Shown in pieces: positions 1 through 64,000 of a stretch of DNA of 64,000 bases. Made by a program: the position numbers and the translations under genes. The DNA lies in NCBI GenBank assembly GCA_002255985.1, contig NKIR01000004.1, positions 1-64,000 of the forward strand, written 5' to 3'. Position 1 is the stretch's first letter. Each line of letters begins with the position of its first letter. The DNA comes from Sphingomonadaceae bacterium PASS1. Lineage in GTDB: Bacteria > Pseudomonadota > Alphaproteobacteria > Sphingomonadales > Sphingomonadaceae. Below the pieces are notes generated by a model, which had not been told where the DNA came from, searched no databases, and was given only the letters and a program-made list of their open reading frames with translations.

Positions 1-58
1 GACGATCCGCCGCTATGCCAAGGCTTGCGGCAAGCGCGTCGAACTCCAACTGGTTTAG
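1..58 (+). CDS. C-terminal end of an XRE-like HTH/antitoxin-type protein (partial)
   Basis: Only the last 18 codons lie in the window, in the frame starting at base 2, ending RRYAKACGKRVELQLV and a TAG stop. Endings of the form 'LxRYAxAxGxRxExxLV' are typical of small Cro/CI-type HTH proteins, many of them HigA-like antitoxins. A weak hairpin followed by a T run at about 82-101 could end the transcript. The family call is inferred from this short tail alone; the body of the gene lies outside the window. Confidence 0.4.
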   Translation, partial: TIRRYAKACGKRVELQLV

Positions 59-158
59 ATTTGACCCCCGGTCGCTAACTCGCGGTTGCGCGTTTTTTGG
101 ACCAAGCGCGGTTTCCCCCGCCAAAGCCCCAGACTTTCGAGGCGCCCCCCGGGCCTGA

Positions 159-563
159 TCATTCGGCCGGCCAACCGTCGGGTCCCACGGCGACCGTCCT
201 GCGATGGCCGAATTGCGCAGCGGTGTGCCGAGCGTGGCACCCGGCGCAGAGGCAGCGGATGTTGCTGTCGTCGTCCGATCCGCCGTGGACCAGCGGCACG
301 ATGTGGTCTGGCACCGTCGCCGCCCGGATAATCCCCTTGGCGGCGCAATCGCGGCATAGTGGCTCTACCCTTAGTCGACGAACGCGCTGAGCGACACCCG
401 CTCGACCTCGGAGACGCCCTATGCTAACGCGCCCGATTATGTCTGATCGCCGTTTTATCACTAACGAAGCTTGCCCAAAACTGATTGATGATACGGGAGC
501 GATCTGCGGCGAGCCTTCCAACATCATTGAGCAGCGGACCGACCCAACCACAGGTTTGATCAA
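159..563 (-). CDS. HNH endonuclease, phage type, start uncertain
   Basis: The second half carries a phage HNH core: two CxxC-type pairs (PLCRDC near residue 72, CLCAGCH near 106), the HNH segment DHIVPLVHGG at about 87-96 and a following Asn. Such nucleases usually sit next to terminase genes and assist genome packaging, but no terminase is visible here. The first 50 or so residues look unlike the family and overlap a plausible plus-strand gene, and no good ribosome binding site precedes a nearby start. The gene may therefore be an N-terminally truncated remnant. The HNH call is firm; the 5' end is not. Confidence 0.55.
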   Translation of the reverse strand: MIKPVVGSVRCSMMLEGSPQIAPVSSISFGQASLVIKRRSDIIGRVSIGRLRGRAGVAQRVRRLRVEPLCRDCAAKGIIRAATVPDHIVPLVHGGSDDDSNIRCLCAGCHARHTAAQFGHRRTVAVGPDGWPAE

Positions 564-654
564 TGCTGTGTCCGAATGCCGAGCTGGGCACCAATGTGCT
601 GCATCGATCGATCCTGAAACCTACCAGATCTACAACCGGCGCTGGATCAGCTAG
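439..654 (+). CDS. small hypothetical protein
   Basis: A 71-residue reading frame beginning MSDRRFITNEACPKLIDD, with an in-frame ATG 18 bases earlier at 421. It contains Cys pairs (CPKLIDDTGAICG) that could bind a metal, but I recognise no family. It overlaps the doubtful 5' part of the HNH frame on the other strand, so only one of the two can be coding there. A GC-rich inverted repeat directly downstream (664-692) fits a transcript end and favours a real gene. Function unknown. Confidence 0.4.
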   Translation: MSDRRFITNEACPKLIDDTGAICGEPSNIIEQRTDPTTGLINAVSECRAGHQCAASIDPETYQIYNRRWIS

Positions 655-663
655 AACGAAACA

Positions 664-692
664 GCGCCCGAAGGCCTGTAGGCTCCGGGCGC
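664..692 (+). terminator. GC-rich hairpin downstream of small gene
   Basis: Arms GCGCCCG (664-670) and CGGGCGC (686-692) are perfect complements, followed by a modest T-rich stretch. It lies 10 bases after the stop of the 439-654 gene. The T tract is weak, so termination is plausible rather than certain. The AT-rich bases 693-823 between here and the leftward phage operon hold nothing else I recognise. Confidence 0.4.
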
Positions 693-823
693 AGTTGTTA
701 ATTCTCGAATTTCGGAACACTATGCCAAATGCATAGCCCCGTCAACATAAAATTAAACAATATATCAATTAAATCAGTTTGTTAGCTATCTTGGTAGGCG
801 AGCGAATCTGGTCACAAACTGCC

Positions 824-1384
824 CTATCGCAATCGGAATAGTCGGCACAATGCATCCAAACCATGGCACAATTGGCGCATGTCTGCTGGACCCCAATGCA
901 GCGCATCGGCGTCGTGGCAAACCGCCGCATGAACCAAAACGCTTGGCTTGCGTCCAGTAATGCCCGGCGCATCGCTATCAGCTGCCTTCAGTACCAAAAT
1001 AGCAGCTGCTGCCTGTTTGCGAACCTTTGCAACCAATTCAGGATCAGGGTCAGGAGCCCCGCCGCCAAAGATACCCTCGTTGATTAAGATCCCTGTCACC
1101 GAGCGCGGCTGGTCCATGGGGAGACCCATGATAGCCCTGTTACGCGCTATAATCTCCCCGTAATTCTCACCAGCGGCATATTGATCCGCTGAAATATACC
1201 CCGCAAATGCAAGGCGGCCAAGCGCCGAACCAAGCCGCTCATCCTTGGCCTGCGCCGCTGATACGCCGTAATGACGCCGGCGGGCTTCGAGTGCGGTCGC
1301 CATCACATCCTTCCTGTTTTCTGCGCGCGACCGCTTACCGCATGGCAAGCGCTTGCCAGCCTTGCGCTTACGCCCGCGTGCCAT
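824..1384 (-). CDS. phage hypothetical protein, last gene of the leftward early operon
   Basis: A 186-residue protein starting MARGRKRKAGKRLPCGK; an earlier in-frame ATG at 1429 would overlap the upstream gene deeply, so 1384 is preferred. A basic N-terminus is followed by a helical middle (ALEARRRHYG, LGRLAFAGYISADQYAAGENY) and a Cys/His-containing tail. I recall similar proteins at the distal end of early operons in alphaproteobacterial prophages, without an assigned role; a late regulator or antiterminator is possible but not shown. It overlaps the upstream gene by 17 bases, so it is translationally coupled in the same leftward transcript. Confidence 0.6.
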   Translation of the reverse strand: MARGRKRKAGKRLPCGKRSRAENRKDVMATALEARRRHYGVSAAQAKDERLGSALGRLAFAGYISADQYAAGENYGEIIARNRAIMGLPMDQPRSVTGILINEGIFGGGAPDPDPELVAKVRKQAAAAILVLKAADSDAPGITGRKPSVLVHAAVCHDADALHWGPADMRQLCHGLDALCRLFRLR

Positions 1385-1556
1385 CCAAACCTCCATAAAG
1401 CCGTTCACCAATCGCACGGATGGCTTCACGTTCCAGCGGGGTTAGCCGCTTGTCGCAGACCGAGACGGCAAGGATGCCGCTTCGCCAGCCATCGCGTTTG
1501 AGTTCTTCGCCGTCACGCTGCCGGGCGCTGTTATAGATCCGAGAGGTAAAACTCAT
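1368..1556 (-). CDS. small phage hypothetical protein
   Basis: A 62-residue protein beginning MSFTSRIYNSARQRDGEEL, with no recognisable domain. It overlaps the DUF6378 gene by four bases (ATGA) and the next gene downstream by 17, the packing expected of a real gene in a phage operon. Function unknown. Confidence 0.5.
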   Translation of the reverse strand: MSFTSRIYNSARQRDGEELKRDGWRSGILAVSVCDKRLTPLEREAIRAIGERLYGGLDGTRA

Positions 1557-1810
1557 GAGCGCACCTCCCGCAGCAGTGCGGCATAGCCGATGACATCAAC
1601 CACGCTGTCGACGTGACCCGGATCGAAGGCGAGCCGCACCAGCTTTAGGTCAATCATGCACAGCGCAACCTTGGCCGGTGACACTGGCGTGCCCAAGGTG
1701 ATCGACCAGCGATCGGCGATCGCTTGGAACTGCTCGGCAGGATCTCCGTAATCATCGCGGCGCTCTTCGAGAACCTTTGCGGCATGGCCAAGGATAGACC
1801 AACTGCTCAT
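1553..1810 (-). CDS. DUF6378-like phage protein
   Basis: An 85-residue protein whose pattern matches the small DUF6378 phage family: ERRDDYGDPAEQFQAIADRW followed by a helix-rich segment and a C-terminal DSVVDVIGYAALL. I recall the family as common in phage genomes, with no established function. It overlaps both neighbours by four bases (ATGA), so it belongs to the leftward replication operon. Confidence 0.65.
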   Translation of the reverse strand: MSSWSILGHAAKVLEERRDDYGDPAEQFQAIADRWSITLGTPVSPAKVALCMIDLKLVRLAFDPGHVDSVVDVIGYAALLREVRS

Positions 1811-2343
1811 TGCACACCTCCCTTGGTCTCGGTGGCCCAGAGCATGATAGCTATCGCGTCTGCTTCGTTGTCATCCACAGGCGCAAAGCCGCGCTGCCGC
1901 ACCGCGTCGATCACCGCCGCCTTATCGGCGTTGCCTTTGCCGGCAATGAACCGCTTGATCGTTCCTACAGGAACGCCTTGATATGCGATCAGATGCTCTT
2001 CGCAATATGAGGTCAGGACCGCCTGCAGGCCGCCATAAACATGGGCAGCGTCGGTGCCTACATGGCGGCGAACCTCTTCGTAATAAATTGCTTCAATGGG
2101 ACCTGCATCGCTATCGAGTTGCTCCAGCCAGCGCCGAAATCGCACAAAGCGCATTCCGCCGCCATCGAAGCGGGAGGGCTTGAACGATACGGTGCCGCTA
2201 CTGATAACATCACCCCTGCCCCGCAGCGCCCAGCCTGTACTGGTGCCAAGGTCAAGAGCAACAAGGGAACCACAGGCTAAAGTGGTTGCCTTTGCCTTAG
2301 GGGTTGCACTGCAAGGCGGCACAGGCAAGGTCAGTATATCCAT
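1807..2343 (-). CDS. RuvC-like Holliday junction resolvase (phage)
   Basis: An RNase H-fold nuclease that would resolve four-way junctions during phage recombination and replication. The acidic motifs are visible: ALDLGTSTGWA (Asp31), YYEEVRRH (Glu89/90) and DDNEADAIAI (Asp157-Asp162). I start at 2343 (MDILTLPVPP) because a GGAG ribosome binding site lies seven bases upstream; the frame stays open to 2571 but that extension looks non-coding. The length of 178 residues is normal for the family. It overlaps the DUF6378 gene by four bases. Confidence 0.8.
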   Translation of the reverse strand: MDILTLPVPPCSATPKAKATTLACGSLVALDLGTSTGWALRGRGDVISSGTVSFKPSRFDGGGMRFVRFRRWLEQLDSDAGPIEAIYYEEVRRHVGTDAAHVYGGLQAVLTSYCEEHLIAYQGVPVGTIKRFIAGKGNADKAAVIDAVRQRGFAPVDDNEADAIAIMLWATETKGGVQ

Positions 2344-2485
2344 GAATATTCTCCATTTCGGGATTGATTTGTGGTGCGGACGGCGATGGTTTTGTGCTTG
2401 GCGGTGCGGACCACCGTCGTCCGGTCTTGAGGGTGAGAGTATCAAGGCATGGCAGCCTCCTCGGGTAAGACCGGCATGAGAACGG

Positions 2486-2512
2486 CCGATATCAAAATGG
2501 CCGATATCAAAA
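2486..2512. repeat. tandem CCGATATCAAAA motif, possible phage operator
   Basis: Two copies of CCGATATCAAAA lie 15 bases apart (2486-2497 and 2501-2512), between the RuvC-like gene and the end of the gene upstream of it. The 10-mer CCGATATCAA occurs again at 7411-7420 in the repressor/Cro control region. The remaining bases 2344-2485 hold no gene that I can see. The role as a protein-binding site is inferred from repetition and position. Confidence 0.4.
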
Positions 2513-3049
2513 CGGAATGTCCGAAAGTTCATCGTTGAGTTCATCGATGGCGACCTTAGATGGCCGGACACTCACCACCTGTGCTCCTGGAAACGCCTCC
2601 TTGGCTGAAGCAATCATGGGATGGCAGCGGATTACATTGGCGATCTCATCGAGTGACCAGACCTGAGCTTTGCGCCCATGACACTGGGCTCTGCCGGTAT
2701 CCCGCAGATCGCGTACCAAAATGACGAGACCTTGCTCTGTCTCAAACTCCCACTGGTCGACCGGCAGGGGCTCACCCTTGATTTCACGAGCAAGTCCATC
2801 AAGCTTGTCATACGCCCGCAGCATGGCATCGCCGTGCTGACGGATAAGGCACAGATCGAACGCCCACACAGCAGCGTTAAAAAGTTTTTGCTGTGTGTGA
2901 AAGCGCTCGGCCCACGCAAAAGGCACAAGCATCGGCAACCGGCCAATGCCCCAGCACTGGTCCATTTCACGACCGCGCTGATCGACGCAGTTGATGATGA
3001 TCTGCATATCGCTGATCTGACCATGACGGGTAGGTGGTGCGCCCTTCAT
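2507..3049 (-). CDS. phage hypothetical protein
   Basis: A 180-residue protein starting MKGAPPTRHGQISDMQ, with a good ribosome binding site (GGAGG, seven bases before ATG). It is largely alpha/beta with no signal peptide or membrane segment and I recognise no domain. It lies downstream of the primase-helicase gene, separated from it by the repeat-rich stretch at 3097-3226, and upstream of the RuvC-like gene. A replication or recombination role is suggested by context only. Confidence 0.6.
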   Translation of the reverse strand: MKGAPPTRHGQISDMQIIINCVDQRGREMDQCWGIGRLPMLVPFAWAERFHTQQKLFNAAVWAFDLCLIRQHGDAMLRAYDKLDGLAREIKGEPLPVDQWEFETEQGLVILVRDLRDTGRAQCHGRKAQVWSLDEIANVIRCHPMIASAKEAFPGAQVVSVRPSKVAIDELNDELSDIPF

Positions 3050-3096
3050 GGCAGCCTCCTTTCTCTGTTAAAATTAAGGCTACCGATGCGCCTGAA

Positions 3097-3226
3097 GCGC
3101 AGTCGGAAGCCCTTAGGGGGTATGGGGGGGAAGCGACTGCGCGTTCCGACAGCTTGCGACCGTGCTTCCGACGCCTTCCGACTGGCTTGCGACTGACGCA
3201 AATCTGTGCTTCCGACAGCTTGCGAC
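3097..3226. repeat. iteron-like repeats plus inverted repeat, candidate replication origin
   Basis: A 17-base unit TTCCGACAGCTTGCGAC occurs perfectly at 3144-3160 and 3210-3226. Broken copies lie between them (TTCCGAC at 3166 and 3176, TTGCGAC at 3187). Just to the left is a nine-base inverted repeat, GCGCAGTCG at 3097-3105 and CGACTGCGC at 3134-3142, flanking a G-rich loop. The cluster sits immediately beyond the end of the primase-helicase gene. Repeats next to a replication initiator suggest an origin or initiator binding site; this is inference. Confidence 0.45.
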
Positions 3227-3242
3227 AACGAGGTTTTATAGC

Positions 3243-5297
3243 TCATTGGACAGGCTCCAGATACTTCACGACCCTGAGCCCTGTGGCCTTGCCGTGGAAT
3301 TTTCCAGCCTCTGTGACGAGGTAGCCATGCTGCTGCCACTTGCTAATAGAGGTCTCAGCCTCGCGCTTGCTTACCCCATATTTTTCAGAAATAAGGTCGA
3401 CCGCAAACCGGCCCTTGCGCCTTGCATGCGGAAATACAGACCAAGGTGATCCTGCACGCCAAGCTTCGTCAATCGCTTGGAATATTTCACGGATATGGTG
3501 CCAACTTAGGCGCTTGTCGTCCAACGGAGTTACACCTGCGCCTAGCACTGGCACGAGCGTATTTTGCTCAGGGCCAAGTCCGACTGTCAGGTCAACAACC
3601 TTCATTGTAAAATGCAGATCATTGAGTTCTTCGCCGTCCTTCTGCTTTTCAACACAGAGCGTCGTGATATCTTCCTCTTTGGCGATGCGGATCGAGGTAT
3701 CACAGCCACCCAAAAGCACAGTCGAGCCGCGCATGCCGCGGTCGAGTTCCTTGCCCGAATGGTGGACCCCGATCACGCTGCCAGAGCAATGCTGCTGAAG
3801 GGCGGCGCAGCCGTCGATAAACAGCGACATGGCTTCCTGGCTGTTCTCATTTTCGCCCGGGATCGAGCGCGACACGGTATCGATCACAACCAACCCGATG
3901 GCAAAATCGACCTCGGCGCGCACTTGGTCGATTGTTCGCTTCAGTTTCTCAATGCTGGCAGGATCAAGCATACGGACGGCAAGAGGCAGCAGCTTAAACG
4001 GCGCATCGACGCGGTCCAACCTATGCTCGCGGCGCCAGCCCTTGATCCGCTGACCAATTCCGTATTTGCCTTCGCCAGCGATGTAGAGAATGCCGGTCTG
4101 CTTGGTCGGCTTTCCATGCCAGCAAAGACCATATGCAACCCGCAGTACCATATCGAGCGCGATAAACGTCTTATGCTCGCCTGGCCGGCCATAGAGCAGC
4201 ACCAGGCCGTGCGCTGGGATCAGGCCATCGATCCGCCAGCTTGGTGGCGGCATGTTGTCGATCTCATCAAGGCTCAAGGTCTCAAAGACGTCAGGGGTGC
4301 TAACAATATCACTGACTACACTGCCTGCATCCAGATGTGTCCTGACCGCATCTTTGCCTGACAGCGCAGCCATATCGTTAAAATCTGTCCCGTCGGCTCC
4401 TTGCCTGAAAATCGGAAAGACCGCATCGCAGCGCAAGATGCGCGCGGCTTGGACTGCTGCATCACGGCCGACGTTATTAGGCTTGCCCCGGTCATCGTCA
4501 CCGGCGACCAGCCAACGGGACTTGGGATAGGCTGACACAAGCTGCTCAGCGACTTTGGCTAGGTTGCCGGCATTGAAGGTGACGATGACGCTGCGGCCGG
4601 TGGCTTCATGCAAGGAAGCGCCAGTTGCGAAACCTTCACAAACTAAGACAGGCGCGGCTGCCGCTGTGACTGGCGGTCCGATGATGAACATAGCGCCTGC
4701 CACCGGAAGATCGGCTTCAAATAGCTTGTGGCCGGCAGGATCAATCGACTGCAAAGATTTAAGCACGCCATCGGTATCGAACAGCGGCACCAGGACGTGC
4801 TCACGATCGAGCCGCGTACCATTGGGCCCAATGCCCTTAGCCGTCAGATAGGGATGGGATGAATAGCCGGGATCCGCCGCTGCCCAACGCAGACGCATTT
4901 GCTCAGCGGCGGTCTTTCGGCGCGCGGCCTGCTCTGCCTCAAAAAGTGCCTGCCTCTCCTTGAGTTCATTGGCGCGAGCTTCGGACAGGACGGGCATCAT
5001 TCCGCCCGTTAGGTGCTTAGCTGCGGCCCCTAAATCGAGACCAACCTTGGCTTCCAAAAAATCAAATACATCGCCATTTGCTCCGCAGCCGAAGCAATTA
5101 TATCGCTGGTCCTGCGGATACACCGTAAACGACGGCGTGCGCTCTGTATGAAACGGGCACAGTCCGACAAGCGTCTGGCCGCGCTGCTTAAGCACAAGAT
5201 GCCGGCGGATTTCATCAGCCAGCGGGAACTGGTCCTTGATCGTGTCAATATCGATGCTGCCGGTTTCAATGCGACGCGCCATGGCGGCCAGGACCAC
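3243..5297 (-). CDS. phage DNA primase/helicase (CHC2 zinc finger, TOPRIM, RecA-like ATPase)
   Basis: A bifunctional replication protein of 684 residues. An N-terminal CHC2 zinc finger uses Cys47, His50, Cys68 and Cys71. A TOPRIM domain follows, with Glu221 in VCEGFATG and the acidic run AGDDDRG near 266. The C-terminal half is a RecA/RepA-type ATPase with Walker A GRPGEHKT (370-377) and Walker B LVVIDTVSRS near 473. The primase part would make RNA primers and the ATPase part would unwind or load DNA, so the element encodes its own initiation machinery. It is the largest gene of the leftward operon and ends beside the iteron-like repeats. Confidence 0.88.
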   Translation of the reverse strand: MVLAAMARRIETGSIDIDTIKDQFPLADEIRRHLVLKQRGQTLVGLCPFHTERTPSFTVYPQDQRYNCFGCGANGDVFDFLEAKVGLDLGAAAKHLTGGMMPVLSEARANELKERQALFEAEQAARRKTAAEQMRLRWAAADPGYSSHPYLTAKGIGPNGTRLDREHVLVPLFDTDGVLKSLQSIDPAGHKLFEADLPVAGAMFIIGPPVTAAAAPVLVCEGFATGASLHEATGRSVIVTFNAGNLAKVAEQLVSAYPKSRWLVAGDDDRGKPNNVGRDAAVQAARILRCDAVFPIFRQGADGTDFNDMAALSGKDAVRTHLDAGSVVSDIVSTPDVFETLSLDEIDNMPPPSWRIDGLIPAHGLVLLYGRPGEHKTFIALDMVLRVAYGLCWHGKPTKQTGILYIAGEGKYGIGQRIKGWRREHRLDRVDAPFKLLPLAVRMLDPASIEKLKRTIDQVRAEVDFAIGLVVIDTVSRSIPGENENSQEAMSLFIDGCAALQQHCSGSVIGVHHSGKELDRGMRGSTVLLGGCDTSIRIAKEEDITTLCVEKQKDGEELNDLHFTMKVVDLTVGLGPEQNTLVPVLGAGVTPLDDKRLSWHHIREIFQAIDEAWRAGSPWSVFPHARRKGRFAVDLISEKYGVSKREAETSISKWQQHGYLVTEAGKFHGKATGLRVVKYLEPVQ

Positions 5298-5369
5298 TTT
5301 CTGCTGAGGACTAAAGGGAGGATCGCAAGTCTGATGCCGGGCCGCCGCAGCGACCCAGCATCTAGCTGA

Positions 5370-5996
5370 TCAGAACAGTGGCGCGCCGGCAGGTGCTGGT
5401 GCCGGCGCCAATGGCGGTGGCATGTGTGCGGCCGGCCCTGCGGCAACCGGTAAGGCTGCTCTCGCTGCAGGTGCAGGCAGCCCTGCATCGCCGAAGGCGT
5501 CTGGCCGATCAGTCCACCCTAAGATCTCAAACTTGGGCTGATAGTTAGTGCCGTGCTTGTTAGTGACCGGCTGGACACCGACGCAGCGCACCACCGGAAG
5601 CTTGCCGGTCGCCGTCTCAGGCGCTGCCAACCAAAGATCATAGAGGCTGTTCATCGCCTCGATCACAATGCCGGCGGTGGAACTGAACTCCCGCAAACCC
5701 AGCAGGTTCTTCTCTGAGTATAGATCTAGCTGAAAGCCACGCTTAAAGTCCTGGCCCGGATTGGATGCAGCCTCGCTAAACGAGGGGTCCATTACCTTTT
5801 CCGGGGCCACATTTGCTGCAAACTTAAACCAGCCTGTCTGCAAGCCCGGCATGTCGAACACCGCTGTCATGTCGGTGACCTCGAACTGGGGTTCGTCCTG
5901 GCCGTCGCGCTTGGTGTACCAACGTCCTGCTTTAGCGTTGAACGAGATAAATACCTTAAAATCCGCGCCAGTGGCGGATGGAGTCATAAAACCCAT
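5370..5996 (-). CDS. phage hypothetical protein, possible ssDNA-binding protein
   Basis: A 208-residue protein: a beta-rich first part with many aromatic residues (FKVFISFNAKAGRWYTKR, TGWFKFAANVAPEKV) and a low-complexity Ala/Pro tail ending GAPLF. A compact beta domain with a disordered tail between a recombination nuclease and a primase is what a single-strand binding or annealing protein would look like, but the usual acidic SSB tip is missing. The function is a guess from shape and position; the gene itself is well supported. Confidence 0.6.
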   Translation of the reverse strand: MGFMTPSATGADFKVFISFNAKAGRWYTKRDGQDEPQFEVTDMTAVFDMPGLQTGWFKFAANVAPEKVMDPSFSEAASNPGQDFKRGFQLDLYSEKNLLGLREFSSTAGIVIEAMNSLYDLWLAAPETATGKLPVVRCVGVQPVTNKHGTNYQPKFEILGWTDRPDAFGDAGLPAPAARAALPVAAGPAAHMPPPLAPAPAPAGAPLF

Positions 5997-6032
5997 AATC
6001 CTGTTTCCTTATTACATTTGGGGTGCCGCTTG

Positions 6033-6824
6033 TCAGGCCTGCGGCGCGGCCTCGGGGGCAAGGCCCCAGATCTCTTGGGCGGCTGCTTGCGCGCCAAGGT
6101 CGTTCCAGTAAAAGCTGTCAAAGTCAGGCGAAAGCGAGCCTGTCAGTGCCGCACCGTCATCTGACAGGCTCAAGAACCGCTCGATTGAGTTTGCGATGCT
6201 CACAACCCGGCTTAGGTGACTGCGCGGATCCTCGAGCTTGTAGACCCCGACCTTTTGCGGGGTGACGTAAGCGAACCGGATTTCAGAATTACCATGTGCG
6301 GCGTGATAGATCGCGCCTTGCCTCGCATGTGGATCAGAGATCTTGGACGACAGTCTCAATTGCGTTTTCAGATCAACGATGATGCCGTGATCCGGAAACC
6401 AAAAGTCGAGCCAGCCAATGAACGGCACAGGCACGCCGGGGATCATGACCTCAATGCGGTGCTGGCGATTACCATCGGCGGTAGCCGGAACGCCGTATTG
6501 GCGCAGTTCCCCAAGGCCAATGGCGACCGCAGGAGCAATACCGGCGCGTTCCTTCTCGACGCCGGGGTGGCCCGATAGCGCAGTCAACTGGTTAAACCTA
6601 GCCACCGCCAGTTCCTGGCAGGCCTCCACCGAGGCATCAGGCTCAAACAATCCCATCTCGACCCCGGCCTCAATGGACGTGCCGCGATGCGCTGAAGGGC
6701 CAACGCCTGTTTTGCGGCCCATCAGTTTTTGCATCGCCCACATTGCTGGTTGCGCGACAAACAAGTTAATCGACGAGGCCGACAGATGGTCAAGGCCATG
6801 ACGTTCAAAGGCATTTACCATCAT
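6033..6824 (-). CDS. PD-(D/E)XK (RecB/Cas4-like) exonuclease, phage
   Basis: A 263-residue nuclease of the PD-(D/E)XK superfamily. LSASSINLF near residue 14 is the typical N-terminal motif. RGTSIEAGVEMGL near 47 supplies an early acidic residue, and the core is IGWLDFWFPDHGIIVDLKT with Asp140, Asp151 and Lys153. A QGAIYHAA helix follows near 190. Such enzymes resect DNA in phage recombination. It overlaps the upstream gene by four bases (ATGA) and lies upstream of the possible SSB-like gene, a common recombination pairing. Confidence 0.8.
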   Translation of the reverse strand: MMVNAFERHGLDHLSASSINLFVAQPAMWAMQKLMGRKTGVGPSAHRGTSIEAGVEMGLFEPDASVEACQELAVARFNQLTALSGHPGVEKERAGIAPAVAIGLGELRQYGVPATADGNRQHRIEVMIPGVPVPFIGWLDFWFPDHGIIVDLKTQLRLSSKISDPHARQGAIYHAAHGNSEIRFAYVTPQKVGVYKLEDPRSHLSRVVSIANSIERFLSLSDDGAALTGSLSPDFDSFYWNDLGAQAAAQEIWGLAPEAAPQA

Positions 6825-7162
6825 GCCACCTGCGACAGTTCGATGTCGGCGAGCGGATTACCCGCACCAGGGGCTCTGGGCCGAGCGATAGCAATGTAGC
6901 TATAGCAATCAGGTCCGAGGCGTTCTTGGACAAGATGGACGCAGCCCTTATCGCAAGCCCAGCGTACCCGCTCGGACAAACGCTCGAGTATCTTGCGCTC
7001 CTTATCGCCAAAGCGGCGCTTAGGGCCTATGTCTATGTCCTTAGCAAGGAAACCGCGGTGATATTCATAACGGTCCCCACCTGCGGCATTGGCCAACCAG
7101 GCACAAAAAAGTAGTTCGTGCCCAACCGTGCGCCGGACATTTGTTCTTGATATGTTCTGCAT
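6821..7162 (-). CDS. phage hypothetical protein
   Basis: A 113-residue protein beginning MQNISRTNVRRTVGHELL, with no domain I recognise. The middle is highly charged (KRRFGDKERKILERLSERVRW) and contains CDKGCVHLV. It directly follows the Cro-like gene (one-base overlap at 7162) and overlaps the nuclease gene by four bases, so it is co-transcribed with both. Function unknown. Confidence 0.55.
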   Translation of the reverse strand: MQNISRTNVRRTVGHELLFCAWLANAAGGDRYEYHRGFLAKDIDIGPKRRFGDKERKILERLSERVRWACDKGCVHLVQERLGPDCYSYIAIARPRAPGAGNPLADIELSQVA

Positions 7163-7398
7163 TATACTTTGCCTTGTAGTTGGTTGGATGAGCGGTGAGA
7201 CAAGCGGCCTCGGACAGGCTTTTCGTAAGATTCCATGAATGTGCGGATCCGGGCCTCTGTATCTGGCCAGAGCCTTCGGCCAGCGCGCAGTTGCCGCACA
7301 AGCTTCCAGTCATTGGCAGCTTTACGGCCAAAATAGCTCTCGGCCATTTGGTTGGCCTTGATGAACGAATCAATTTCTAGAATTATGGGATGTGTCAT
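7162..7398 (-). CDS. Cro-like small DNA-binding protein (putative)
   Basis: A 78-residue protein, first gene of the leftward operon and divergent from the S24 repressor. Its core, FGRKAANDWKLVRQLRAGRRLWPDTEARIRTFM, has the layout of a small Cro-type helix-turn-helix. I infer that it binds the shared operator region and balances early transcription against the repressor. The start at 7398 has AAGGAAT upstream at normal spacing. Position supports the call more than sequence does. Confidence 0.55.
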   Translation of the reverse strand: MTHPIILEIDSFIKANQMAESYFGRKAANDWKLVRQLRAGRRLWPDTEARIRTFMESYEKPVRGRLSHRSSNQLQGKV

Positions 7399-7410
7399 AC
7401 ATTCCTTATT

Positions 7411-7491
7411 CCGATATCAATCCAACATCGCAAGTAGGGCGTTATCCCACAATTAAGATTGCGGGAACCATCCCACAATGTTACCCACAAC
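7411..7491. promoter_or_regulatory. repressor/Cro operator cluster
   Basis: The bases between the divergent cro-like and repressor genes contain three similar sites: ATCCCACAAT at 7444-7453 and 7470-7479, and TACCCACAAC at 7482-7491. The middle one forms a near-perfect dyad with ATTGCGGGA at 7458-7466 (8 of 9 pairs, four-base spacer). CCGATATCAA at 7411-7420 matches the tandem motif at 2486-2512. This fits a lambda-type switch region with sites for two regulators. Sites are seen; binding is inferred. Confidence 0.55.
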
Positions 7492-7493
7492 TT

Positions 7494-8219
7494 ATGACTC
7501 AACCCTCAGCCTTCAACATCGCTTTCCTTAAAAACGTTTTGGAAGATGCAACCGCGCCAGATGCTTTGTGGAACTCGCGCTCGCTTTCGCTCGCTGCCAC
7601 TGGAGGCAAGAACGCCTACCTTGTCCGCGACATCATAAAGGGCAAGAGCATTAACCCTACGCTTGATACGCTGGTGGGTCTTGCCAAGGCTCTGGAAATG
7701 GACATCTCACAGATGATCCCTGCGGGCGCTTCGGTCATGCAGCGAACAGGCGGGCGCCAAGCCGATGATACCCTCACTGTAGTTGGCGCTGTTGCAGCAG
7801 GCGTCTGGCGCGAGCAAACCGATTGGGGGCCTGAAGACTGCTATACCATTGAGGTTGGACCCAATCTTTATCCCGGCAGTGAACGACTAGCTCTTCGCAT
7901 GGAAGGCTTCTCGATGGACAAGATTATCCCGCCTGGCTCAGACCTTGAATGCTTGCGAGTTGCCTATGGCTATGTCGAACCGCAACCTGGCGACATCGTC
8001 ATCGTCCAGCGCAATCGGCACGATCTACAAGAGCTCACCTGCAAGCGGCTTGACCATGATGGACAGAATTTTGTTTTGCGCGCAGAGTCTTCGCGAGCAG
8101 AGTTTCAGGAACCCATCGTCATTGGTCGGCCAGATGAAAATCACGTCGGCGATCATGATACCACGATCATCGCAATTGTCTTGCGGGCGCACCAGAGTCT
8201 TTACCGCCGCGGACGGTGA
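7494..8219 (+). CDS. S24/LexA-type phage repressor (CI-like)
   Basis: A 241-residue repressor with an N-terminal helix-turn-helix (residues about 25-72) and a C-terminal S24 autoprotease domain. Ser140 in RMEGFSM and Lys184 in LTCKRL form the catalytic dyad, and the self-cleavage site is likely Ala102-Gly103 in GAVAAGVW. RecA-stimulated self-cleavage after DNA damage would induce the element. I choose the ATG at 7494 rather than 7392 because the longer frame would run through the operator repeats. It is divergent from the early operon. Confidence 0.8.
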   Translation: MTQPSAFNIAFLKNVLEDATAPDALWNSRSLSLAATGGKNAYLVRDIIKGKSINPTLDTLVGLAKALEMDISQMIPAGASVMQRTGGRQADDTLTVVGAVAAGVWREQTDWGPEDCYTIEVGPNLYPGSERLALRMEGFSMDKIIPPGSDLECLRVAYGYVEPQPGDIVIVQRNRHDLQELTCKRLDHDGQNFVLRAESSRAEFQEPIVIGRPDENHVGDHDTTIIAIVLRAHQSLYRRGR

Positions 8220-8351
8220 TACAACCCTTTGTCAAGTGGTTTTGTAATCAGAGACCGTTTGTAGTGGGATACATCCATCGTTATTCTTGAGGGCAGAAAC
8301 AGGAAAACCCGAAGTACGGGCCCCTGTAGACACCTTATCAAGGATATATCG

Positions 8352-8570
8352 ATGCAGACCACCGCTGCCCATTGTAACGGCCTTTGCCCCAGCCTGATGA
8401 CCCCTGAAGCGAGGATCTGCGAGTTGGGCCAGATCATTGCAACTGGCGTTCTGCGCATGCGCGAACAGTCCAGTCCTTTATCTGCCCCAAGCGCAGATAG
8501 TTCACTTGGTTTTCCCGCTAGTAAGAGCGTTAGTCGCTCCGGGTATGATGCCCGCAATGGAGAATATTGA
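8352..8570 (+). CDS. small protein upstream of DUF2924
   Basis: A 72-residue protein with AAGGA eight bases before its ATG. The centre, TPEARICELGQIIATGVLRMR, is an amphipathic helix, and the tail ends SGYDARNGEY. As far as I recall, comparable small proteins precede DUF2924-recombinase pairs in other alphaproteobacteria. Its stop overlaps the next start by one base (TGATG), the first link of a four-gene coupled module. Function unknown. The bases 8220-8351 before it hold only a small CCCG/CGGG hairpin. Confidence 0.55.
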   Translation: MQTTAAHCNGLCPSLMTPEARICELGQIIATGVLRMREQSSPLSAPSADSSLGFPASKSVSRSGYDARNGEY

Positions 8571-9031
8571 TGCAGGATAATGACGATCCGCAGGTGCTAG
8601 CAAGGCTGGCATCGTTAAAACAAATGTCTGTGACTGAGCTAAAAGCCCAGTGGCAGGCTCTCATTGGCAGCGAGGCACCCAACAACAGCCGTTCGTTCTT
8701 AGAACTGCGGATTGCCTATCGAATCCAGGAACTGACCTATGGCGGTCCATCCAAGCCAGTCGTCCGGCTACTCGATTCCTTGGCCGACGAGGTAGACGGC
8801 AAGAAGGTGCGCAGGTCAGTTATCAGCGATCCGCGCAACCCTGTCATTGGCACAAGGCTGGTTCGTGAATGGGATGGCGCAGAGCATATCATTACAGTGC
8901 TGCGAGATGGCTTTGATTGGCAGGGCCGCCGTTATAAATCGCTCTCGGCGATTGCGCGCAATATTACCGGCACACAGTGGAACGGCTACCGCTTCTTTGG
9001 CCTTCGAGCAAACAAGAGGACTGCAGCATGA
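8570..9031 (+). CDS. DUF2924 domain protein, recombinase-associated
   Basis: A 153-residue DUF2924 protein. An N-terminal helical part (VLARLASLKQMSVTELKAQW, LELRIAYRIQELTYGG) is followed by a compact beta domain (GTRLVREWDGAEHIITVLRDG, YKSLSAIARNITGTQWNGYRFFGL) that resembles a small DNA-binding fold. The family is widespread next to serine recombinases in alphaproteobacteria and has no established role. The stop overlaps the recombinase ATG by four bases. A recombinase partner or directionality factor is an inference from this fixed neighbourhood. Confidence 0.8.
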   Translation: MQDNDDPQVLARLASLKQMSVTELKAQWQALIGSEAPNNSRSFLELRIAYRIQELTYGGPSKPVVRLLDSLADEVDGKKVRRSVISDPRNPVIGTRLVREWDGAEHIITVLRDGFDWQGRRYKSLSAIARNITGTQWNGYRFFGLRANKRTAA

Positions 9032-10347
9032 AGGAGGCAGCACCCCCTCGCCGCCTGCGCTGCGCGATCTATACCCGCAAAAGCTCCGAAGAGGGGTTGG
9101 ACATGGCGTTCAACAGTCTCGATGCCCAGCGGGAATCCTGCGAGGCCTATATCGCCAGCCAGCGTGCCGAAGGGTGGCTGTGTATGCGCGAGCATTATGA
9201 TGACGGCGGGTTCTCAGGAGGGACACTGGATCGTCCGGGGCTCAAGATGCTGCTTGAGGATATCGAGGCTGGGCTGGTTGATGTCGTGGTGGTCTACAAA
9301 ATTGATCGCCTGTCACGCTCCCTCATGGACTTCTCGCGGCTGGTGGAGGTGTTCGACAAGCACGGTGTCACGTTCATCTCCATCACCCAGTCGTTTAACA
9401 CCACAACCTCCATGGGCCGTTTAACGCTCAACATCCTGCTGTCGTTCGCCCAGTTCGAGCGCGAGGTCACCGGCGAACGCATTCGTGACAAGTTTGCGGC
9501 CTCCCGCGCAAAAGGAATGTGGATGGGCGGTTTTGTGCCAATGGGTTACGATGTCGAAGGCCGAAAGCTTATCATCAACGAAGCTGAGGCAGACAGGGTC
9601 CGTCAGATGTTCCAGCGGTTCGTTAAGCTTGGATCAGCGACGCTGCTGACCCGAGAACTGGTAGCGGCAGGTTCGATCAACAAGCGCGGTAAGCCGATCG
9701 ACAAGGGGTTCTTGTACAAACTGTTCCGCAACCGGCTCTACCTCGGCGAGGTAGTCCACAAGGGCACCAGTTATCCGGGCGAGCATCAGGCCATCATTAC
9801 GCATGAACTGTGGGATCAGGTCCACGCCATCTTGCAGGAGAGCCCCCGGCAGCGCGCGGCGAACACCCGAACCCAGACGCCAGCGCTACTCAAGGGGCTG
9901 ATCTTTACTGCCAGCGGCGTGGCCATGACACCAACCGCCACCAAGAGAGGTAGCCGCCATTATCGCTATTACACTTCAATGGACGCAATCCGGAACCGGG
10001 CGGGCGAAGGTACTGATGGGTTTGTAAGGCTGAACGCCGGAATGGTCGAGGGTGCGGTCATCCAGCACATCCGAGACCTGCTGCGCGCCCCGGAAATTGC
10101 GGCGCGCGCAGTGGCGGCAGCGCGCCGAAGTGACCCCGACATAGACGTGCACGATGTTGTCACCGCGCTGGCCGGGTTCGATGGACTTTGGGAAGCTCTG
10201 TTTCCAGCCGAGCAGGCGCGCATCGCCCGATTACTGATTGAGCGGGTCACAGTCAGCGCCGATGGCCTCGCGGTCGATCTGCGCACCGATGGCCTTGGAT
10301 CGGTCATTCGCGAAATGATAGCGCCCGAACGGAGACAAGCAGCATGA
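9028..10347 (+). CDS. large serine recombinase
   Basis: A 439-residue large serine recombinase. The N-terminal resolvase domain carries the nucleophile in YTRKSS (Ser19), the motif VVYKIDRLSRSL near 90 and a long helix after LLSFAQFEREVTGERIRDK. The PF07508 recombinase domain follows (GYDVEGRKLIINEAEADRVRQMF to about 270), then a C-terminal region. The zinc-ribbon position (LLKGLIFTASGVAMTP) lacks the usual cysteines. The start at 9028 (ATGA overlap with DUF2924) is preferred to 8977. It probably integrates and excises the element; its attachment sites cannot be read from one sequence. Confidence 0.85.
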   Translation: MKEAAPPRRLRCAIYTRKSSEEGLDMAFNSLDAQRESCEAYIASQRAEGWLCMREHYDDGGFSGGTLDRPGLKMLLEDIEAGLVDVVVVYKIDRLSRSLMDFSRLVEVFDKHGVTFISITQSFNTTTSMGRLTLNILLSFAQFEREVTGERIRDKFAASRAKGMWMGGFVPMGYDVEGRKLIINEAEADRVRQMFQRFVKLGSATLLTRELVAAGSINKRGKPIDKGFLYKLFRNRLYLGEVVHKGTSYPGEHQAIITHELWDQVHAILQESPRQRAANTRTQTPALLKGLIFTASGVAMTPTATKRGSRHYRYYTSMDAIRNRAGEGTDGFVRLNAGMVEGAVIQHIRDLLRAPEIAARAVAAARRSDPDIDVHDVVTALAGFDGLWEALFPAEQARIARLLIERVTVSADGLAVDLRTDGLGSVIREMIAPERRQAA

Positions 10348-10727
10348 ACGCACCTGTCACCACGCGGGTGTTCATCCCGCTCACCATCCGCAAGCCCAAC
10401 GGGCGGCCCAAGATCATGCCGCCAGTCGATATGGTGCCAGACACCGGCGGGGTGGCCCCGCACATCCTGAAGGCAATCGCCAAAGCGTGGGGTTGGAGGC
10501 GGAAACTTGAAACGGGAGCTGCTGCGACCCTTTCCGATATCGCTGAAGCCGAGGGCGTATCGGACCGCTATGTTGGGCCAATGCTGAGGTTGGCCTATCT
10601 GTCACCAGCCGTGCTGGAGAAACTACTAGTTGCACGCGTGCCACCTGAGGTTTCGATTAAGGAACTGGGGATGGTATCGGAGTTACCGTGGGCCGAGCAA
10701 GAAAAGTCGACATTTGGGCTAGCTTGA
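10344..10727 (+). CDS. small HTH-like protein downstream of serine recombinase
   Basis: A 127-residue protein. Residues about 63-105 (AATLSDIAEAEGVSDRYVG, then LRLAYLSPAVLEKLL) look like a helix-turn-helix followed by further helices. Similar small proteins commonly follow DUF2924-recombinase genes, as I recall. Its start overlaps the recombinase stop by four bases, closing the module. A DNA-binding accessory role is likely but unproven. Confidence 0.6.
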   Translation: MNAPVTTRVFIPLTIRKPNGRPKIMPPVDMVPDTGGVAPHILKAIAKAWGWRRKLETGAAATLSDIAEAEGVSDRYVGPMLRLAYLSPAVLEKLLVARVPPEVSIKELGMVSELPWAEQEKSTFGLA

Positions 10728-10791
10728 ACGGTCGGGAGTGAGGCCAACCTCAGGGGTTGGTCTTAGCTCGCATTTGCGGCACACTGCATCA

Positions 10792-11517
10792 ATGATCGGT
10801 ATTATCTCCCCGGAAGCAGAAAACCTAGCAGTTGAGATCTCGCCGCTTTTGAGGGCTGCGCTACTGACCCTCGAATATATGGAGGTCAACGGCTCTATAG
10901 GCCTGACGCCATCAAAGGCCCTGAAACGCTACTTTGTGGAATGGGCAGCTGAAGCCTTCGCTTGGCCGGAATACACCGCCGCGGACCTCTACTCCTTTAA
11001 CAAGGTCCTCAATGAAGTCGACTTCCCGCCTTTGGTAGTGCTGCACGATCTGCTCGTTGGGCTGAAACTGGCACGCCACCAAAAAGGTGTGATGCAAATA
11101 TCGAAGTGGGGAACGAAAGTCAGGCACCACCCAGGTACCGTCTTAGCCATTTTAGCCGAGCACCTCATGCATGGCTACGACCACAGCCAGCATAGCCGCT
11201 TTGATGACACCATCGTCGGCAACTGGGATATCTTCATCAACGTAATCAACGTGGAAGTCCATGCGGGATGTAGCGACGATCACCTTTGTAAGGCGCTATT
11301 CGGCAGTAACGCCAACGAAGGCAGCCTTGGGCACACCCGGGTCAGATCCGCATTCTACATCCAGGTCTTGCGGCCGCTCCTATGGCTAGGGCTTTTACAG
11401 GAGCACGTGGTGGGAGAAGGCCGCAATCGAGAGAGGATGTTCACCAAGACGCCGCTGTGGTCCTTGGCATTGAAGTTGGAAACGGATCGGCAAGTGCCGG
11501 ATCTGGTTGTTAATTGA
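10792..11517 (+). CDS. unrecognised cargo protein A
   Basis: A 241-residue soluble, mainly helical protein; the frame is open from a GTG at 10738, but the first 18 residues look non-coding. The section KALKRYFVEWAAEAFAWPEY with KVLNEVDFPPLVVLHDLL and LLWLGLLQEHVVGEG suggests winged-helix-like modules. I do not recognise a named family. Only one base separates it from the membrane-tail gene downstream, so the pair forms a unit. Placement at the outer edge of the element next to the recombinase is typical of cargo such as defence or fitness genes; that is inference. Confidence 0.55.
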   Translation: MIGIISPEAENLAVEISPLLRAALLTLEYMEVNGSIGLTPSKALKRYFVEWAAEAFAWPEYTAADLYSFNKVLNEVDFPPLVVLHDLLVGLKLARHQKGVMQISKWGTKVRHHPGTVLAILAEHLMHGYDHSQHSRFDDTIVGNWDIFINVINVEVHAGCSDDHLCKALFGSNANEGSLGHTRVRSAFYIQVLRPLLWLGLLQEHVVGEGRNRERMFTKTPLWSLALKLETDRQVPDLVVN

Positions 11518-11518
11518 A

Positions 11519-11899
11519 ATGACATCCGCAATGGACGCTGCCGATCCTGACCTACCCGAAGCTGCCGTCGAACACATTAGCCAGATGCTAAAGCTAGCTA
11601 CGAGCAAGCATCAAGAGGCCATGGCCTTGCTTGGCACGCCCGACCCAAACGCGCTACCCCGGCTGCATGAAGTGCTCCGGCTGCTAGAAGAGGTTGAGCT
11701 ACTTGCAGCTGATGCTGCGACCTACGTGGAAGCTGACGTCATGAAAGCCGCCATCAAGGATCTCCACCTCCAACAAGCCAGCGTTCAAAATGCGATTGGC
11801 CAAATACAGGCAATGAAGGCGCGGTCGCCCTGGGCGACGCCTTGGCCCTGGTTTACGTTAATTGTTTTGGCGCTACTGATTACTCAGGCGATAGCGTGA
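11519..11899 (+). CDS. unrecognised cargo protein B, predicted tail-anchored membrane protein
   Basis: A 126-residue protein: an acidic helical region (AVEHISQMLKLATSKHQEAM, LHEVLRLLEEVELLAADA, probably a coiled coil) and a single C-terminal hydrophobic segment, WFTLIVLALLITQAIA, at the very end. That layout anchors a cytoplasmic helical domain to the inner membrane. The ATG at 11519 is preferred over an upstream TTG. It follows cargo protein A after one base. No family recognised; a two-component membrane-linked system with protein A is possible. Confidence 0.5.
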   Translation: MTSAMDAADPDLPEAAVEHISQMLKLATSKHQEAMALLGTPDPNALPRLHEVLRLLEEVELLAADAATYVEADVMKAAIKDLHLQQASVQNAIGQIQAMKARSPWATPWPWFTLIVLALLITQAIA

Positions 11900-12116
11900 A
11901 GGCAGCTTTTAAGACCGAAGCCTGAATTTCTCTCTCACTCCGCCACCCAAGATTGCGTCCAAAAAGTTCGGTCGGCACAAATCGTCAAAATACTGAAAGA
12001 TAAGAATTCTTTCTAACCGCACGTTTTCCGAAGAGGTTCGGGTGAAAAGAGACAAAAGCCGATGAGAGACCGATTTTAGCCTTTTAGGTAGTCTCCAAGG
12101 TTCGGTTGTAAATAGC

Positions 12117-12141
12117 AAAACCCCGCGTAGGCTGGGGTTTT
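12117..12141 (-). terminator. rho-independent terminator after tRNA-Ser
   Basis: Perfect eight-base arms AAAACCCC (12117-12124) and GGGGTTTT (12134-12141) around a nine-base loop, with T runs in both directions. It lies 43 bases beyond the 3' end of the leftward tRNA gene and would end its transcript; it could also stop rightward transcription from the element. Bases 11900-12116 hold nothing I can recognise and may contain the right attachment site. Confidence 0.7.
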
Positions 12142-12183
12142 TTGCCCTGTAACGGGCCATCACATTGATTCGCTTTGATTTAT

Positions 12184-12273
12184 TGGCGGAGACGGTGGGA
12201 TTCGAACCCACGATAGAGTCACCCCTATACACACTTTCCAGGCGTGCGCCTTCGACCACTCGGCCACGTCTCC
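12184..12273 (-). tRNA. tRNA-Ser (GGA)
   Basis: Folds as a class II tRNA of 90 nt with encoded CCA: acceptor GGAGACG pairs with CGTCTCC, T arm GGTTCGAATCC, an extended variable arm, and anticodon loop CTGGAAA giving GGA (reads UCC/UCU). It separates the phage-like element on the left from core genes. tRNA genes are classic targets for tyrosine integrases, but the integrase here is a serine recombinase, so this adjacency need not mean integration in the tRNA. Confidence 0.95.
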
Positions 12274-12352
12274 GCATTCCCCTAAGGGACGCACGCCCCT
12301 AGCCGCTCCTTTCCGCTTTCGCAAGGCACAGTGATTTGCCATAACCTTATTG

Positions 12353-13273
12353 ATGAAAAGATATCTGCCCTTGTTCGCCAGCGCCGCGATATGCGCCGCT
12401 CTCCCCGTCTCTGCACAAGACGCAAAAACCTACCCCGCGCCGTCGGAGATTGTCGCGGCGGCCAAAGCGGATAACTGGGTCGCCATTGCGCCGTCGGATG
12501 TATTGGTGATGGATCTCGCCTCCGATTCGAAAGGCAAGTCCCGCCGCGTCGTCATTCAACTGATGCCTGCGCCATTCAGCCAGGGTTGGGTCAGCAATAT
12601 CCACAAACTGGCGGCGGCGCATTGGTGGGATGGCACAAGCATCAACCGCGTGCAGGACAATTATGTGGTGCAATGGGGCGATGCGACCGAGAAGAAGGCG
12701 TTGCCTGAAGGGTTGGCGACCGTCGGCGCGCAGGATTATGTCACCCTTGACTGGCCGACCAAGGATTGGATTTTGGCTCGGGCAGACGGAAGGCAAGACG
12801 CCTACGCGGGGGCCCATGGCTTCTATCTTGGCTGGCCGCTGGCACAAGGCCGTGAGGGGCTTTGGCCCGTGCACTGTTACGGCATGGTCGGTGTTGGCCG
12901 GAACCTCTCACCTGACACTGGTAGCGGAGCAGAACTTTACACCGTTATCGGTCACGCGCCGCGGCACTTGGACCGCAACATCGCGCTTGTGGGCCGTGTG
13001 ATTGAGGGCATCGAGCATATGTCGAGCCTACCGCGTGGTACCGGCGCGCTTGGTTTCTATGAGAAGGAAGAAGAGCGCGTGGCGATCCTGTCCGTGCGGC
13101 TTGGCAATGAAGCGAAGGACTTGCCAGCGTTCGAATATCTTTCGACCGATAGCGACAGCTTCGCTGCCTATGCCGACGCGCGCGCCAATCGGCGGGATGC
13201 CTTTTTCAACATACCTGCTGGCGGCGCAGATATTTGCAACATTCCGGTCCCGATACGGCGGAAAGCCAACTAA
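12353..13273 (+). CDS. periplasmic cyclophilin-type peptidyl-prolyl isomerase
   Basis: A 306-residue protein with a clear signal peptide (MKRYLPLFASAAICAALPVSAQ). The body matches cyclophilin-like PPIases: VVIQLMPAPFSQGWVSNI, HWWDGTSINRVQDNYVVQWGD, FYLGWPLA and ELYTVIGHAPRHLDRNIALVGRVIEG. It would catalyse proline cis-trans isomerisation of exported proteins. The ATG at 12353 is chosen over the TTG immediately before it. Monocistronic. Confidence 0.8.
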   Translation: MKRYLPLFASAAICAALPVSAQDAKTYPAPSEIVAAAKADNWVAIAPSDVLVMDLASDSKGKSRRVVIQLMPAPFSQGWVSNIHKLAAAHWWDGTSINRVQDNYVVQWGDATEKKALPEGLATVGAQDYVTLDWPTKDWILARADGRQDAYAGAHGFYLGWPLAQGREGLWPVHCYGMVGVGRNLSPDTGSGAELYTVIGHAPRHLDRNIALVGRVIEGIEHMSSLPRGTGALGFYEKEEERVAILSVRLGNEAKDLPAFEYLSTDSDSFAAYADARANRRDAFFNIPAGGADICNIPVPIRRKAN

Positions 13274-13358
13274 GCCGTTTCATACGCCATCAGTTTAAGG
13301 CTGCTTTTCCTGATGCTGCCCAACCGCAAGCGAGCGCAAATGGACTCCGACCCGCAAC

Positions 13359-14195
13359 TCAGGGCGTTGGAACGGGAACGTCCGACGGTACGGTCTCAAC
13401 CGGAGGCGCAACAATTACGGGAACCGCTACGGGTCGAAGGATGGCTACCTGTTCAAGCCGGTCGAGCGCTTTACGCGCGTCGCTGAAGCGTTTGGCCCGT
13501 GCCATCCATGATTGCGCGATGGATGCGCCGGGCAAAGCCGCAACTTCCTCCACAGCAAGATCAAGCTTCCCCGCATCGACCAGCGCTTCGGCGCGGATCA
13601 GCCGTTCGTTCGGCGCGAGAGATGGTCCGTTTTCTTTGCGCAGCACGAACAGTTCCGACAATTCCCGCTTCACGGTCGCCCACGTGCTGTCGTCTCGATT
13701 GCCCGTCAAAAGCACCGGCGCAAGTCCGCGCAATTCGGTTTTCAGGGCATCAATCGTGACCGGCGCCTGACCTGCAGATAACACCGCCGCGACAGATTGC
13801 GGCTGGGTCGCGCCGAAACGCAGGCGCAACTGTTCGGCAAGATTGCCCAGCGGCGTCCCTTTATCTATCGAACGGCGCACTGCATAAATGAGCAACAACC
13901 CATCCGCGCGCGCGGCTTCGGGCGAGAGCATATTGGGTGATGGGAAAGTTGGAACCATTTGGTCCGTAACCGGCTGTGCGATAGCATTAGCATCGGTGGT
14001 GGCCACATTGCCTACTGGCCCTGTGGATGACTCAACCGCCACGGGGGCATCAGCAGATGCCAGGAAACCATATTTTTCGGCGATCACATAGGCGACAATA
14101 GCGCCGCCGACAAAGGCAACCAAAATAAGCAGCATGATGTGCTTGAATGTGAATCCACGGCGTGGCGTGGCGGTCGCTGTTGGAAAATCGGTCAT
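13359..14195 (-). CDS. mitofilin/Mic60-like membrane protein (COG4223 type)
   Basis: A 278-residue protein with one N-terminal transmembrane segment (IMLLILVAFVGGAIVAYVIA, about 20-39) and a helical periplasmic part (LSPEAARADGLLLIYAVRRSI, LAEQLRLRFG). It overlaps hemD by four bases. Alphaproteobacteria keep a Mic60-like protein next to hem genes and it is regarded as the bacterial relative of the mitochondrial cristae organiser Mic60. It probably shapes or tethers the inner membrane. It is shorter than many homologues and has a proline-rich C-terminus. Confidence 0.65.
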   Translation of the reverse strand: MTDFPTATATPRRGFTFKHIMLLILVAFVGGAIVAYVIAEKYGFLASADAPVAVESSTGPVGNVATTDANAIAQPVTDQMVPTFPSPNMLSPEAARADGLLLIYAVRRSIDKGTPLGNLAEQLRLRFGATQPQSVAAVLSAGQAPVTIDALKTELRGLAPVLLTGNRDDSTWATVKRELSELFVLRKENGPSLAPNERLIRAEALVDAGKLDLAVEEVAALPGASIAQSWMARAKRFSDARKALDRLEQVAILRPVAVPVIVAPPVETVPSDVPVPTP

Positions 14196-14917
14196 GTTGT
14201 TCCTTCAATAGCGGCATTCGGCGGCAGGGTGCAATGTATCGTTGGAAAATGCTGTCTTATTGTGTCCATTAACGCAGCGTCATTTGGTAAGGGTGCGACA
14301 ATTATCTGTGCCCAACCGTCGCCAGCGCTTTGCGCGATAGCGTTCGAAAACGTCGCGAGCGTGACTTTGCTGCGTGATAGGCCGCCCGCATCGCAGAGAC
14401 CGGCAAAGTGCGCAGCCGCGCGTGAAGAGTGCAGGATAACCGCATCGCATACTGCAACCTGCGCCGTGAATTGCGCTGGTGTTTCGAGCACCGCGCTTCG
14501 GTACACGATAGCGATGTCAATGTGGACGCCAGCAATCTGCGGAACAGCACTATGGTCTTCGCCTGCAAGCCATAAGAGTTTTTTATGGCCGTCTGCGGCA
14601 GCAACGCCGACAAGTACTTCCACGCCGTTTGATCCGGTCGCAGCGACCAGCAAAGCCAAATGGGCCAACGCGCTGGCGGTCGCACTACCGACCGCATAGA
14701 TCGGGGTGTCGCGCGCAGTTTCCAAAAATCCGCATGCGGCGCGCACCGCATTCCCACTGGTCAACAAAATTGCATCATATCCGTCAACCGATACCGTTTG
14801 CAGCGGCACATGTTCAATGGCGAACAGGGGCATAAGCACTGGCGCATGTCCTGCATCCTTAAACCGGCGGGCGGTGGCATCCGCACCGGGTTGCGGCCGG
14901 ATAATCAGCACCTTCAC
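14192..14917 (-). CDS. hemD: uroporphyrinogen-III synthase
   Basis: Converts hydroxymethylbilane to uroporphyrinogen III for haem and corrinoid synthesis. The 241-residue sequence has the family's weakly conserved marks: MKVLIIRPQPGADATARRF, GYDAILLTSGNAVRA and YAVGSATASAL, with VILHSSRAAAHFA in the second domain. Identification is strengthened by four-base overlaps with hemC upstream and the mitofilin-like gene downstream. Confidence 0.88.
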   Translation of the reverse strand: MKVLIIRPQPGADATARRFKDAGHAPVLMPLFAIEHVPLQTVSVDGYDAILLTSGNAVRAACGFLETARDTPIYAVGSATASALAHLALLVAATGSNGVEVLVGVAAADGHKKLLWLAGEDHSAVPQIAGVHIDIAIVYRSAVLETPAQFTAQVAVCDAVILHSSRAAAHFAGLCDAGGLSRSKVTLATFSNAIAQSAGDGWAQIIVAPLPNDAALMDTIRQHFPTIHCTLPPNAAIEGTT

Positions 14918-15849
14918 GAGGCGAACATGCTCCGCAGTTCATCACTGGCATTTGCCAGCAATTGCTCTGCCAATTGTGCCGGACCATCGCCCGGCGCGTC
15001 ATAGACGATTTCGCCCGCGTGCATTTCCCGGCCATCCGCGGTGAAAACTTCACCTTTTAAGCGTATCTGGGAACCTTCGACCTGCGCGAATGCGGCGATG
15101 GGTGAATGGCAATTGCCCCCCAATGCCTCAAGCAAGGCACGCTCGGCCTGTACGGCAACAAAGGTGTCCACATCGTTAATGGCCGCCAAAAACGGGACAA
15201 GCTCATTGCGGCTGGTCAACCGGTCAATGCCCACAGCACCTTGCGATGCTGCCGGCAAAAACTGGCTAAGCGGCAATGGCGCACCGACATTGGGCATGTC
15301 CAACCGGTCCAACCCGGCCGCAGCCAAAAGTGTCGCGTCCGCGTCACCATTTTCAATATGCGCCAAACGGGTTGCGACATTGCCGCGCAATGGCACGATC
15401 CGCAAATCAGGACGAGCCCGTTGCAGCTGCGCCGCGCGCCTTGGGCTGGATGTCCCGACCCGCGCACCATGCTTCAGATCGTCCAGCGCCGCTGCACCGA
15501 TCAATCGGTCGCGGACATCCGCACGCGGCAGCATGGCGGAGATGTCAAAAATGTCCGCGCGCACGGTCTCGACATCTTTCATCGAATGCACCGCGATATC
15601 AATCTGGTCATCGATCAACGCGCGTTCCAACTCTTTGGTCCACAGCGCCTTGCCACCGATTTCGGCAAGCGGCCGGTCCTGAATCTTGTCACCTGTGGCG
15701 AGCATCGGGACCAACACGACGGCATCATCGGGCAGATTATGCGCCGCCTTGATGGCAGCCATGGTCATCTCCGCCTGCGCCAAAGCGAGCGGAGACCGGC
15801 GTGTTCCGATGCGTAACGGACGGTCGGAGGAAAACGATATCATTGTCAT
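14914..15849 (-). CDS. hemC: hydroxymethylbilane synthase (porphobilinogen deaminase)
   Basis: Polymerises four porphobilinogen molecules into hydroxymethylbilane in the cytoplasm. 311 residues, normal length. RIGTRRSPLALAQAEM opens the protein, KDVETVRAD carries the catalytic Asp region, GTSSPRRAAQLQRARPDL is the substrate-binding arginine motif, and LLEALGGNCHSPIAAFA contains the cysteine that binds the dipyrromethane cofactor. First gene of the leftward hemC-hemD-mitofilin operon, divergent from tsaD with 42 bases between. Confidence 0.95.
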   Translation of the reverse strand: MTMISFSSDRPLRIGTRRSPLALAQAEMTMAAIKAAHNLPDDAVVLVPMLATGDKIQDRPLAEIGGKALWTKELERALIDDQIDIAVHSMKDVETVRADIFDISAMLPRADVRDRLIGAAALDDLKHGARVGTSSPRRAAQLQRARPDLRIVPLRGNVATRLAHIENGDADATLLAAAGLDRLDMPNVGAPLPLSQFLPAASQGAVGIDRLTSRNELVPFLAAINDVDTFVAVQAERALLEALGGNCHSPIAAFAQVEGSQIRLKGEVFTADGREMHAGEIVYDAPGDGPAQLAEQLLANASDELRSMFAS

Positions 15850-15891
15850 GCGACTTGTTCATAGCGCCACGTCCACCTATGGGAAAGCGCA

Positions 15892-16926
15892 ATGGCAATC
15901 ATCCTTGGTCTTGAATCCAGCTGCGACGAAACCGCAGCGGCAATTGTGCGTTCCGACCGGACGATTTTGAGCCATGCCTTGGCTGGCCAGGAAGATCATC
16001 ACCGCGCATTCGGTGGCGTCGTGCCGGAAATCGCCGCGCGCGCGCATGCCGAACTGATGACCCCCTTGGTGGAAACCGCGCTCGCCAACGCAGGCATGAC
16101 GTTAAACGATGTCGATGCCATTGCCGCAACCGCTGGCCCCGGCCTTATTGGCGGTGTCATGGTTGGGCTTGTGACGGCAAAGGCGCTTGCCATGGCGTCG
16201 GGAAAGCCGCTGATCGCCGTCAATCATCTTGAAGGCCACGCGCTTTCGCCGCGGCTGGTCGATGCCGATCTGGCATTTCCCTATCTGCTTCTGCTGGTGT
16301 CTGGCGGCCATTGTCAGTTGCTGCGGGTGAATGGTGTCGGCGACTATAACCGATTGGCCACCACCATCGACGATGCGGTGGGCGAAGCTTTCGACAAAAC
16401 GGCGAAGATTTTGGGCCTGGGCTTTCCCGGTGGGCCAGCCGTCGAACGCGCAGCCGCGTTGGGCAATGCGAAAAATGTGCCGCTGCCCCGCCCGTTAAAA
16501 GGCGCTGATGAACCGCATTTTTCCTTTGCCGGCCTCAAAAGCGCGGTGCTGCGCGCGCATGAGACTGGACAATATAAAGTCGAGGATATTGCCGCATCAT
16601 TTCAGCAAGCCGTTATCGACTGCCTGTACGACCGGATACGCTATACGCTGGATCGTATTGATGCGCCGGCTGCGTTGGTTGTCGCGGGCGGCGTCGCGGC
16701 GAATGTGCCCATTCGCAATATGCTCGAAAAGCTTGCCGCAAGCCGCGGCATGCGTTTTGTCGCGCCGCCATTGTGGCTGTGCACCGACAATGGCGTGATG
16801 ATCGCTTGGGCTGGCGCGGAGAGATTTGCGATGGGCCTGACCGATGGCCTTGATTTTGTTGCGCGGCCACGATGGCCGCTGGATCCCAACGCGGCACCCG
16901 CACGCGGTGCGGGCGTGAAGGCATGA
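15892..16926 (+). CDS. tsaD: tRNA N6-threonylcarbamoyladenosine transferase
   Basis: Transfers the threonylcarbamoyl group to A37 of ANN-decoding tRNAs, with TsaB and TsaE. 344 residues; Kae1/TsaD signatures are clear: [16 protein letters not shown], the metal-binding pair in [23 protein letters not shown] and [10 protein letters not shown], with [10 protein letters not shown] near the end. Its stop overlaps the gpsA start (ATGA). Confidence 0.95.
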
Positions 16927-17918
16927 GCCAGATGCAATATCCGGTTGGTATCATTGGCGGCGGCGCATGGGGGACCGCGCTGGCCGCCGTCATGGCGCAA
17001 ATCCACGATGACGTCCTCATCTGGGCCCGCGAAGAAGAGGCCGTGCAGAGCATAAACAACCTGCACGAAAACAGCCTGTTTTTGCCGGGCACATCATTGT
17101 CACCAAAAATTGAGGCGACAGCTGACCTCGCCCGCATGATCGCATGTAAAAACTTGCTCATCGTGACCCCGGCCCAGCATGTGCGCGCCACGCTGTCGGC
17201 GCTGCCGGATACACAGGCCCCGCTGATCCTTTGCGCAAAAGGTATTGAGGCCGATACCCAAATGCTCGTGTCAGATGTTGCCGCGACAACGCGCCCGGGC
17301 AATCCGATAGCCGTGCTATCTGGCCCTACATTTGCGCATGAGGTTGCTGCTGGAAAGCCCACAGCGGTCACGCTCGCTACCGCCGATCAGACGCTGGGTT
17401 CCGAGTTAATGCGTCGCATCGCCACACCGTCTTTCCGTCCCTATTGGTCTAATGATGTTGTCGGCGCGGAAATTGGCGGTGCTGTTAAAAACGTACTCGC
17501 AATCGCATGTGGTGTCGTGGACGGCGCAGGTCTTGGCCTCAACGCGCGCGCGGCATTGATTGCGCGCGGTTTTGCCGAGATGCAGCGATACGGCCTTGCG
17601 CGCGGTGCAAAAGCCGAAACTCTGGCCGGACTATCGGGATTGGGCGACTTGGTATTGACCTGCAGCTCTGAAAATTCGCGTAACTTTTCGTTGGGCCGGG
17701 GCCTTGGACAAGGCCAATCATCTGAAAGCCTACTCGCAGACCGCAAGACTGTTGCCGAAGGCGCATATACCGCGCCGGTCCTGCTGCAGTCGGCAACGTC
17801 GCTTGATGTCGAAATGCCCATCGTGAGCGCCGTATGCGCGTTGCTTTCGGGATCAGCGACCGTCGATGCCGTCGTGGCCGAATTGCTGGCGCGCCCGCTC
17901 AAGTCCGAAAGCTGGTAA
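16923..17918 (+). CDS. gpsA: NAD(P)-dependent glycerol-3-phosphate dehydrogenase
   Basis: Reduces dihydroxyacetone phosphate to sn-glycerol 3-phosphate, the backbone for phospholipids. N-terminal Rossmann motif [15 protein letters not shown], then [21 protein letters not shown] and the catalytic-domain signature [15 protein letters not shown] with [10 protein letters not shown] start at 16923 (MSQMQYPVG), overlapping the tsaD stop, rather than at 16872 inside tsaD. 331 residues, as expected. Confidence 0.95.
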
Positions 17919-17959
17919 CGGCGGACCTAATCCGCTAGCGTACCATAAGAGGCCATCCA

Positions 17960-19456
17960 TTGACTGCAGCCAGAACCGACGAAGAAGACATTCAGGCACT
18001 CGCAAAGGGCGGGCGGACGAATGTATTTGGTTTCCTTTTGCGGTTGGCCGCCCGCATACCATTTTTGTTTATCGCGGGCAGACTTTATGGTCCCGAAGCA
18101 CTTGGCCGCTTTGCCTATGCCATCCTGATTATAGAATTCGCCGCGCAGCTTGCATCACTTGGTCTGCGCCGCGGACTGGCGGAATTGCTTGCGAAGGATG
18201 ACCGCCCGCACGCCCACATGATTGCGGATGCGCTTTTCGCGGCGATGGCAGCATCAGCGGTCGGCGCTGCATTTTTGATTATGCTGCCCGAGCTGATGTT
18301 TCCCAACAGCGGCATTAACGGGCTCGACCGGTTTCTGCCGCTCGCCATTTTTGCAATCGTCGGAACGGACATCGCCTTGTCCGCTTTGGCCTATAAATTC
18401 GATATCGCATCGACCGTGCGGGCACGTGCGATCGTTGAACCGTGGGCAATCAGCATCGCGGCAGGCGCGCTCTATTTCTATTCCGCGCGTGATGGGTTGA
18501 TCCTGTCTTATGTCGCTTCGCTGGCAGCTGCATTGTTGTTTGCACTGTGGCCCTTGTGGAGCAGCTATGGCTTTGCACGGGGATGGCGGCCAAGTGTGAA
18601 GCGTTCTTTGGTAATTGCCCAACGCAACCTACCATTGGCCGCAGCGGACGCCGCAGAATGGGGCAGCAGGCGGATGGACCTTGCCATATTGGGCCTGTTT
18701 GCATCGCCCGCAGTGGTTGGTATCTATTATGTCGCCCAACAGGTGGCGAGCCTGCCACAGAAGCTTAAAACCAGCTTTGACCCGATATTAGGCCCCGTCA
18801 TCACGCGCAATTTACAGACCCGCAATTATACCGAAATCGCCAAACAGGTCGGTCAGGTCGGTTTCTGGATTATCGCGGCACAGGCCGGAATTGCACTGGC
18901 GCTTGGTATCCCGGGTGAAGCTGTCATGGGATTGATGGGCCCCGAATTTGCCGGCGGAGCAGCAGCGCTTGCCTTTTTGCTGGCTGCGGAAGTTGCGGCG
19001 GCCACGGCGGTCGTCAGTGAATCCGCGTTGGTATATATCGCCCGTCACCGAAATCTGCTGATTTCAATCGGGATGTTGGCCGTGCAAACTTTGGTGAGCG
19101 TGGGCCTTATCATGCTGGTCGATGATATTCCCGTTAAGCCCGAATATGTTGGCCTATGTCAGGCAGCAGCCGTTGCCTGCGGGCTGATGATATCACTTGG
19201 CATTGGGTCGTTCATCAAATCGCGATTACTGTCTCATTTGCTCGGACAGCCCATACGCGTGTGGCGCTGGGCATTGCTGACTGCTGTCGCTGCGGCAGCC
19301 TTGCTCGGCATGGCCATCGTCAGCGTCCCTGCCCGATTGGAATGGGTGGAACTAGCGATTGGCGTGCCTGCAATCCTTGGCCTTTATGGCTGGATTATCT
19401 GGCGCTGGGGCTTTGGCCCGGAGGACCGGGTGCTGTTCCGCAAGAAAAAGGATTAA
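17960..19456 (+). CDS. polysaccharide flippase (MOP/MATE-type, Wzx-like)
   Basis: A 498-residue inner membrane protein with about twelve to fourteen hydrophobic segments and the opening pattern of O-antigen/teichoic acid flippases (GGRTNVFGFLLRLAARIPFL, GRLYGPEALGRFAYA). It would move lipid-linked sugars across the inner membrane. The start is TTG at 17960 with AAGAGG upstream. No glycosyltransferase genes are adjacent, so its substrate is unknown. The last four bases overlap the convergent kinase gene. Confidence 0.8.
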   Translation: MTAARTDEEDIQALAKGGRTNVFGFLLRLAARIPFLFIAGRLYGPEALGRFAYAILIIEFAAQLASLGLRRGLAELLAKDDRPHAHMIADALFAAMAASAVGAAFLIMLPELMFPNSGINGLDRFLPLAIFAIVGTDIALSALAYKFDIASTVRARAIVEPWAISIAAGALYFYSARDGLILSYVASLAAALLFALWPLWSSYGFARGWRPSVKRSLVIAQRNLPLAAADAAEWGSRRMDLAILGLFASPAVVGIYYVAQQVASLPQKLKTSFDPILGPVITRNLQTRNYTEIAKQVGQVGFWIIAAQAGIALALGIPGEAVMGLMGPEFAGGAAALAFLLAAEVAAATAVVSESALVYIARHRNLLISIGMLAVQTLVSVGLIMLVDDIPVKPEYVGLCQAAAVACGLMISLGIGSFIKSRLLSHLLGQPIRVWRWALLTAVAAAALLGMAIVSVPARLEWVELAIGVPAILGLYGWIIWRWGFGPEDRVLFRKKKD

Positions 19457-20448
19457 GCCAGACGCTTGGCAACAAGCTCTGCGATATCCGCTTCTGGCCG
19501 CGCGCCATAATGCGAAATAATCTCGGCAGCGCACACCGCACCCATGACAAGGCATTCGGCCATTGGGCGACCCTGCGCAATCCCGGCAAACACACCTGAT
19601 GCGAACAAGTCACCTGCGCCGGTCGTGTCGACCAATTGGGCGACAGATTCTGCGCCGACTTCAGTACGCACGCCATTTTCGATGGCGATGGCGCCATGTT
19701 CGCCGCGCGTGCAGACCAGCAATGGAACCTTCGCCGCGATGGCAGCGACCGATGCTTCGAAATCATCGCTGTTGTTGAGCGCACAAATTTCGACTTCATT
19801 CGAAAACAATATGTCGATGCGGCCCGCGTCCATTTCGGCCAAAAAGTCTGGGCCATGGCGCGAAATGACAAATGCGTCGGACAATGTCAGCGCAACCTTG
19901 CGACCGGCAGCACGCGCAACATCGATGGCGGTGCGCATCGCGGCACGTGGCTCCTCAGGATCCCACAAATAACCTTCCAAATACAATATAGCCGCGCTTT
20001 CAATCAGCGACTTGTCGACCAATGTGGCAGGCAAATATTGCGACGCGCCCAAAAAGGTATTCATCGTCCGCTGCGCATCTGGCGTGACGAGAATGTAGCA
20101 ACGTGCGGTCGAAGGCGCGCCATCACGTGCAGGAATATCGAAATGGATACCGCCCGCACGAATGTCATGTGCGAACACTTGGCCAAGCTGATCATTTGCC
20201 ACTTGCCCGATAAATGCTGTTTTATGTCCAAGCCGCGCAAGACCGGCCAAGGTATTTGCGGCAGAGCCACCGCTGATTTCACGGGCAGGACCCATATGGG
20301 CATATAATGCTTGCGCACGTTCCTCATCAATCAGCTGCATACTGCCTTTGGTCAGGCCTTCGCTGTCGATAAAAGCATCGTCGGTGTTGGCAATGATATC
20401 AACAATTGCATTGCCAATGGCGAGGACGTCGAAGCGGCTTTCAGTCAT
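19453..20448 (-). CDS. PfkB-family sugar kinase, adenosine-kinase-like
   Basis: 331 residues with the ribokinase/PfkB fold: FDVLAIGNAIVDIIA, the glycine pair in EISGGSAANTLAGLARLG, and the C-terminal anion-hole and catalytic motif DTTGAGDLFASGVFAG, with the catalytic Asp in GAGD. The N-terminal pattern is typical of the alphaproteobacterial clade labelled adenosine kinase, which would phosphorylate adenosine to AMP. Substrate is inferred. Convergent with the flippase gene. Confidence 0.82.
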   Translation of the reverse strand: MTESRFDVLAIGNAIVDIIANTDDAFIDSEGLTKGSMQLIDEERAQALYAHMGPAREISGGSAANTLAGLARLGHKTAFIGQVANDQLGQVFAHDIRAGGIHFDIPARDGAPSTARCYILVTPDAQRTMNTFLGASQYLPATLVDKSLIESAAILYLEGYLWDPEEPRAAMRTAIDVARAAGRKVALTLSDAFVISRHGPDFLAEMDAGRIDILFSNEVEICALNNSDDFEASVAAIAAKVPLLVCTRGEHGAIAIENGVRTEVGAESVAQLVDTTGAGDLFASGVFAGIAQGRPMAECLVMGAVCAAEIISHYGARPEADIAELVAKRLA

Positions 20449-20522
20449 GAATTTTCCTATATGTAAGCTCGCTGCGCCCTACTGGGGTTGGACATTTCGG
20501 GCAAGCGCTTTAGAAGCGCGAC

Positions 20523-21188
20523 ATGATACAAGCGCTCCAGCTTTCGTTCCAAAGCCTCTCGGACAGGCGCGTCGCAATGCTGCTCATCAAAGTGGTGTTG
20601 TGCACTTTTGTCAGCTTCCTGTTGTTGGGCGTGGCCATGTGGTTTGCGCTCGACTGGCTTTTTGCATGGCTCAACATTCAAAACGGCGCATATCTGTCGG
20701 CCTTCCTGTCGCTGGCTATCATCCCGATTTCGGCTTTTCTGCTTTTCCGGTTGGTCGCCGTCGCAATCACATGGATCTTCGCCGACGATATTATCGATGC
20801 TGTTGAAGACCGACATTATCCCCAGAAAGCCGCGTTTGGAAAACGTCCGGGCGTAGGCGCTGGCATGCATATGGCGGTGCGATCAATTGCGCGGGTAGTT
20901 GGTTACAACCTCCTCGCCTTGCCGCTGTATATCGTCTTGCTGGTCACGGGCGTTGGCACGGCGATCACGTTCATGCTCCTCAACGCGCTCCTTTTGGGCA
21001 AGGATTTGGAAGATATGCTGATTGCTCGCCATGGCGTATCGCAAGGCAGCATCCAGAAACTGCCGCGCCTCTTACTGGGTTTTGTTGGCACCGTTGGCAT
21101 GCTGATCCCGTTTTTCAACCTTCTGGTGCCCGTGCTCGCTACGGCGATGGCTGTGCACATGGTCCATTCGGGAAGCAGAGCGATATGA
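20523..21188 (+). CDS. EI24-domain (CysZ-like) membrane protein
   Basis: 221 residues with about five hydrophobic segments and the EI24/CysZ pattern, including LLRLVAVAITWIF-like and ADDIIDAVEDRHYP in the middle and a second membrane region around 105-155. CysZ proteins import sulfate; many EI24 proteins in alphaproteobacteria have no shown substrate, and no cysteine genes are nearby. It overlaps the following secreted-protein gene by four bases. Confidence 0.75.
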   Translation: MIQALQLSFQSLSDRRVAMLLIKVVLCTFVSFLLLGVAMWFALDWLFAWLNIQNGAYLSAFLSLAIIPISAFLLFRLVAVAITWIFADDIIDAVEDRHYPQKAAFGKRPGVGAGMHMAVRSIARVVGYNLLALPLYIVLLVTGVGTAITFMLLNALLLGKDLEDMLIARHGVSQGSIQKLPRLLLGFVGTVGMLIPFFNLLVPVLATAMAVHMVHSGSRAI

Positions 21189-21577
21189 AACACGCCATAA
21201 ACGCATCCGCACTCGCTTTGATTTTGGCAGGCTTTGTATCTGCGCCGTCTGCACGTGCGCAAACGCGCCAGCCAGCACCCATACAACGCACTGCGCCGCC
21301 CATTCCCGTTCGCCCTGCCATGGGACCAAGGGGCCTAGAGGCGGTCATGGGGAAGGATGTCGGCACGCTGAAACGCCTTTTTGGCGAACCGCGGCTTGAT
21401 GTCATTGAGGTTCATGGCCGCAAGCTGCAATTTGTTGGCAAAGCCTGCGTCCTTGATGTGTTTCTCTATCCCGACGGCAAGGGCCGGACCGAAATCGTTA
21501 CCTATGTCGACGCGCGACGCAGTGATGGCGCTGCGGTGGATCGCGCATCCTGCATTGATGCCTTGCAACGCCGCTGA
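21185..21577 (+). CDS. secreted hypothetical protein
   Basis: 130 residues with a signal peptide cleaved near SARAQ, a proline-rich linker, and a small C-terminal domain (GLEAVMGKDVGTLKRLFGEPRLD, CVLDVFLYPDGKG) containing two cysteines. The pattern resembles small periplasmic proteins found after EI24 genes in sphingomonads; no function is known to me. Coupled by ATGA to the EI24 gene; ends exactly where convergent queG ends. Confidence 0.65.
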   Translation: MKHAINASALALILAGFVSAPSARAQTRQPAPIQRTAPPIPVRPAMGPRGLEAVMGKDVGTLKRLFGEPRLDVIEVHGRKLQFVGKACVLDVFLYPDGKGRTEIVTYVDARRSDGAAVDRASCIDALQRR

Positions 21578-22702
21578 TTAACTCAGCGTCCATTCGGTAC
21601 GAACCGACGGGTCCAGTTCGTCGGCAAAGCGCGCCTGCTTTTCACGCGCAAATATCTCGGGCGACAGCCGCGACATCGCCCAGATCGCGGCACCACGGAC
21701 GACCGGAGACGTGTCATCCATGAGCATCTCGACCACGGGTAGCACGCCGAGGTCACGGCCATTGCCAGCAGCGATCAATACATTGCGCACAAAGCTGTCG
21801 CGGCCAATGCGCTTGACGGGCGATCCGGAAAACAGCTGACGAAACTGCGTATCGTCCAAAGCCAAAAGGTCCGCAATGCACGGCGCGACCAAGGCTTCGC
21901 GGGGCAAAAATGCCTTATGTGCTGCAGCCGTCTCGGCAAATTTGTTCCACGGACAAACCGCCAGACAATCATCGCAGCCGTAAATGTGATTGCCCATCAA
22001 TGAGCGCAGTTCGCGGTCGATGGGGCCCTTATGCTCAATGGTGAGATAGGAGATGCATCGGCGCGCATCGAGCTGGTACGGCGCCGGAAAGGCATTGGTT
22101 GGGCAGATGTCCTGACACGCCCGGCACGAGCCGCATGTGTCGGTCGCGGGAACCGATGGCGCAAGCTCTGCAGTCGTATAAATCGCCCCAAGGAACAGCC
22201 AGCTGCCATGTTCTTTGCTGACGATGTTGCTGTGTTTGCCTTGCCAACCAAGTCCCGCCACCTCAGCCAGCGCCTTTTCCATAACCGGCGCGGTATCGAC
22301 GAACACTTTGACGCCGACCTCTGCAGAATGGGCCAGCCAACTGGCGAGCCGCTTGAGCGCGCCTTTGATGACATCATGATAGTCGCGTCCTTGCGCATAG
22401 ACCGATATCCGCGCCTTTGTGTCATCGCCGGCAAGCGCCATTGGATCATGTGGCGGCGCATAGCTCATCCCCAGCATGATCACTGATTTTACTTCGGGCC
22501 ATAAAATATCGGGGTTAGCGCGCTCATCGACGCGGCTTTCCATCCACAGCATGTCGCCATGGCGGCCTTCATCGATCCACTGGCGCAGCCGCTGCCCCGC
22601 GCGTGGCGCAAGATGACCCGGCGCAATACCAAAAGCGACTAAGCCCTCACTCTGCGCCTTGGCCTGCAATTCGTTAACTATATTTGTGTTGTTTCTTTTC
22701 AC
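21578..22702 (-). CDS. queG: epoxyqueuosine reductase
   Basis: Reduces epoxyqueuosine to queuosine in tRNA anticodons using cobalamin and two 4Fe-4S clusters. 374 residues; clusters are bound by TCGSCRACQDICPTNAF and GCDDCLAVCPWNKF, and the N-terminal cobalamin domain has PGHLAPRAGQRLRQWID and YGRDYH-like elements. A C-terminal HEAT-like tail is present (LLALDDTQFRQLFSGSPVKR onward). Leftward, single gene. Confidence 0.93.
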   Translation of the reverse strand: MKRNNTNIVNELQAKAQSEGLVAFGIAPGHLAPRAGQRLRQWIDEGRHGDMLWMESRVDERANPDILWPEVKSVIMLGMSYAPPHDPMALAGDDTKARISVYAQGRDYHDVIKGALKRLASWLAHSAEVGVKVFVDTAPVMEKALAEVAGLGWQGKHSNIVSKEHGSWLFLGAIYTTAELAPSVPATDTCGSCRACQDICPTNAFPAPYQLDARRCISYLTIEHKGPIDRELRSLMGNHIYGCDDCLAVCPWNKFAETAAAHKAFLPREALVAPCIADLLALDDTQFRQLFSGSPVKRIGRDSFVRNVLIAAGNGRDLGVLPVVEMLMDDTSPVVRGAAIWAMSRLSPEIFAREKQARFADELDPSVRTEWTLS

Positions 22703-22748
22703 GCGCCAACCTTATTCATAACCGACCATCTCTACGGGGCAGTTCAGT

Positions 22749-23681
22749 ATGTACGCAATAGAGGCAAAGGGACTCGTAAAGCAATTCGATGGCTTTCGTG
22801 CCGTCGATGGGGTCGACCTGAAAATTCCCGAGGGCAGCATTTTTGGCATTTTGGGTCCAAATGGCGCTGGCAAGACGACCATGTTGCGCACCTTACTTGG
22901 CATCATTGATCCGGATGCCGGTACCCGCAACCTGCTGGGTTCGGACCGGCCGATAACACAGTCCCGCAATGTGGGATATTTGCCCGAAGAACGCGGCATG
23001 TATCAATCGATGCGCGCGGTCGACACGATTGCGTTCATGGGCGCGCTGCGCGGGCTATCGTTGAAAGAGGGTGCGAAAAAAGGGCGGGCCTTGCTCGAAG
23101 AAGCTGGCCTTGGATATGCCGCGGACCGCCAGATCCGGCAGCTTTCCAAGGGGATGGCCCAAACGGTGCAACTTATGGGGACAATCGTGCACGACCCAAA
23201 GCTGATCGTGCTCGATGAACCTTTTTCGGGGCTGGATGCACTCAATCAGGCCAAGCTTGAAAAGATGATCCGCGCGCAATCTGCCAAGGGTGTGACAGTC
23301 ATTTTCTCCACCCATGTCATCGCGCATGCCGAACGGTTGTGCGAACGCATCGCCATTATCGCCAAGGGCAAAATCAGTTTCGACGGGCTTGTATCCGAAG
23401 CACGTGACCGCTTGCGGCCGCAGGTGCATTTGGAAACCGAAACGTTGGACGGGCCATGGCGCTCGGCGCTTCCCGCTGAAACCAAAGCAGAAGGGCATTG
23501 GTGGCATTTCACCTTGCCCGAAACCGGGGTGGAGCCGCTGCTGACGGCGCTGGTCGAGGGCAAGGCGGGCGTCAAATCGCTGTCGATCGAAAGGCCGGGG
23601 CTGCACGATGCGTTCGTGGCGATCGCTGGTGAAGCCGTCGCTGCGGAAATGGATGATACTGGCGTGGGAGAAGCAAAATGA
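22749..23681 (+). CDS. ABC transporter ATP-binding protein (NatA-like)
   Basis: 310 residues. Walker A GPNGAGKTT (about 37-45), Q-loop VGYLPEERGMY, signature LSKGMAQ (in place of LSGGQ), Walker B LIVLDEPFSGLDAL and H-loop STHV. The C-terminal extension is typical of NatA/CcmA-type exporters. Coupled by ATGA to its permease. NatAB-type exporters move Na+ or drugs out; the substrate here is not readable. Confidence 0.88.
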   Translation: MYAIEAKGLVKQFDGFRAVDGVDLKIPEGSIFGILGPNGAGKTTMLRTLLGIIDPDAGTRNLLGSDRPITQSRNVGYLPEERGMYQSMRAVDTIAFMGALRGLSLKEGAKKGRALLEEAGLGYAADRQIRQLSKGMAQTVQLMGTIVHDPKLIVLDEPFSGLDALNQAKLEKMIRAQSAKGVTVIFSTHVIAHAERLCERIAIIAKGKISFDGLVSEARDRLRPQVHLETETLDGPWRSALPAETKAEGHWWHFTLPETGVEPLLTALVEGKAGVKSLSIERPGLHDAFVAIAGEAVAAEMDDTGVGEAK

Positions 23682-24904
23682 AGGAAATTATCCGCGCCGC
23701 CTTCGTCATTGCCCGCCGTGACTTTACGGCGATCATTTATTCCAAGGCCTTTATCTTCTTTCTGCTTGGACCTTTCTTCCCTGTGCTTGTCGGATTTGCG
23801 GCGGGTAATTTGGGTGGGCAAATCGCCAAAGAAGTGTCGCAACCCGTTGTCGGCATTGCGTTGGCGAAAGAGGATGCAGGGAAAATTCTGTCCGCTCGCG
23901 AGTCGCTTTCGAAGACATTGGGAGACAGCTATTTCGCCCGCATGATCGTCGTCGGCGATTCAGCTGCAAATCAAAAAACGCCGCAAAGCTATCTTGCGAA
24001 AAAGACGGACAATCTAAGCGTTGTTGTCACGGGCACGCTGGCGAAACCCGTAATAACGGGTACAGCCAACGCCATCAAACGCGAACGAGCCGACATTGAA
24101 CTGTTGGCAGGCTATGCGCAAAGCGGCGGCACATTGACGTTGCCGCGTTCAACTCCCGATATTGTTGTCGAGTCCGCTAACAACGACAAGAAGCTGCGCA
24201 CCATCACTGCGCAGGGTGGGCAGTTTCTCGTTTTCTTCCTGACAATGTTGCTTGCAGGCATGGTCCTGTCGAATCTGGTTGAGGAGAAATCCAACAAGAT
24301 TATCGAAATTCTCGCCGCTTCGATTCCCATGGAATCGGTATTCTTGGGCAAATTGTTCGCGATGCTCGGCATGGCCTTGCTGGGTATATTGGTTTGGACG
24401 ACCGTTGGCCTTATTGGTTTCGCAGCGATCGGGCCGGATTTGCCAAATTACCCAACGCCGGCGGTTGGCTGGCCAATGTTTATTGGCCTGTGCTTTACCT
24501 ATTTTATCATGGCGTATCTCATGCTCGGCGCGCTTTTCCTCGGAATCGGTGCAATGGCGGCCACGGTACGGGAGGTGCAGACCATATCCATGCCCGTCAC
24601 CATGGCGCAGTTGATCAATTTCTTCTTCGCATCCTATGCCCTGACCCAAACAGGTGAACCGCTCGAGAAACTTGCTGCCATTTTCCCCTTTAGCTCACCC
24701 TTTGCGATGATTGGACGCGCAGCACTTGAACCGGTTTTGTGGCATCACGCCGTCGCAATTATCGGCCAGATTTTCTTTGCGATATTGTTGCTGCGGCTGG
24801 GTGTGTATCTTTTCAAGAAAAACGTCATGAAATCAGGAAGCGCTGGCCGCGCCAAGGATGACGGTGCGCGCCGTTTGTTCGGCTTCATCAAAATGCCGGG
24901 ATGA
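23678..24904 (+). CDS. ABC transporter permease (NatB-like)
   Basis: 408 residues: one N-terminal membrane segment, a large extracytoplasmic domain (about 45-185), then five to six membrane segments including FLTMLLAGMVLSNLVEEKSNKIIEIL, the signature of NatB/ABC2-type permeases. It pairs with the ATPase encoded immediately upstream (four-base overlap). Confidence 0.88.
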   Translation: MKEIIRAAFVIARRDFTAIIYSKAFIFFLLGPFFPVLVGFAAGNLGGQIAKEVSQPVVGIALAKEDAGKILSARESLSKTLGDSYFARMIVVGDSAANQKTPQSYLAKKTDNLSVVVTGTLAKPVITGTANAIKRERADIELLAGYAQSGGTLTLPRSTPDIVVESANNDKKLRTITAQGGQFLVFFLTMLLAGMVLSNLVEEKSNKIIEILAASIPMESVFLGKLFAMLGMALLGILVWTTVGLIGFAAIGPDLPNYPTPAVGWPMFIGLCFTYFIMAYLMLGALFLGIGAMAATVREVQTISMPVTMAQLINFFFASYALTQTGEPLEKLAAIFPFSSPFAMIGRAALEPVLWHHAVAIIGQIFFAILLLRLGVYLFKKNVMKSGSAGRAKDDGARRLFGFIKMPG

Positions 24905-24996
24905 ATGTGTCGTCACCTTTAATAGGTTGCGGTTCGAAACTGGATTGACATTTCTGTAAGTAGTGGCAGTTTCGGTGATGAGAGGAGTCGATAATA

Positions 24997-26277
24997 ATGG
25001 CAACTGCCCCCCTAATCGAAAGCGATTCACTGCCTTGGGAAATTAACAAGGCACCACATCATTGGGACGTAACAAAGCCCGATATTTATACCGAAGATCG
25101 CTGGCACCCAATCTTTAAAGAGATGCGCGAAAAAGCGCCGATCAACAAGATTGAGGGTTCTGATTTCGGCAGCTATTGGAATGTCACGACGCTCAAAGCC
25201 ATTCAACATGTCGAAGCTCTGCCCGACATTTATTCGTCGTCGTTCGAACATGGCGGCATAACGTTAATCGACGACAATGCGCTTGAAGAGCCAATCCCCG
25301 AAGACCAAAAAATCGTCATGCCAATGTTCATTGCAATGGACAGGCCCAAGCACACCGAAGAACGTCGCGTTATTGCACCTGCGTTTACACCGGGCGAAAT
25401 GGACCGCATGTCTGGCGATATCCGGCGCCGCACAGGCGAACTTTTGGACTCGCTTCCGGTTGGTAAGACATTCGACTGGGTCGACCTGGTATCCATTGAA
25501 CTGACCACACAGATGTTGGCGCTCATTTTCGATTTCCCATGGGAAGACCGCCGCAAGTTGACCGAATGGTCGGATTGGGCAGGCGACGTCGAACTATTCC
25601 GTACCGAAGAGACGCGTCAGGCGCGACTTGGAAAAATGTTTGAAATGGGCGCCTATTTTCAGCGTCTGTGGGAAGAACGCAAAAATCGCGGCGAAGCGCC
25701 CGACCTTATTAGCCGCATGATCCATTCACCGATGAAGGACATGAGCCAGTTTGAATATATGGGTAACCTCATTCTGCTCATCGTGGGCGGAAACGACACA
25801 ACCCGAAATTCGATGTCCGGTTACGCTTATGGGCTCAACAGCTTCCCCGACGAGCGCGAAAAGCTGGAGAAGAATCCCCAGTTCATCACCAACGCCGTCA
25901 GCGAAATCATTCGTTGGCAGACCCCTTTGGCGCATATGCGGCGCACCGCCACGCAAGACCATGACCTGTTCGGCGCCCCCATCAAGGCTGGCGACAAGAT
26001 TGGCATGTGGTACCTGTCGGCCAACCGTGATGAGACGGTGTTCGATAATCCAGACAAGTTGATTGTCGATCGTGAGAACGCGCGCCGGCATTTGGCGTTT
26101 GGATATGGCATCCACCGTTGCGTTGGCGCGCGATTGGCCGAATTGCAGATCCGCATCTTGCTTGAAGAAATGGCACTGCGGCGCTTGCGACCAAATGTGA
26201 TGGCAGAACCCGAGCGCGTGGCTGGCTGTTTCGTCCATGGGTATCGCAAGATGGATGTCGAACTGTCGCGATATTGA
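24997..26277 (+). CDS. cytochrome P450, CYP153 family (alkane/fatty acid terminal hydroxylase)
   Basis: 426 residues. I-helix motif GGNDTTRNSMSG near 264, ExxR in SEIIRWQ and haem-binding loop FGYGIHRCVGARLAE near 367-381 with the ligand Cys. The I-helix and haem-loop wording is that of CYP153, soluble enzymes that hydroxylate the end carbon of medium-chain alkanes and fatty acids. They need a ferredoxin and a reductase, neither of which is adjacent. TTGACA at about 24945 is a possible -35 without a clear -10; AGAGGAG lies at 24979-24985. Confidence 0.85.
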   Translation: MATAPLIESDSLPWEINKAPHHWDVTKPDIYTEDRWHPIFKEMREKAPINKIEGSDFGSYWNVTTLKAIQHVEALPDIYSSSFEHGGITLIDDNALEEPIPEDQKIVMPMFIAMDRPKHTEERRVIAPAFTPGEMDRMSGDIRRRTGELLDSLPVGKTFDWVDLVSIELTTQMLALIFDFPWEDRRKLTEWSDWAGDVELFRTEETRQARLGKMFEMGAYFQRLWEERKNRGEAPDLISRMIHSPMKDMSQFEYMGNLILLIVGGNDTTRNSMSGYAYGLNSFPDEREKLEKNPQFITNAVSEIIRWQTPLAHMRRTATQDHDLFGAPIKAGDKIGMWYLSANRDETVFDNPDKLIVDRENARRHLAFGYGIHRCVGARLAELQIRILLEEMALRRLRPNVMAEPERVAGCFVHGYRKMDVELSRY

Positions 26278-26337
26278 TATGAAAGCTTTTGGACGGTTCC
26301 GGTGTATGCATAGCCGGAGCGTCCAAAGGAACATGTC

Positions 26338-26820
26338 ATGCAGTTAAACAAACGCAAATTTCTGTCACTCGCAAGCGCAGGGGCTGCTTTGTTTGTCTTT
26401 GGCTGCGGCAAAAGTGCGACCGCCAAAACGCGCTATGCAGTGACATATAGCGACGCCGAATGGAAGAAGCGCTTGTCGCCTGCTGCCTATCTGGTGTTGC
26501 GCCGCGAAGATACAGAACGGCCTTACACGAGCCCGCTTAACAACGAAAAGCGCAAGGGCACATTTGTCTGCGCTGCCTGTAACCAGCGGCTGTTTGCGTC
26601 GGCTACCAAGTTTGAAAGCGGAACGGGCTGGCCAAGTTTCTATGCGCCACTGGTCGGCGGCATAGGTACCAACACGGACTATAAAATCGGCGTGCCGCGT
26701 ACCGAAGTGCATTGCGCGCGCTGCGGCGGGCACCTTGGCCATGTATTTAACGATGGCCCAAAGCCAACGGGCAAACGCTATTGTATGAATGGCGTCGCGA
26801 TGAAGTTTATCACCGGCTAA
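26338..26820 (+). CDS. msrB: peptide-methionine (R)-S-oxide reductase, exported
   Basis: Reduces methionine-R-sulfoxide in oxidised proteins. 160 residues with an N-terminal signal and lipobox-like FVFGC, so it is probably a periplasmic lipoprotein. Two zinc pairs (CAAC near 79 and CARC near 124), GTGWPSFYAP and catalytic RYCMN near the end match the MsrB family. Confidence 0.92.
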   Translation: MQLNKRKFLSLASAGAALFVFGCGKSATAKTRYAVTYSDAEWKKRLSPAAYLVLRREDTERPYTSPLNNEKRKGTFVCAACNQRLFASATKFESGTGWPSFYAPLVGGIGTNTDYKIGVPRTEVHCARCGGHLGHVFNDGPKPTGKRYCMNGVAMKFITG

Positions 26821-26850
26821 TCCGTCCAGCGCACGGCGCGCCGACGGACC

Positions 26851-27504
26851 TTATTTTGGCGTGGATATGCCCGAAAAGTCCAACTCAGCAGGTTTCTTCG
26901 CTGCATCGGCTTTGCCGTTATTTTCGATGATCGTAACAATGGCGTTCGCCCGTCCGTCCTGAAGCGCATAATCGCGTGCAGAATATCCCGCACGGCTATC
27001 CTTCTTGTCCGGATTTGCACCGGCCTTCAAAAGCACACGCACCGATTCTGCATTGCGCAGTTGCACCGCAAGAATCAGCGCGGTTTCTCCAGCGCGATTG
27101 GTCTGGTCAATCTGTGCCTTTTTACGCGCAAGCCAATCAATGCCATCGATGAAGCCCAATTGCGTGGCGAGCATCAAAGGCGTCGTGCCCTTTTTATCTG
27201 CCAAATTGGGGTTCGCACCTTTTTGTAAAAGATACCCAAGCCAGGACGCGTCACGGCGTTGAATGACAATATGCAGAGCGGTTTCACCGGTTGAATTGTC
27301 GCGCGTGTTGATAATCACCGTGCCAGGCTCGGCCAGAAACTTTTCTGCTTCTTCGCCCTTACGATCGCGCACGGCTTTTAGAAAATTATAGCTGTCTGAA
27401 AACTGGGCTTGTGCGGCAGGCGCAACAACGCCAGCGCCTACCGGCAAGATCAGCCCTGCGGCCAAGGCGAGAAAAAACGGCTTTTTCAACAAACGATGCC
27501 CCAT
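26851..27504 (-). CDS. exported ankyrin-repeat protein
   Basis: 217 residues with a signal peptide ending AAQAQ and about four ankyrin repeats (TGETALHIVIQRRD, KKGTTPLMLATQLG, AGETALILAVQLRN, SRAGYSARDYALQDG). Ankyrin repeats bind other proteins; the periplasmic partner is unknown. Single leftward gene ending 30 bases after the convergent msrB stop. Confidence 0.8.
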   Translation of the reverse strand: MGHRLLKKPFFLALAAGLILPVGAGVVAPAAQAQFSDSYNFLKAVRDRKGEEAEKFLAEPGTVIINTRDNSTGETALHIVIQRRDASWLGYLLQKGANPNLADKKGTTPLMLATQLGFIDGIDWLARKKAQIDQTNRAGETALILAVQLRNAESVRVLLKAGANPDKKDSRAGYSARDYALQDGRANAIVTIIENNGKADAAKKPAELDFSGISTPK

Positions 27505-27560
27505 TTAAATGTCCAACATACTTGATAACTGGTCTTTAGCAGACCATGTCTGGCCCCGCT

Positions 27561-28181
27561 ATGAACAAAAATCTGATTTTCACTCTCTCCGCCGCACTTT
27601 TGCTGTCGGCATGTGATTCACCTCCTACCCAGCCGCCATTGAGCGAAGCGCCGCTGGCCGGCGCAACCATTGGTGGTGACTTTGCGCTGACCGATCAAAA
27701 TGGCAAAAAGCGGACCTTCAAGGAATTCGACGGCGCATATCGCATCGTCTATTTTGGGTACACCAACTGCCCCGATATCTGCACGCCTGACATGCAGAAT
27801 CTGATGGCAGGGTTAAAGGCATATGAGAAAAGCCACCCCGAGCTTGGCGCAAAGATTCAGCCGATTTTCATCACCGTAGACCCACTGCGCGACACGCCTG
27901 ACGTGCTGAAACAGTTCGTTAGCGCATTTCATCCGCGCGCGATTGGCCTCACCGGAACGGAGACCGAAATTGCAGACGCAGCAAAGAAATTTGCGATTTA
28001 CTCCAGCCGTGTCGAAGGGTCCTCACCCGAAAGCTATCTGATGAGCCACAGCCAGACACCCTATTTGATGGGCCCCGATGGCAAGCCTTTGGCGCTTATG
28101 CCCGCCGACGTACCTAATACCGACGTCAATGAAGGCGCCCCTAACTTGGTTGAGGCTGAATTGGCAAAATGGGTACGCTGA
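27561..28181 (+). CDS. SCO1/SenC copper chaperone-like lipoprotein
   Basis: 206 residues with a lipoprotein signal (LLLSACDS) and a thioredoxin fold carrying the copper-binding motif CPDICTPDM near 75 and the distal His in YLMSHSQTPYLM. SCO proteins deliver copper to cytochrome oxidase subunit II. I choose ATG 27561 (MNKNLIF) over 27546. The YcgN gene follows within two bases. Confidence 0.88.
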   Translation: MNKNLIFTLSAALLLSACDSPPTQPPLSEAPLAGATIGGDFALTDQNGKKRTFKEFDGAYRIVYFGYTNCPDICTPDMQNLMAGLKAYEKSHPELGAKIQPIFITVDPLRDTPDVLKQFVSAFHPRAIGLTGTETEIADAAKKFAIYSSRVEGSSPESYLMSHSQTPYLMGPDGKPLALMPADVPNTDVNEGAPNLVEAELAKWVR

Positions 28182-28182
28182 T

Positions 28183-28617
28183 TTGAACGAAGCGCCTTTT
28201 TGGGAAGCTCCGATAGAGAGCCTCGACCGCGCACAATGGGAGGCATTGTGCGATGGTTGTGGGAAATGCTGTCTCAACAAGGTGGAAGACGAAGATACCG
28301 GCCGCATCTATCCCACCAATGTCGCCTGCAAATTGCTGGATCTGCAGACATGCCAATGTGCCGACTATCGCGGACGTCGGGCGATTGTGCCCGAATGTCT
28401 TCGGCTGACGGCAGACAAGATTGATGACTATGTCTGGCTACCGTCGACCTGCGCCTATGTCCTGCGCGCGGCGGGCAAACCACTTCCCGAATGGCATTAT
28501 CTGGAGAGCGGAAGCCGCCAGACGATTCATGACGCTGGCATGTCTGTCAAAGGTCGGGCTATATCGGAACTGCATGCTGGGCCGCTTGAAAACCATATTG
28601 TCGAACAGCCTCTCTGA
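28183..28617 (+). CDS. YcgN-family cysteine cluster protein
   Basis: 144 residues, starting at TTG 28183 (reads as LNEAPFWEAPIESL), one base after the SCO1 stop; longer starts would run inside that gene. Cys-rich motifs CDGCGKCCLNK and CKLLDLQTCQCADY place it in the UPF0260/YcgN family, thought to bind iron-sulfur or zinc, with no proven role. It overlaps the next gene by 44 bases. Confidence 0.85.
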   Translation: MNEAPFWEAPIESLDRAQWEALCDGCGKCCLNKVEDEDTGRIYPTNVACKLLDLQTCQCADYRGRRAIVPECLRLTADKIDDYVWLPSTCAYVLRAAGKPLPEWHYLESGSRQTIHDAGMSVKGRAISELHAGPLENHIVEQPL

Positions 28618-29308
28618 TCCTGAAGTGGATATAGAGGGAGAGAGCGTACCCGTGCGCATTCGGCGCAACCCGCGGGCAAAGCGTATTTCGATGCGCGCCG
28701 ATGCCGTGAAGCGCGAAATCCGCATAACGATGCCGCATTATACGCCGACAAATGTGGCGCTCGATTTTGTCGAAAAGAAACGCGAATGGATCGCTACGCG
28801 GTTAAACAGCGCGCCTGACATTGCTCCCATCGCACCGGGCAGCGAAATCGCTGTTGAAGGCGAAAGCCACCTGATTGAATGGCGCGAAGAATGGCCGCGC
28901 AGCATTCGCTGCGGCGAAGGCATGCTGCGCTTGGGTGGTCCAAGGGAGTCGGTCGAAGCCCGCATCTTACGATGGCTCAAGGGCGAAGCGCGGTGGATAT
29001 TCACGAAAGAAATTGCGCATTATTGCGACAAAGCCGGTGAACCGGTCCCGCGTTTATCGCTGGGCGATCCCCGCAGCCGGTGGGGCAGCTGTTCTAGCCG
29101 GGGAACTATTTCGCTCAGCTGGCGGCTGATCATGGCGCCTGCGTCTGTGCGCCGTTCGGTCATCGCACATGAGGTCGCGCATATGCGGCATATGAACCAC
29201 AGTTCCGACTTCTACGCTTGGCTCGATGTCCTCTTTGAAGGGAACCGCAAGGCTGCTGACCAATGGCTAAAGATGCACGGTACGGGTTTGCAACGGGTCG
29301 GACGATAA
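28574..29308 (+). CDS. YgjP-like (M48/DUF45) metal-dependent hydrolase
   Basis: 244 residues. The C-terminal half carries the zinc motif HEVAHMRHMNHSSDFY (HExxH) preceded by DPRSRWGSCSSRGTISLSWRL, the hallmark of YgjP/DUF45 proteins, also called SprT-like. The substrate is unknown. The ATG at 28574 lies inside the YcgN gene, so the genes are coupled. A damaged DUF1272 gene follows. Confidence 0.82.
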   Translation: MLGRLKTILSNSLSDPEVDIEGESVPVRIRRNPRAKRISMRADAVKREIRITMPHYTPTNVALDFVEKKREWIATRLNSAPDIAPIAPGSEIAVEGESHLIEWREEWPRSIRCGEGMLRLGGPRESVEARILRWLKGEARWIFTKEIAHYCDKAGEPVPRLSLGDPRSRWGSCSSRGTISLSWRLIMAPASVRRSVIAHEVAHMRHMNHSSDFYAWLDVLFEGNRKAADQWLKMHGTGLQRVGR

Positions 29309-29318
29309 GGAAAACAAG

Positions 29319-29501
29319 ATGCTGGAAATGCGGGACTCATGCGAACGGTGCAAATCGCCACTGCCGATGGACAGCGGCAACGCGATGATTTGAAGCTATG
29401 AATGCACCTTCTGCGCACCCTGCGTGAATGACCCGCTGAATGGACGCTGCCCCAATTGTAGTGGCGACCTTCAGCCAAGGCCAAAGCGCATTACGAAATA
29501 G
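29319..29501 (+). pseudogene. DUF1272 zinc-ribbon gene with in-frame TGA at a Cys codon
   Basis: A ribosome binding site (AAGGA) precedes ATG 29319. The frame reads MLEMRDSCERCKSPLPMDSG, then codon 25 is TGA (29391-29393), then SYECTFCAPCVNDPLNGRCP and onward to TAG at 29499-29501. DUF1272 proteins read AxIC[ST]FECTFC here, so TGA replaces the third conserved Cys (normally TGC or TGT). The rest keeps all other zinc cysteines and an intact length of about 60 codons. A recent nonsense mutation, a sequencing error or recoding are all possible. Only one base difference separates it from a complete gene. Confidence 0.75.
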
Positions 29502-29506
29502 TCAGG

Positions 29507-30262
29507 TCAGCCTTTGGCGGCTGCACTGCCCAGCGCGCCATATTTCTTTTCGAAACCGGCGACATCGCCCGCCACGAGATACTTGGCCTGATCAATCCAG
29601 TTATCGCGGCTGATGCGCCCCGCAAATGCGCCAAGCTTACCATCAATTTCCGCGACATCGGCAGTCGTCCAACTCGCCACTTGAGCAAAGCTTGTTACGC
29701 CCAATGACTTGAGCATCGTGTTCACTTTCGGACCAAGGCCCTTCAACAACTCGAGATTGTCAGGGACAGCTACTTTAGCCTTGGCCGCCGGTTTAGCGAC
29801 CTTGGGCTTGGGTGCGACTTCTGGCTTCGCCTTCGCCGCTACAGTTTTAGGCGCGGACTTGGGTGCAGGTTCGGCCTTTGTTTTTGTTACTACAGCCTTC
29901 GCTGCTGGCTTGGGTGCAGCAGGCTTCGGCGTGGCTGCTGTCGAGGCAGCTTTCGGTGCAGGCACCTTCGCCGTTTTGGCCTTTGCCGCAACTGGCTTAG
30001 CAACCGCGGCTGGCGCGGCCTTCGTTGCCGCAGCTTTTAGGGGCGCCTTTACCTTGGCTTTCACGGTTTTCTTCGCTGGCGCAGGGCCGTCCATCAACTT
30101 AGGCGCAGCAGTCGCCTTAGCGACAGGTGCCGCAGGTGGTGACGAAGCGATGTCTTTCGACTGCCCAACTGTCTTCTGGGCGCCGTTACGCGCAAGCAAC
30201 CACCATAACAAAATGGCAATGATGATCACCGCACCAATAATTACCGGTAGATAGATGGTCAT
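29507..30262 (-). CDS. membrane-anchored helix-hairpin-helix protein with Ala/Lys/Pro-rich linker
   Basis: 251 residues: an N-terminal membrane segment (IYLPVIIGAVIIIAILLWWL), about 130 residues of low-complexity A/K/P sequence, then a C-terminal helix-hairpin-helix domain (NLELLKGLGPKVNTMLKSLG, then FAQVASWTTADVAEI). Such HhH domains bind DNA or nucleotides without sequence preference. The cellular role is unknown; the design would tether a DNA-binding domain to the inner membrane through a long basic linker. Confidence 0.75.
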   Translation of the reverse strand: MTIYLPVIIGAVIIIAILLWWLLARNGAQKTVGQSKDIASSPPAAPVAKATAAPKLMDGPAPAKKTVKAKVKAPLKAAATKAAPAAVAKPVAAKAKTAKVPAPKAASTAATPKPAAPKPAAKAVVTKTKAEPAPKSAPKTVAAKAKPEVAPKPKVAKPAAKAKVAVPDNLELLKGLGPKVNTMLKSLGVTSFAQVASWTTADVAEIDGKLGAFAGRISRDNWIDQAKYLVAGDVAGFEKKYGALGSAAAKG

Positions 30263-30363
30263 AATATCACCCCCAGAAAAGCCCTTAATGTCGCCGATGG
30301 GTTACGCAATTTTTGAAGGGCGTGAAAGGGTTAATCCGCCGCAGCCATATTTGCGCGATTTGG

Positions 30364-31635
30364 TTAGTTCCCTGCTTCGCGCGCAACCTCACGCCAGCCA
30401 ATGTCGCGGCGGCAAAAGCCGTCGGGGAAAATGACCTGATCCACAGCTGCGTATGCCTTCGCCTGCGCGTCGGTTACGTTCGCCCCGGTTGCGGTGACGT
30501 TTAACACACGTCCGCCCGCTGCCACCAATTGCCCGTCCACTTCAGCGGTGCCTGCGTGAAACACCTTCGCGCCGGATACAACTGCCAGATCAATCGCGCC
30601 GCCCTTTTGGGGCACATCGGGATAGCCGTTCGCCGCCATGACGACCGTCAATGCCGTGTCGGGCGAAAAGCTTGGAGTCGCCGCTTCAGAGAGCTTTCCA
30701 GTCGCAACCGCCAACATCAAAGCCGCAAGGTCACCGTCAAAACGTGTCATAAGCACCTGGCATTCAGGGTCACCAAAGCGCGCATTATATTCGATGAGCT
30801 TCGGTCCCTCATCGGTCAGCATGAGGCCCGCGAACAGCACGCCCGAATAAGGCATATCGTGCGCCGCCATATACGCGACAGTCGGCTTGATGATGCGGTC
30901 CATGACTTCCGCCTGCAACGCGGGTGTCAGAACAATTGCGGGTGAATATGCGCCCATGCCGCCGGTGTTGGGGCCAACATCACCGTCTCCGACACGCTTA
31001 TGATCCTGCGCCGACCCGAATGCGACCACATCGTGGCCATCGGTCAGTGCGAAAAAGCTGGCTTCTTCTCCGGTCATAAATTCTTCAATGACAACAGAGG
31101 CGCCAGCGTCCCCAAAGCCGCCACCGAACATATCTTCAATTGCGGCCTCAGCATCGGCGCGGGTTTCAGCGATAATCACGCCTTTGCCCGCGGCAAGGCC
31201 ATCTGCTTTAATGACATAGGGCGCTTGGAACGCATCGAGGCCAGATAGTGCAGATGCTTTGCTGTCATGACGATAATAACCCGCTGTAGGGATACCCGCT
31301 GCTGCACATATGTCTTTGGTGAAACCCTTGGACCCTTCCAATTGCGCCGCCTTTTGATTGGGACCGAAAACGGGAATGCCCGCATCGCGCAGGCTATCGC
31401 CCAAGCCGCCAACAAGCGGTGCTTCTGGACCAACCACGACCAACCCGACATCATGCCCTGCGCAAAAGGATATGACCGCCGCATGGTCGGATATGTTCAA
31501 TGCAACCAGATCAGCCTCTTCGGCAATCCCGGGATTGCCCGGCGTGGCAAAGAGTGTATCGCAATTTGGCGATTGCGCGAGCTTCCACGCCAGCGCATGT
31601 TCGCGTCCACCCGATCCGATGAGCAAGATATTCAT
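30364..31635 (-). CDS. purD: phosphoribosylamine-glycine ligase
   Basis: Second step of purine synthesis, making GAR from phosphoribosylamine, glycine and ATP. 423 residues beginning [22 protein letters not shown]-grasp motifs [30 protein letters not shown], and [10 protein letters not shown] in the GARS signature region. The ATG at 31635 overlaps the start codon of divergent xseA in the tetranucleotide CATG; the frame is open further upstream but would run into xseA. Confidence 0.95.
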
Positions 31636-33043
31636 GTCCGCAAATGACCCCTTTGAAAATGCTGACCCGCAAGTTGCCCGCCTGTTAGCCGAGGAGCGGC
31701 CCGGCGACAATGCCCAGGCCATGAGCGTGTCGGAGTTATCGCTGGCGTTGAAGCGCACTGTAGAGGACCGGTTTGGCCATGTCCGCGTGCGCGGCGAGAT
31801 TTCGGGCTTTAAGCGCGCGGCGTCGGGCCATATTTATTTCTCGCTAAAAGACGAAAATGCGCGGTTGGACGCCGTCATGTGGAAAGGCGGGGCGGGGCGC
31901 CTGCCCTTCGCCCCTGAAGACGGGCTGGAGGTTGTCGCCACGGGCAAATTGACGACCTATGCGGGCCGGTCGAACTATCAGATCGTGGTCGAAAGTCTGG
32001 AAGTCGCAGGCGAAGGCGCGATGATGCTTTTGTTTGAAAAGTTGAAGGCACGGCTGGCCGCCGAAGGTTTATTTGCACCTGAACGCAAGAAAAAGCTGCC
32101 TTCACTGCCGCGTACGATTGGCGTCGTGACCTCGCCAACAGGCGCGGTCATCCGTGATATCCTGCACCGTCTTGCCGATCGCTTTCCAAGCCATGTGATC
32201 GTATGGCCCGTATTGGTTCAAGGTGAAGGCGCCGCCGCCCAAATCGCGCGTGCTGTTAATGGATTTTCGGCAATGCCCCATGACGGAGCCACGCGCCGCC
32301 CGGACCTGGTCATCGTGGCGCGCGGCGGTGGGTCAATTGAGGACCTATGGGCATTTAATGATGAGGCCGTCGTCCGAGCCGTCGCAGATTGCACGATACC
32401 TATCATATCGGCAGTCGGGCACGAAACCGATACAACGCTGTGCGACTTTGCCGCAGATTTGCGCGCGCCAACCCCCACGGCGGCGGCCGAGATTGCTGTT
32501 CCCGTTCGCAGCGATTTGCTGCAACGCGTGGGGCAATTCGGACTGCGCATGTCCAACATAATACGCAAAAAGGTCGAACTTGCGGCCGAACGGCTTGAGG
32601 CGCAGCGCCGCCTGATGCCGCGCTTGTCAGAGCTTGCCGCCCCGCATCAGCAGCGCACAGACGACCTGTCCGAACGGCTTCGCCAATCCCTTCGGACCAG
32701 AATTGGCAAGGCTGAGGTGGCTTTTTCAGCGCCCGCAATGATGCTCCACCCGCGTCTTTTGACAAGGCGCACAGAGCAAGGGCAGCAGCGCCTTGATGCG
32801 TTGACGCGGCTGGTGAGCACATTGCATCCCGAAGCGCCGCTTAAGCGCGGCTTCGCGCGCGTGACCGATGCGAATGGCAAAACCATCATGACGCGGGAAG
32901 CCGCGGTAAAAGCGGGTGACGTGACGTTGCGGTTTGTCGATGGCGAAGTCGGCGGGCAAGTAAGTGGCGGACCTGCACCGCGAATGTCCCCGGCGAAACC
33001 AGCAAAAGCTGCTGTCAATCAAGGCAATTTGTTTGACGGGTAA
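31634..33043 (+). CDS. xseA: exodeoxyribonuclease VII large subunit
   Basis: Catalytic subunit of ExoVII, which degrades single-stranded DNA in repair. 469 residues from the ATG at 31634: N-terminal OB fold ([20 protein letters not shown]), then the catalytic region [14 protein letters not shown] and [41 protein letters not shown] split over about 250-290, and a coiled-coil C-terminal part. The start is fixed by the purD overlap and by length. Confidence 0.93.
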
Positions 33044-33087
33044 AGCCGTGCATTGCCCATTCAGCATCGATGCGCCATAATGTCCAA

Positions 33088-33291
33088 ATGTTGATGTCTT
33101 CCAAGAATAAAGTCGCCCGCCTGCATTATATGGCAAACGGTTTTCGTATGCTGACCGCAGGCGACCATGTCGTGTGCGCCGAAACGGGGCAAGCCATTCC
33201 GTTGGAAGAATTGCGTTATTGGAGCGTCGTCAAACAGGAACCCTATGTCAGCGCGGATGCATCCGTTCGCGCGACGATGAAAAAGGGTTAA
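33088..33291 (+). CDS. DUF2093 protein
   Basis: 67 residues from the ATG at 33088 (MLMSSKNKVARLHYM). ADxVVCAETGQAIPLEELRYWSV-like wording (GDHVVCAETGQAIPLEELR) identifies DUF2093, a small alphaproteobacterial family with no known function that often follows xseA. It is 44 bases after xseA and four bases before the M23 gene, so probably one transcript. Confidence 0.75.
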   Translation: MLMSSKNKVARLHYMANGFRMLTAGDHVVCAETGQAIPLEELRYWSVVKQEPYVSADASVRATMKKG

Positions 33292-33295
33292 TGGA

Positions 33296-34159
33296 TTGCA
33301 GCATTCCGGCTGGATTTTCTTAGCCGCGCTCGGGGGAATCTCCGCGCAGCCATTAAGCGTAGCGGCTGCACCAACAGAAAATACGCAACAGCCATCTGCG
33401 CCTGAGGACTTCTGGATGTCTATGCCAGCGGTACAGGGGGGTCTCGTCATAGCGCGTGCGCCACGCGGTGCAGTGTCCGTCACGATTAACGGCGTTGCGT
33501 TGCCTTTGACAGCCGAAGGCTTTTTCCTGATGGGGTTTGACCGCGACGCCGAAAATAGCGCTATCCTGAGCGCGACATTCGCCGATGGTCGAACGCTGGA
33601 TCGCACTTTGGCAGTAACACCGGGCAACTGGCGGATTGAAAACGTATCTGCCAACCCGACGGGCGGCGCAAAAACAACCGCAGAGTTTGAGGCAAGACGC
33701 GGCGCAGAGCTCGACCGCATAAATGCAGCGCGGGCCAAAACCACTCTCGGTAATGGCTGGCGGCAGGCATTTATGCGCCCCGTGGCTGGCCGGACGTCTG
33801 GCCTATTTGGCGCGCAGCGTATCTATAACCGGATACCCGGCAGCTATCATAGCGGCATGGACATTGCCGCACCAAATGGCACAAATTTTGTCGCACCTGC
33901 GGACGGTGTCGTCACGCTTGCGGCCGCTGATGCCTTCACGCTGGAGGGGCATTTGCTGATGATTGATCATGGCATGGGCTTAAACAGCGCATTTTTACAC
34001 TGCTCCGAACTTCTCGTAAAAGAAGGCGATTATGTGAAGCAGGGGCAAGTCATCGGGCGTGTTGGCGCGACCGGAAGAGCAAGCGGTCCACATCTGCACT
34101 GGGGCATGAAATGGAACAGTGCGCGCATTGATCCAAAGCTATTGATACCCGCAACATAA
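33296..34159 (+). CDS. M23 (LytM-like) metallopeptidase, exported
   Basis: 287 residues with an N-terminal signal. The LytM core is complete: YHSGMDIAAPNGTNFVAPADG near 182 with His and Asp zinc ligands and GPHLHWGMKWN near 260 (HxH). It would cut peptidoglycan cross-bridges or act in division. The start is taken as TTG 33296, with AAAAGGG just upstream. Last gene of the xseA-DUF2093-M23 run. Confidence 0.85.
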   Translation: MQHSGWIFLAALGGISAQPLSVAAAPTENTQQPSAPEDFWMSMPAVQGGLVIARAPRGAVSVTINGVALPLTAEGFFLMGFDRDAENSAILSATFADGRTLDRTLAVTPGNWRIENVSANPTGGAKTTAEFEARRGAELDRINAARAKTTLGNGWRQAFMRPVAGRTSGLFGAQRIYNRIPGSYHSGMDIAAPNGTNFVAPADGVVTLAAADAFTLEGHLLMIDHGMGLNSAFLHCSELLVKEGDYVKQGQVIGRVGATGRASGPHLHWGMKWNSARIDPKLLIPAT

Positions 34160-34359
34160 GCTGCCGTTTCGAACACCCTAAATCACTGACCGTGCTAAAA
34201 ACGGGCAGACTGAACCAAACCGGATGCGTGACGGGAGGAACGGCGTGCGCGCAAGCTAAGCCAGCGGTAACGACGATTTTTCGCCGATTTGTTAATGGAA
34301 AAATCCCGTTCGGCCATTGTTCCAGCGAGGTTTCTGTTCTGCATGTCATCTGCACAAGG

Positions 34360-34472
34360 AAAAACACCCCAGCCATAAGCCGGGGTGTTTAGGGTGCTGG
34401 TCCAATGGGGGGGGGAGACCAGCTGGGTAAACCATTTTTCGTAAGCCAACGCTCACGATTATCTCGTTTAGA
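34360..34472 (-). ncRNA. candidate general-stress small RNA with C-rich loop (GsrN-like)
   Basis: A leftward transcription unit of about 113 nt with no credible gene. It starts a few bases beyond a perfect EcfG promoter (34480-34504) and ends at a strong terminator (arms AACACCCC and GGGGTGTT, then five T, 34360-34390). Inside, GCTGGTC (34423-34417) pairs with GACCAGC (34402-34396), presenting a 14-base loop that contains nine consecutive C (34415-34407). Caulobacter GsrN is a stress-sigma-dependent sRNA with a C-rich loop that pairs with mRNA leaders such as katG, so this is proposed as its functional counterpart. The rest of the M23-phyR interval (34160-34359) shows nothing else. Confidence 0.65.
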
Positions 34473-34479
34473 TCAGGCA

Positions 34480-34504
34480 AACGTCGATCAATAAACTTTG
34501 TTCC
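34480..34504 (-). promoter_or_regulatory. EcfG-type promoter for the C-rich-loop RNA
   Basis: On the minus strand GGAAC (34504-34500), 16 bases, then CGTT (34483-34480): an exact match to the EcfG consensus GGAAC-N16/17-CGTT. It begins eight bases after the phyR stop codon and points away from phyR, with no gene in front of it, only the small-RNA candidate and its terminator. Confidence 0.8.
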
Positions 34505-34511
34505 CGAAAAC

Positions 34512-35294
34512 CTAGGCGGCTTCGGAATTTATATCGACTTCACGATGCATCAGCAGCGCCTGGCCGATTGTCGCAATGACCGTTTCGGGTTCAAACGGCT
34601 TTGTAATCAGATATGTCGGTTCCGGGCGCTCGCCAGTAAGTAGCCTTTCCGGGAACGCTGTAATGAAGATCACTGGCACGGTCTGTTCGGCCAGAATATC
34701 CTTTACGGCATCAATGCCACTTGAGCCGTCCGCAAGGCTGATATCAGCCAAAACCAGTTCAGGCCGTTCGTCGCGGGCTTTGGCCACTGCTTCTGCACGT
34801 GTCCGGACGATTGCGATCGTTTTATGACCCAGATTTTCGACGATTTGTTTGATGTGCAATGCAATGATCGACTCATCTTCAATAATGAGTACGCGCGCAC
34901 AAAGCGCATCTTCGATGGCACTTCGGGCAGCGACAACATGGCTGTTTACGTCCGATTCCAAAATGCCCAATATTTTGGCCACTTCATTTGACTTAAATCC
35001 TTCAACCGTGGACAAAAGCAGGCTCTGACGGCGCTTTATAGGAAATTCGGCGATAACACCGCTGCGACCTCGCGATTGGAGCGGCACGATCATGTCGCTA
35101 TTCCAAATGCGGTGAAATGTTCTGAACAATTCCGTCTTAACTGGCGCTGCCTCATCCCACTCTTCGGGTGCTTCCAACAACGCTTCCAGCGTTTCCCGTA
35201 CTGCTGCATCTCCCAATGTCTGTGACCCCGTCAGGGCACGCGCGTAACGTCGTAGGTATGGCAATTGCGATGCCAGCTGTTGCCTAAATGACAT
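34512..35294 (-). CDS. phyR: general stress response regulator PhyR (anti-anti-sigma)
   Basis: 260 residues: an N-terminal sigma-like domain (sigma2/sigma4 mimic, QLPYLRRYARALTGSQTLGDA to about 130) and a C-terminal receiver domain with LIIEDESIIALHIKQIV, phospho-acceptor Asp in LVLADISL and FITAFPE, Lys in YLITKPF. When phosphorylated it binds NepR and frees EcfG. It is divergent from nepR-ecfG and has its own EcfG-like promoter. No partner histidine kinase gene lies nearby. Confidence 0.95.
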   Translation of the reverse strand: MSFRQQLASQLPYLRRYARALTGSQTLGDAAVRETLEALLEAPEEWDEAAPVKTELFRTFHRIWNSDMIVPLQSRGRSGVIAEFPIKRRQSLLLSTVEGFKSNEVAKILGILESDVNSHVVAARSAIEDALCARVLIIEDESIIALHIKQIVENLGHKTIAIVRTRAEAVAKARDERPELVLADISLADGSSGIDAVKDILAEQTVPVIFITAFPERLLTGERPEPTYLITKPFEPETVIATIGQALLMHREVDINSEAA

Positions 35295-35321
35295 GATTAC
35301 TCCCTTTGTTATCCAATGCTA

Positions 35322-35346
35322 TACGTTTGAAACGCTTTTTTGTTCC
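35322..35346 (-). promoter_or_regulatory. EcfG-type promoter of phyR
   Basis: Minus-strand GGAAC (35346-35342), 16 bases, then CGTA (35325-35322), one mismatch from CGTT, about 28 bases before the phyR ATG. It suggests autoregulation of phyR by EcfG. Confidence 0.65.
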
Positions 35347-35353
35347 CTGCGAT

Positions 35354-35377
35354 GGAACATTATCCCGCGTCGCGGTT
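35354..35377 (+). promoter_or_regulatory. EcfG-type promoter of nepR-ecfG
   Basis: GGAAC (35354-35358), 16 bases, then GTT (35375-35377). It precedes nepR by about 130 bases and lies eight bases from the divergent phyR promoter, so the whole locus would be under positive autoregulation. Confidence 0.75.
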
Positions 35378-35506
35378 TAATAGCATATGAAAATGCATCA
35401 GTTTCAGCCCAGTCCATGGTATTAAACCATGGGAATTCCTTCAGGCCAAGGTCACCCGGAAGCGGTCAGAGTTCCCGATGCAGCAAGCACCTGGGAGGGC
35501 CAATTA

Positions 35507-35695
35507 GTGGGCAGTAATAAGGGCAAGCAACCGCTTGACGCGATTAGTGAAAATATGGATTTTGAATTCGACCCTTTGACTGCTGCACTGCGTCAAATGC
35601 ACGATAGCGTTGCCAATGAACCTATCCCTGACGACTTTTTGGACTTGCTGGATATGATCGACGCAAAGATGTCGGCGTCGAAGAAGTTCCAGTGA
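35507..35695 (+). CDS. nepR: anti-sigma factor NepR
   Basis: 62 residues that sequester EcfG in unstressed cells. The conserved core LTAALRQMHDSVANEPIPDDF with FLDLLDMIDAKM is diagnostic. I choose GTG 35507 because GGGAGGG stands seven bases upstream and the resulting length is normal; an ATG at 35429 has no ribosome binding site. The stop overlaps the ecfG start (GTGA). Confidence 0.9.
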   Translation: MGSNKGKQPLDAISENMDFEFDPLTAALRQMHDSVANEPIPDDFLDLLDMIDAKMSASKKFQ

Positions 35696-36312
35696 GAAGC
35701 ACCGCGACGGAACCGATCCCTAAGTCCGAAAAGTCGGACGCATCCGCTGATTTTCGTGCACAAATGATCGCGATCATTCCGTCGTTGCGTGCGTTTGCGC
35801 GGGGCCTTTGCGGTAATCGGGAGCTTGCCGACGATCTTGCCCAAGAGGCAATGATGCGGGCATGGGCGGCGCATGAAAGCTTCACACCGGGTACCAACTT
35901 TCGCGCCTGGATGTTCATGATATTGCGCAACCAGTTTTACACGACGATGCGCAAAAACGCGCGCATGACGAGTTGGGATCCGGAGGCAGCAGAGCGACTG
36001 TTGGTCGAGGCGCCGCCGCAACAGCACCATATCCATATGCAAGATGTTGAAAAGGCGTTGCAAAAATTGCCCGCTGAACAGCGCGAAATCCTGATGATCG
36101 TTGGCGCAGGTGGTGCGAGCTACGAAGAGGCGGCCGATATCACGGGCTGCGCTATTGGAACGGTAAAAAGCCGGCTTGCGCGTGGCCGCGTTGCCTTGAC
36201 CGCGCTCATCAATGGGCCTGATGAGCCACGGCGCGTGAAAGCACCTCCACGCAAACGCGCGAAGGAAGCGGTAAAAGATATCCCACATCCCAAGCCAAGC
36301 ATATCACCATAA
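35692..36312 (+). CDS. ecfG: ECF sigma factor EcfG (general stress)
   Basis: 206 residues. Sigma2 region (LRAFARGLCGNRELADDLAQE, then FRAWMFMILRNQFY) and sigma4 region (LPAEQREILMIVGAGGASYEE with ITGCAIGTVKSRLARGR) are clear, with a basic, proline-rich tail. It directs RNA polymerase to GGAAC-N16/17-CGTT promoters. GTG start at 35692 overlaps the nepR stop, so both are made in step. Closely neighbouring targets are seen at 34.5 and 37.2 kb. Confidence 0.93.
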   Translation: MRSTATEPIPKSEKSDASADFRAQMIAIIPSLRAFARGLCGNRELADDLAQEAMMRAWAAHESFTPGTNFRAWMFMILRNQFYTTMRKNARMTSWDPEAAERLLVEAPPQQHHIHMQDVEKALQKLPAEQREILMIVGAGGASYEEAADITGCAIGTVKSRLARGRVALTALINGPDEPRRVKAPPRKRAKEAVKDIPHPKPSISP

Positions 36313-36552
36313 ATCGCGTTGACTGAGAGCTTCATTGGCAATCAACGGACCTTTGACATGCGGCAGGGTTTGATCCCGATCGTGATCATATCCTTGCGGC
36401 AAGTGGTTATCGCAAGTTTTGTTCAGGGTTTTTCTGCGCTCCACAACCCTTCGCTTATCGGCGCAAATGTCGGGCCCAAACGGCAGCGACGCGATCACAA
36501 CACCGCGGGGCTAAATCCCAATTGCCTGCATTATGTGTATGCGGCGGCAACA

Positions 36553-36584
36553 AAATGGCCCGCCAGTTTCCTAGCGAGCCCATT
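36553..36584 (-). terminator. terminator of the GlsB-lipoprotein operon
   Basis: On the minus strand a long stem with a GAAA tetraloop: CTCGCTAG pairs with CTGGCGGG (with G-T pairs), extended by AAATGG/CCATTT, followed by TG. It lies 22 bases after the lipoprotein stop. The remaining bases 36313-36552 beyond ecfG hold no gene that I can support. Confidence 0.55.
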
Positions 36585-36605
36585 TGTACAACTAAACAGA
36601 CGGCT

Positions 36606-36893
36606 TTATTTGTCTTGCTTGTCGGCAGCATTTTCCATGGCGTCAGCCTTTGCGTCGCCCTTTTCACGGACTGCTTGTGCATCAGCTTCCATTTTGTTTT
36701 CAGTGGTAGAATCCATGCCGTCGACTTTAGTGTCAGTCGCATCGGCTTTTTCTTCCATAGCGTCTGCTTGGACTTCAGCGTTCTCACGAACTGCATCGGC
36801 CTGATCTTCTTGTGCATTTTCCTTTGCTCCGTCACATGCGCCAAGCGTGGCGAGCGACAAAGACGCGGCGAGAATCAGAATGGACTTTTTCAT
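36606..36893 (-). CDS. small alanine/glutamate-rich lipoprotein
   Basis: 95 residues with a lipoprotein signal (lipobox LGACDG, Cys20) and a highly charged helical body made of imperfect 11-residue-like repeats (QADAVRENAEVQADAMEEKA). Such repeats form long amphipathic helices as in LEA-like or Lpp-like stress proteins. It lies 22 bases after the GlsB gene and would share its EcfG promoter. Function unknown. Confidence 0.7.
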   Translation of the reverse strand: MKKSILILAASLSLATLGACDGAKENAQEDQADAVRENAEVQADAMEEKADATDTKVDGMDSTTENKMEADAQAVREKGDAKADAMENAADKQDK

Positions 36894-36915
36894 AGATATT
36901 TCTCTCTGTTGGAAA

Positions 36916-37185
36916 TTAGCGGACGCTGCCGCGACGCACGAGGTTAACGATCGCCAGTAGAACTACCGCGCCAAGGAACGATGCGATCAACGACCGGATA
37001 TCGAGGGCCCCGCTGGTGACGGGCGCGCCGCCTATAAGTGGCGTGATGATGAATCCTGCAAGAAAGGCACCTGCAATGCCGACGATGATGTTCAGGAAAA
37101 TGCCTTGTTGACCGTCAGTGCGCATTACGATGCTGGCAAGCCAACCCAAGATACCGCCGACAACCAGAAGAATAATGATGTTCAT
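36916..37185 (-). CDS. GlsB/YeaQ/YmgE-family stress membrane protein
   Basis: 89 residues with three hydrophobic segments and GGILGWLASIVM and NIIVGIAGAFLAGF typical of transglycosylase-associated (GlsB/YeaQ) proteins. ATG 37185 follows AAAGGGAG. An EcfG-type promoter lies about 30 bases upstream, so it is a predicted general stress target. The family's molecular role is not established. Confidence 0.85.
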   Translation of the reverse strand: MNIIILLVVGGILGWLASIVMRTDGQQGIFLNIIVGIAGAFLAGFIITPLIGGAPVTSGALDIRSLIASFLGAVVLLAIVNLVRRGSVR

Positions 37186-37213
37186 GTTCGTTCTCCCTTT
37201 CAGAGTGTGGGGA

Positions 37214-37239
37214 AAACAGTGCTCGCGCCAATTGGTTCC
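37214..37239 (-). promoter_or_regulatory. EcfG-type promoter of the GlsB-like gene
   Basis: Minus-strand GGAAC (37239-37235), 17 bases, then GTTT (37217-37214), 29 bases before the GlsB-like ATG. Confidence 0.7.
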
Positions 37240-37287
37240 AACTGTGCGTCCAAATCGTTCAATTGCCCTTATTGGAAGGCGTAGAGA

Positions 37288-37312
37288 GGAACGATGCCTC
37301 AGCCGACTTGTT
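37288..37312 (+). promoter_or_regulatory. EcfG-type promoter of the 37356 gene
   Basis: GGAAC (37288-37292), 17 bases, then GTT (37310-37312), 43 bases before ATG 37356. It is back to back with the GlsB-like promoter 48 bases to the left. Confidence 0.7.
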
Positions 37313-37355
37313 AACATGCATTGAGCGAACCCAAGTCACCAGGAAACCGAACATC

Positions 37356-37820
37356 ATGGCCAATTCAGATACGCAGAAGAAATCGATAAACAATAGTTCC
37401 AATGGATCCGCACAAGGCACGGCAACCCATAAAAGCAAGCCAAACCAAGCGTCGCGTCCTAAGGCTACAAACAAATCCGCCAAAAGCCGAGGGGGTCGTG
37501 CAAAAGGTCAATCCACATCGGGGCTACCATCTTGGTTTGGTACGGTTGCCTCTGTGGTGGGCGCCGTCGTAGCCGTCGGCACGGCGCTATACGCTACCCG
37601 TAATCAGTGGTTACCGAAGGCTGAAGAGTGGAAGAACGAATTTTCCGCAGCGTTTGCAAATGACGAAACCGACCAAGAAAATTTCGATCAAACGCGCCCC
37701 GCTGGGGCTGAATTCATGCGTGACAATCCCGGTGACGATTGGGGCAAAGTTGACGATATGTCAGATGCATCGTTTCCCGCCAGCGATCCACCATCGTTCA
37801 ATCCGGGAACCGCAGGCTGA
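37356..37820 (+). CDS. stress-associated protein with SFPASDPP tail
   Basis: 154 residues. A Lys/Ser/Asn-rich disordered N-terminus, one membrane segment (WFGTVASVVGAVVAVGTALY, about 63-82), an acidic middle and a C-terminal SDASFPASDPPSFNPGTAG. That tail recurs in small sphingomonad proteins that, as I recall, are often stress-linked; its role is unknown. ATG 37356 with AGGAAA upstream; EcfG-type promoter in front. Confidence 0.7.
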   Translation: MANSDTQKKSINNSSNGSAQGTATHKSKPNQASRPKATNKSAKSRGGRAKGQSTSGLPSWFGTVASVVGAVVAVGTALYATRNQWLPKAEEWKNEFSAAFANDETDQENFDQTRPAGAEFMRDNPGDDWGKVDDMSDASFPASDPPSFNPGTAG

Positions 37821-37885
37821 AACGAGCTAAAGGTCCAAGCAGGGCTGTTCGGTTCATCCGCGCAGCCCTGTTGGTTTTTGCCGTC

Positions 37886-38047
37886 CTAATTTGGGTCCGT
37901 AACCGGAGTTTCCATCGGGCTTTCGTCCGGAATGCTCCCCGGGTAATCGGTGTCGCCCTGCCCCGGTGATATCTCGTCAGGCGAAGTACCAGGAACCTCA
38001 TTTGGTGGGCCATATGGCTTAGGATCGGGATCGTCTGGATTTTTCAT
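37886..38047 (-). CDS. 53-residue acidic/proline-rich small protein
   Basis: Reads MKNPDDPDPKPYGPPNEVPG and on through TSPDEISPGQGDTDYPGS to a TAG stop, 53 residues, with no transmembrane segment and a disordered D/P-rich composition. The GPPNEVPGTxPDE wording recurs, as I recall, in small sphingomonad proteins. It is convergent with the SFPASDPP protein gene. The intergenic bases 38048-38263 show no other gene. Confidence 0.55.
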   Translation of the reverse strand: MKNPDDPDPKPYGPPNEVPGTSPDEISPGQGDTDYPGSIPDESPMETPVTDPN

Positions 38048-38263
38048 ATTGGTTATTTAGCCTTCAAATAAACGATCATCATCACGACGACCGCAACGGT
38101 CAGCGAGGCTGCCAGATTGCATCGCTGAAATATAACCGCTGACGCCCTGCTTTGTTCAACGAGAAGCAATTACAGTCGTGTCCCCGCAAAGACCCAACAT
38201 CAACACCCTTGCCCGAAGGCACAAAGCGCGGCACATCATGGCGATAGTTTTCAGGAGTATGTC

Positions 38264-39580
38264 ATGAAATTCCAAGCCATGTCTTTGTTGAGCAGCGTTG
38301 CTCTCGTGGCGGTTTCAACGCCGGCCTTTGCCCAGCTTTCAAAGCCCGAAGCTAAGATGGCCGCAACCGTTGAAGCGGAATATGAACGTTCGGTTGCCTT
38401 GCTTGAACGGATGGTAAACCAAAATTCGGGAACCATGAACTTCGCGGGCGTGAAGACCGTTGGCGATATGATGCGGGCTGAACTGGAGCCGCTTGGGTTC
38501 AAGGTGGCATGGCTGGATATGGCAAAGGCTGGACGCGCAGGGCATTTGGTCGCCACGAAGACAGGTAAGAAGGGCACCAAGAAGCTTTTACTGATTGCAC
38601 ATCTCGACACCGTTTTTGAGGCCGATAGCCCCTTCCAGAAATTCGTCCGCAACGGCGATGAAGCCGTTGGCCCGGGCGCTGGTGACGACAAGGGCGGCAT
38701 GGTCGTTATCGTGTCGGCTTTGCGCGCCATGCAGGCAGCAGGCACGCTGAAGGACGCGCATATCGAAATTCATATGACGGGCGATGAGGAGGACGCGGGC
38801 GACCCAATCGAAATTACCCGCGCGCCGTTAATTACGGCGGGCAAGACAGCGGATGTCGCACTCGATTTCGAAGGACTGTCAATTGAGGGTGGCAAGGACA
38901 TGGGCGTTATCGCGCGCCGGTCATCGAACAGTTGGAAGTTAGAGGTTTCCGGCGTCACCGGGCATAGCTCGCTCATCTTTGATTCGACGTATGGCGACGG
39001 CGCAGCGTTTGAACTCGCGCGCATTATCCATCAATTCCGCACACAACTGCCTGAACCAAATCTGACATTCAACGTCGGGTTAATTGCGGCGGGGCAAGAG
39101 GCGGGCTTCGACAATGATGGCGTCCGCGCAAGTGCCAAAGGTAAGACCAACATCATTCCCGGCATAGCCATAGCGCTCGGTGACTTCCGGACCTTATCCG
39201 AAGACCAAAGTGCGCGGGTCCGGCAGAAGATGCAGGCCATAGTTTCAGCATCTGCACCGAAGACCAGCGCCAAGATTAGCTTTGATCCCGGTGGCTATCC
39301 CGCGATGGCGCCGACCGAGGGCAACAAGGCGTTGTTGGCGCAACTGAACCTTGTGAACCAGGATTTGGAGCTAGGCACCCAACCGCCGCTTGATCCGTTG
39401 AAGCGCGGCGCTGGGGATATTAGCTTCGTCGCCAATGATGTCGATGGCCTCGTTGGCCTTGGTGTCTACAGCAAAGGTGATCACGCCCCCGGGGAGACAG
39501 TCGACCTTGCCAGCATCAAACGGCAGGCAAAGCGTTCAGCAATCCTTATGACACGGCTATCGCGCGAAAAGGCGATGTGA
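38264..39580 (+). CDS. exported M20-family metallopeptidase (carboxypeptidase-like)
   Basis: 438 residues with a signal peptide ending AFAQ. Di-zinc motifs: LIAHLDTVFEADSPF (His and catalytic Asp), GPGAGDDKGGM, and TGDEEDAGDP with the general-base Glu. The lid domain lies around 200-320. Closest to M20/M25/M40 glutamate-carboxypeptidase-type enzymes that release C-terminal amino acids in the periplasm; substrate not readable. Confidence 0.87.
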   Translation: MKFQAMSLLSSVALVAVSTPAFAQLSKPEAKMAATVEAEYERSVALLERMVNQNSGTMNFAGVKTVGDMMRAELEPLGFKVAWLDMAKAGRAGHLVATKTGKKGTKKLLLIAHLDTVFEADSPFQKFVRNGDEAVGPGAGDDKGGMVVIVSALRAMQAAGTLKDAHIEIHMTGDEEDAGDPIEITRAPLITAGKTADVALDFEGLSIEGGKDMGVIARRSSNSWKLEVSGVTGHSSLIFDSTYGDGAAFELARIIHQFRTQLPEPNLTFNVGLIAAGQEAGFDNDGVRASAKGKTNIIPGIAIALGDFRTLSEDQSARVRQKMQAIVSASAPKTSAKISFDPGGYPAMAPTEGNKALLAQLNLVNQDLELGTQPPLDPLKRGAGDISFVANDVDGLVGLGVYSKGDHAPGETVDLASIKRQAKRSAILMTRLSREKAM

Positions 39581-39615
39581 TTGGGAACGGCAGGTTGAAT
39601 AGCTGAACCGTTGCC

Positions 39616-39678
39616 ATCCTGAACTTGTTTCAGGACAATGTTCAGCACTGAATTGTTATCCTGAAACAAGTTCAGGAT
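39616..39678. repeat. REP-like palindromic element, large stem-loop
   Basis: ATCCTGAACTTGTTTCAGGA (39616-39635) is matched perfectly by its reverse complement at 39659-39678, with 23 bases between. Each arm is itself nearly palindromic (TCCTGAA/TTCAGGA). The element lies 36 bases after the M20 gene and may also end transcription or protect mRNA. A degraded relative is at 46604-46643. Confidence 0.7.
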
Positions 39679-39734
39679 GACGAGTGGCTTGATAATCAGG
39701 TTACACGCGCACCATCCGGTGCCTCGACAAAACA

Positions 39735-39768
39735 CAAAAAAGACGGCGCATTTCTGCACCGCCTTTTT
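39735..39768 (-). terminator. terminator of the tonB-exbBD operon
   Basis: Minus strand GGCGGTGC, loop AGAAAT, GCGCCGTC (one G-T pair), followed by TTTTTT. It is 30 bases after the last exbD stop and matches the end of the operon. Confidence 0.75.
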
Positions 39769-39797
39769 AAATGTCGCATTAACGGAAGGCTCGGTAA

Positions 39798-40253
39798 CTA
39801 CCGACCCTCACGCGCAGCCTTGCCGAAGACGCGGTATTGTTCGTTGCCGACAAAACCGAATTTCGTGATGCCACTGCGCTTCACCGAAACCAGTGCCTTA
39901 TCAACGGTGTCATATGGCGCCGTTGGGGCTGGTTGGAACTGAAGCTCGGGCTCCGGATTCATTGACGTCGTCCGGACCAGATACTGCTCCATCTGCTGAA
40001 TCGAAACCGGCGTGCCGTTCCACTGGATCGTGCTGTTCGGAAGAATGATGATCTTGTTAATGACAGGATCGATCGGAATTTCCGGGGGTGGCTGATTTGG
40101 GTCATTGACAGGAAGGTCAATGTTTACGGCGTGCGAAACCGGGGGGATGGTGATCATCAGCATGATGAGGAGAACGAGCATGACGTCGATTAACGGCGTC
40201 GTGTTCATTTCCATCATCGGCTGGCCATCATCGTTACCGCCACTCATTGCCAT
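39798..40253 (-). CDS. exbD: ExbD-type biopolymer transport protein, second copy
   Basis: 151 residues with one N-terminal membrane segment (PLIDVMLVLLIMLMITIPPV) carrying the essential Asp in DVML, and a periplasmic domain. With ExbB it uses the proton gradient to energise TonB. It lies 21 bases after the first exbD. Two exbD genes in one operon are common in sphingomonads and Caulobacter. Confidence 0.88.
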   Translation of the reverse strand: MAMSGGNDDGQPMMEMNTTPLIDVMLVLLIMLMITIPPVSHAVNIDLPVNDPNQPPPEIPIDPVINKIIILPNSTIQWNGTPVSIQQMEQYLVRTTSMNPEPELQFQPAPTAPYDTVDKALVSVKRSGITKFGFVGNEQYRVFGKAAREGR

Positions 40254-40274
40254 GATGATTGCTCCTTAAATTAC

Positions 40275-40817
40275 TTACTGCACGTTCGCGTTTTCGAACG
40301 GCGATGAAATGAAGCCAACACGGGCAAAACCGGCCATCTGCATGGTGTAAATTGCACCACCGATGCATCGATAAGGTGTGTTGATATCACCACGGATGTG
40401 CGCCTCTGGCAGCATGTCAGGCTCGATCAGGCCAGCCGCAGCGGCTTCTGGGCCACCCAGCTTTTCAAATTCTGCCTTCAAATGCTTCGCCGCACGATCC
40501 ACCAACTCGGTTGAATCGACGGGCGTTACGTTCCAGTAAATACGGCACTCGCCACTCGGGTTTGCACCTTCATAAGCGGGGTCACCGGGGTCACGACCGC
40601 CAGCATCCGTTGTTGTCACCGACAGAAGAACGTTCTCACGCTTTGCCTTCGTTGGTTCGAACTTGATGACCGGAATGTCCATCTTCACTGTCTGGATAGC
40701 GACAGGAATTGCGATGAGGAATACGATGAGGAGCACCAGCATGACGTCGACGAGCGGCGTCGTGTTGATGTCAGACATTGGCGCATCATTGCCGCCGCCT
40801 CCTGAACTGATTGCCAT
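40275..40817 (-). CDS. exbD: ExbD-type biopolymer transport protein, first copy
   Basis: 180 residues with the same TTPLVDVMLVLLIVFLIAIP membrane segment and Asp, but a longer periplasmic domain than its neighbour, with inserted segments (TDAGGRDPGDPAYEGANPSG) and two cysteines. The two ExbD proteins may have different partners. Separated from exbB by 92 bases holding a hairpin. Confidence 0.88.
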   Translation of the reverse strand: MAISSGGGGNDAPMSDINTTPLVDVMLVLLIVFLIAIPVAIQTVKMDIPVIKFEPTKAKRENVLLSVTTTDAGGRDPGDPAYEGANPSGECRIYWNVTPVDSTELVDRAAKHLKAEFEKLGGPEAAAAGLIEPDMLPEAHIRGDINTPYRCIGGAIYTMQMAGFARVGFISSPFENANVQ

Positions 40818-40856
40818 TGGCCAATCCTCTCTAAATAAATTGGGTCAAAAATCGAG

Positions 40857-40874
40857 CGCCAGCGAATGCTGGCG
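40857..40874 (-). promoter_or_regulatory. stem-loop between exbB and exbD
   Basis: Perfect seven-base arms CGCCAGC and GCTGGCG around a GAAT loop, in the 92-base gap between exbB and the first exbD. There is no T run, so it is more likely an mRNA processing or stability element that lets ExbB be made in excess over ExbD. Confidence 0.4.
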
Positions 40875-40909
40875 GATGGGCCGCGCCGAAACGCAGCCCG
40901 AACCCAATA

Positions 40910-41668
40910 TTACTTCTTAACTGCAGCTGGTGCTGGCTTACCAGCTGGTGCAGCGGCAGTGATAACTGGCTTAACGCGGCCACCCGAAGAGATGTAACCA
41001 AGCACATCGTTCGAGAAGGTTGCCAGGTTACGTGCGATTGTCTTGTTACGTGCCTGAAGCCAGTTGTACGCAAGAACGGCAGGAACAGCGACGAACAGAC
41101 CAATTGCGGTCATGATCAGTGCTTCACCAACTGGACCAGCGATCTTGCCGATGTCAGCCTGACCAGCGATACCGATTTTGATCAGCGCCGAGTAGATGCC
41201 GATAACCGTACCGAGCAGACCAACGAAAGGAGCCGTTGCACCAACCGTTGCGAGGAACGGAAGGCCGCTCGTCAGCTTGTTGTTAATGGCATCTTCCGAA
41301 CGGGCCATCGCGCCATGCAGCCAGTCATGCGCTTCGACTGGGTCAGTCAAAAGGCTATGCTGCTTTTTTGCTTCGATGCCATCGTCAACGACTTGACGAT
41401 AAGCGCTGTTCTTGTCGAGCTTTTCAGCGCCTTCTTCAAGCGTTGCAGCGCGCCAGAATTGTGCACGAACGTCCTTGTATTGGTTCATAACCTTCTGCTG
41501 TTCGAACAGCTTCGTGAACATGATGTAGAATGAGAAAACCGACATGATAACCATCACGGAGAAAATCGCGATGGAGATTGGTCCACCTTCTTTAAGCGCA
41601 GGGATAAGACCGAATTGTGCGGCGGCCTCTGGTGCGGCACCGGCCGCGGTCAAAAACAAAATCGACAT
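40910..41668 (-). CDS. exbB: ExbB/TolQ-family proton channel protein
   Basis: 252 residues with three membrane segments: GGPISIAIFSVMVIMSVFSF, then LPFLATVGATAPFVGLLGTVIGIYSAL, then AIGLFVAVPAVLAYNWL. GLLGTVIGI is the family signature. ExbB and ExbD form the proton-driven motor for TonB. The leftward operon order is tonB, exbB, exbD, exbD. Confidence 0.93.
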   Translation of the reverse strand: MSILFLTAAGAAPEAAAQFGLIPALKEGGPISIAIFSVMVIMSVFSFYIMFTKLFEQQKVMNQYKDVRAQFWRAATLEEGAEKLDKNSAYRQVVDDGIEAKKQHSLLTDPVEAHDWLHGAMARSEDAINNKLTSGLPFLATVGATAPFVGLLGTVIGIYSALIKIGIAGQADIGKIAGPVGEALIMTAIGLFVAVPAVLAYNWLQARNKTIARNLATFSNDVLGYISSGGRVKPVITAAAPAGKPAPAAVKK

Positions 41669-41747
41669 TTTAACTACCTCTCAAAAAATACTACTTGCTA
41701 GCAAATAAGGCCCGGGGCCAAGGCTCCCCCTATACCGGGCGGGAAAA

Positions 41748-42401
41748 TTATTTCGGTATCTGCCACCGTACGCGGTTTGAATACGAACCTTGAACCTTCT
41801 CGCCATTACGAACGGCTGGATCAAAGCGCGCGCGACGCTTCACGTTGGTGCAGGTTGCCGCATCAAGGTCAGCATGACCACTTGACTGCGTAACCTGGCA
41901 ATCAATCACACGGCCATCAACGCCGATCGTAACGCGGAAGCCGGTGGTGCCTTCACGTTCCTGCTGCAAAGCACGCGACGGATAGTCATTCGTGTTTGCC
42001 CAGTTACCTGGATTGCCCCGTGGCTTCGCTTCAGCAGTAGGACCTGCTGGCGGTGGTGGCGCGGATGGTGCCGGTGGCGCGGCCGTCGGAACGATTGGAG
42101 CCGCAGGTGGCGGCGTATCAACTGTACGAACCGTTGGTGGCGGAGTCACCGTAACAACCATTGGTGGAGGCGAAACGACCGGAGGTTCGATTTGCTTCTC
42201 TGGCTCTGGTGGTGGCTCTTCTTCTTCGGGTGGTTCTTCTTCTTTCACGTCGACCACGGTCATCTTTTCCTTGATCGCGACGACCGCATCATATGCGAGG
42301 CCAGTCACCAAGGCATAACCGAGGAAAGCGTGAAGAAGGAGTACAATGACGACAGAAACCAAACGGTTTGTGCTCATCCCATCTTGATCAGCATATGCCA
42401 T
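41748..42401 (-). CDS. tonB: TonB energy transducer
   Basis: 217 residues: N-terminal membrane segment (LVSVVIVLLLHAFLGYAL, with the conserved His), a Glu/Pro-rich periplasm-spanning linker (EEEPPEEEEPPPEPEKQIEP), and a C-terminal TonB fold (YPSRALQQEREGTTGFRVTI, later ARFDPAVRNGEKVQG). It couples the ExbBD motor to outer-membrane receptors for iron complexes and other nutrients. First gene of the operon; GGAGAG lies before the ATG. The gap to 41668 holds a GCCCGG/CCGGGC hairpin. Confidence 0.93.
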   Translation of the reverse strand: MAYADQDGMSTNRLVSVVIVLLLHAFLGYALVTGLAYDAVVAIKEKMTVVDVKEEEPPEEEEPPPEPEKQIEPPVVSPPPMVVTVTPPPTVRTVDTPPPAAPIVPTAAPPAPSAPPPPAGPTAEAKPRGNPGNWANTNDYPSRALQQEREGTTGFRVTIGVDGRVIDCQVTQSSGHADLDAATCTNVKRRARFDPAVRNGEKVQGSYSNRVRWQIPK

Positions 42402-42656
42402 GCGGAAACAACTCTCCTACCTTCAAAACAAAATAATACATAAAGGACGCACGTTTTACCATGCCTCCAACGTACCCTCGCGATATCGAAAACTATCTTT
42501 TTTTTTGCTCGATTCTTCGACGCATTAGCCAACCCTAACAGGCCAAGCAATCCGGATTCTGCGATTCAGACGCAATTCATGGACAGGTTCACATTATGCT
42601 ACAATATGATACACGTAAAACCGGCGATTAACGTCGGTTTCAGGAAGGGTTGTTTA

Positions 42657-43511
42657 ATGCGATTTGCGCTAGCAAAAGTAAGTTTATGCTTGGTTTTGAT
42701 GGGTTTGGGTAATGCCGTAACTGCCCAGACCGTGGCCACCCTGCCCCCTACATTTTCCATTGAAGCAGAAACGGCGGGTTATTCGGATGTTGCCGATTTG
42801 GTCGTCATATCGCCTCTGATCATCGATGTAACCGTCCGCAAAGCTGCTAAAGTTACCCCTGAACAAGCCATGGGCGTGCCTATATCCATGCAGCGTATGC
42901 TGATCGAAGGTGACGTCATGGCGTTGATTCGCGGGGAAGGTGGCATTGCCGAACGCGTCCGCTTTGTGCTGGATGTGCCCAAGGATGCTAAGGGCAAAGT
43001 GCCGAAATTGAAAAAGCAGCGGTTGTTTCTATTTGGTAGCACCGTTGCGGGCCGAACGGGCGACATCCGTTTGTCTCGACCCAACGCGCTCGCAAGTTTC
43101 AGCCCGACAAATGATGCTTTGGTCCGCCGCATCACGCAAGAGGCTGTCCTGATCGACGCGCCACAACGCATCATAGGTGTCGCCAGTGCTTTCCATAGCG
43201 CCGGAACGGTGCTCGGTGAGGGCGAAACACAGATTTTCCTGAAGACCGAAAAGGACCAGCCAGTGTCACTTACGGTTCTTAGCCGGCCGAACCAGCAAAA
43301 GCAGTGGGCGGTATCGACAGCCGAAGTCATCGATTCATCTGCGACAGCGCCGGAACGCTTCACGCTGCTGTGGTATCGCTTAGCCTGTGGCCTACCGCGC
43401 AGTCTCCCGACCGACCGAATCGAAGCAGCACGCGATCAAGACGCGGCACGCGCGCAAGCTGACTATAAATTTGTCATCGATGCGCTTGGTCCATGTGGCC
43501 GTAAACGTTAG
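42657..43511 (+). CDS. exported hypothetical protein
   Basis: 284 residues with a signal peptide (MRFALAKVSLCLVLMGLGNA, cleavage near VTAQ). The mature part is beta-rich (GDVMALIRGEGGIAERVRFV, RLFLFGSTVAGRTGDIRLS) with two late cysteines. I do not recognise a family. ATG 42657 has AGGAAGGG at good spacing; the frame is open to 42579. The bases 42402-42656 between divergent tonB and this gene hold promoters that I cannot place precisely. Confidence 0.7.
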   Translation: MRFALAKVSLCLVLMGLGNAVTAQTVATLPPTFSIEAETAGYSDVADLVVISPLIIDVTVRKAAKVTPEQAMGVPISMQRMLIEGDVMALIRGEGGIAERVRFVLDVPKDAKGKVPKLKKQRLFLFGSTVAGRTGDIRLSRPNALASFSPTNDALVRRITQEAVLIDAPQRIIGVASAFHSAGTVLGEGETQIFLKTEKDQPVSLTVLSRPNQQKQWAVSTAEVIDSSATAPERFTLLWYRLACGLPRSLPTDRIEAARDQDAARAQADYKFVIDALGPCGRKR

Positions 43512-43541
43512 GGGCTGCAAATCAGTGTGACGCACCCGCGT

Positions 43542-44123
43542 TCACCGCGATGCGCCGGGCACCCACATGATATCACCACCGCGCGTCGAATTGATCAGGC
43601 GGCACAGCACGAACAGATAGTCCGACAGGCGGTTGATGTAGTTCAACGCCTGCGGATTTATCGAAACGTCCAGCGATGCCGCAACCAGTGCCCTTTCGGC
43701 GCGGCGTGAAATGGCGCGCGCCATATGCATATGCGCTGCTGCCAAGCTGCCGCCCGGCAAAATGAAACTGGTCAACGGTGGAAGCTGCTCGTTGGCTTGA
43801 TCAATAGCAGCCTCAAGCCATTCGACTTGGGATGAAACAATCCGCAATTCCATCGGCGATGGTTCAAAACTTTCGCCAGGCGTTGCGATATCGGCACCCA
43901 GATCAAACAGATCATTCTGGATGCGCCGTAACTCAGCGACCAAAGATGTTTCGCCCACGTCCGCTGCCAGCGCCTGAAGCGCTACGCCGAGCGCGCTATT
44001 GGTTTCATCGACTTCGCCAATGGCTTGTAAGCGCGCGTTGGTCTTTGACACCCGCGAGCCATCTACAAGACCAGTGGTTCCGTCGTCACCGGTGCGTGTA
44101 TAAATCTTGTTGAGCTTTACCAT
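43542..44123 (-). CDS. cob(I)yrinic acid a,c-diamide adenosyltransferase, PduO type
   Basis: 193 residues. MVKLNKIYTRTGDDGTTGL is the ATP-binding N-terminus, with FILPGGSLAAAHMHMARAIS, RRAERALVA and NYINRLSDYLFVLCRLIN in the conserved C-terminal half. It adds the 5'-deoxyadenosyl group to reduced corrinoids. Followed by a small membrane protein and GluQ-RS upstream on the same strand. Confidence 0.92.
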   Translation of the reverse strand: MVKLNKIYTRTGDDGTTGLVDGSRVSKTNARLQAIGEVDETNSALGVALQALAADVGETSLVAELRRIQNDLFDLGADIATPGESFEPSPMELRIVSSQVEWLEAAIDQANEQLPPLTSFILPGGSLAAAHMHMARAISRRAERALVAASLDVSINPQALNYINRLSDYLFVLCRLINSTRGGDIMWVPGASR

Positions 44124-44139
44124 GTCTAACGCCGCCCGC

Positions 44140-44367
44140 TTATTGCGAGCCGGCGATCAAGACGAGCACCGCAAGCAATACGATAGTAATTGCCTGCCAT
44201 TTCACGCGGGCAAACATCATCTTATTCTGCACGGTGAGCGATTTGGGCAGTCCCGCTTCGTCAACGTCGGTGGGTCGCAAATTGGCGAACGCGTGAAGGC
44301 CACGGATAAGTGCGAATGCCACGGCACCAGCAGCGCCAATGATGAGGAGAACCAGCAAAATAGTCAT
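44140..44367 (-). CDS. small twin-transmembrane protein (HIG1-like)
   Basis: 75 residues with two membrane segments (MTILLVLLIIGAAGAVAFAL and ITIVLLAVLVLIAGS) and a short loop containing QNKMMFARVKWQAI, the pattern of HIG1-domain or twin-transmembrane proteins of alphaproteobacteria. HIG1 relatives bind respiratory oxidase complexes; that role is only suggested. Ends 17 bases before the adenosyltransferase ATG. Confidence 0.75.
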   Translation of the reverse strand: MTILLVLLIIGAAGAVAFALIRGLHAFANLRPTDVDEAGLPKSLTVQNKMMFARVKWQAITIVLLAVLVLIAGSQ

Positions 44368-44410
44368 CGGGAGAAATCCTTGTCCGGGGCCAATACCCCG
44401 CGGCGTCTAT

Positions 44411-45253
44411 TTAAGCATGGGATAACGAGATTCCAAGCGGTAGCGTTCCCTGACGCAAATTATTAATAAGTCCACCACCGCTTTCGCCCGCCAACCGCCG
44501 GTCCGACAGCGCAGGTGACGATTTGCTCTTCGCCAGCTTTTCACCGCTGGTGTCCAACAAAAGCGGATGGTGCCAGTATGTGGGCTCAGGCAAATCCAAC
44601 AGTTTCTGTAGAAGCCTGTGGATGGCGGTATATCCAAAAAGGTCTTGGCCCCGCACGACATGCGACACACCATCGGCGGCATCATCAATGGTTGCGGCCA
44701 GGTGGTACGATGCCGGTCCATCTTTGCGCCACAGAACAACATCGCCAAACGCCATTGGGTCCGCAAATTGCGGTCCAGCCGCCAAATCGACCCATCGTAA
44801 CAGCCCCGACTGCGCCACCGCTTTGGCCATATCAATCCGCCAGCTATGGGGGACGGCAGGGTCAATGTTGCTGTCCCGGCACGTTCCGGGATAATGGGGG
44901 CCATCCGGACCATGCGGCACCGGCTTGTGCTTTAGCGCATTGGCAACATCGCTTCGCGTACAGACGCAGCGGTATAGAAGCCCGTCCGCGATCAACCGAT
45001 CGCGCGCCGCTTCATATCTGGCAATGTTCTGCGATTGAAATTGCACAGCGCCGTCATGATGAAGTCCAAGCCAGTCCATATCCGACATGATCGCCGCGAC
45101 ATGCTCCGCACGGCTTCGTGTTCCGTCAATATCCTCGATACGCAGGTTGAACCGGCCACCGAAAGAACGCGCAAAATCATGCGCGCATAATGCCGAAAAG
45201 GCATGCCCCAGATGCAACCGTCCATTGGGACTCGGAGCAAATCTTGTGACCAT
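44411..45253 (-). CDS. gluQ: glutamyl-Q tRNA(Asp) synthetase
   Basis: 280 residues. FAPSPNGRLHLGHAFSAL is the HIGH region, with zinc ligands in YRCVCTR and YPGTCR and the KMSKS counterpart KLAKSKSS. It charges queuosine in tRNA(Asp) with glutamate and lacks the anticodon-binding domain of GltX. ATG 45253 is chosen over 45370, giving the usual start MVTRFAPSP. queG, for queuosine synthesis, is also in the window (21.6 kb). Confidence 0.9.
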   Translation of the reverse strand: MVTRFAPSPNGRLHLGHAFSALCAHDFARSFGGRFNLRIEDIDGTRSRAEHVAAIMSDMDWLGLHHDGAVQFQSQNIARYEAARDRLIADGLLYRCVCTRSDVANALKHKPVPHGPDGPHYPGTCRDSNIDPAVPHSWRIDMAKAVAQSGLLRWVDLAAGPQFADPMAFGDVVLWRKDGPASYHLAATIDDAADGVSHVVRGQDLFGYTAIHRLLQKLLDLPEPTYWHHPLLLDTSGEKLAKSKSSPALSDRRLAGESGGGLINNLRQGTLPLGISLSHA

Positions 45254-45457
45254 TGCCCCATCAAATTCCGGCAGCGCAGGCAGATATTGCTTCAAAAAGT
45301 CATCCGCATCCAAAAAACATATCCCCAAAAAATACCATATCCGGTGGCTTTGCCCTCTTGACGTCACCATATGTGCAAATAGGTTGATGACTGTCAGAAT
45401 GCTGTAACGTTGATACGCTTAAAGCATGTATGACATAAAGGGAGTAGGGTTCGACTT

Positions 45458-46042
45458 ATGTTGCATACCGGAACTTTCGAGGCAGCGGACCGGGCAAGAC
45501 ACCCGGAGAACTGCCCGGCATTGGTGCTTAACGCCGATTACACGCCGTTGAGCTATTATCCATTGAGCCTATGGCCATGGCAAACCGCAATTAAGGCGGT
45601 GTTCCTCGACAAGGTCGACATCGTTTCCAACTACGATCGGCATGTCCATAGCCCAAGTCTGGATATGAAAATCCCGTCGGTTATCGCACTGCGCCAATAT
45701 GTGAAGCCATCCGAATATCCTGCATTCACCCGCTTCAACCTATTCTTACGTGACAAGTTTGAATGCCAATATTGCGGCTCGGGCGACAATCTAACCTTTG
45801 ACCATATCGTTCCGCGCCGTTTGGGTGGCATCACCAGTTGGGAAAATGTCACAACGGCTTGCCTGCACTGCAACCTGAAAAAAGGTGGCCGCACACCGAA
45901 GCAAGCGCATATGCAACTAAACATGGCCGCTATCCGGCCGACCAACTGGCAATTGCAAGACAGGGGCCGTGCTTTCCCGCCGAATCACTTGCACGAAACA
46001 TGGTATGACTGGTTATATTGGGATATTGAGCTTCAGGGTTAA
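45458..46042 (+). CDS. HNH endonuclease family protein (chromosomal)
   Basis: 194 residues with a complete HNH/zinc core: FECQYCGSGDNLTFDHIVPR, GGITSWENVTTACLHCNLKK. The N-terminal part (ALVLNADYTPLSYYPLSLWP) is that of a conserved single-copy alphaproteobacterial protein, not a phage nuclease. Its cellular role is unknown. Convergent with the IorA-like gene, three bases apart. Confidence 0.88.
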   Translation: MLHTGTFEAADRARHPENCPALVLNADYTPLSYYPLSLWPWQTAIKAVFLDKVDIVSNYDRHVHSPSLDMKIPSVIALRQYVKPSEYPAFTRFNLFLRDKFECQYCGSGDNLTFDHIVPRRLGGITSWENVTTACLHCNLKKGGRTPKQAHMQLNMAAIRPTNWQLQDRGRAFPPNHLHETWYDWLYWDIELQG

Positions 46043-46044
46043 GC

Positions 46045-46584
46045 TTACTCGGTAACCGTCAGCGCGGGAACCGCCTGTGCCGCATCTTCAGGTGTAATTC
46101 CCGGCGGTGGCGCAGCAGCGATGCGCTCCTCACCGCGCATGACGCGTCCGGCCCGTTTGATAGCGTCGCGCAAGCGTGGATAGACACCGCAACGGCACAA
46201 GTTCGTGATCGCCGCTTCGATTTCTTCATCTGTTGGGTTGCTGCTTTTCTTGAGCAACACCGCGCCAGCCATGATGATACCCGGAATGCAAAAGCCACAT
46301 TGCGGCACGTTGCTGGCGACAAACGCCTGTTGCAGCGGATGGCTACGGTCACGGCTAAGGCCTTCAATCGTCGTAACAAAGCGGCCTTCAACTTCGGCAA
46401 TCGTGACCAGGCAAGACCTTATCGCCTCCCCGTCGACTTCCACAATGCAGGCGCCGCAATCGCCATTGCCGCAACCATATTTTGTCCCGGTTAAGTTCGA
46501 CGCATCACGCAAAGCCCACAAAAGAGGTGTTTGCGGATCCATTTTATACTGAACCGGGCGATCATTGACGGTGAATTTGGTCAT
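46045..46584 (-). CDS. 2Fe-2S subunit of isoquinoline 1-oxidoreductase-like molybdenum hydroxylase (orphan)
   Basis: 179 residues. The plant-type ferredoxin cluster (YGCGNGDCGACIVEVDGEAI with a distal Cys) and second cluster (CGFCIPGIIMAG and LCRCGVYPRLRDAIKRAG) match IorA-type small subunits that pass electrons from the molybdenum site. The C-terminus is about 30 residues longer than usual (AAAPPPGITPEDAAQ). The large molybdopterin subunit is not adjacent on either side, so the partner must be elsewhere or lost. Confidence 0.88.
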   Translation of the reverse strand: MTKFTVNDRPVQYKMDPQTPLLWALRDASNLTGTKYGCGNGDCGACIVEVDGEAIRSCLVTIAEVEGRFVTTIEGLSRDRSHPLQQAFVASNVPQCGFCIPGIIMAGAVLLKKSSNPTDEEIEAAITNLCRCGVYPRLRDAIKRAGRVMRGEERIAAAPPPGITPEDAAQAVPALTVTE

Positions 46585-46603
46585 GCAGCCCCATTATAGC
46601 CAT

Positions 46604-46643
46604 ACTGAACATGTTTCAGCATCTTATTTGAGACCCTGAAACA
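46604..46643. repeat. degraded REP-like hairpin
   Basis: TACTGAACATGTTTCAG (from 46603) resembles the 39616 element, and TGTTTCAG (46612-46619) pairs perfectly with CTGAAACA (46636-46643). It lies between the IorA-like gene and the class II aldolase gene and may end or stabilise the aldolase transcript. No gene in 46585-46682. Confidence 0.45.
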
Positions 46644-46682
46644 CAGTCACCTACGGAGAACCGCATTCGGGGGACGGAGTGT

Positions 46683-47447
46683 TTAATCCCGCCAGCTTTT
46701 ATCGATCTGGTCAACCTTGCGCACCATTGCGTCAAATTCAACGCGGCCCGAACCGCCTGGGGGTGATGCCATATACAGGTCGCGCTGGTGCACTGCGATA
46801 ACCTCTGGCGATACAGTGATTGGTTGGCCCATTTGCATCGTTGCAATCTGTTGCTCGCATGCCCGCTGCAGCGCCCAATATTTGATGAACGCATCCGTCA
46901 ATGTCTTGCCCATCACGACAGGACCGTGATTTTTCAGCATCAATATCCGCTTTTCGCCCAGATTTTGGACCAATCTCGTGCCTTCTTCCTCACGTACGGT
47001 CACGCCTTCGAAATCATGGTAAGCCAGCTGGCCCGCAAAGTTGCAGGCATAAAAATTGATTGGCTGAAGACCACCCTCAAGGCTACACACAGCAACCGTC
47101 GCGGTTGTGTGGGTATGGATAATGGCATGGGCATCGGGCAAAGTGCGATGGAACAGGCTATGCTGGACGAAGCCGGCCTTATTGACGTGCCATGGGTTGT
47201 CGGCATCGATCTTGTTGCCATCAATGTCGATCTTAATCAGGCTGGAAGCGGTGATCTCACCGAAGTGCATGCCATAAGGGTTGATCAAAAAAGCGCCGTC
47301 TTCGTCTGGCACCTTCACCGTAATGTGGTTAAACACCAGTTCGTCCCAACCGAACATCGAAAAAATGCGATAGCAGGCAGCAAGCTCTTGACGCGCGGTC
47401 CATTCGGCTTCGCTATATTTGCTGTTCGACTTCAATTGGGTTGCCAT
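46683..47447 (-). CDS. class II aldolase/adducin-family protein
   Basis: 254 residues from ATG 47447 (MATQLKSNSKYS), which follows AGGAG. Class II aldolase features: LFHRTLPDAHAIIHTHTTAT supplies zinc histidines, EEEGTRLVQNLGEKRILMLK and NHGPVVMGKTLTDAF the C-terminal part. Length and pattern fit the adducin-like branch rather than a sugar aldolase with known substrate. Confidence 0.88.
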   Translation of the reverse strand: MATQLKSNSKYSEAEWTARQELAACYRIFSMFGWDELVFNHITVKVPDEDGAFLINPYGMHFGEITASSLIKIDIDGNKIDADNPWHVNKAGFVQHSLFHRTLPDAHAIIHTHTTATVAVCSLEGGLQPINFYACNFAGQLAYHDFEGVTVREEEGTRLVQNLGEKRILMLKNHGPVVMGKTLTDAFIKYWALQRACEQQIATMQMGQPITVSPEVIAVHQRDLYMASPPGGSGRVEFDAMVRKVDQIDKSWRD

Positions 47448-47612
47448 TGGCGCTCTCCTGCTCATTCGTTGCGTTGCTTTATGAAACGAACATTGCACGA
47501 GGGCAAGTGGCTGGAGAACGCAAAATGGCCGACGGATTTCTCCATCCTCGTGCTTAAAAGCGCCATTTTCGCTTGATATTAAAGGGCGACCTAGTTAGGG
47601 GCCTCATCAACA

Positions 47613-47679
47613 CGCCGCCTGTGAAAGCGGCGATTTTCGTTTTTAGCCTTTCAAAATGGCGGTTTTAAGCCATTTTGCC
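47613..47679 (+). promoter_or_regulatory. structured leader of rpsU
   Basis: CGCCGC (47613-47618) pairs with GCGGCG (47627-47632), followed by ATTTTCGTTTTT, a terminator-like arrangement. A second hairpin AAAATGGC/GCCATTTT (47656-47679) follows 26 bases before ATG. No plus-strand gene lies upstream, so a leader terminator controlling rpsU is plausible. Regulation is inferred. Confidence 0.4.
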
Positions 47680-47704
47680 GATTCGATGCGGAGTTGAGTT
47701 TTTT

Positions 47705-47911
47705 ATGCAGATCATGGTTCGCGACAATAATGTTGATCAAGCCCTACGCGCGCTCAAGAAAAAGCTGCAGCGTGAAGGCGTGTATCGCGAAATGAAGCTG
47801 CGTCGTCACTTCGAAAAGCCGTCGGAAAAGCGCGCGCGTGAAAAGGCCGCTGCTGTTCGTCGTGCCCGCAAGATGGAGCGCAAGCAGCAGGAACGTGACG
47901 GCGCGAAATAA
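47705..47911 (+). CDS. rpsU: 30S ribosomal protein S21
   Basis: 68 residues, highly basic: [20 protein letters not shown] followed by [20 protein letters not shown]21 assists initiation on the small subunit. Start at ATG 47705. A terminator lies directly downstream. Confidence 0.95.
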
Positions 47912-47936
47912 GCGTCTGCGACCCGCAACAAGGAAG

Positions 47937-47959
47937 GCGCCTTTTACGGCGCTTTTTTT
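47937..47959 (+). terminator. terminator after rpsU
   Basis: GCGCC, loop TTTTAC, GGCGC, then seven T. 26 bases after the rpsU stop. Confidence 0.75.
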
Positions 47960-48021
47960 GTGTCTGGAATCCCCGCTAGTTTCTGCTAGTCAGCGCGCAT
48001 CTTAGCCAACAGGAAATGTGT

Positions 48022-48669
48022 ATGTCTGTAACTGCCGTCCCGATTCTTCCGCTCAAAAAAGGCACTATGACCAAATATTGGGCGGCAGTCGCGCTCGTGC
48101 TGGCTGCCGGTGGCGGTTTGGCATATTGGGGCACAAGCGACGTGCGTCAGGAATATGGCGATACCGTCACCACGCCTTCAGGGTTGCGTTACAAGATTAT
48201 CCAAGCCGGCGAAGGCAAGTCGCCGACGGACAATGATGTTGTGCTCGTCAGCTACAAGGGCATGTTGAAAGACGGCACCGTTTTCGACCAAAATCCTCAG
48301 GCCGGCTTTCCGGTCACCGGCGTTGTTCCCGGCTTTTCAGAAGGCCTTAAAATCATGCAGCGCGGCGGCAAGTATCGCCTGTGGATTCCAGCCGAGCTTG
48401 GCTATGGCCCCGAAGATCAGCGTAATCCGCAAACCGGCCAAGTCGCCATCCCCGGCGGTAGCGAACTGACCTTTGATGTCGAACTGTTAGAGTTCAAATC
48501 ACGCGTCGAAATCGAAGCCATGCAAAAGCAAATGCAGGAAATGCAACAGCAGCAAGGCAGCGCAGCAGGCGGCCCGGCCAACGCTGCAACGCAAGGCTTA
48601 CCACCTGAAATCCAAGCACAAATCGATGCACAGATGCAAGCGCAACAGAGACAAGCCCCGGCGCAATAA
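48022..48669 (+). CDS. membrane-anchored FKBP-type peptidyl-prolyl isomerase
   Basis: 215 residues: a membrane anchor (YWAAVALVLAAGGGLAYWG, about 19-37), an FKBP domain (VLVSYKGMLKDGTVFDQ, VTGVVPGFSEGLKIMQRGGK, LWIPAELGYGPE, ELTFDVELLEF) and a Gln-rich C-terminal tail (MQKQMQEMQQQQ). It would fold exported proteins at the periplasmic face. Starts at ATG 48022 (MSVTAV) rather than 48016, where the ribosome binding site is too close. Confidence 0.9.
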   Translation: MSVTAVPILPLKKGTMTKYWAAVALVLAAGGGLAYWGTSDVRQEYGDTVTTPSGLRYKIIQAGEGKSPTDNDVVLVSYKGMLKDGTVFDQNPQAGFPVTGVVPGFSEGLKIMQRGGKYRLWIPAELGYGPEDQRNPQTGQVAIPGGSELTFDVELLEFKSRVEIEAMQKQMQEMQQQQGSAAGGPANAATQGLPPEIQAQIDAQMQAQQRQAPAQ

Positions 48670-48790
48670 TTTCCCGTCGGAAGCGGCCAATGTATCCGGG
48701 TACTATCATGAATCGTCTGATATAACCCCCGATTTCGGGTGAAACGCAATCCGTGAAAGGCAGTTGTCAGCTTGGCTGCCAGCCTTTAGA

Positions 48791-49816
48791 ATGTTGTTTG
48801 CAAGCGGTTTTGACCGGAAAGTTCCAAAGTTGAGCATCACCAGTATCATCGCAATCGCCCTTTTATCGGGGACCCCGCAGTCGCCGCCTGTAGCACAGCC
48901 AGTTATTCCGTTGGAAATTGCTGGCGCACCCACGCTAGCGACCGAGCAGGGTACCCAAAACACTGTGCCGCCATCCACAGACGGAGTGGATGCTCAGCCG
49001 CAATCTCCGGATACAAAAACGCCCGTCGGACCCGTTACACCGGCTGCGGCCGAAAAGGCCACCATCGTTGTTACCGCAAATAAGGGACCCCCGAAAGGCG
49101 ACCCGATTGCGGTCGTGAACGAAGTCTCGTTCGGCGCGGTACAGTCGGTCGATAAAGCCATTATCGCACCGGTTGCGTACGGGTATCGAGATGGATTACC
49201 TTCCCCGATCCGCGACGGAATGCATAATGTTCTGAATAACTTGGATGAGCCCATCGTCTTTCTGAATTTTCTGCTTCAGCTCAAGATTGGCAAAGCCGCC
49301 GAAACCTTTGGTCGATTTGCTATCAACTCAACCATTGGCGTTGCCGGACTTTTTGATGTCGCTAAAAAGTCTCCAATCAACCTACCACGCCGTCCAAATG
49401 GCCTCGCAGACACATTGGGATATTATGGCGTCGGTCCTGGCCCCTATTTATTTCTGCCTGTATTCGGATCCACCACCGTTCGCGATCTTCTCGGGCGGGT
49501 CGTTGATCTTTCGCTTTTACCAGCAGCAGTTGGCAAGCCGTTTACCAATCCAATTGTCTCGGCAGCCAAAGGCACGCTTTCCTCGATTGACGACCGTGTC
49601 GAGAATGATGTGATTCTAACCCGGGTGCAGGAAAGCGGGAACCCTTATGCCGCGATGCGCGAATATTATCTGATGAAACGCCGGGCAGAGATTGATGTTC
49701 TTAAAGGCAAAAGATCCGATGCCAACATAGACCTCAACCAACTGGAGTTTCTGGATTCTTTGCCAGCACCCGTAAAGAAACCATCCAAAAAGTCGCCCGC
49801 ACCCAAGCCCCAATAA
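48791..49816 (+). CDS. mlaA: MlaA/VacJ-family phospholipid transport protein
   Basis: Outer-membrane component that removes phospholipids from the outer leaflet. VAYGYRDGLPSPIRDGMHNVLNNLDEP-like wording (GYRDGLPSPIRDGMHNVLNN), RFAINSTIGVAGLFDVA and LGYYGVGPGPYLFLPVFG are diagnostic. About 100 residues of Pro/Thr-rich sequence precede the domain, longer than usual, and no clear lipobox is seen. The start is uncertain (TTG 48764, ATG 48791). No mlaBCDEF genes nearby. Confidence 0.82.
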   Translation: MLFASGFDRKVPKLSITSIIAIALLSGTPQSPPVAQPVIPLEIAGAPTLATEQGTQNTVPPSTDGVDAQPQSPDTKTPVGPVTPAAAEKATIVVTANKGPPKGDPIAVVNEVSFGAVQSVDKAIIAPVAYGYRDGLPSPIRDGMHNVLNNLDEPIVFLNFLLQLKIGKAAETFGRFAINSTIGVAGLFDVAKKSPINLPRRPNGLADTLGYYGVGPGPYLFLPVFGSTTVRDLLGRVVDLSLLPAAVGKPFTNPIVSAAKGTLSSIDDRVENDVILTRVQESGNPYAAMREYYLMKRRAEIDVLKGKRSDANIDLNQLEFLDSLPAPVKKPSKKSPAPKPQ

Positions 49817-49838
49817 TAAGCACCGCGGCACCGCTACT

Positions 49839-51122
49839 CTAAAGCGTGGCGAAGAACACGATCGTTGCAACAGCCATAACTCCCGTCGCGATCCATCCGG
49901 TAATGGTCGCGCGGCGTCCCAATGTCAGCCGCCCCATCGCGCGCGGGTTGCGCACGATAAGCATCATCATGACCATTAACGGCGCGGCAAGCACACCATT
50001 GACGACAGCGGCCCAATAGAGCGCACGCGCGGGGTCAATGCCGACATATTGCAACGACACGCCAAGCAAGGTTGTCACGGCTATCGTGCCGTAAAACAGG
50101 CGTGCCTTGGTTGGCTTGGCGTCAAGGCTTCCCGAGATACCAAACATTTCCGTCACGGCATAAGCTGCCGACCCTGCAAGCACGGGCACCGCAAGCAAGC
50201 CGGTCCCGATGATACCCAGCGCGAACAACGCAAAAGCGAAATTTCCCGCAATGGGCCGCAATGCTTCGGCCGCCTGCGCCGACGTTTCGATATCGCGGAT
50301 GCCATTGGCATGCAGCGTCGCAGCGGTTGCGAATACGATAGCTAGCGAGACGATCGAGCTGAACGCCATGCCGGTCAGCGTGTCGATCCGGATGCGTTTT
50401 AATTCAGGTCCGGCGTCCTTGGGCGTGATGCACAGCGGTTTTGCCTTATGCCGCTTCTGCTCCTCAATCTCTTGTCCCGCCTGCCAGAAAAACAAATAAG
50501 GGCTAATGGTGGTCCCCAATATCGCGACGACGGCAGTGGCGTACGCGCCGGTCCATTCAATGCGCGGCACAACCAGCGAGGTCAGCGCCTCTACCCAAGG
50601 AACCTGCGCCACAACGACCACAGCAACATAGGCAAAGAGCGATAGCGTCGCCCATTTGAGCACCGACGCATAGCGCTCATAGGATAGCGCCACTTTAACG
50701 ATGATGCAGAAGATCCCGAACAATAACGTGTAAAGCCCTATTGGCCCACCGATCAGCAGCGCGACGGCGGCACCCATCGCGGCCAGATCAGCGCCTAGAT
50801 TGACGATATTGGCAATCAGCAGCAGCCCGACCATGAGCACCAGCAAGGGCCGGGGATAATGTCGGCGCATATTGCGCGCAATGCCCGCACCGGTAACGCG
50901 CCCGATTTCAGCCGCGACTTCTTGAATCGCGACCATCAATGGGAAGCTGAACAAAAACGTCCAGGTCAACCCATAGCCAAATTGCGCGCCAACTTGGCTG
51001 TGCGTGCCGATCCCCGATGGATCGTCATCCGCAGCACCAGTTACCAGGCCGGGACCGAGGCGCGAGAGGAAGCTTTTGCTCGGTTTTTTATCGGTTCGCA
51101 TTGCTGCCGATAACAGGCCCAC
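49839..51122 (-). CDS. Nramp-related divalent metal transporter
   Basis: 427 residues, about eleven membrane segments. The first-helix motif reads DDDPSG where classical Nramps have DPGN, and the sixth-helix MPH motif is absent (AGSAAYAVTE in its place). It therefore belongs to an Nramp-related branch, and Mn2+/Fe2+ transport cannot be assumed; a Mg2+ or other cation is possible. A proton-coupled uptake role is likely. Start ATG 51122 or 51101. Confidence 0.8.
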   Translation of the reverse strand: MGLLSAAMRTDKKPSKSFLSRLGPGLVTGAADDDPSGIGTHSQVGAQFGYGLTWTFLFSFPLMVAIQEVAAEIGRVTGAGIARNMRRHYPRPLLVLMVGLLLIANIVNLGADLAAMGAAVALLIGGPIGLYTLLFGIFCIIVKVALSYERYASVLKWATLSLFAYVAVVVVAQVPWVEALTSLVVPRIEWTGAYATAVVAILGTTISPYLFFWQAGQEIEEQKRHKAKPLCITPKDAGPELKRIRIDTLTGMAFSSIVSLAIVFATAATLHANGIRDIETSAQAAEALRPIAGNFAFALFALGIIGTGLLAVPVLAGSAAYAVTEMFGISGSLDAKPTKARLFYGTIAVTTLLGVSLQYVGIDPARALYWAAVVNGVLAAPLMVMMMLIVRNPRAMGRLTLGRRATITGWIATGVMAVATIVFFATL

Positions 51123-51186
51123 ATGAGGTTAATGTCAACAACGCTACATTATGCGGAGAGTTGAATCGTATCTGGCTGCTGAAAAG

Positions 51187-52713
51187 CTAGCCCGCGTTCT
51201 CCAGCAACCCCTCGTCCTTGATCCGCTTTTGCCAATAAGCAGGGGCCAATTGATGCACATTGTTGCCGTCGCTGTCGACCGCGACCGTCACTGGGAAGTC
51301 CTGCACTTCAAATTCGTAGATTGCTTCCATGCCCAGATCTTCGAAACCGACGACCTTGCTGCCCTTGATGGCGCGTGCCACGAGATAGGCGGCGCCGCCA
51401 ACGGCCATGAGATATGCGCTCTTATGCTTGGCGATGGCTTGTGTCGCCGCCGGACCGCGCTCCGCCTTGCCGACGCACGCCAGCAATCCCTGCTCAAGCA
51501 TCATGTCCATGAACTTGTCCATGCGCGTAGCCGTCGTCGGGCCAGCGGGACCAACAATCTCCTCGCCCACCGGATCGACAGGGCCAACATAATAAATCAT
51601 CCGCCCTTTAAAGCTGACCGGTAGTTCTTCGCCCTTGGCCAGCATGTCGGCGATGCGTTTATGTGCGGCATCTCGCCCGGTCAGCATCTTGCCGTTTAAC
51701 AACAAACGGTCGCCCTGTTTCCAGCTGGCAATGGTTTCGGGCGTCAGCGCGTCCAAATCCACGCGGATCGCGGCTGTATCAGGCTTCCAGTCTACCTTTG
51801 GCCATTCGTCCAGCTTCGGCGCCTCCAGATATGCAGGGCCCGACCCGTTCAGCGTGAAATGCGCATGACGCGTCGCCGCGCAATTGGGAATCATCGCAAC
51901 CGGCTTGCCCGCAGCATGACATGGCGCATCCATGATTTTCACATCAAGGATGGTCGAAAGCCCGCCAAGCCCCTGCGCGCCGATACCCAACGCGTTAACC
52001 TTGTCAAAAATCTCAATGCGCATCGCCTCAATATCATTTTGTGGGCCGCGTGCTTTTAACGGCCCCATGTCGATAGGCTCCATCAACGCTTGCTTGGCCA
52101 GCAAGACGCAATGTTCCGCGGTCCCGCCGATGCCAATGCCGAGCATTCCGGGCGGGCACCAGCCAGCACCCATTTGCGGCAACATTTCAACTACCCAGTC
52201 GACGATATTGTCTGACGGGTTCATCATCTTGAACTTTGACTTATTCTCGCTGCCGCCGCCCTTTGCCGCAACATCCACCGAAACTTTTGAACCGGTGACC
52301 ATTTCGACATGCAGGACACACGGCGTGTTATCTTTGGTGTTACGCCGCGTGAAAGCGGGGTCGGCCAATACCGAGGCGCGCAGTTTGTTGTCAGGGTGCA
52401 GATATGCGCGGCGCACGCCTTCGTCGATCACCTCCTGAAGCGACGCCGACGTGTCCTCCAGCCGACAATCCATCCCCCATTTGACGAAGACATTGACGAT
52501 GCCCGTGTCCTGACAAATGGGCCGATGTCCTTCTGCGCACATCCGGCTGTTGGTCAGAATTTGCGCGATCGCATCCTTTGCCGCAGGTGACTGTTCGGCG
52601 GTATATGCATCACCCAATGCCCGGATATAATCCATCGGGTGAAAATAGCTGATATATTGCAGCGCGTCGGCGACGCTATCGATCAAATCGGAATTGCGGA
52701 TGGTGACGGTCAT
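51187..52713 (-). CDS. class I fumarate hydratase (4Fe-4S)
   Basis: Interconverts fumarate and malate. 508 residues from ATG 52713 (MTVTIRNSDLIDS). Cluster cysteines lie in RPICQDTGIVNVF, PPGMLGIGIGGTAEHCVLL and the PNCAATRHAHF region; the C-terminal half carries KGRMIYYVGPVDPVGEEIVGP and the GPTTATRMDKFMDMML signature. Leftward, single gene. Confidence 0.93.
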   Translation of the reverse strand: MTVTIRNSDLIDSVADALQYISYFHPMDYIRALGDAYTAEQSPAAKDAIAQILTNSRMCAEGHRPICQDTGIVNVFVKWGMDCRLEDTSASLQEVIDEGVRRAYLHPDNKLRASVLADPAFTRRNTKDNTPCVLHVEMVTGSKVSVDVAAKGGGSENKSKFKMMNPSDNIVDWVVEMLPQMGAGWCPPGMLGIGIGGTAEHCVLLAKQALMEPIDMGPLKARGPQNDIEAMRIEIFDKVNALGIGAQGLGGLSTILDVKIMDAPCHAAGKPVAMIPNCAATRHAHFTLNGSGPAYLEAPKLDEWPKVDWKPDTAAIRVDLDALTPETIASWKQGDRLLLNGKMLTGRDAAHKRIADMLAKGEELPVSFKGRMIYYVGPVDPVGEEIVGPAGPTTATRMDKFMDMMLEQGLLACVGKAERGPAATQAIAKHKSAYLMAVGGAAYLVARAIKGSKVVGFEDLGMEAIYEFEVQDFPVTVAVDSDGNNVHQLAPAYWQKRIKDEGLLENAG

Positions 52714-53354
52714 ATAAGGCCCCGGACTGGATAGAACCCCCACGCCATTAACGTCCCGTGGGGCCGATACAAGCATCATTCTGACCGGCTGAATCAATAT
52801 TAGCGAACGACCGATGCGCCGCTCACATTTGTCCCGTCCGGATGATGCCGTTACCCGGTTTTTGTCTAAAATATGTGGTTCGAAGGATTGGGTTCAGTTC
52901 GACGCCAGAAATATTGTCAATTCCTCATTTTCCATCTTGCGCGTTCAACAACACTTAGAACGCCCACGCGTCGCTACCTTTTGCCCGCCGACATGTGCGA
53001 CGAATGGAATCAGAATAGCGACGAATTGAATGGTTAATTTTCGATTTACCCCCTTGCGTCTTAAAATGAATAAGGCACTATAGGTAGCGGTTGGCCATAG
53101 GGGGCATTACCACAATTTGTGCTTGCAGCTTCAGATAGTGATTCTGTTGTTGGGGGGATTTTTCCCGACGATAAGCTGGGGACAAGTGAAAATATAACCC
53201 CTGACGTGGTCAAAAAATGCTAAGAGGGAGTTTCGCGCCCTGAGTCGAACAATATGGGAACACGCGTTTCCGACAGATATTTGAACTGGTCGCTGGCCGC
53301 CGGGAAACCGGCATCCAGTTTCGGGTCGCCGCAATGAATGGAGCAACGGGTTAA
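52714..53354. other. intergenic region between fumarase and nrdA
   Basis: About 640 bases without a supportable gene. It holds a possible rightward promoter (TTGCGT at 53054-53059 and TATAGG at 53079-53084), a partial NrdR-like box (GCACTATAGGTAGCGG at 53075-53090), and the palindrome CACAATTTGTG at 53111-53121. The nrdA leader would then be about 265 nt, long enough for regulation. The left half (52714-53030) shows nothing I recognise. Confidence 0.4.
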
Positions 53355-55301
53355 ATGGATTTCAGGGATGCAGGCCAAGGGGCCGACGATATGACCGCAA
53401 TGATGACTGATATGCTTGAAAAAGTTGCTACCGAAGCTGTTAAGGTGGAAGCCGAGACCAAGCCGGCTGACGATAAGAAGGCCGTGTCGAGCAAAACCGT
53501 AGACGAACGCCGTTTCAGCGTTGTGACGGATTCGTCGCGCGACGCCCTGCTGACCGAATTTGGCAAGGACACGCTGCAGGACCGTTATTTGTTGCCTGGC
53601 GAAAGCTATCAGGACCTGTTTGCCCGTGTTGCGTCGGCATATGCTGATGATCAGGATCATGCGCAGCGGCTCTATGACTATATCTCGCGCCTTTGGTTCA
53701 TGCCTGCAACGCCAGTGCTGTCAAACGGCGGAACTGGCCGTGGCCTTCCTATCAGTTGCTATCTGAACAGCGTCGACGACAGCTTGGAAGGCATCGTCAA
53801 CACATGGAACGAAAACGTCTGGCTCGCATCACGCGGCGGCGGCATTGGTACCTATTGGGGCAATGTGCGCGGCATCGGCGAACCTGTGGGCCTCAATGGC
53901 AAGACGAGCGGCATCATACCGTTTGTCCGCGTTATGGACAGCCTTACCCTCGCAATCTCGCAAGGTTCGCTGCGTCGGGGTTCGGCCGCGTGCTACCTCG
54001 ATGTCAGCCACCCTGAAATCGAAGAGTTCCTTGAAATCCGCAAGCCATCGGGCGACTTCAATCGCAAGGCGCTCAACTTGCACCATGGTGTGTTGCTGTC
54101 GGACGAATTCATGGAAGCCGTCCGCGCAGGTGAAGAGTTCAATCTGCGTTCGCCCAAAACCGGCGAAGTGCGCAGCACGGTTGACGCACGTTCGCTGTTC
54201 CAAAAGCTGGTGGAAACCCGCCTTGCCACGGGCGAGCCTTATATCATCTTCAGCGACACCGTGAACAACGCGATGCCCAAGCATCACCGCGATCTTGGTT
54301 TGAAAGTGTCGACGTCCAATCTTTGCAGCGAAATTACCTTGCCAACGGGTCACGACCATTTGGGTAATGACCGCACTGCGGTCTGCTGTCTGTCGTCGCT
54401 CAATCTCGAAACTTGGGATGAATGGAACGGCGACAAGCTCTTCATCGAAGACGTCATGCGCATGCTCGACAACGTGCTTCAGGACTTCATCGACCGCGCG
54501 CCGGACGAAATGTCGCGCGCCAAATATTCGGCCGGTCGCGAACGTTCGGTTGGTTTGGGCGTCATGGGCTATCACAGCTTCCTGCAGTCACGCGGCGTTG
54601 GCTTTGAAAGCGCGCTTGCCAAATCTTGGAACATGAAGTTCTTCAAGCATATCCGGGCGCAGGTTGATGAGGCGTCGATGATGCTGGCCAATGAGCGTGG
54701 GGCCTGCCCTGATGCTGAGGATATGGGCGTTATGGAGCGCTTTTCCTGCAAAATGGCGATCGCGCCGACCGCGTCGATTTCGATCATTTGCGGCGGCACG
54801 AGCGCGTGTATTGAGCCGATTCCGGCGAATATTTACACGCACAAGACGCTTTCGGGCAGCTTCATCGTGAAGAATCCGTATCTGGAAAAGCTGTTGCAGG
54901 AAAAGGCGAAGGATTCGACCAATGTTTGGAACAGCATCCTTGAAAAGGGCGGCTCGGTCCAACATCTCGACTTCTTGACGCCTGAGGAGAAGGACACGTT
55001 TAAGACCAGCTTTGAAATCGACCAGCGTTGGTTGATCGAACTGGCCGCGGACCGCACGCCTTATATTGATCAGGCGACCTCGCTGAACCTGTACATCCCC
55101 GCCGATGTGGAAAAATGGGACCTTCTCATGCTCCACTTCCGCGCATGGGAATTGGGCGTGAAATCGCTATATTATCTGCGGTCAAAGAGCATTCAGCGCG
55201 CTGGCTTTGCCGGCGGGGTGGAGGCGGACAACACCGCCGAACTGCCCGTGATGGAGCTTGCCGCGCAAACCGATTACGAAGAGTGCCTCGCCTGCCAATA
55301 A
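53355..55301 (+). CDS. nrdA: class I ribonucleotide reductase, large subunit
   Basis: Reduces ribonucleotides to deoxyribonucleotides. 648 residues, short for NrdA because no N-terminal ATP-cone domain is evident. PATPVLSNGGTGRGLPISCYL holds the first active-site Cys; NLCSEITLP holds the second, and the C-terminal ECLACQ gives the redox CxxC. LNLYIPADVEKWDLLMLHF-like wording near 590 is also typical. nrdB follows after 55 bases. Start at 53355 or 53391. Confidence 0.94.
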   Translation: MDFRDAGQGADDMTAMMTDMLEKVATEAVKVEAETKPADDKKAVSSKTVDERRFSVVTDSSRDALLTEFGKDTLQDRYLLPGESYQDLFARVASAYADDQDHAQRLYDYISRLWFMPATPVLSNGGTGRGLPISCYLNSVDDSLEGIVNTWNENVWLASRGGGIGTYWGNVRGIGEPVGLNGKTSGIIPFVRVMDSLTLAISQGSLRRGSAACYLDVSHPEIEEFLEIRKPSGDFNRKALNLHHGVLLSDEFMEAVRAGEEFNLRSPKTGEVRSTVDARSLFQKLVETRLATGEPYIIFSDTVNNAMPKHHRDLGLKVSTSNLCSEITLPTGHDHLGNDRTAVCCLSSLNLETWDEWNGDKLFIEDVMRMLDNVLQDFIDRAPDEMSRAKYSAGRERSVGLGVMGYHSFLQSRGVGFESALAKSWNMKFFKHIRAQVDEASMMLANERGACPDAEDMGVMERFSCKMAIAPTASISIICGGTSACIEPIPANIYTHKTLSGSFIVKNPYLEKLLQEKAKDSTNVWNSILEKGGSVQHLDFLTPEEKDTFKTSFEIDQRWLIELAADRTPYIDQATSLNLYIPADVEKWDLLMLHFRAWELGVKSLYYLRSKSIQRAGFAGGVEADNTAELPVMELAAQTDYEECLACQ

Positions 55302-55356
55302 GGCAAAAGGGACACGACCGACCGTATTGAACAGTTAAAGACCCAAGGAAACCGAC

Positions 55357-56409
55357 ATGTCATTGTTACAAGCACGCAATAGCTACAAGCCTTTTGAATA
55401 TCCTTGGGCCTACGACTTTTGGAAACGCCAACAGCAGATCCATTGGCTGCCCGAAGAAGTGCCCTTGGGCGAAGATTGCCGCGATTGGGCGCAGAAGCTT
55501 TCGGACCACGAACGCAACCTGCTCACGCAAATCTTCCGCTTCTTCACCCAAGCCGATATCGAGGTGCAGAATTGCTACCACGAAAATTACGGCCGCGTGT
55601 TCAAACCGACCGAAGTGAAGATGATGCTGACCGCGTTTTCCAACATGGAAACCGTCCACGTCGCGGCATATAGCCACTTGCTGGACACCATCGGCATGCC
55701 CGAAAGCGAATATTCGGCCTTCCTCGAATATGAAGAAATGGCGGCGAAGGTTGATTATATCCACCAATTCGGCGTCGACACCGACGAAGACATTGCCCGC
55801 ACATTGGCGATGTTCGGCGGCTTTACCGAAGGGCTGCAACTGTTCGCATCCTTCGCGATGCTGATGAACTTCCCGCGCTTCAACAAGATGAAGGGCATGG
55901 GGCAAATCGTATCCTGGTCGGTCCGCGACGAATCGCTGCACTGCGAAGGCATTACCAAGCTGTTCCACGCATTTTGTGCAGAGCGCGGCTGCCTCACCAA
56001 GTCGGTGAAGGAAGACATTATCGATTGCTGCCAAAAGGTTGTCCGTTTGGAAGACGCGTTCATCGACCTTGCGTTCGAAATGGGCCCCGTCCCCGGCATG
56101 ACCGCCAAGGAAATCAAACGCTACATCCGCTACATCGCCGATTGGCGTTTGGGCCAGTTGGGCCTGCCCGCAATCTACATGGTCGAAGACCACCCGCTGC
56201 CATGGCTCGCGCCATTGTTGAACGGCGTCGAGCACGCCAACTTCTTCGAAACCCGCGCGACCGAGTACAGCAAGGCGTCGACACGCGGCGATTGGGGCCA
56301 AGTGTGGGACAGCTTTGACAATCGTAAGAAAAAGATCATCGGTATTGAGCCGATCGCCGAAAATGACGGCGTCGATATGTTCGAACAAGCCGGGGTCGCC
56401 GCGGAATAA
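55357..56409 (+). CDS. nrdB: class I ribonucleotide reductase, small subunit
   Basis: 350 residues. Di-iron ligands fall in the helical core: DIEVQNCYHENYGRVF, NMETVHVAAYSHLLD, EGLQLFASF and DESLHCEGITKLFHAF. It generates the radical used by NrdA. The C-terminus ends ENDGVDMFEQAGVAAE, which would dock to NrdA. A CGTCAGG/CCTGACG stem (56429-56463) lies just downstream. Confidence 0.94.
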   Translation: MSLLQARNSYKPFEYPWAYDFWKRQQQIHWLPEEVPLGEDCRDWAQKLSDHERNLLTQIFRFFTQADIEVQNCYHENYGRVFKPTEVKMMLTAFSNMETVHVAAYSHLLDTIGMPESEYSAFLEYEEMAAKVDYIHQFGVDTDEDIARTLAMFGGFTEGLQLFASFAMLMNFPRFNKMKGMGQIVSWSVRDESLHCEGITKLFHAFCAERGCLTKSVKEDIIDCCQKVVRLEDAFIDLAFEMGPVPGMTAKEIKRYIRYIADWRLGQLGLPAIYMVEDHPLPWLAPLLNGVEHANFFETRATEYSKASTRGDWGQVWDSFDNRKKKIIGIEPIAENDGVDMFEQAGVAAE

Positions 56410-56428
56410 CCCGCCCCCCGTCGTCTGT

Positions 56429-56463
56429 CGTCAGGATGGAGACCATGCCGTTTCCACCTGACG
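56429..56463 (+). terminator. stem-loop after nrdB
   Basis: Seven-base arms CGTCAGG and CCTGACG extended by TGGA/TCCA; no T tract follows. It may mark the end of the nrdAB message or stabilise its 3' end. The rest of 56410-56652 holds nothing I can support. Confidence 0.4.
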
Positions 56464-56652
56464 CACGCGACCCATATATTCCATAGATAGACATAAACGA
56501 AGCGACGTCGCCCGACGCCGATCGCCTCAAAGTCGTGCGCGCAATTGCGGCGCGAGGCGCTGCGCCACGCGGCAATCTTTGATCTGGCGCAATGCGCGGC
56601 GGGCCCATTTCGCCCATGCAACTGTTATCCCGTTTGAAAAGGAACCATAGCC

Positions 56653-56898
56653 ATGTCGCATACCCCCCATGATCTCCATGCCGAATTCCCCGACGCCGCC
56701 GACGCCTTGCACGCGTTGAAAATCGGCAATGAACATTTCGGCAAGCTTGCGGCGCAATATCATGATGTGAACCGCGAAATTCATCGGATCGACAGCGGGA
56801 TTGAGCCTGCGTCCGACGACCGGACAGAGGCGTTGAAGAAAGAGCGGCTTTCGATCCTCGATCAGGTTGCGGTGATGATCAAAAACCTGTCGGCATAA
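56653..56898 (+). CDS. YdcH-family (DUF465) small protein
   Basis: 81 residues. LKIGNEHFGKLAAQYHDVNRE followed by EALKKERLSILDQVAVMIK is the YdcH/DUF465 pattern, a short helical coiled-coil family with no assigned function. AAAAGGA precedes the ATG. Confidence 0.85.
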   Translation: MSHTPHDLHAEFPDAADALHALKIGNEHFGKLAAQYHDVNREIHRIDSGIEPASDDRTEALKKERLSILDQVAVMIKNLSA

Positions 56899-56964
56899 CC
56901 GGCACGCGGGCGGGCTTCCTATGCGCGGCTTGCCTCGCTCCCCGCTTTTCGGCATGGGCTGGGC

Positions 56965-57297
56965 ATGTCCAAATATAGCCATCTTGATACCGCCTTCAAA
57001 ATATTCACCGCCGCGCAATGGGCGCAGTTTGAAGCGGACGGCGTCTTTCACGGCGCGCCAGTCGATCTGGCGGATGGCTATATTCATTTGTCGGCGCAGG
57101 ATCAGCTGCAGGGCACGTTGGACAAGCATTTTGCCGGGCAAGACGGGCTTGTCATTGCCGAAGTGAACTTGGCCTATCTGGGTGAGACCATCCTATGGGA
57201 GGAATCCCGCGGCGGTGCGCTTTTCCCGCATATCTATGGCCCATTGCCGATGGAAGCGATTGTCGGCCCTTTTGATCCAAATCAAAGCATGACCTGA
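56965..57297 (+). CDS. DUF952 protein
   Basis: 110 residues: FKIFTAAQWAQFEADGVFHG, then DGYIHLSAQDQLQGT and RGGALFPHIYGPLPMEAI match DUF952, a small cytoplasmic family related to ADP-ribosyltransferase-like folds, with no proven activity. ATG 56965. Confidence 0.85.
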   Translation: MSKYSHLDTAFKIFTAAQWAQFEADGVFHGAPVDLADGYIHLSAQDQLQGTLDKHFAGQDGLVIAEVNLAYLGETILWEESRGGALFPHIYGPLPMEAIVGPFDPNQSMT

Positions 57298-57338
57298 TTG
57301 CGCGGTGCATAATGACTTCCTCAATATAGGAGCCTGAT

Positions 57339-57443
57339 ATGGACGTTTTTCAAATTCCCGCCGTCGCGTTGTTCATCGGCATGATAGCATCCTTTGCCGT
57401 GGTGATGATTTACGCCTCTGTCGGCGAAGCAATCACGCGTTAA
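57339..57443 (+). CDS. 34-residue single-pass membrane protein
   Basis: Reads MDVFQIPAVALFIGMIASFA and then VVMIYASVGEAITR; AGGAG stands at 57328-57332. One membrane segment with a small polar tail. Such tiny proteins often associate with larger membrane complexes. The call rests on the ribosome binding site, composition and lack of frame breaks. Confidence 0.5.
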   Translation: MDVFQIPAVALFIGMIASFAVVMIYASVGEAITR

Positions 57444-57522
57444 GACCCGCCCCCCTTTCAGGGGACGGGTCCTCCGGTCCTTTAAGCAACGATAAGCTGC
57501 TTCAGGAAAACTGGTTCAAACG

Positions 57523-57966
57523 TCAGCCCGGATTGCGCGACCGGTTGCCACGGCTGTCGACGTCGCCGGGTTCAAGCGCGGCTTCGCCTAATGTTTCCGG
57601 TTCATCGTCGTCGCTGCGTTCGCCGCGATAGGCGTCCATATCAATCTGTCCGCTGCGTTCCATCTGGTGCATATGGTCAACGACGTCCTGCGTGTCGTCT
57701 GCATAAATCTGCGCGGGGTTGGTCGTGCCGCCATGGTCTGACTCGCCATTGGGAATATGGCGAATGGCGTCGTCCGATACCGTCTGCGCCTGTGCAGGTT
57801 CATCATCCTGTTCGCTGTTATAATTCTCGGGTGCGTCCTGCGATCGGTCAACGGGGCGTTCATCGGCATGGTCATTGTCGATATCAGCACCTGTTGCGGT
57901 GACGGCGGCGTCCGTTATGGGGGTTTTGCCGATTGGGCGGTCATTGTCGTTCTGGGGCACGGGCAC
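57523..57966 (-). CDS. acidic disordered hypothetical protein
   Basis: 147 residues rich in Asp, Glu and Gln with no membrane segment or signal (AVTATGADIDNDHADERPVD, YADDTQDVVDHMHQMERSGQ). The tail is PGDVDSRGNRSRNPG. I recognise no domain; composition resembles other small stress-linked sphingomonad proteins, but no EcfG promoter is seen. Confidence 0.6.
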   Translation of the reverse strand: MPVPQNDNDRPIGKTPITDAAVTATGADIDNDHADERPVDRSQDAPENYNSEQDDEPAQAQTVSDDAIRHIPNGESDHGGTTNPAQIYADDTQDVVDHMHQMERSGQIDMDAYRGERSDDDEPETLGEAALEPGDVDSRGNRSRNPG

Positions 57967-58026
57967 ATCCTTTCCTCGGTGGGAAAGTGGAAACGCTGGT
58001 AACGATGCGCTGTTCCAAAAAATCTG

Positions 58027-58731
58027 TCAGATTGGCCAATCAAATGTGAAACGGCTCTCGCGCGCGAAATTGCCATCGCGGCCAAAGCGCCGTTCCATAA
58101 TGCACCCGCTACCGTCGCCATCCACGGCAACCAGCGTGCTGCAGCGCGTCCCATAAACGGCGTTGCGGATGAAGATCGGCGGATCGCCCGATGCTGGGCT
58201 TTGATCGTCCAAAAGGACGTCGAACAGGTCGACCGGATCATGCGCTTCGGTCGCAAACCACTCTGAGAGCGCGCGGTTCAAACGGTCCTTGCGTGGCCAT
58301 GGCGCGCCCGTCTCCGCATTGGATAATCCATATATGCCGTCGGGCCATCTCGCATGCACCGCATTGGGCCGGTTCGCGATATGCGTCAGGCCGCCCTTGT
58401 CGGCCAGCACCAGATTGAAGGGGCTAAATGTCTCCACAGCGGTCGGAAGCGTCCCGCCAGACAGCCAGTCCGTGACCAGCGCACCACGGGACTTTTTGGT
58501 CGGGTCGGGGCCATCGGGGTTGCGTATGTTGGTGACGACACCAAAGCGGCCATCGGTGTGCACGCCCATCCATGTGCCGCCGGACAGCAAATCGCGCCCC
58601 GCCAATATCGACGGCGCGTCGGTCCAAGAACTGAGCGCGTCCGACGCGCGGTCGTGAAATTCATCGCGGTTGCCAATGGCTATGAGTTTCCAACACGGAT
58701 GCGCCTCCCACGCGATGGATACTACGCACAT
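58027..58731 (-). CDS. NRDE-family protein
   Basis: 234 residues beginning MCVVSIAWEAHPCWKL with IAIGNRDEFHDR, the NRDE motif of the TANGO2-like family. The N-terminal Cys2 could act as an Ntn-type nucleophile, but no reaction is established. Overlaps the SRAP gene by ten bases; last of a three-gene operon. ATG 58731. Confidence 0.88.
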   Translation of the reverse strand: MCVVSIAWEAHPCWKLIAIGNRDEFHDRASDALSSWTDAPSILAGRDLLSGGTWMGVHTDGRFGVVTNIRNPDGPDPTKKSRGALVTDWLSGGTLPTAVETFSPFNLVLADKGGLTHIANRPNAVHARWPDGIYGLSNAETGAPWPRKDRLNRALSEWFATEAHDPVDLFDVLLDDQSPASGDPPIFIRNAVYGTRCSTLVAVDGDGSGCIMERRFGRDGNFARESRFTFDWPI

Positions 58732-59282
58732 GCCACGGGTTCCTTTTGCGCAGGCTGGACAAGGCGAGAGGCCTCTTTCCAATCGGCGGTCAGCCACATT
58801 TGCTGCTGCGCGCTGTTCAGAATCAGCGGCGTGCTGCGCTTTTTCGCGGGGTCCGTGGCATCATCAACCGTGATGATCGCAAAGACCGGCATATCAGTCA
58901 GGTCCCGCCAAATGCCCGCCATCGCGCAGACGGAAGCGGGGCCGCTGTCGGGAAGTGCAGGTTGCTTGTTGCCAATCGACGTCGCCGGAACGAGGCAACG
59001 CAATTCGATGTGCCGCAAATTGCCGATCCAAAAGGGGCTCGCCACATTGCGCACCGACGTCACCCATTGCACATCGCCCGCTGGCGTCAGGCTATTGGGC
59101 GCGGGGTAACCCCAAACCATCGGGCGGATAAAGCGCCGTGCCGTTTTGGATGATCGGACGACGACCGGCGCGAATGTGCCCGGCCTTGGCTCACCTCCGC
59201 CCCATGGGTCCGGACCGTGGTCTGCGGACAGGGCCGCGGCGATATCGCGGGAATGCGCATCAAGACGATATATGCGCGTCAC
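58722..59282 (-). CDS. SRAP-like protein lacking the catalytic Cys2, Glu and His
   Basis: 186 residues, GTG start at 59282; a stop lies three codons upstream. SRAP/HMCES fold wording is clear (FIRPMVWGYPAPNS, VRNVASPFWIGNLRHIELRCLVPA, MAGIWRDLTDMPVFAIITVD), but residue 2 is Thr (MTRIYRL) where the family has Cys, the Glu after RCLVPA is replaced (TSIGNKQ), and the late His region reads KKRSTPLIL. Canonical SRAP proteins cross-link abasic sites through Cys2; this one cannot. It may bind DNA without reacting. Confidence 0.7.
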   Translation of the reverse strand: MTRIYRLDAHSRDIAAALSADHGPDPWGGGEPRPGTFAPVVVRSSKTARRFIRPMVWGYPAPNSLTPAGDVQWVTSVRNVASPFWIGNLRHIELRCLVPATSIGNKQPALPDSGPASVCAMAGIWRDLTDMPVFAIITVDDATDPAKKRSTPLILNSAQQQMWLTADWKEASRLVQPAQKEPVACA

Positions 59283-59288
59283 ACGCCG

Positions 59289-60440
59289 TCAGAGCTGCTT
59301 TTCGTAAATGCGGTACACCTTGTTGATTTTGCCATTAATCGCCTCACCAACCGATCGCATCGGGCCATTGTCGTCAAGGACCCAGCCGAATTCACCCCGG
59401 CTTGCGCCAAATTGGCTGGTGGACGCGTCGCGAATAAGCGAGACCATCATAAACGCCAGTTGGCTTGCCATGCGGGTCGACTGCAGTTTTTTCATCACGC
59501 CCATCAACGGCACGCGCATCGTGCGGACCTTTGGCGCGCGCAGCCACCACAAAAGCTTCGCCCAGTTGAACGGAAACAAGCTGCCACCAAATTCAGCGAT
59601 TTTTTCGTTGATATCGGGCCATGTCATCATGAAAGCGACGGGTTCGCCATCAACCTCCGCAATTCGGATCAGGTCGTTAAAGACGATCGGTTTTAACTGC
59701 TTTCCGGTATGCGCGACTTCGGCATCGGTGATGGGCACAAAGCCCCAATTCCCGCTCCATGCGTCGTTCAATATCGACAGAATTAACGCCGCCTCAGCGT
59801 CAAAATTATCCTTGTTCACTTTACGAATGACGATGCGTTCATTGCGCTCGCCCGATGCAACGATGCGTTCAACCAATGGCGGAAACGGTACATCAATCGG
59901 GATTTGATATGTGTAGAGATCTTTGATGCCGGCGTAGCCCGCCGCTTCAATCCAACCGCCATAGGCTGCGTTATGATAGCCCATCAGCACGGTGGATGGA
60001 TGGTCATGGCCGTCAATCAACACGCCCGGTTCCTCCCAGATGGACAGGCTAAGCGGCCCGAGCGAGCGCACCATGTTTTTGCTGCGCAGCCAATCTTCAG
60101 CAGTTGAAATCAGCAGTTTTCCCGTGGCTTCATCTTCAGCCTCAAAAAATCCCCAATTGCCGACGCCGGGGCCCATGCCTTGCTCTGGCGGCTGTTTCAG
60201 CGCGAGAAAATCCAAATGCGCGGATATCCGGCCAACAACTTTTCCGTCCTTTTCCGCCAGAAAAAGCTGCGCCTCACCATGTTCGAACCATGGATTCTTG
60301 CCAGGCGTAATGGTCGCCATCACATCGCTCTTCAATGGCGGAACCCAGTTGGGATCATGCGCATAAAGCCGGAACGGCAGGTCAATAAAGGCGCGTTTGT
60401 CTGCCTTCGTTGCAACCGGCCGAATAGTGATGTCTGTCAT
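59289..60440 (-). CDS. GNAT-type acetyltransferase-like protein
   Basis: 383 residues from ATG 60440 (MTDITIRPVATKAD). Two-domain GNAT-like sequence with PFRLYAHDPNWVPPLKSD, FLAEKDGKVVGRISAHLDF and, in the second half, IRIAEVDGEPVAFMMTWPD. A large bacterial family with this layout has no shown substrate. First gene of the operon with SRAP and NRDE. Confidence 0.75.
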   Translation of the reverse strand: MTDITIRPVATKADKRAFIDLPFRLYAHDPNWVPPLKSDVMATITPGKNPWFEHGEAQLFLAEKDGKVVGRISAHLDFLALKQPPEQGMGPGVGNWGFFEAEDEATGKLLISTAEDWLRSKNMVRSLGPLSLSIWEEPGVLIDGHDHPSTVLMGYHNAAYGGWIEAAGYAGIKDLYTYQIPIDVPFPPLVERIVASGERNERIVIRKVNKDNFDAEAALILSILNDAWSGNWGFVPITDAEVAHTGKQLKPIVFNDLIRIAEVDGEPVAFMMTWPDINEKIAEFGGSLFPFNWAKLLWWLRAPKVRTMRVPLMGVMKKLQSTRMASQLAFMMVSLIRDASTSQFGASRGEFGWVLDDNGPMRSVGEAINGKINKVYRIYEKQL

Positions 60441-60530
60441 AGTGAATTCCCGAAACGCATATTTCAATACAAGACGATTTATAGACGAAGCTGTGCCGCA
60501 GATTTTCCCAACGCCGCATTATCCGCAGGC

Positions 60531-61619
60531 TCATTCTTCGGTGCGGATAAGCACCGTTTCGCCGATCAGTAAAAAGAGCAAAAATGGCCCCCATGCGGCA
60601 ATCCAGGGCGGATAAGCACCCAGATTGCCCATCGCCAAGGCAAAGTTATCAGCAACGAAATAGGTAAAGCCAAGCGCCATGCCCAGCACCGCGCGCACGA
60701 ACAAAGCGCCCGAGCGGGCAAGTCCAAAGGCGGCAACTGCCCCAAGCAAGGGCATTAACAAGGTCGACAAAGGCCCTGCCAGCTTGTGCCACAAAATGCC
60801 TTCAAGATTATCGGTGCGGCGACCGGCGGCGCGCAGATCATCAATGGCGCGCATCAACGGCAAGAAGCCAAGGCCGTCACCATCGACCTTCACGAGATTA
60901 AACCTATCCGGCGCAATGCCTTTGCCGATTGTGAGACTGGCGACTTTCTTCTGTTCGGTCGTGGCGACGTCGAATGTTTCCGCATTTTCAAGCCGCCATG
61001 CATTGCCAACATAACGCGCATTTGGTGCGCTAATGACCTGACGCAAACCGCCATTGGCGCGCAAATACACGCGCACATTTTCAAGGACTATACTGTCGCC
61101 CGATCCCAGCACTCGGCCTGCATTTATAAGGTCGCCGCCTTCGCGGACCCAGACATTTTTCCGCGCGTCACTATCGGGCGCAATGACGCCAAAATCGGCG
61201 TCCTGCCAAAGCTTGAGCCGCTGCGTATTCGGCGCGACGACAACGTCGTTAAACACGAACGAAATAAGCGCTACGCCCAAGCTGGCGACAAACATCGGCG
61301 CAAGAATTTGGTGTGCCGACAATCCCGCCGCCTTCATCGCCACAACTTCGCTGTTCTGGCTGAGGGTCGTAAAAGTGATTAATGTTCCCAACAGAACCGA
61401 GAAGGGTAGAAATCTGGCAATAATTTGCGGTGCGCGCATCGTCACATAGCGCAACACATCGCCCTGATCGTTTCCGGGCACGGCAAGTATCTTGCCACTT
61501 GCACCCAGAAGATCGAGGGTCATCAGCACCAGCACAAGCATCATCAGCACGGCAAAGCTGCGCACGACAAAGAGCCTGGCCATATACATTGTGATGTCAC
61601 GTGAGGGGAAGAAGTTCAT
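60531..61619 (-). CDS. lptG: LPS export permease LptG
   Basis: 362 residues. Six membrane segments around a periplasmic jellyroll domain; MYMARLFVVRSFAVLMMLVL, FLPFSVLLGTLITFTTLSQN and MKAAGLSAHQILAPMF are the LptF/G pattern. With LptF and LptB it extracts LPS from the inner membrane. Overlaps lptF by four bases. Confidence 0.92.
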   Translation of the reverse strand: MNFFPSRDITMYMARLFVVRSFAVLMMLVLVLMTLDLLGASGKILAVPGNDQGDVLRYVTMRAPQIIARFLPFSVLLGTLITFTTLSQNSEVVAMKAAGLSAHQILAPMFVASLGVALISFVFNDVVVAPNTQRLKLWQDADFGVIAPDSDARKNVWVREGGDLINAGRVLGSGDSIVLENVRVYLRANGGLRQVISAPNARYVGNAWRLENAETFDVATTEQKKVASLTIGKGIAPDRFNLVKVDGDGLGFLPLMRAIDDLRAAGRRTDNLEGILWHKLAGPLSTLLMPLLGAVAAFGLARSGALFVRAVLGMALGFTYFVADNFALAMGNLGAYPPWIAAWGPFLLFLLIGETVLIRTEE

Positions 61620-62860
61620 GGGTTATGCCCTTCTTGCGGCACAGGCATACCAATGGTGGCCAGCCGCGACTTTCGGCCCCAGCGGAACAGTCTCTTGAAC
61701 CATTTACCCGCCTTCGCCGCGAACGCTTCAAGGGCGCCAATGGGCTGGCCGCCAGGCACGTGTGCGATCACATGATACATCCAGATGATGAGCGCAGCGA
61801 ACAGCAAAAATGGCGCCCATAATGCGATAAACGGATCAACAATGCCCATTGCGCCGACGCTTTCGGCATATTCGTTTATCTTATGATAGGTCACGACCAT
61901 CACGATCGATAAAAAGACGCCAAGCGCGGATGTCGAACGCTTCGGCGGTATCGCCAACGCCAATGCAAGCAATGGCAGCAGGAGCATCATCCCTACCTCA
62001 ACAAGGCGGAAATGGAAATTGGACCACGCACTGTCGCGTTCCAGTGCGGACCTTTGCGTATCATTTCCGATCTGTACCAATTCTGTCATCAGATACTCGC
62101 GGTCTTTGCCACCACGCGACCGAAAACTTTCGATCTGCGGCAGCGGAATGGGGACATCATGGCTGGTAAAGCTGAGTACGCGAGGTGATTTATAACTGGG
62201 CGCGTCGTGCACGAGCGTTCCCTTTTCCAATCGCAGCAATATTGTGTCTGGATCGTCCGTGCGCAAAAACTGCCCCTTTTCGGCCGTGACGGCGATCGAC
62301 TGTCCATTGTTGCTTTGCGCGTACACAAACATGCCAGACAGTGCGTTGCCGTTGTTCCGGCTTTCATCAATACGCACGGTCAGATTCTTGCCGACATTGT
62401 TGAATTCGCCAACCCGGACCTTTGCACCAAAGGCGCCTGATCGCAGCTCAAACCGGAGTTCTTCATATAGATACCGCGCGCTGGGCTGTACAAAGCCGAC
62501 AATGGCAAAGTTAACAGCGGCAAGCGCAATCGCCAGCAGGAAGGGGACGCGCAACAGCCGAAAATAGCTCATCCCCACCGCCCGGAAAATATCGAGCTCG
62601 GACGATGTGGCGAGTTTGCGAAACGCGAGCAATATGCCAAGCATTAGCCCGATTGGGATGCCGAGTGATAGATATTCAGGCATCAGATTTGCGAGCATGC
62701 GCCAGACCACGCTGACCGGTCCGCCCTCTGCGGCGACAAAGTCAAACAGGCTCAGCATCTTATCCAGCAGCAACAAGGATGCCGCGATTGCGAGTGTCGC
62801 AAGCAGCGGCAACATCACAAGCCGGAAGATATAACGGTCGGTGGCAGTGAGAAATTTCAA
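61616..62860 (-). CDS. lptF: LPS export permease LptF
   Basis: 414 residues. YIFRLVMLPLLATLAIAASL, MLANLMPEYLSLGIPIGLML, FRKLATSSELDIFRAVGMSY, and a periplasmic domain (about 130-270) before three further membrane segments. Basic C-terminal tail. First gene of the lptF-lptG pair. Confidence 0.92.
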   Translation of the reverse strand: MKFLTATDRYIFRLVMLPLLATLAIAASLLLLDKMLSLFDFVAAEGGPVSVVWRMLANLMPEYLSLGIPIGLMLGILLAFRKLATSSELDIFRAVGMSYFRLLRVPFLLAIALAAVNFAIVGFVQPSARYLYEELRFELRSGAFGAKVRVGEFNNVGKNLTVRIDESRNNGNALSGMFVYAQSNNGQSIAVTAEKGQFLRTDDPDTILLRLEKGTLVHDAPSYKSPRVLSFTSHDVPIPLPQIESFRSRGGKDREYLMTELVQIGNDTQRSALERDSAWSNFHFRLVEVGMMLLLPLLALALAIPPKRSTSALGVFLSIVMVVTYHKINEYAESVGAMGIVDPFIALWAPFLLFAALIIWMYHVIAHVPGGQPIGALEAFAAKAGKWFKRLFRWGRKSRLATIGMPVPQEGHNP

Positions 62861-62987
62861 CTTATGGTCGCCCTGTCACCCTAATTTGGCCGCAAACTCA
62901 ACCGATAGACGCTTACAGGTTCAGGGGCAATATATCGATGGTATCGTTGTGAAGTGATACTGGATTTGCTGTTCCAGGAGTTTTGAG

Positions 62988-63464
62988 ATGCATAAATATT
63001 TGGTTCTTATATCTGCCACAGCATTGGCGCTCGTATCGGGCGCTGCTGCAGCAGGCGAGGAAATAAGCAATGATTTGTCGCGCTGCGCCGTGGGCAAGGG
63101 CCCCGCTGTGCTGGTTATCGTGCAGGGTGTGAAGGAAGCGAGAGGCATCCTTCGCGTGCAATCTTATTCAGCCACGCCTGGATCTTGGTTGGCCAAAGGC
63201 CGCTGGCTGCACCGCATCGAAAGCCGGGCGGGCGCAGGAAATATGATCTTTTGCGTGCCCGTCCCTTCCGAAGGGAAATATGGCATCGCTGTGCGCCATG
63301 ACCGGAATGGAAATGGCAAAACAGACTTCACGCAGGATGGTGGCGGTTTTTCCAACAACCCCGGCGTGAGCATATTGAATTTGGGCAAGCCGTCGGTCAG
63401 CAAGGTTGCATTCCATGTGGGCTCAGGCGTCACGCGCATCACCATCAACCTGAAATATATGTGA
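62988..63464 (+). CDS. exported DUF2141 protein
   Basis: 158 residues with a signal peptide ending AAAAG. YGIAVRHDRNGNGKTDFTQDG is the family core, a small beta-sandwich with an EF-hand-like Asp-rich loop. Two cysteines (SRCAVGKG and MIFCVPVP) may pair. Role unknown. The following kinase gene begins about ten bases later. Confidence 0.88.
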   Translation: MHKYLVLISATALALVSGAAAAGEEISNDLSRCAVGKGPAVLVIVQGVKEARGILRVQSYSATPGSWLAKGRWLHRIESRAGAGNMIFCVPVPSEGKYGIAVRHDRNGNGKTDFTQDGGGFSNNPGVSILNLGKPSVSKVAFHVGSGVTRITINLKYM

Positions 63465-63474
63465 AGGTACGTAT

Positions 63475-64000
63475 TTGGCTTTAGTCGCGCTTCTTTCGAA
63501 CCCCAATTCAACCGGCAACAGATCATTGTTGCCGGCGGTTCGAAACTATTGTGCGAAAAATCCTGATATATTCCATTACGAAGTCGAAGAAATTGGCCAG
63601 ATCGCCAAAGCGCTCGAAATGATTGCCCGCGTCAAGCCAAAGGTGCTCGTTATCAATGGCGGCGATGGTACCGTGCAATCCGCTTTGACAGAACTTTATC
63701 ACGGTGGGCATTTTGAAGGGTCCCCGCCGCCCGTCGCGGTACTGCCCAATGGCAAGACCAACCTGATTGCGCTCGATTTGGGTGCGGAAGGGGACCCGTT
63801 GGAGGCGCTGGCGCGTATCATTGACGTCGCAAAGGGCGATCTTTCCGAACATATCGTTGTCCGCGAACTGATTGCGTTAAGCGATGGGAGCGAAGGCGCG
63901 CGTCCGGTTCTTGGCATGTTCTTGGGCGGCGCGGGCCTTGCCGAAACGATCCTATATTGCCGCCACAAAATCTATCCGCTTGGATTGCCCAATGGCCTAA
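63475..64000 (+). CDS. diacylglycerol kinase catalytic domain protein (partial, cut by window end)
   Basis: The frame from TTG 63475 (ALVALLSNPNSTGNRSLLPA) runs off the end of the window. VLVINGGDGTVQSALTEL is the DAGK signature and PPVAVLPNGKTNLIALDLG the next conserved block. Such enzymes phosphorylate diacylglycerol, sphingosine-type or other lipids; with sphingolipid-making bacteria the substrate is open. AAGG lies just before the start. At least 175 codons are visible. Confidence 0.8.
   Translation, partial: MALVALLSNPNSTGNRSLLPAVRNYCAKNPDIFHYEVEEIGQIAKALEMIARVKPKVLVINGGDGTVQSALTELYHGGHFEGSPPPVAVLPNGKTNLIALDLGAEGDPLEALARIIDVAKGDLSEHIVVRELIALSDGSEGARPVLGMFLGGAGLAETILYCRHKIYPLGLPNGL

Follow-up and report, generated by a model that had tools for sequence, protein, structure and literature searches.

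The window analysed here, by which we mean the whole stretch of 64,000 nucleotides, carries a phyR gene on the minus strand and, divergent from it, nepR and ecfG, the last so named because of its sigma-70 regions 2 and 4 and its place behind nepR (Table 1). Among named phyR loci the closest to that of the window are Sphingorhabdus records and sphingomonad MAGs, and the host is a Sphingorhabdus-like sphingomonad. The phyR stop ends at 34512, and after 7 bases there begins, on the same strand, a perfect EcfG-type promoter box, followed by a hairpin whose 14-nt loop includes nine consecutive C and by an intrinsic terminator; these three elements were the core of the original prediction, made from the letters alone, and all of them are present as it described them. 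A run of A stands 5' of the terminator, so that the convergent M23 peptidase gene may be served by the same structure.

Table 1. Features of the phyR-nepR-ecfG region of the window
Feature	Position	Strand	Basis
M23 peptidase gene, convergent	33296..34159	+	
Predicted sRNA transcript, about 110-115 nt	34358..34472	-	inferred: start from promoter spacing, end from terminator
Intrinsic terminator, 13 pairs, T tail	34390-34362	-	
C-loop hairpin: 7-bp stem GCTGGTC/GACCAGC, loop TCCCCCCCCCATTG	34396..34423	-	
EcfG-type promoter GGAAC-N16-CGTT, GGAACAAAGTTTATTGATCGACGTT	34504-34480	-	pattern match
phyR (260 aa; PhyR_sigma2 and Response_reg)	34512..35294	-	Pfam
Near-consensus EcfG box GGAAC-N16-CGTA ahead of phyR	35346-35322	-	by eye
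Near-consensus EcfG box GGAAC-N15-GGTT ahead of nepR-ecfG	35354-35377	+	by eye
nepR, anti-sigma factor	35429..35695	+	Pfam
ecfG, sigma factor	35692..36312	+	Pfam sigma-70 regions 2 and 4

A 119-nt stretch has a folding energy of -45.8 kcal/mol, the average for its shuffles being -30.0 (z -4.6), the predicted 115-nt transcript reaches z -6.2, and the C-rich loop is open in the predicted folds. GGAAC-N15-17-CGTT is matched three times in the window against 1.62 expected, with 23 of 100 shuffles equal or better, and genome-wide the EcfG box has 60 matches against 160 for a reversed control pattern; the box alone was therefore rejected as evidence, being at chance level in both window and genome. 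The C-loop hairpin is the sole one that our search settings return in the window, and a block shuffle, crude in that it inflates C runs, yields a mean of 4.2 C-loop hairpins per window; the hairpin alone was rejected in its turn because it is not rare in that shuffle. Since neither box nor hairpin is rare singly, the case for a small RNA is made by conservation.

A nucleotide search found matches in nine of the 45 genomes of the genus. A covariance model of the hairpin and terminator (R1, from five sequences and searched in genus and family) gives matches in 33 of the 45 at E 0.1, and in 17 of the 45 at 41.6 bits or more, the next match standing at 30.4; these 17 are the genomes counted here as RNA-positive, and we refer to their RNA, with its single C-rich loop, as type I. 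The fetched matches below 41 bits (L108-L146) were read singly: many are a CUCCC-rich three-hairpin RNA, and most others resemble ordinary terminators behind genes. Of the 17 RNA loci, 15 retain a GGAAC-N16-NGTT box against a background of 0.018 per 118 nt, the RNA loci being themselves related. Its position is -73 in ten loci, the window included, -74 in one, and -40 to -42 in four, and in these four the -35 half falls within the last phyR codons with the stop codon just before CGTT. The 3' half reads CGTT in eight of the 15 and AGTT, GGTT or TGTT in seven. Box and hairpin are separated by 23 to 57 nt, with no gene seen between them in the loci read by eye. In the four species with a short leader, two of which were folded, the hairpin begins near nt 25 of the stretch given to folding. 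Loop length is 12-20 nt, and C makes up at least 50% of the loop in all 17 loci, with a longest C run of 4-9; a C-rich loop is therefore kept and nine C as such are not, so that the very long C run, which had been put forward as the mark of the type, holds for loop composition and fails for run length.

Covariation of the hairpin stem, proposed beforehand as a check, gives a divided answer. In A5, a 17-row alignment of type I RNAs fitted to the covariance model and compared with 500 shuffles, 96.4% of cells pair, compared with 92.7% after shuffling, and the covariation score of 0.176 exceeds the 0.122 of the shuffles, none of which reaches it. Pairs changed on both sides are few: there are four, three of them in the stem of the C-loop hairpin, where the shuffles average 2.0 and 20 of 500 reach four. 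Further pair types show no excess, their level being reached by 338 of 500 shuffles. The stem covariation of type I is thus modest. Alignment A1 was set aside because MAFFT had displaced its terminator by one or two columns; A3 (16 rows), whose figures are better than those of A5 (six pairs changed on both sides, covariation 0.267), was left out of the counts because it contains a minus-strand match of L007 and weak matches of L027 and L020.

PhyR has a match at E 1e-30 in 20 of the 45 genus genomes, and 15 genomes have both PhyR and the RNA, five PhyR only, two the RNA only, and 23 neither (Fisher p 5e-6), although this co-occurrence is confounded by descent, and in five of the 15 genomes with both the matching phyR is shortened or interrupted. 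In the 15 genomes with both, the RNA stands directly behind phyR, and the expectation that an EcfG-type promoter and a C-loop hairpin would be kept there in relatives was borne out, with the RNA in 15 of the 20 PhyR-bearing genomes and the box in 15 of 17 RNA loci. Of the two genomes with the RNA and no PhyR match, G014 retains the last 31 phyR residues and an intact box, and G023 has a small open frame instead of phyR, preceding the hairpin. The genomes with PhyR and no RNA are G006, G007, G008, G009 and G012; in G007 (L164) we see by eye a box behind phyR and then a C-rich-loop hairpin ahead of the next gene.

Uninterrupted phyR, nepR and ecfG occur together in ten of the 17 RNA loci (G000, which is the window's own genome, G003, G004, G011, G013, G019, G020, G026, G027 and G040), and the box is intact in all ten and in five of the seven others. 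The two boxless loci are those of Sphingorhabdus rigui, where it is decayed, and G023, where it is gone; hairpin and terminator remain in both. The phyR frame of S. rigui DSM 29050 (L012:3001-3783) has an internal stop, with the decayed EcfG box downstream. In G002, G029, G038 and G039 phyR is shortened at its start, the matches running from residues 139, 105, 15 and 82, and no nepR or ecfG match is found in the fetched flank of these four, G014 or G023 (1.5 kb; 3 kb for G038 and G039). Five of the six loci with phyR shortened or gone keep the box, which speaks either for a recent loss of the stress genes or for an RNA independent of them. Box loss coincides with a broken phyR, yet most broken loci retain the box. 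Across the genus, 25 of 45 genomes, many of them 98-100% complete, have no PhyR match at E 1e-30, against 351 of 397 family genomes with one; whether the genus has undergone repeated and partly recent loss of the general stress response is a question that these counts pose.

A second RNA, type II, was found in 25 of 80 named phyR loci (for example L054:765-876 and L085:797-908). It has two hairpins, runs on the opposite strand and, wherever the flank is complete, lies some 2 kb from phyR; a contig end truncates one of the 25 copies. Its first loop reads UG, then 6, 7 or 9 C, then GCUC, and the longest C run of its second loop is 5-13 in the 24 complete copies. GGAAC-N16/17-NGTT stands 50-51 nt ahead of the first C run in all 25, with CGTT in 22. 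In a plain MAFFT alignment (n=17), 95.6% of cells pair, and 12 of the 24 pairs have both partners changed, whereas the shuffles average 4.5 and none of 500 is as high; four members fold at z -5.6 to -7.6. The type II covariance model R2, which excludes the promoter, finds matches at E 0.001 in 149 of 397 sampled family genomes and 39 of 96 genera. In the genus of the window it matches two of 45 genomes, both weakly, with no match in the window's own genome, and across the class two of 289, one in the same family and the other G555 (E 4e-4). Twenty R2 matches from 19 genomes and 17 genera were fetched, picked for spread with weak ones included: the box GGAAC-N16/17-NGTT lies 25-28 nt before the model start in 19 of them (the exception is L214), and a full PhyR match lies within 4 kb in nine and not in eleven. 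PhyR is matched in 146 of the 149 R2-positive genomes (351/397 family-wide), the other three being assemblies of 66-90% completeness.

Types I and II share an EcfG box at a fixed distance, C-rich loops, a bacterial family and often the neighborhood of phyR. They differ in that type II has two C-loop hairpins, the first with its steady UGC6-9GCUC, no separate terminator hairpin, and a different site, either elsewhere or some 2 kb from phyR and encoded on the opposite strand. R1 does not pick up the type II RNA in the phyR loci, and Rfam has no match in the four type II loci tried. As far as our searches go, type II is a family so far undescribed and of the same kind as the window RNA.

Box and C-loop hairpin together exceed chance. 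The fetched loci together hold 336 distinct GGAAC-N16/17-NGTT boxes. When the 110 nt behind each box were folded, an open C-rich loop followed 82 of them, of which 77 are type I or type II RNAs (14 of type I, 55 from loci that have the first-loop motif of type II, and eight type II variants); outside these RNAs such a loop follows five of 259 boxes. Among the remaining five, L133, L024 and two Oceanicaulis loci may be real RNAs too. L133 (genome G306, minus strand, about 1501-1617) has GGAAC-N16-CGTT, a terminator and, between them, a hairpin with one bulge and the loop CCCTCCCCCACCCCA; the long frame that they follow resembles RNase R, and G306 has the two-loop RNA as well. The single-loop plan is therefore not confined to the genus, and the proposal of a distinct sphingomonad type is left half standing: the RNA differs from the commoner two-loop form and is found beside phyR in this genus only, but a single-loop RNA behind a perfect box occurs in another genus. 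In the Oceanicaulis loci L040 and L050, a box about 1.2 kb past phyR on the minus strand precedes hairpins with loops such as ACCCTCCCCCC, possibly GsrN-like RNAs.

Further C-rich elements were met in the same material. The three-hairpin RNA is C-rich and conserved, has a terminator, and forms its hairpins around UCCCCUCCC and ACUCCCUGAACCU; it was seen in L108-L117, L119, L122, L127, L137 and L139, and in the window's own genome near 4264-4323 of G000:C19 (L310). Upstream of it, L310-L312 show CTTGAAA...CCCATTCT, which is similar to a heat-shock (RpoH) promoter, and Rfam has no match in the four copies tried (L109, L110, L122, L137). In S. profundilacus (L027:4090-4591, 27.8 bits) and a Novosphingobium MAG (L020:3018-3518, 21.1 bits) an EcfG-type box comes after phyR, then a gene that Pfam identifies as PRC-barrel, and past this gene a hairpin and terminator whose loops are C-rich. 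In Sphingobium phyR loci (for example L033, L036 and L039) an EcfG-type box behind phyR is followed by a short open frame that, read by eye, resembles a membrane protein with one helix.

Rfam 15 reports a single tRNA above gathering threshold in the whole window, a best score of 18.5 bits against a threshold of 55 for the RNA interval at E up to 10, and no match in the type I loci L104 and L105. The nearest described RNA in plan is GsrN of Caulobacter crescentus, about 100 nt long, with an EcfG/SigT-type promoter and an exposed C-rich loop that pairs with G-tracts, the active C-loop lying in the 5' part within a 51-54-nt isoform (PMC5869019). In Caulobacteraceae its homologues usually lie close to ecfG, nepR and phyR, and the BLASTn hits given in the homology account of that paper are confined to Caulobacteraceae (PMC5869019). 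The window RNA is like GsrN in its EcfG-type promoter sequence, its exposed C-rich loop and its site near ecfG-nepR-phyR, and unlike it in that the loop hairpin occupies about nt 50-77 of the 115, preceding the terminator and not in the 5' part. The target motifs listed for GsrN include runs such as GUCGGGGGGCG (PMC5869019) and imply a G-flanked C run, whereas the loop flanks of the window RNA are U and A. Membership in GsrN is not claimed, because the window loop is not in the 5' part and the likeness is one of plan. The sphingomonads include Erythrobacter litoralis. That species has no apparent gsrN-like gene according to a figure of the GsrN paper, which proposes GsrN-like RNAs near the stress locus for Caulobacteraceae and Rhizobiaceae (PMC5869019).

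In placement the closer parallel is ReC64 of Rhizobium etli, an EcfG-dependent ncRNA downstream of phyR whose start has been mapped (PMC3892343), which on our reading is the R. etli GsrN candidate of PMC5869019. The window RNA likewise has an EcfG-type box just past phyR, on the same strand and intergenic, and is likened to ReC64 by this placement; ReC64 differs in lying behind phyR-tcrY and has a rhizobial sequence, set beside the window RNA by description. We take the CcsR or 'cuckoo' sRNAs of Rhodobacter to resemble the window RNA in having C-rich loops and being stress-induced; they are RpoH-dependent and linked to ccaF1. A literature search, with preprints and most subscription papers outside its scope, found no EcfG-controlled sRNA for sphingomonads. 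An EcfG-driven ncRNA beside phyR is thus already known from R. etli, and the sphingomonad form is new as far as these searches go.

Three things were observed directly: the anatomy of the locus, its persistence among relatives in the genus, and the retention there of the box, the stem and the chemistry of the loop. The reading that we favor, and regard as probable, is that the stretch encodes an EcfG-dependent trans-acting sRNA of about 110 nt, GsrN-like in action and ReC64-like in placement. The box that stands ahead of type II in 25 of 25 phyR loci and in 19 of 20 fetched R2 matches supports this reading by analogy. By analogy we infer the transcription of the window RNA, its EcfG dependence, its pairing and targets, and the sign of its regulation. 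Under stress PhyR would become active and NepR would be removed from EcfG, and EcfG would transcribe the sRNA from the GGAAC-N16-CGTT box, the transcript ending about 110 nt on at the terminator. The stable hairpin would keep the C-rich loop open for pairing with G-rich mRNA stretches, either Shine-Dalgarno-like or G-tracts of leaders, and this pairing would alter the translation or stability of the targets, as GsrN does with katG. This model of pairing is adopted because mutations of the GsrN loop and of its target compensate each other (PMC5869019).

The hairpin is co-directional with phyR and right behind it, and hairpin and terminator outlast the box in S. rigui and G023, as would be expected if the locus gave no RNA of its own and the structure simply closed the phyR message, with a hairpin that stabilises it and a terminator common with the M23 gene. 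We think this unlikely, for it leaves unexplained the box at a steady spacing in 15 of 17 loci and a loop that varies in sequence yet remains C-rich, and the plan of box and C-loop also occurs away from phyR (11 of the 20 fetched R2 loci). The PRC-barrel gene between box and hairpin in L027 and L020, and the small open frame before the hairpin in G023, would fit a C-loop hairpin that is a module processed from the 3' ends of stress mRNAs, the independent promoter being a side branch; the scores of L027 and L020 are weak, however, and no gene was seen by eye between box and hairpin over the 23 to 57 nt of the loci read, and we regard such processing as quite unlikely.

Candidate targets of the favored sRNA were sought through G-rich leaders. 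GGGGGG-N0-14-ATG has 104 matches in the own genome against 33 for the reversed control, ATG and GTA being unequal in frequency, and 30 loci, representing 25 distinct places, were fetched. The best-looking candidate was the leader of dnaJ, which was read in 30 of 42 matching genomes (L280-L309): a G-tract, counted as at least 5 G, is present in 15 of the 16 RNA-bearing genomes and in 10 of the 14 that lack the RNA. We rejected dnaJ as a supporting target, as much of the genus keeps the G-tract whether or not it carries the RNA, and the tract therefore lends no support to pairing. That the one candidate target followed, dnaJ, fails to discriminate, and that the composition of the loop is kept while its exact sequence is not, would agree with an EcfG-dependent RNA that uses its C-rich loop to bind a protein or titrate a chaperone in place of pairing with G-rich mRNAs; the pairing of the GsrN C-rich loop with katG mRNA, with its compensatory mutations, argues against this (PMC5869019), and we consider it very unlikely. 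Chance association of an unconnected box, hairpin and terminator has a negligible claim, for box and hairpin are each unremarkable singly but hairpin and terminator recur in 17 of 45 genus genomes with the box in 15 of them, and such a loop stands behind only five of 259 other boxes.

A wider proposition, on which our judgment is evenly balanced, is that the alphaproteobacterial general stress response has a standing RNA arm, in which each lineage has an EcfG-driven RNA whose sole fixed working part is an open C-rich loop. The sphingomonads would have at least two architectures without detectable relation, the two-loop RNA (39 of 96 sampled genera) and the single-loop RNA standing in for it in Sphingorhabdus, the RNA having been re-invented or having diverged beyond recognition with promoter logic and loop chemistry kept.

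Sphingomonads are common plant, freshwater and pollutant-degrading bacteria in which PhyR-NepR-EcfG signalling is under study. If the favored reading is true, their stress response has a post-transcriptional arm, whose distribution in the family could be mapped with the two covariance models R1 and R2. Natural experiments are provided by S. rigui, where the box has decayed behind an interrupted phyR, and by the five loci that keep the box behind a shortened phyR, and with two architectures sharing one loop chemistry, whether selection keeps the C-loop alone becomes testable.
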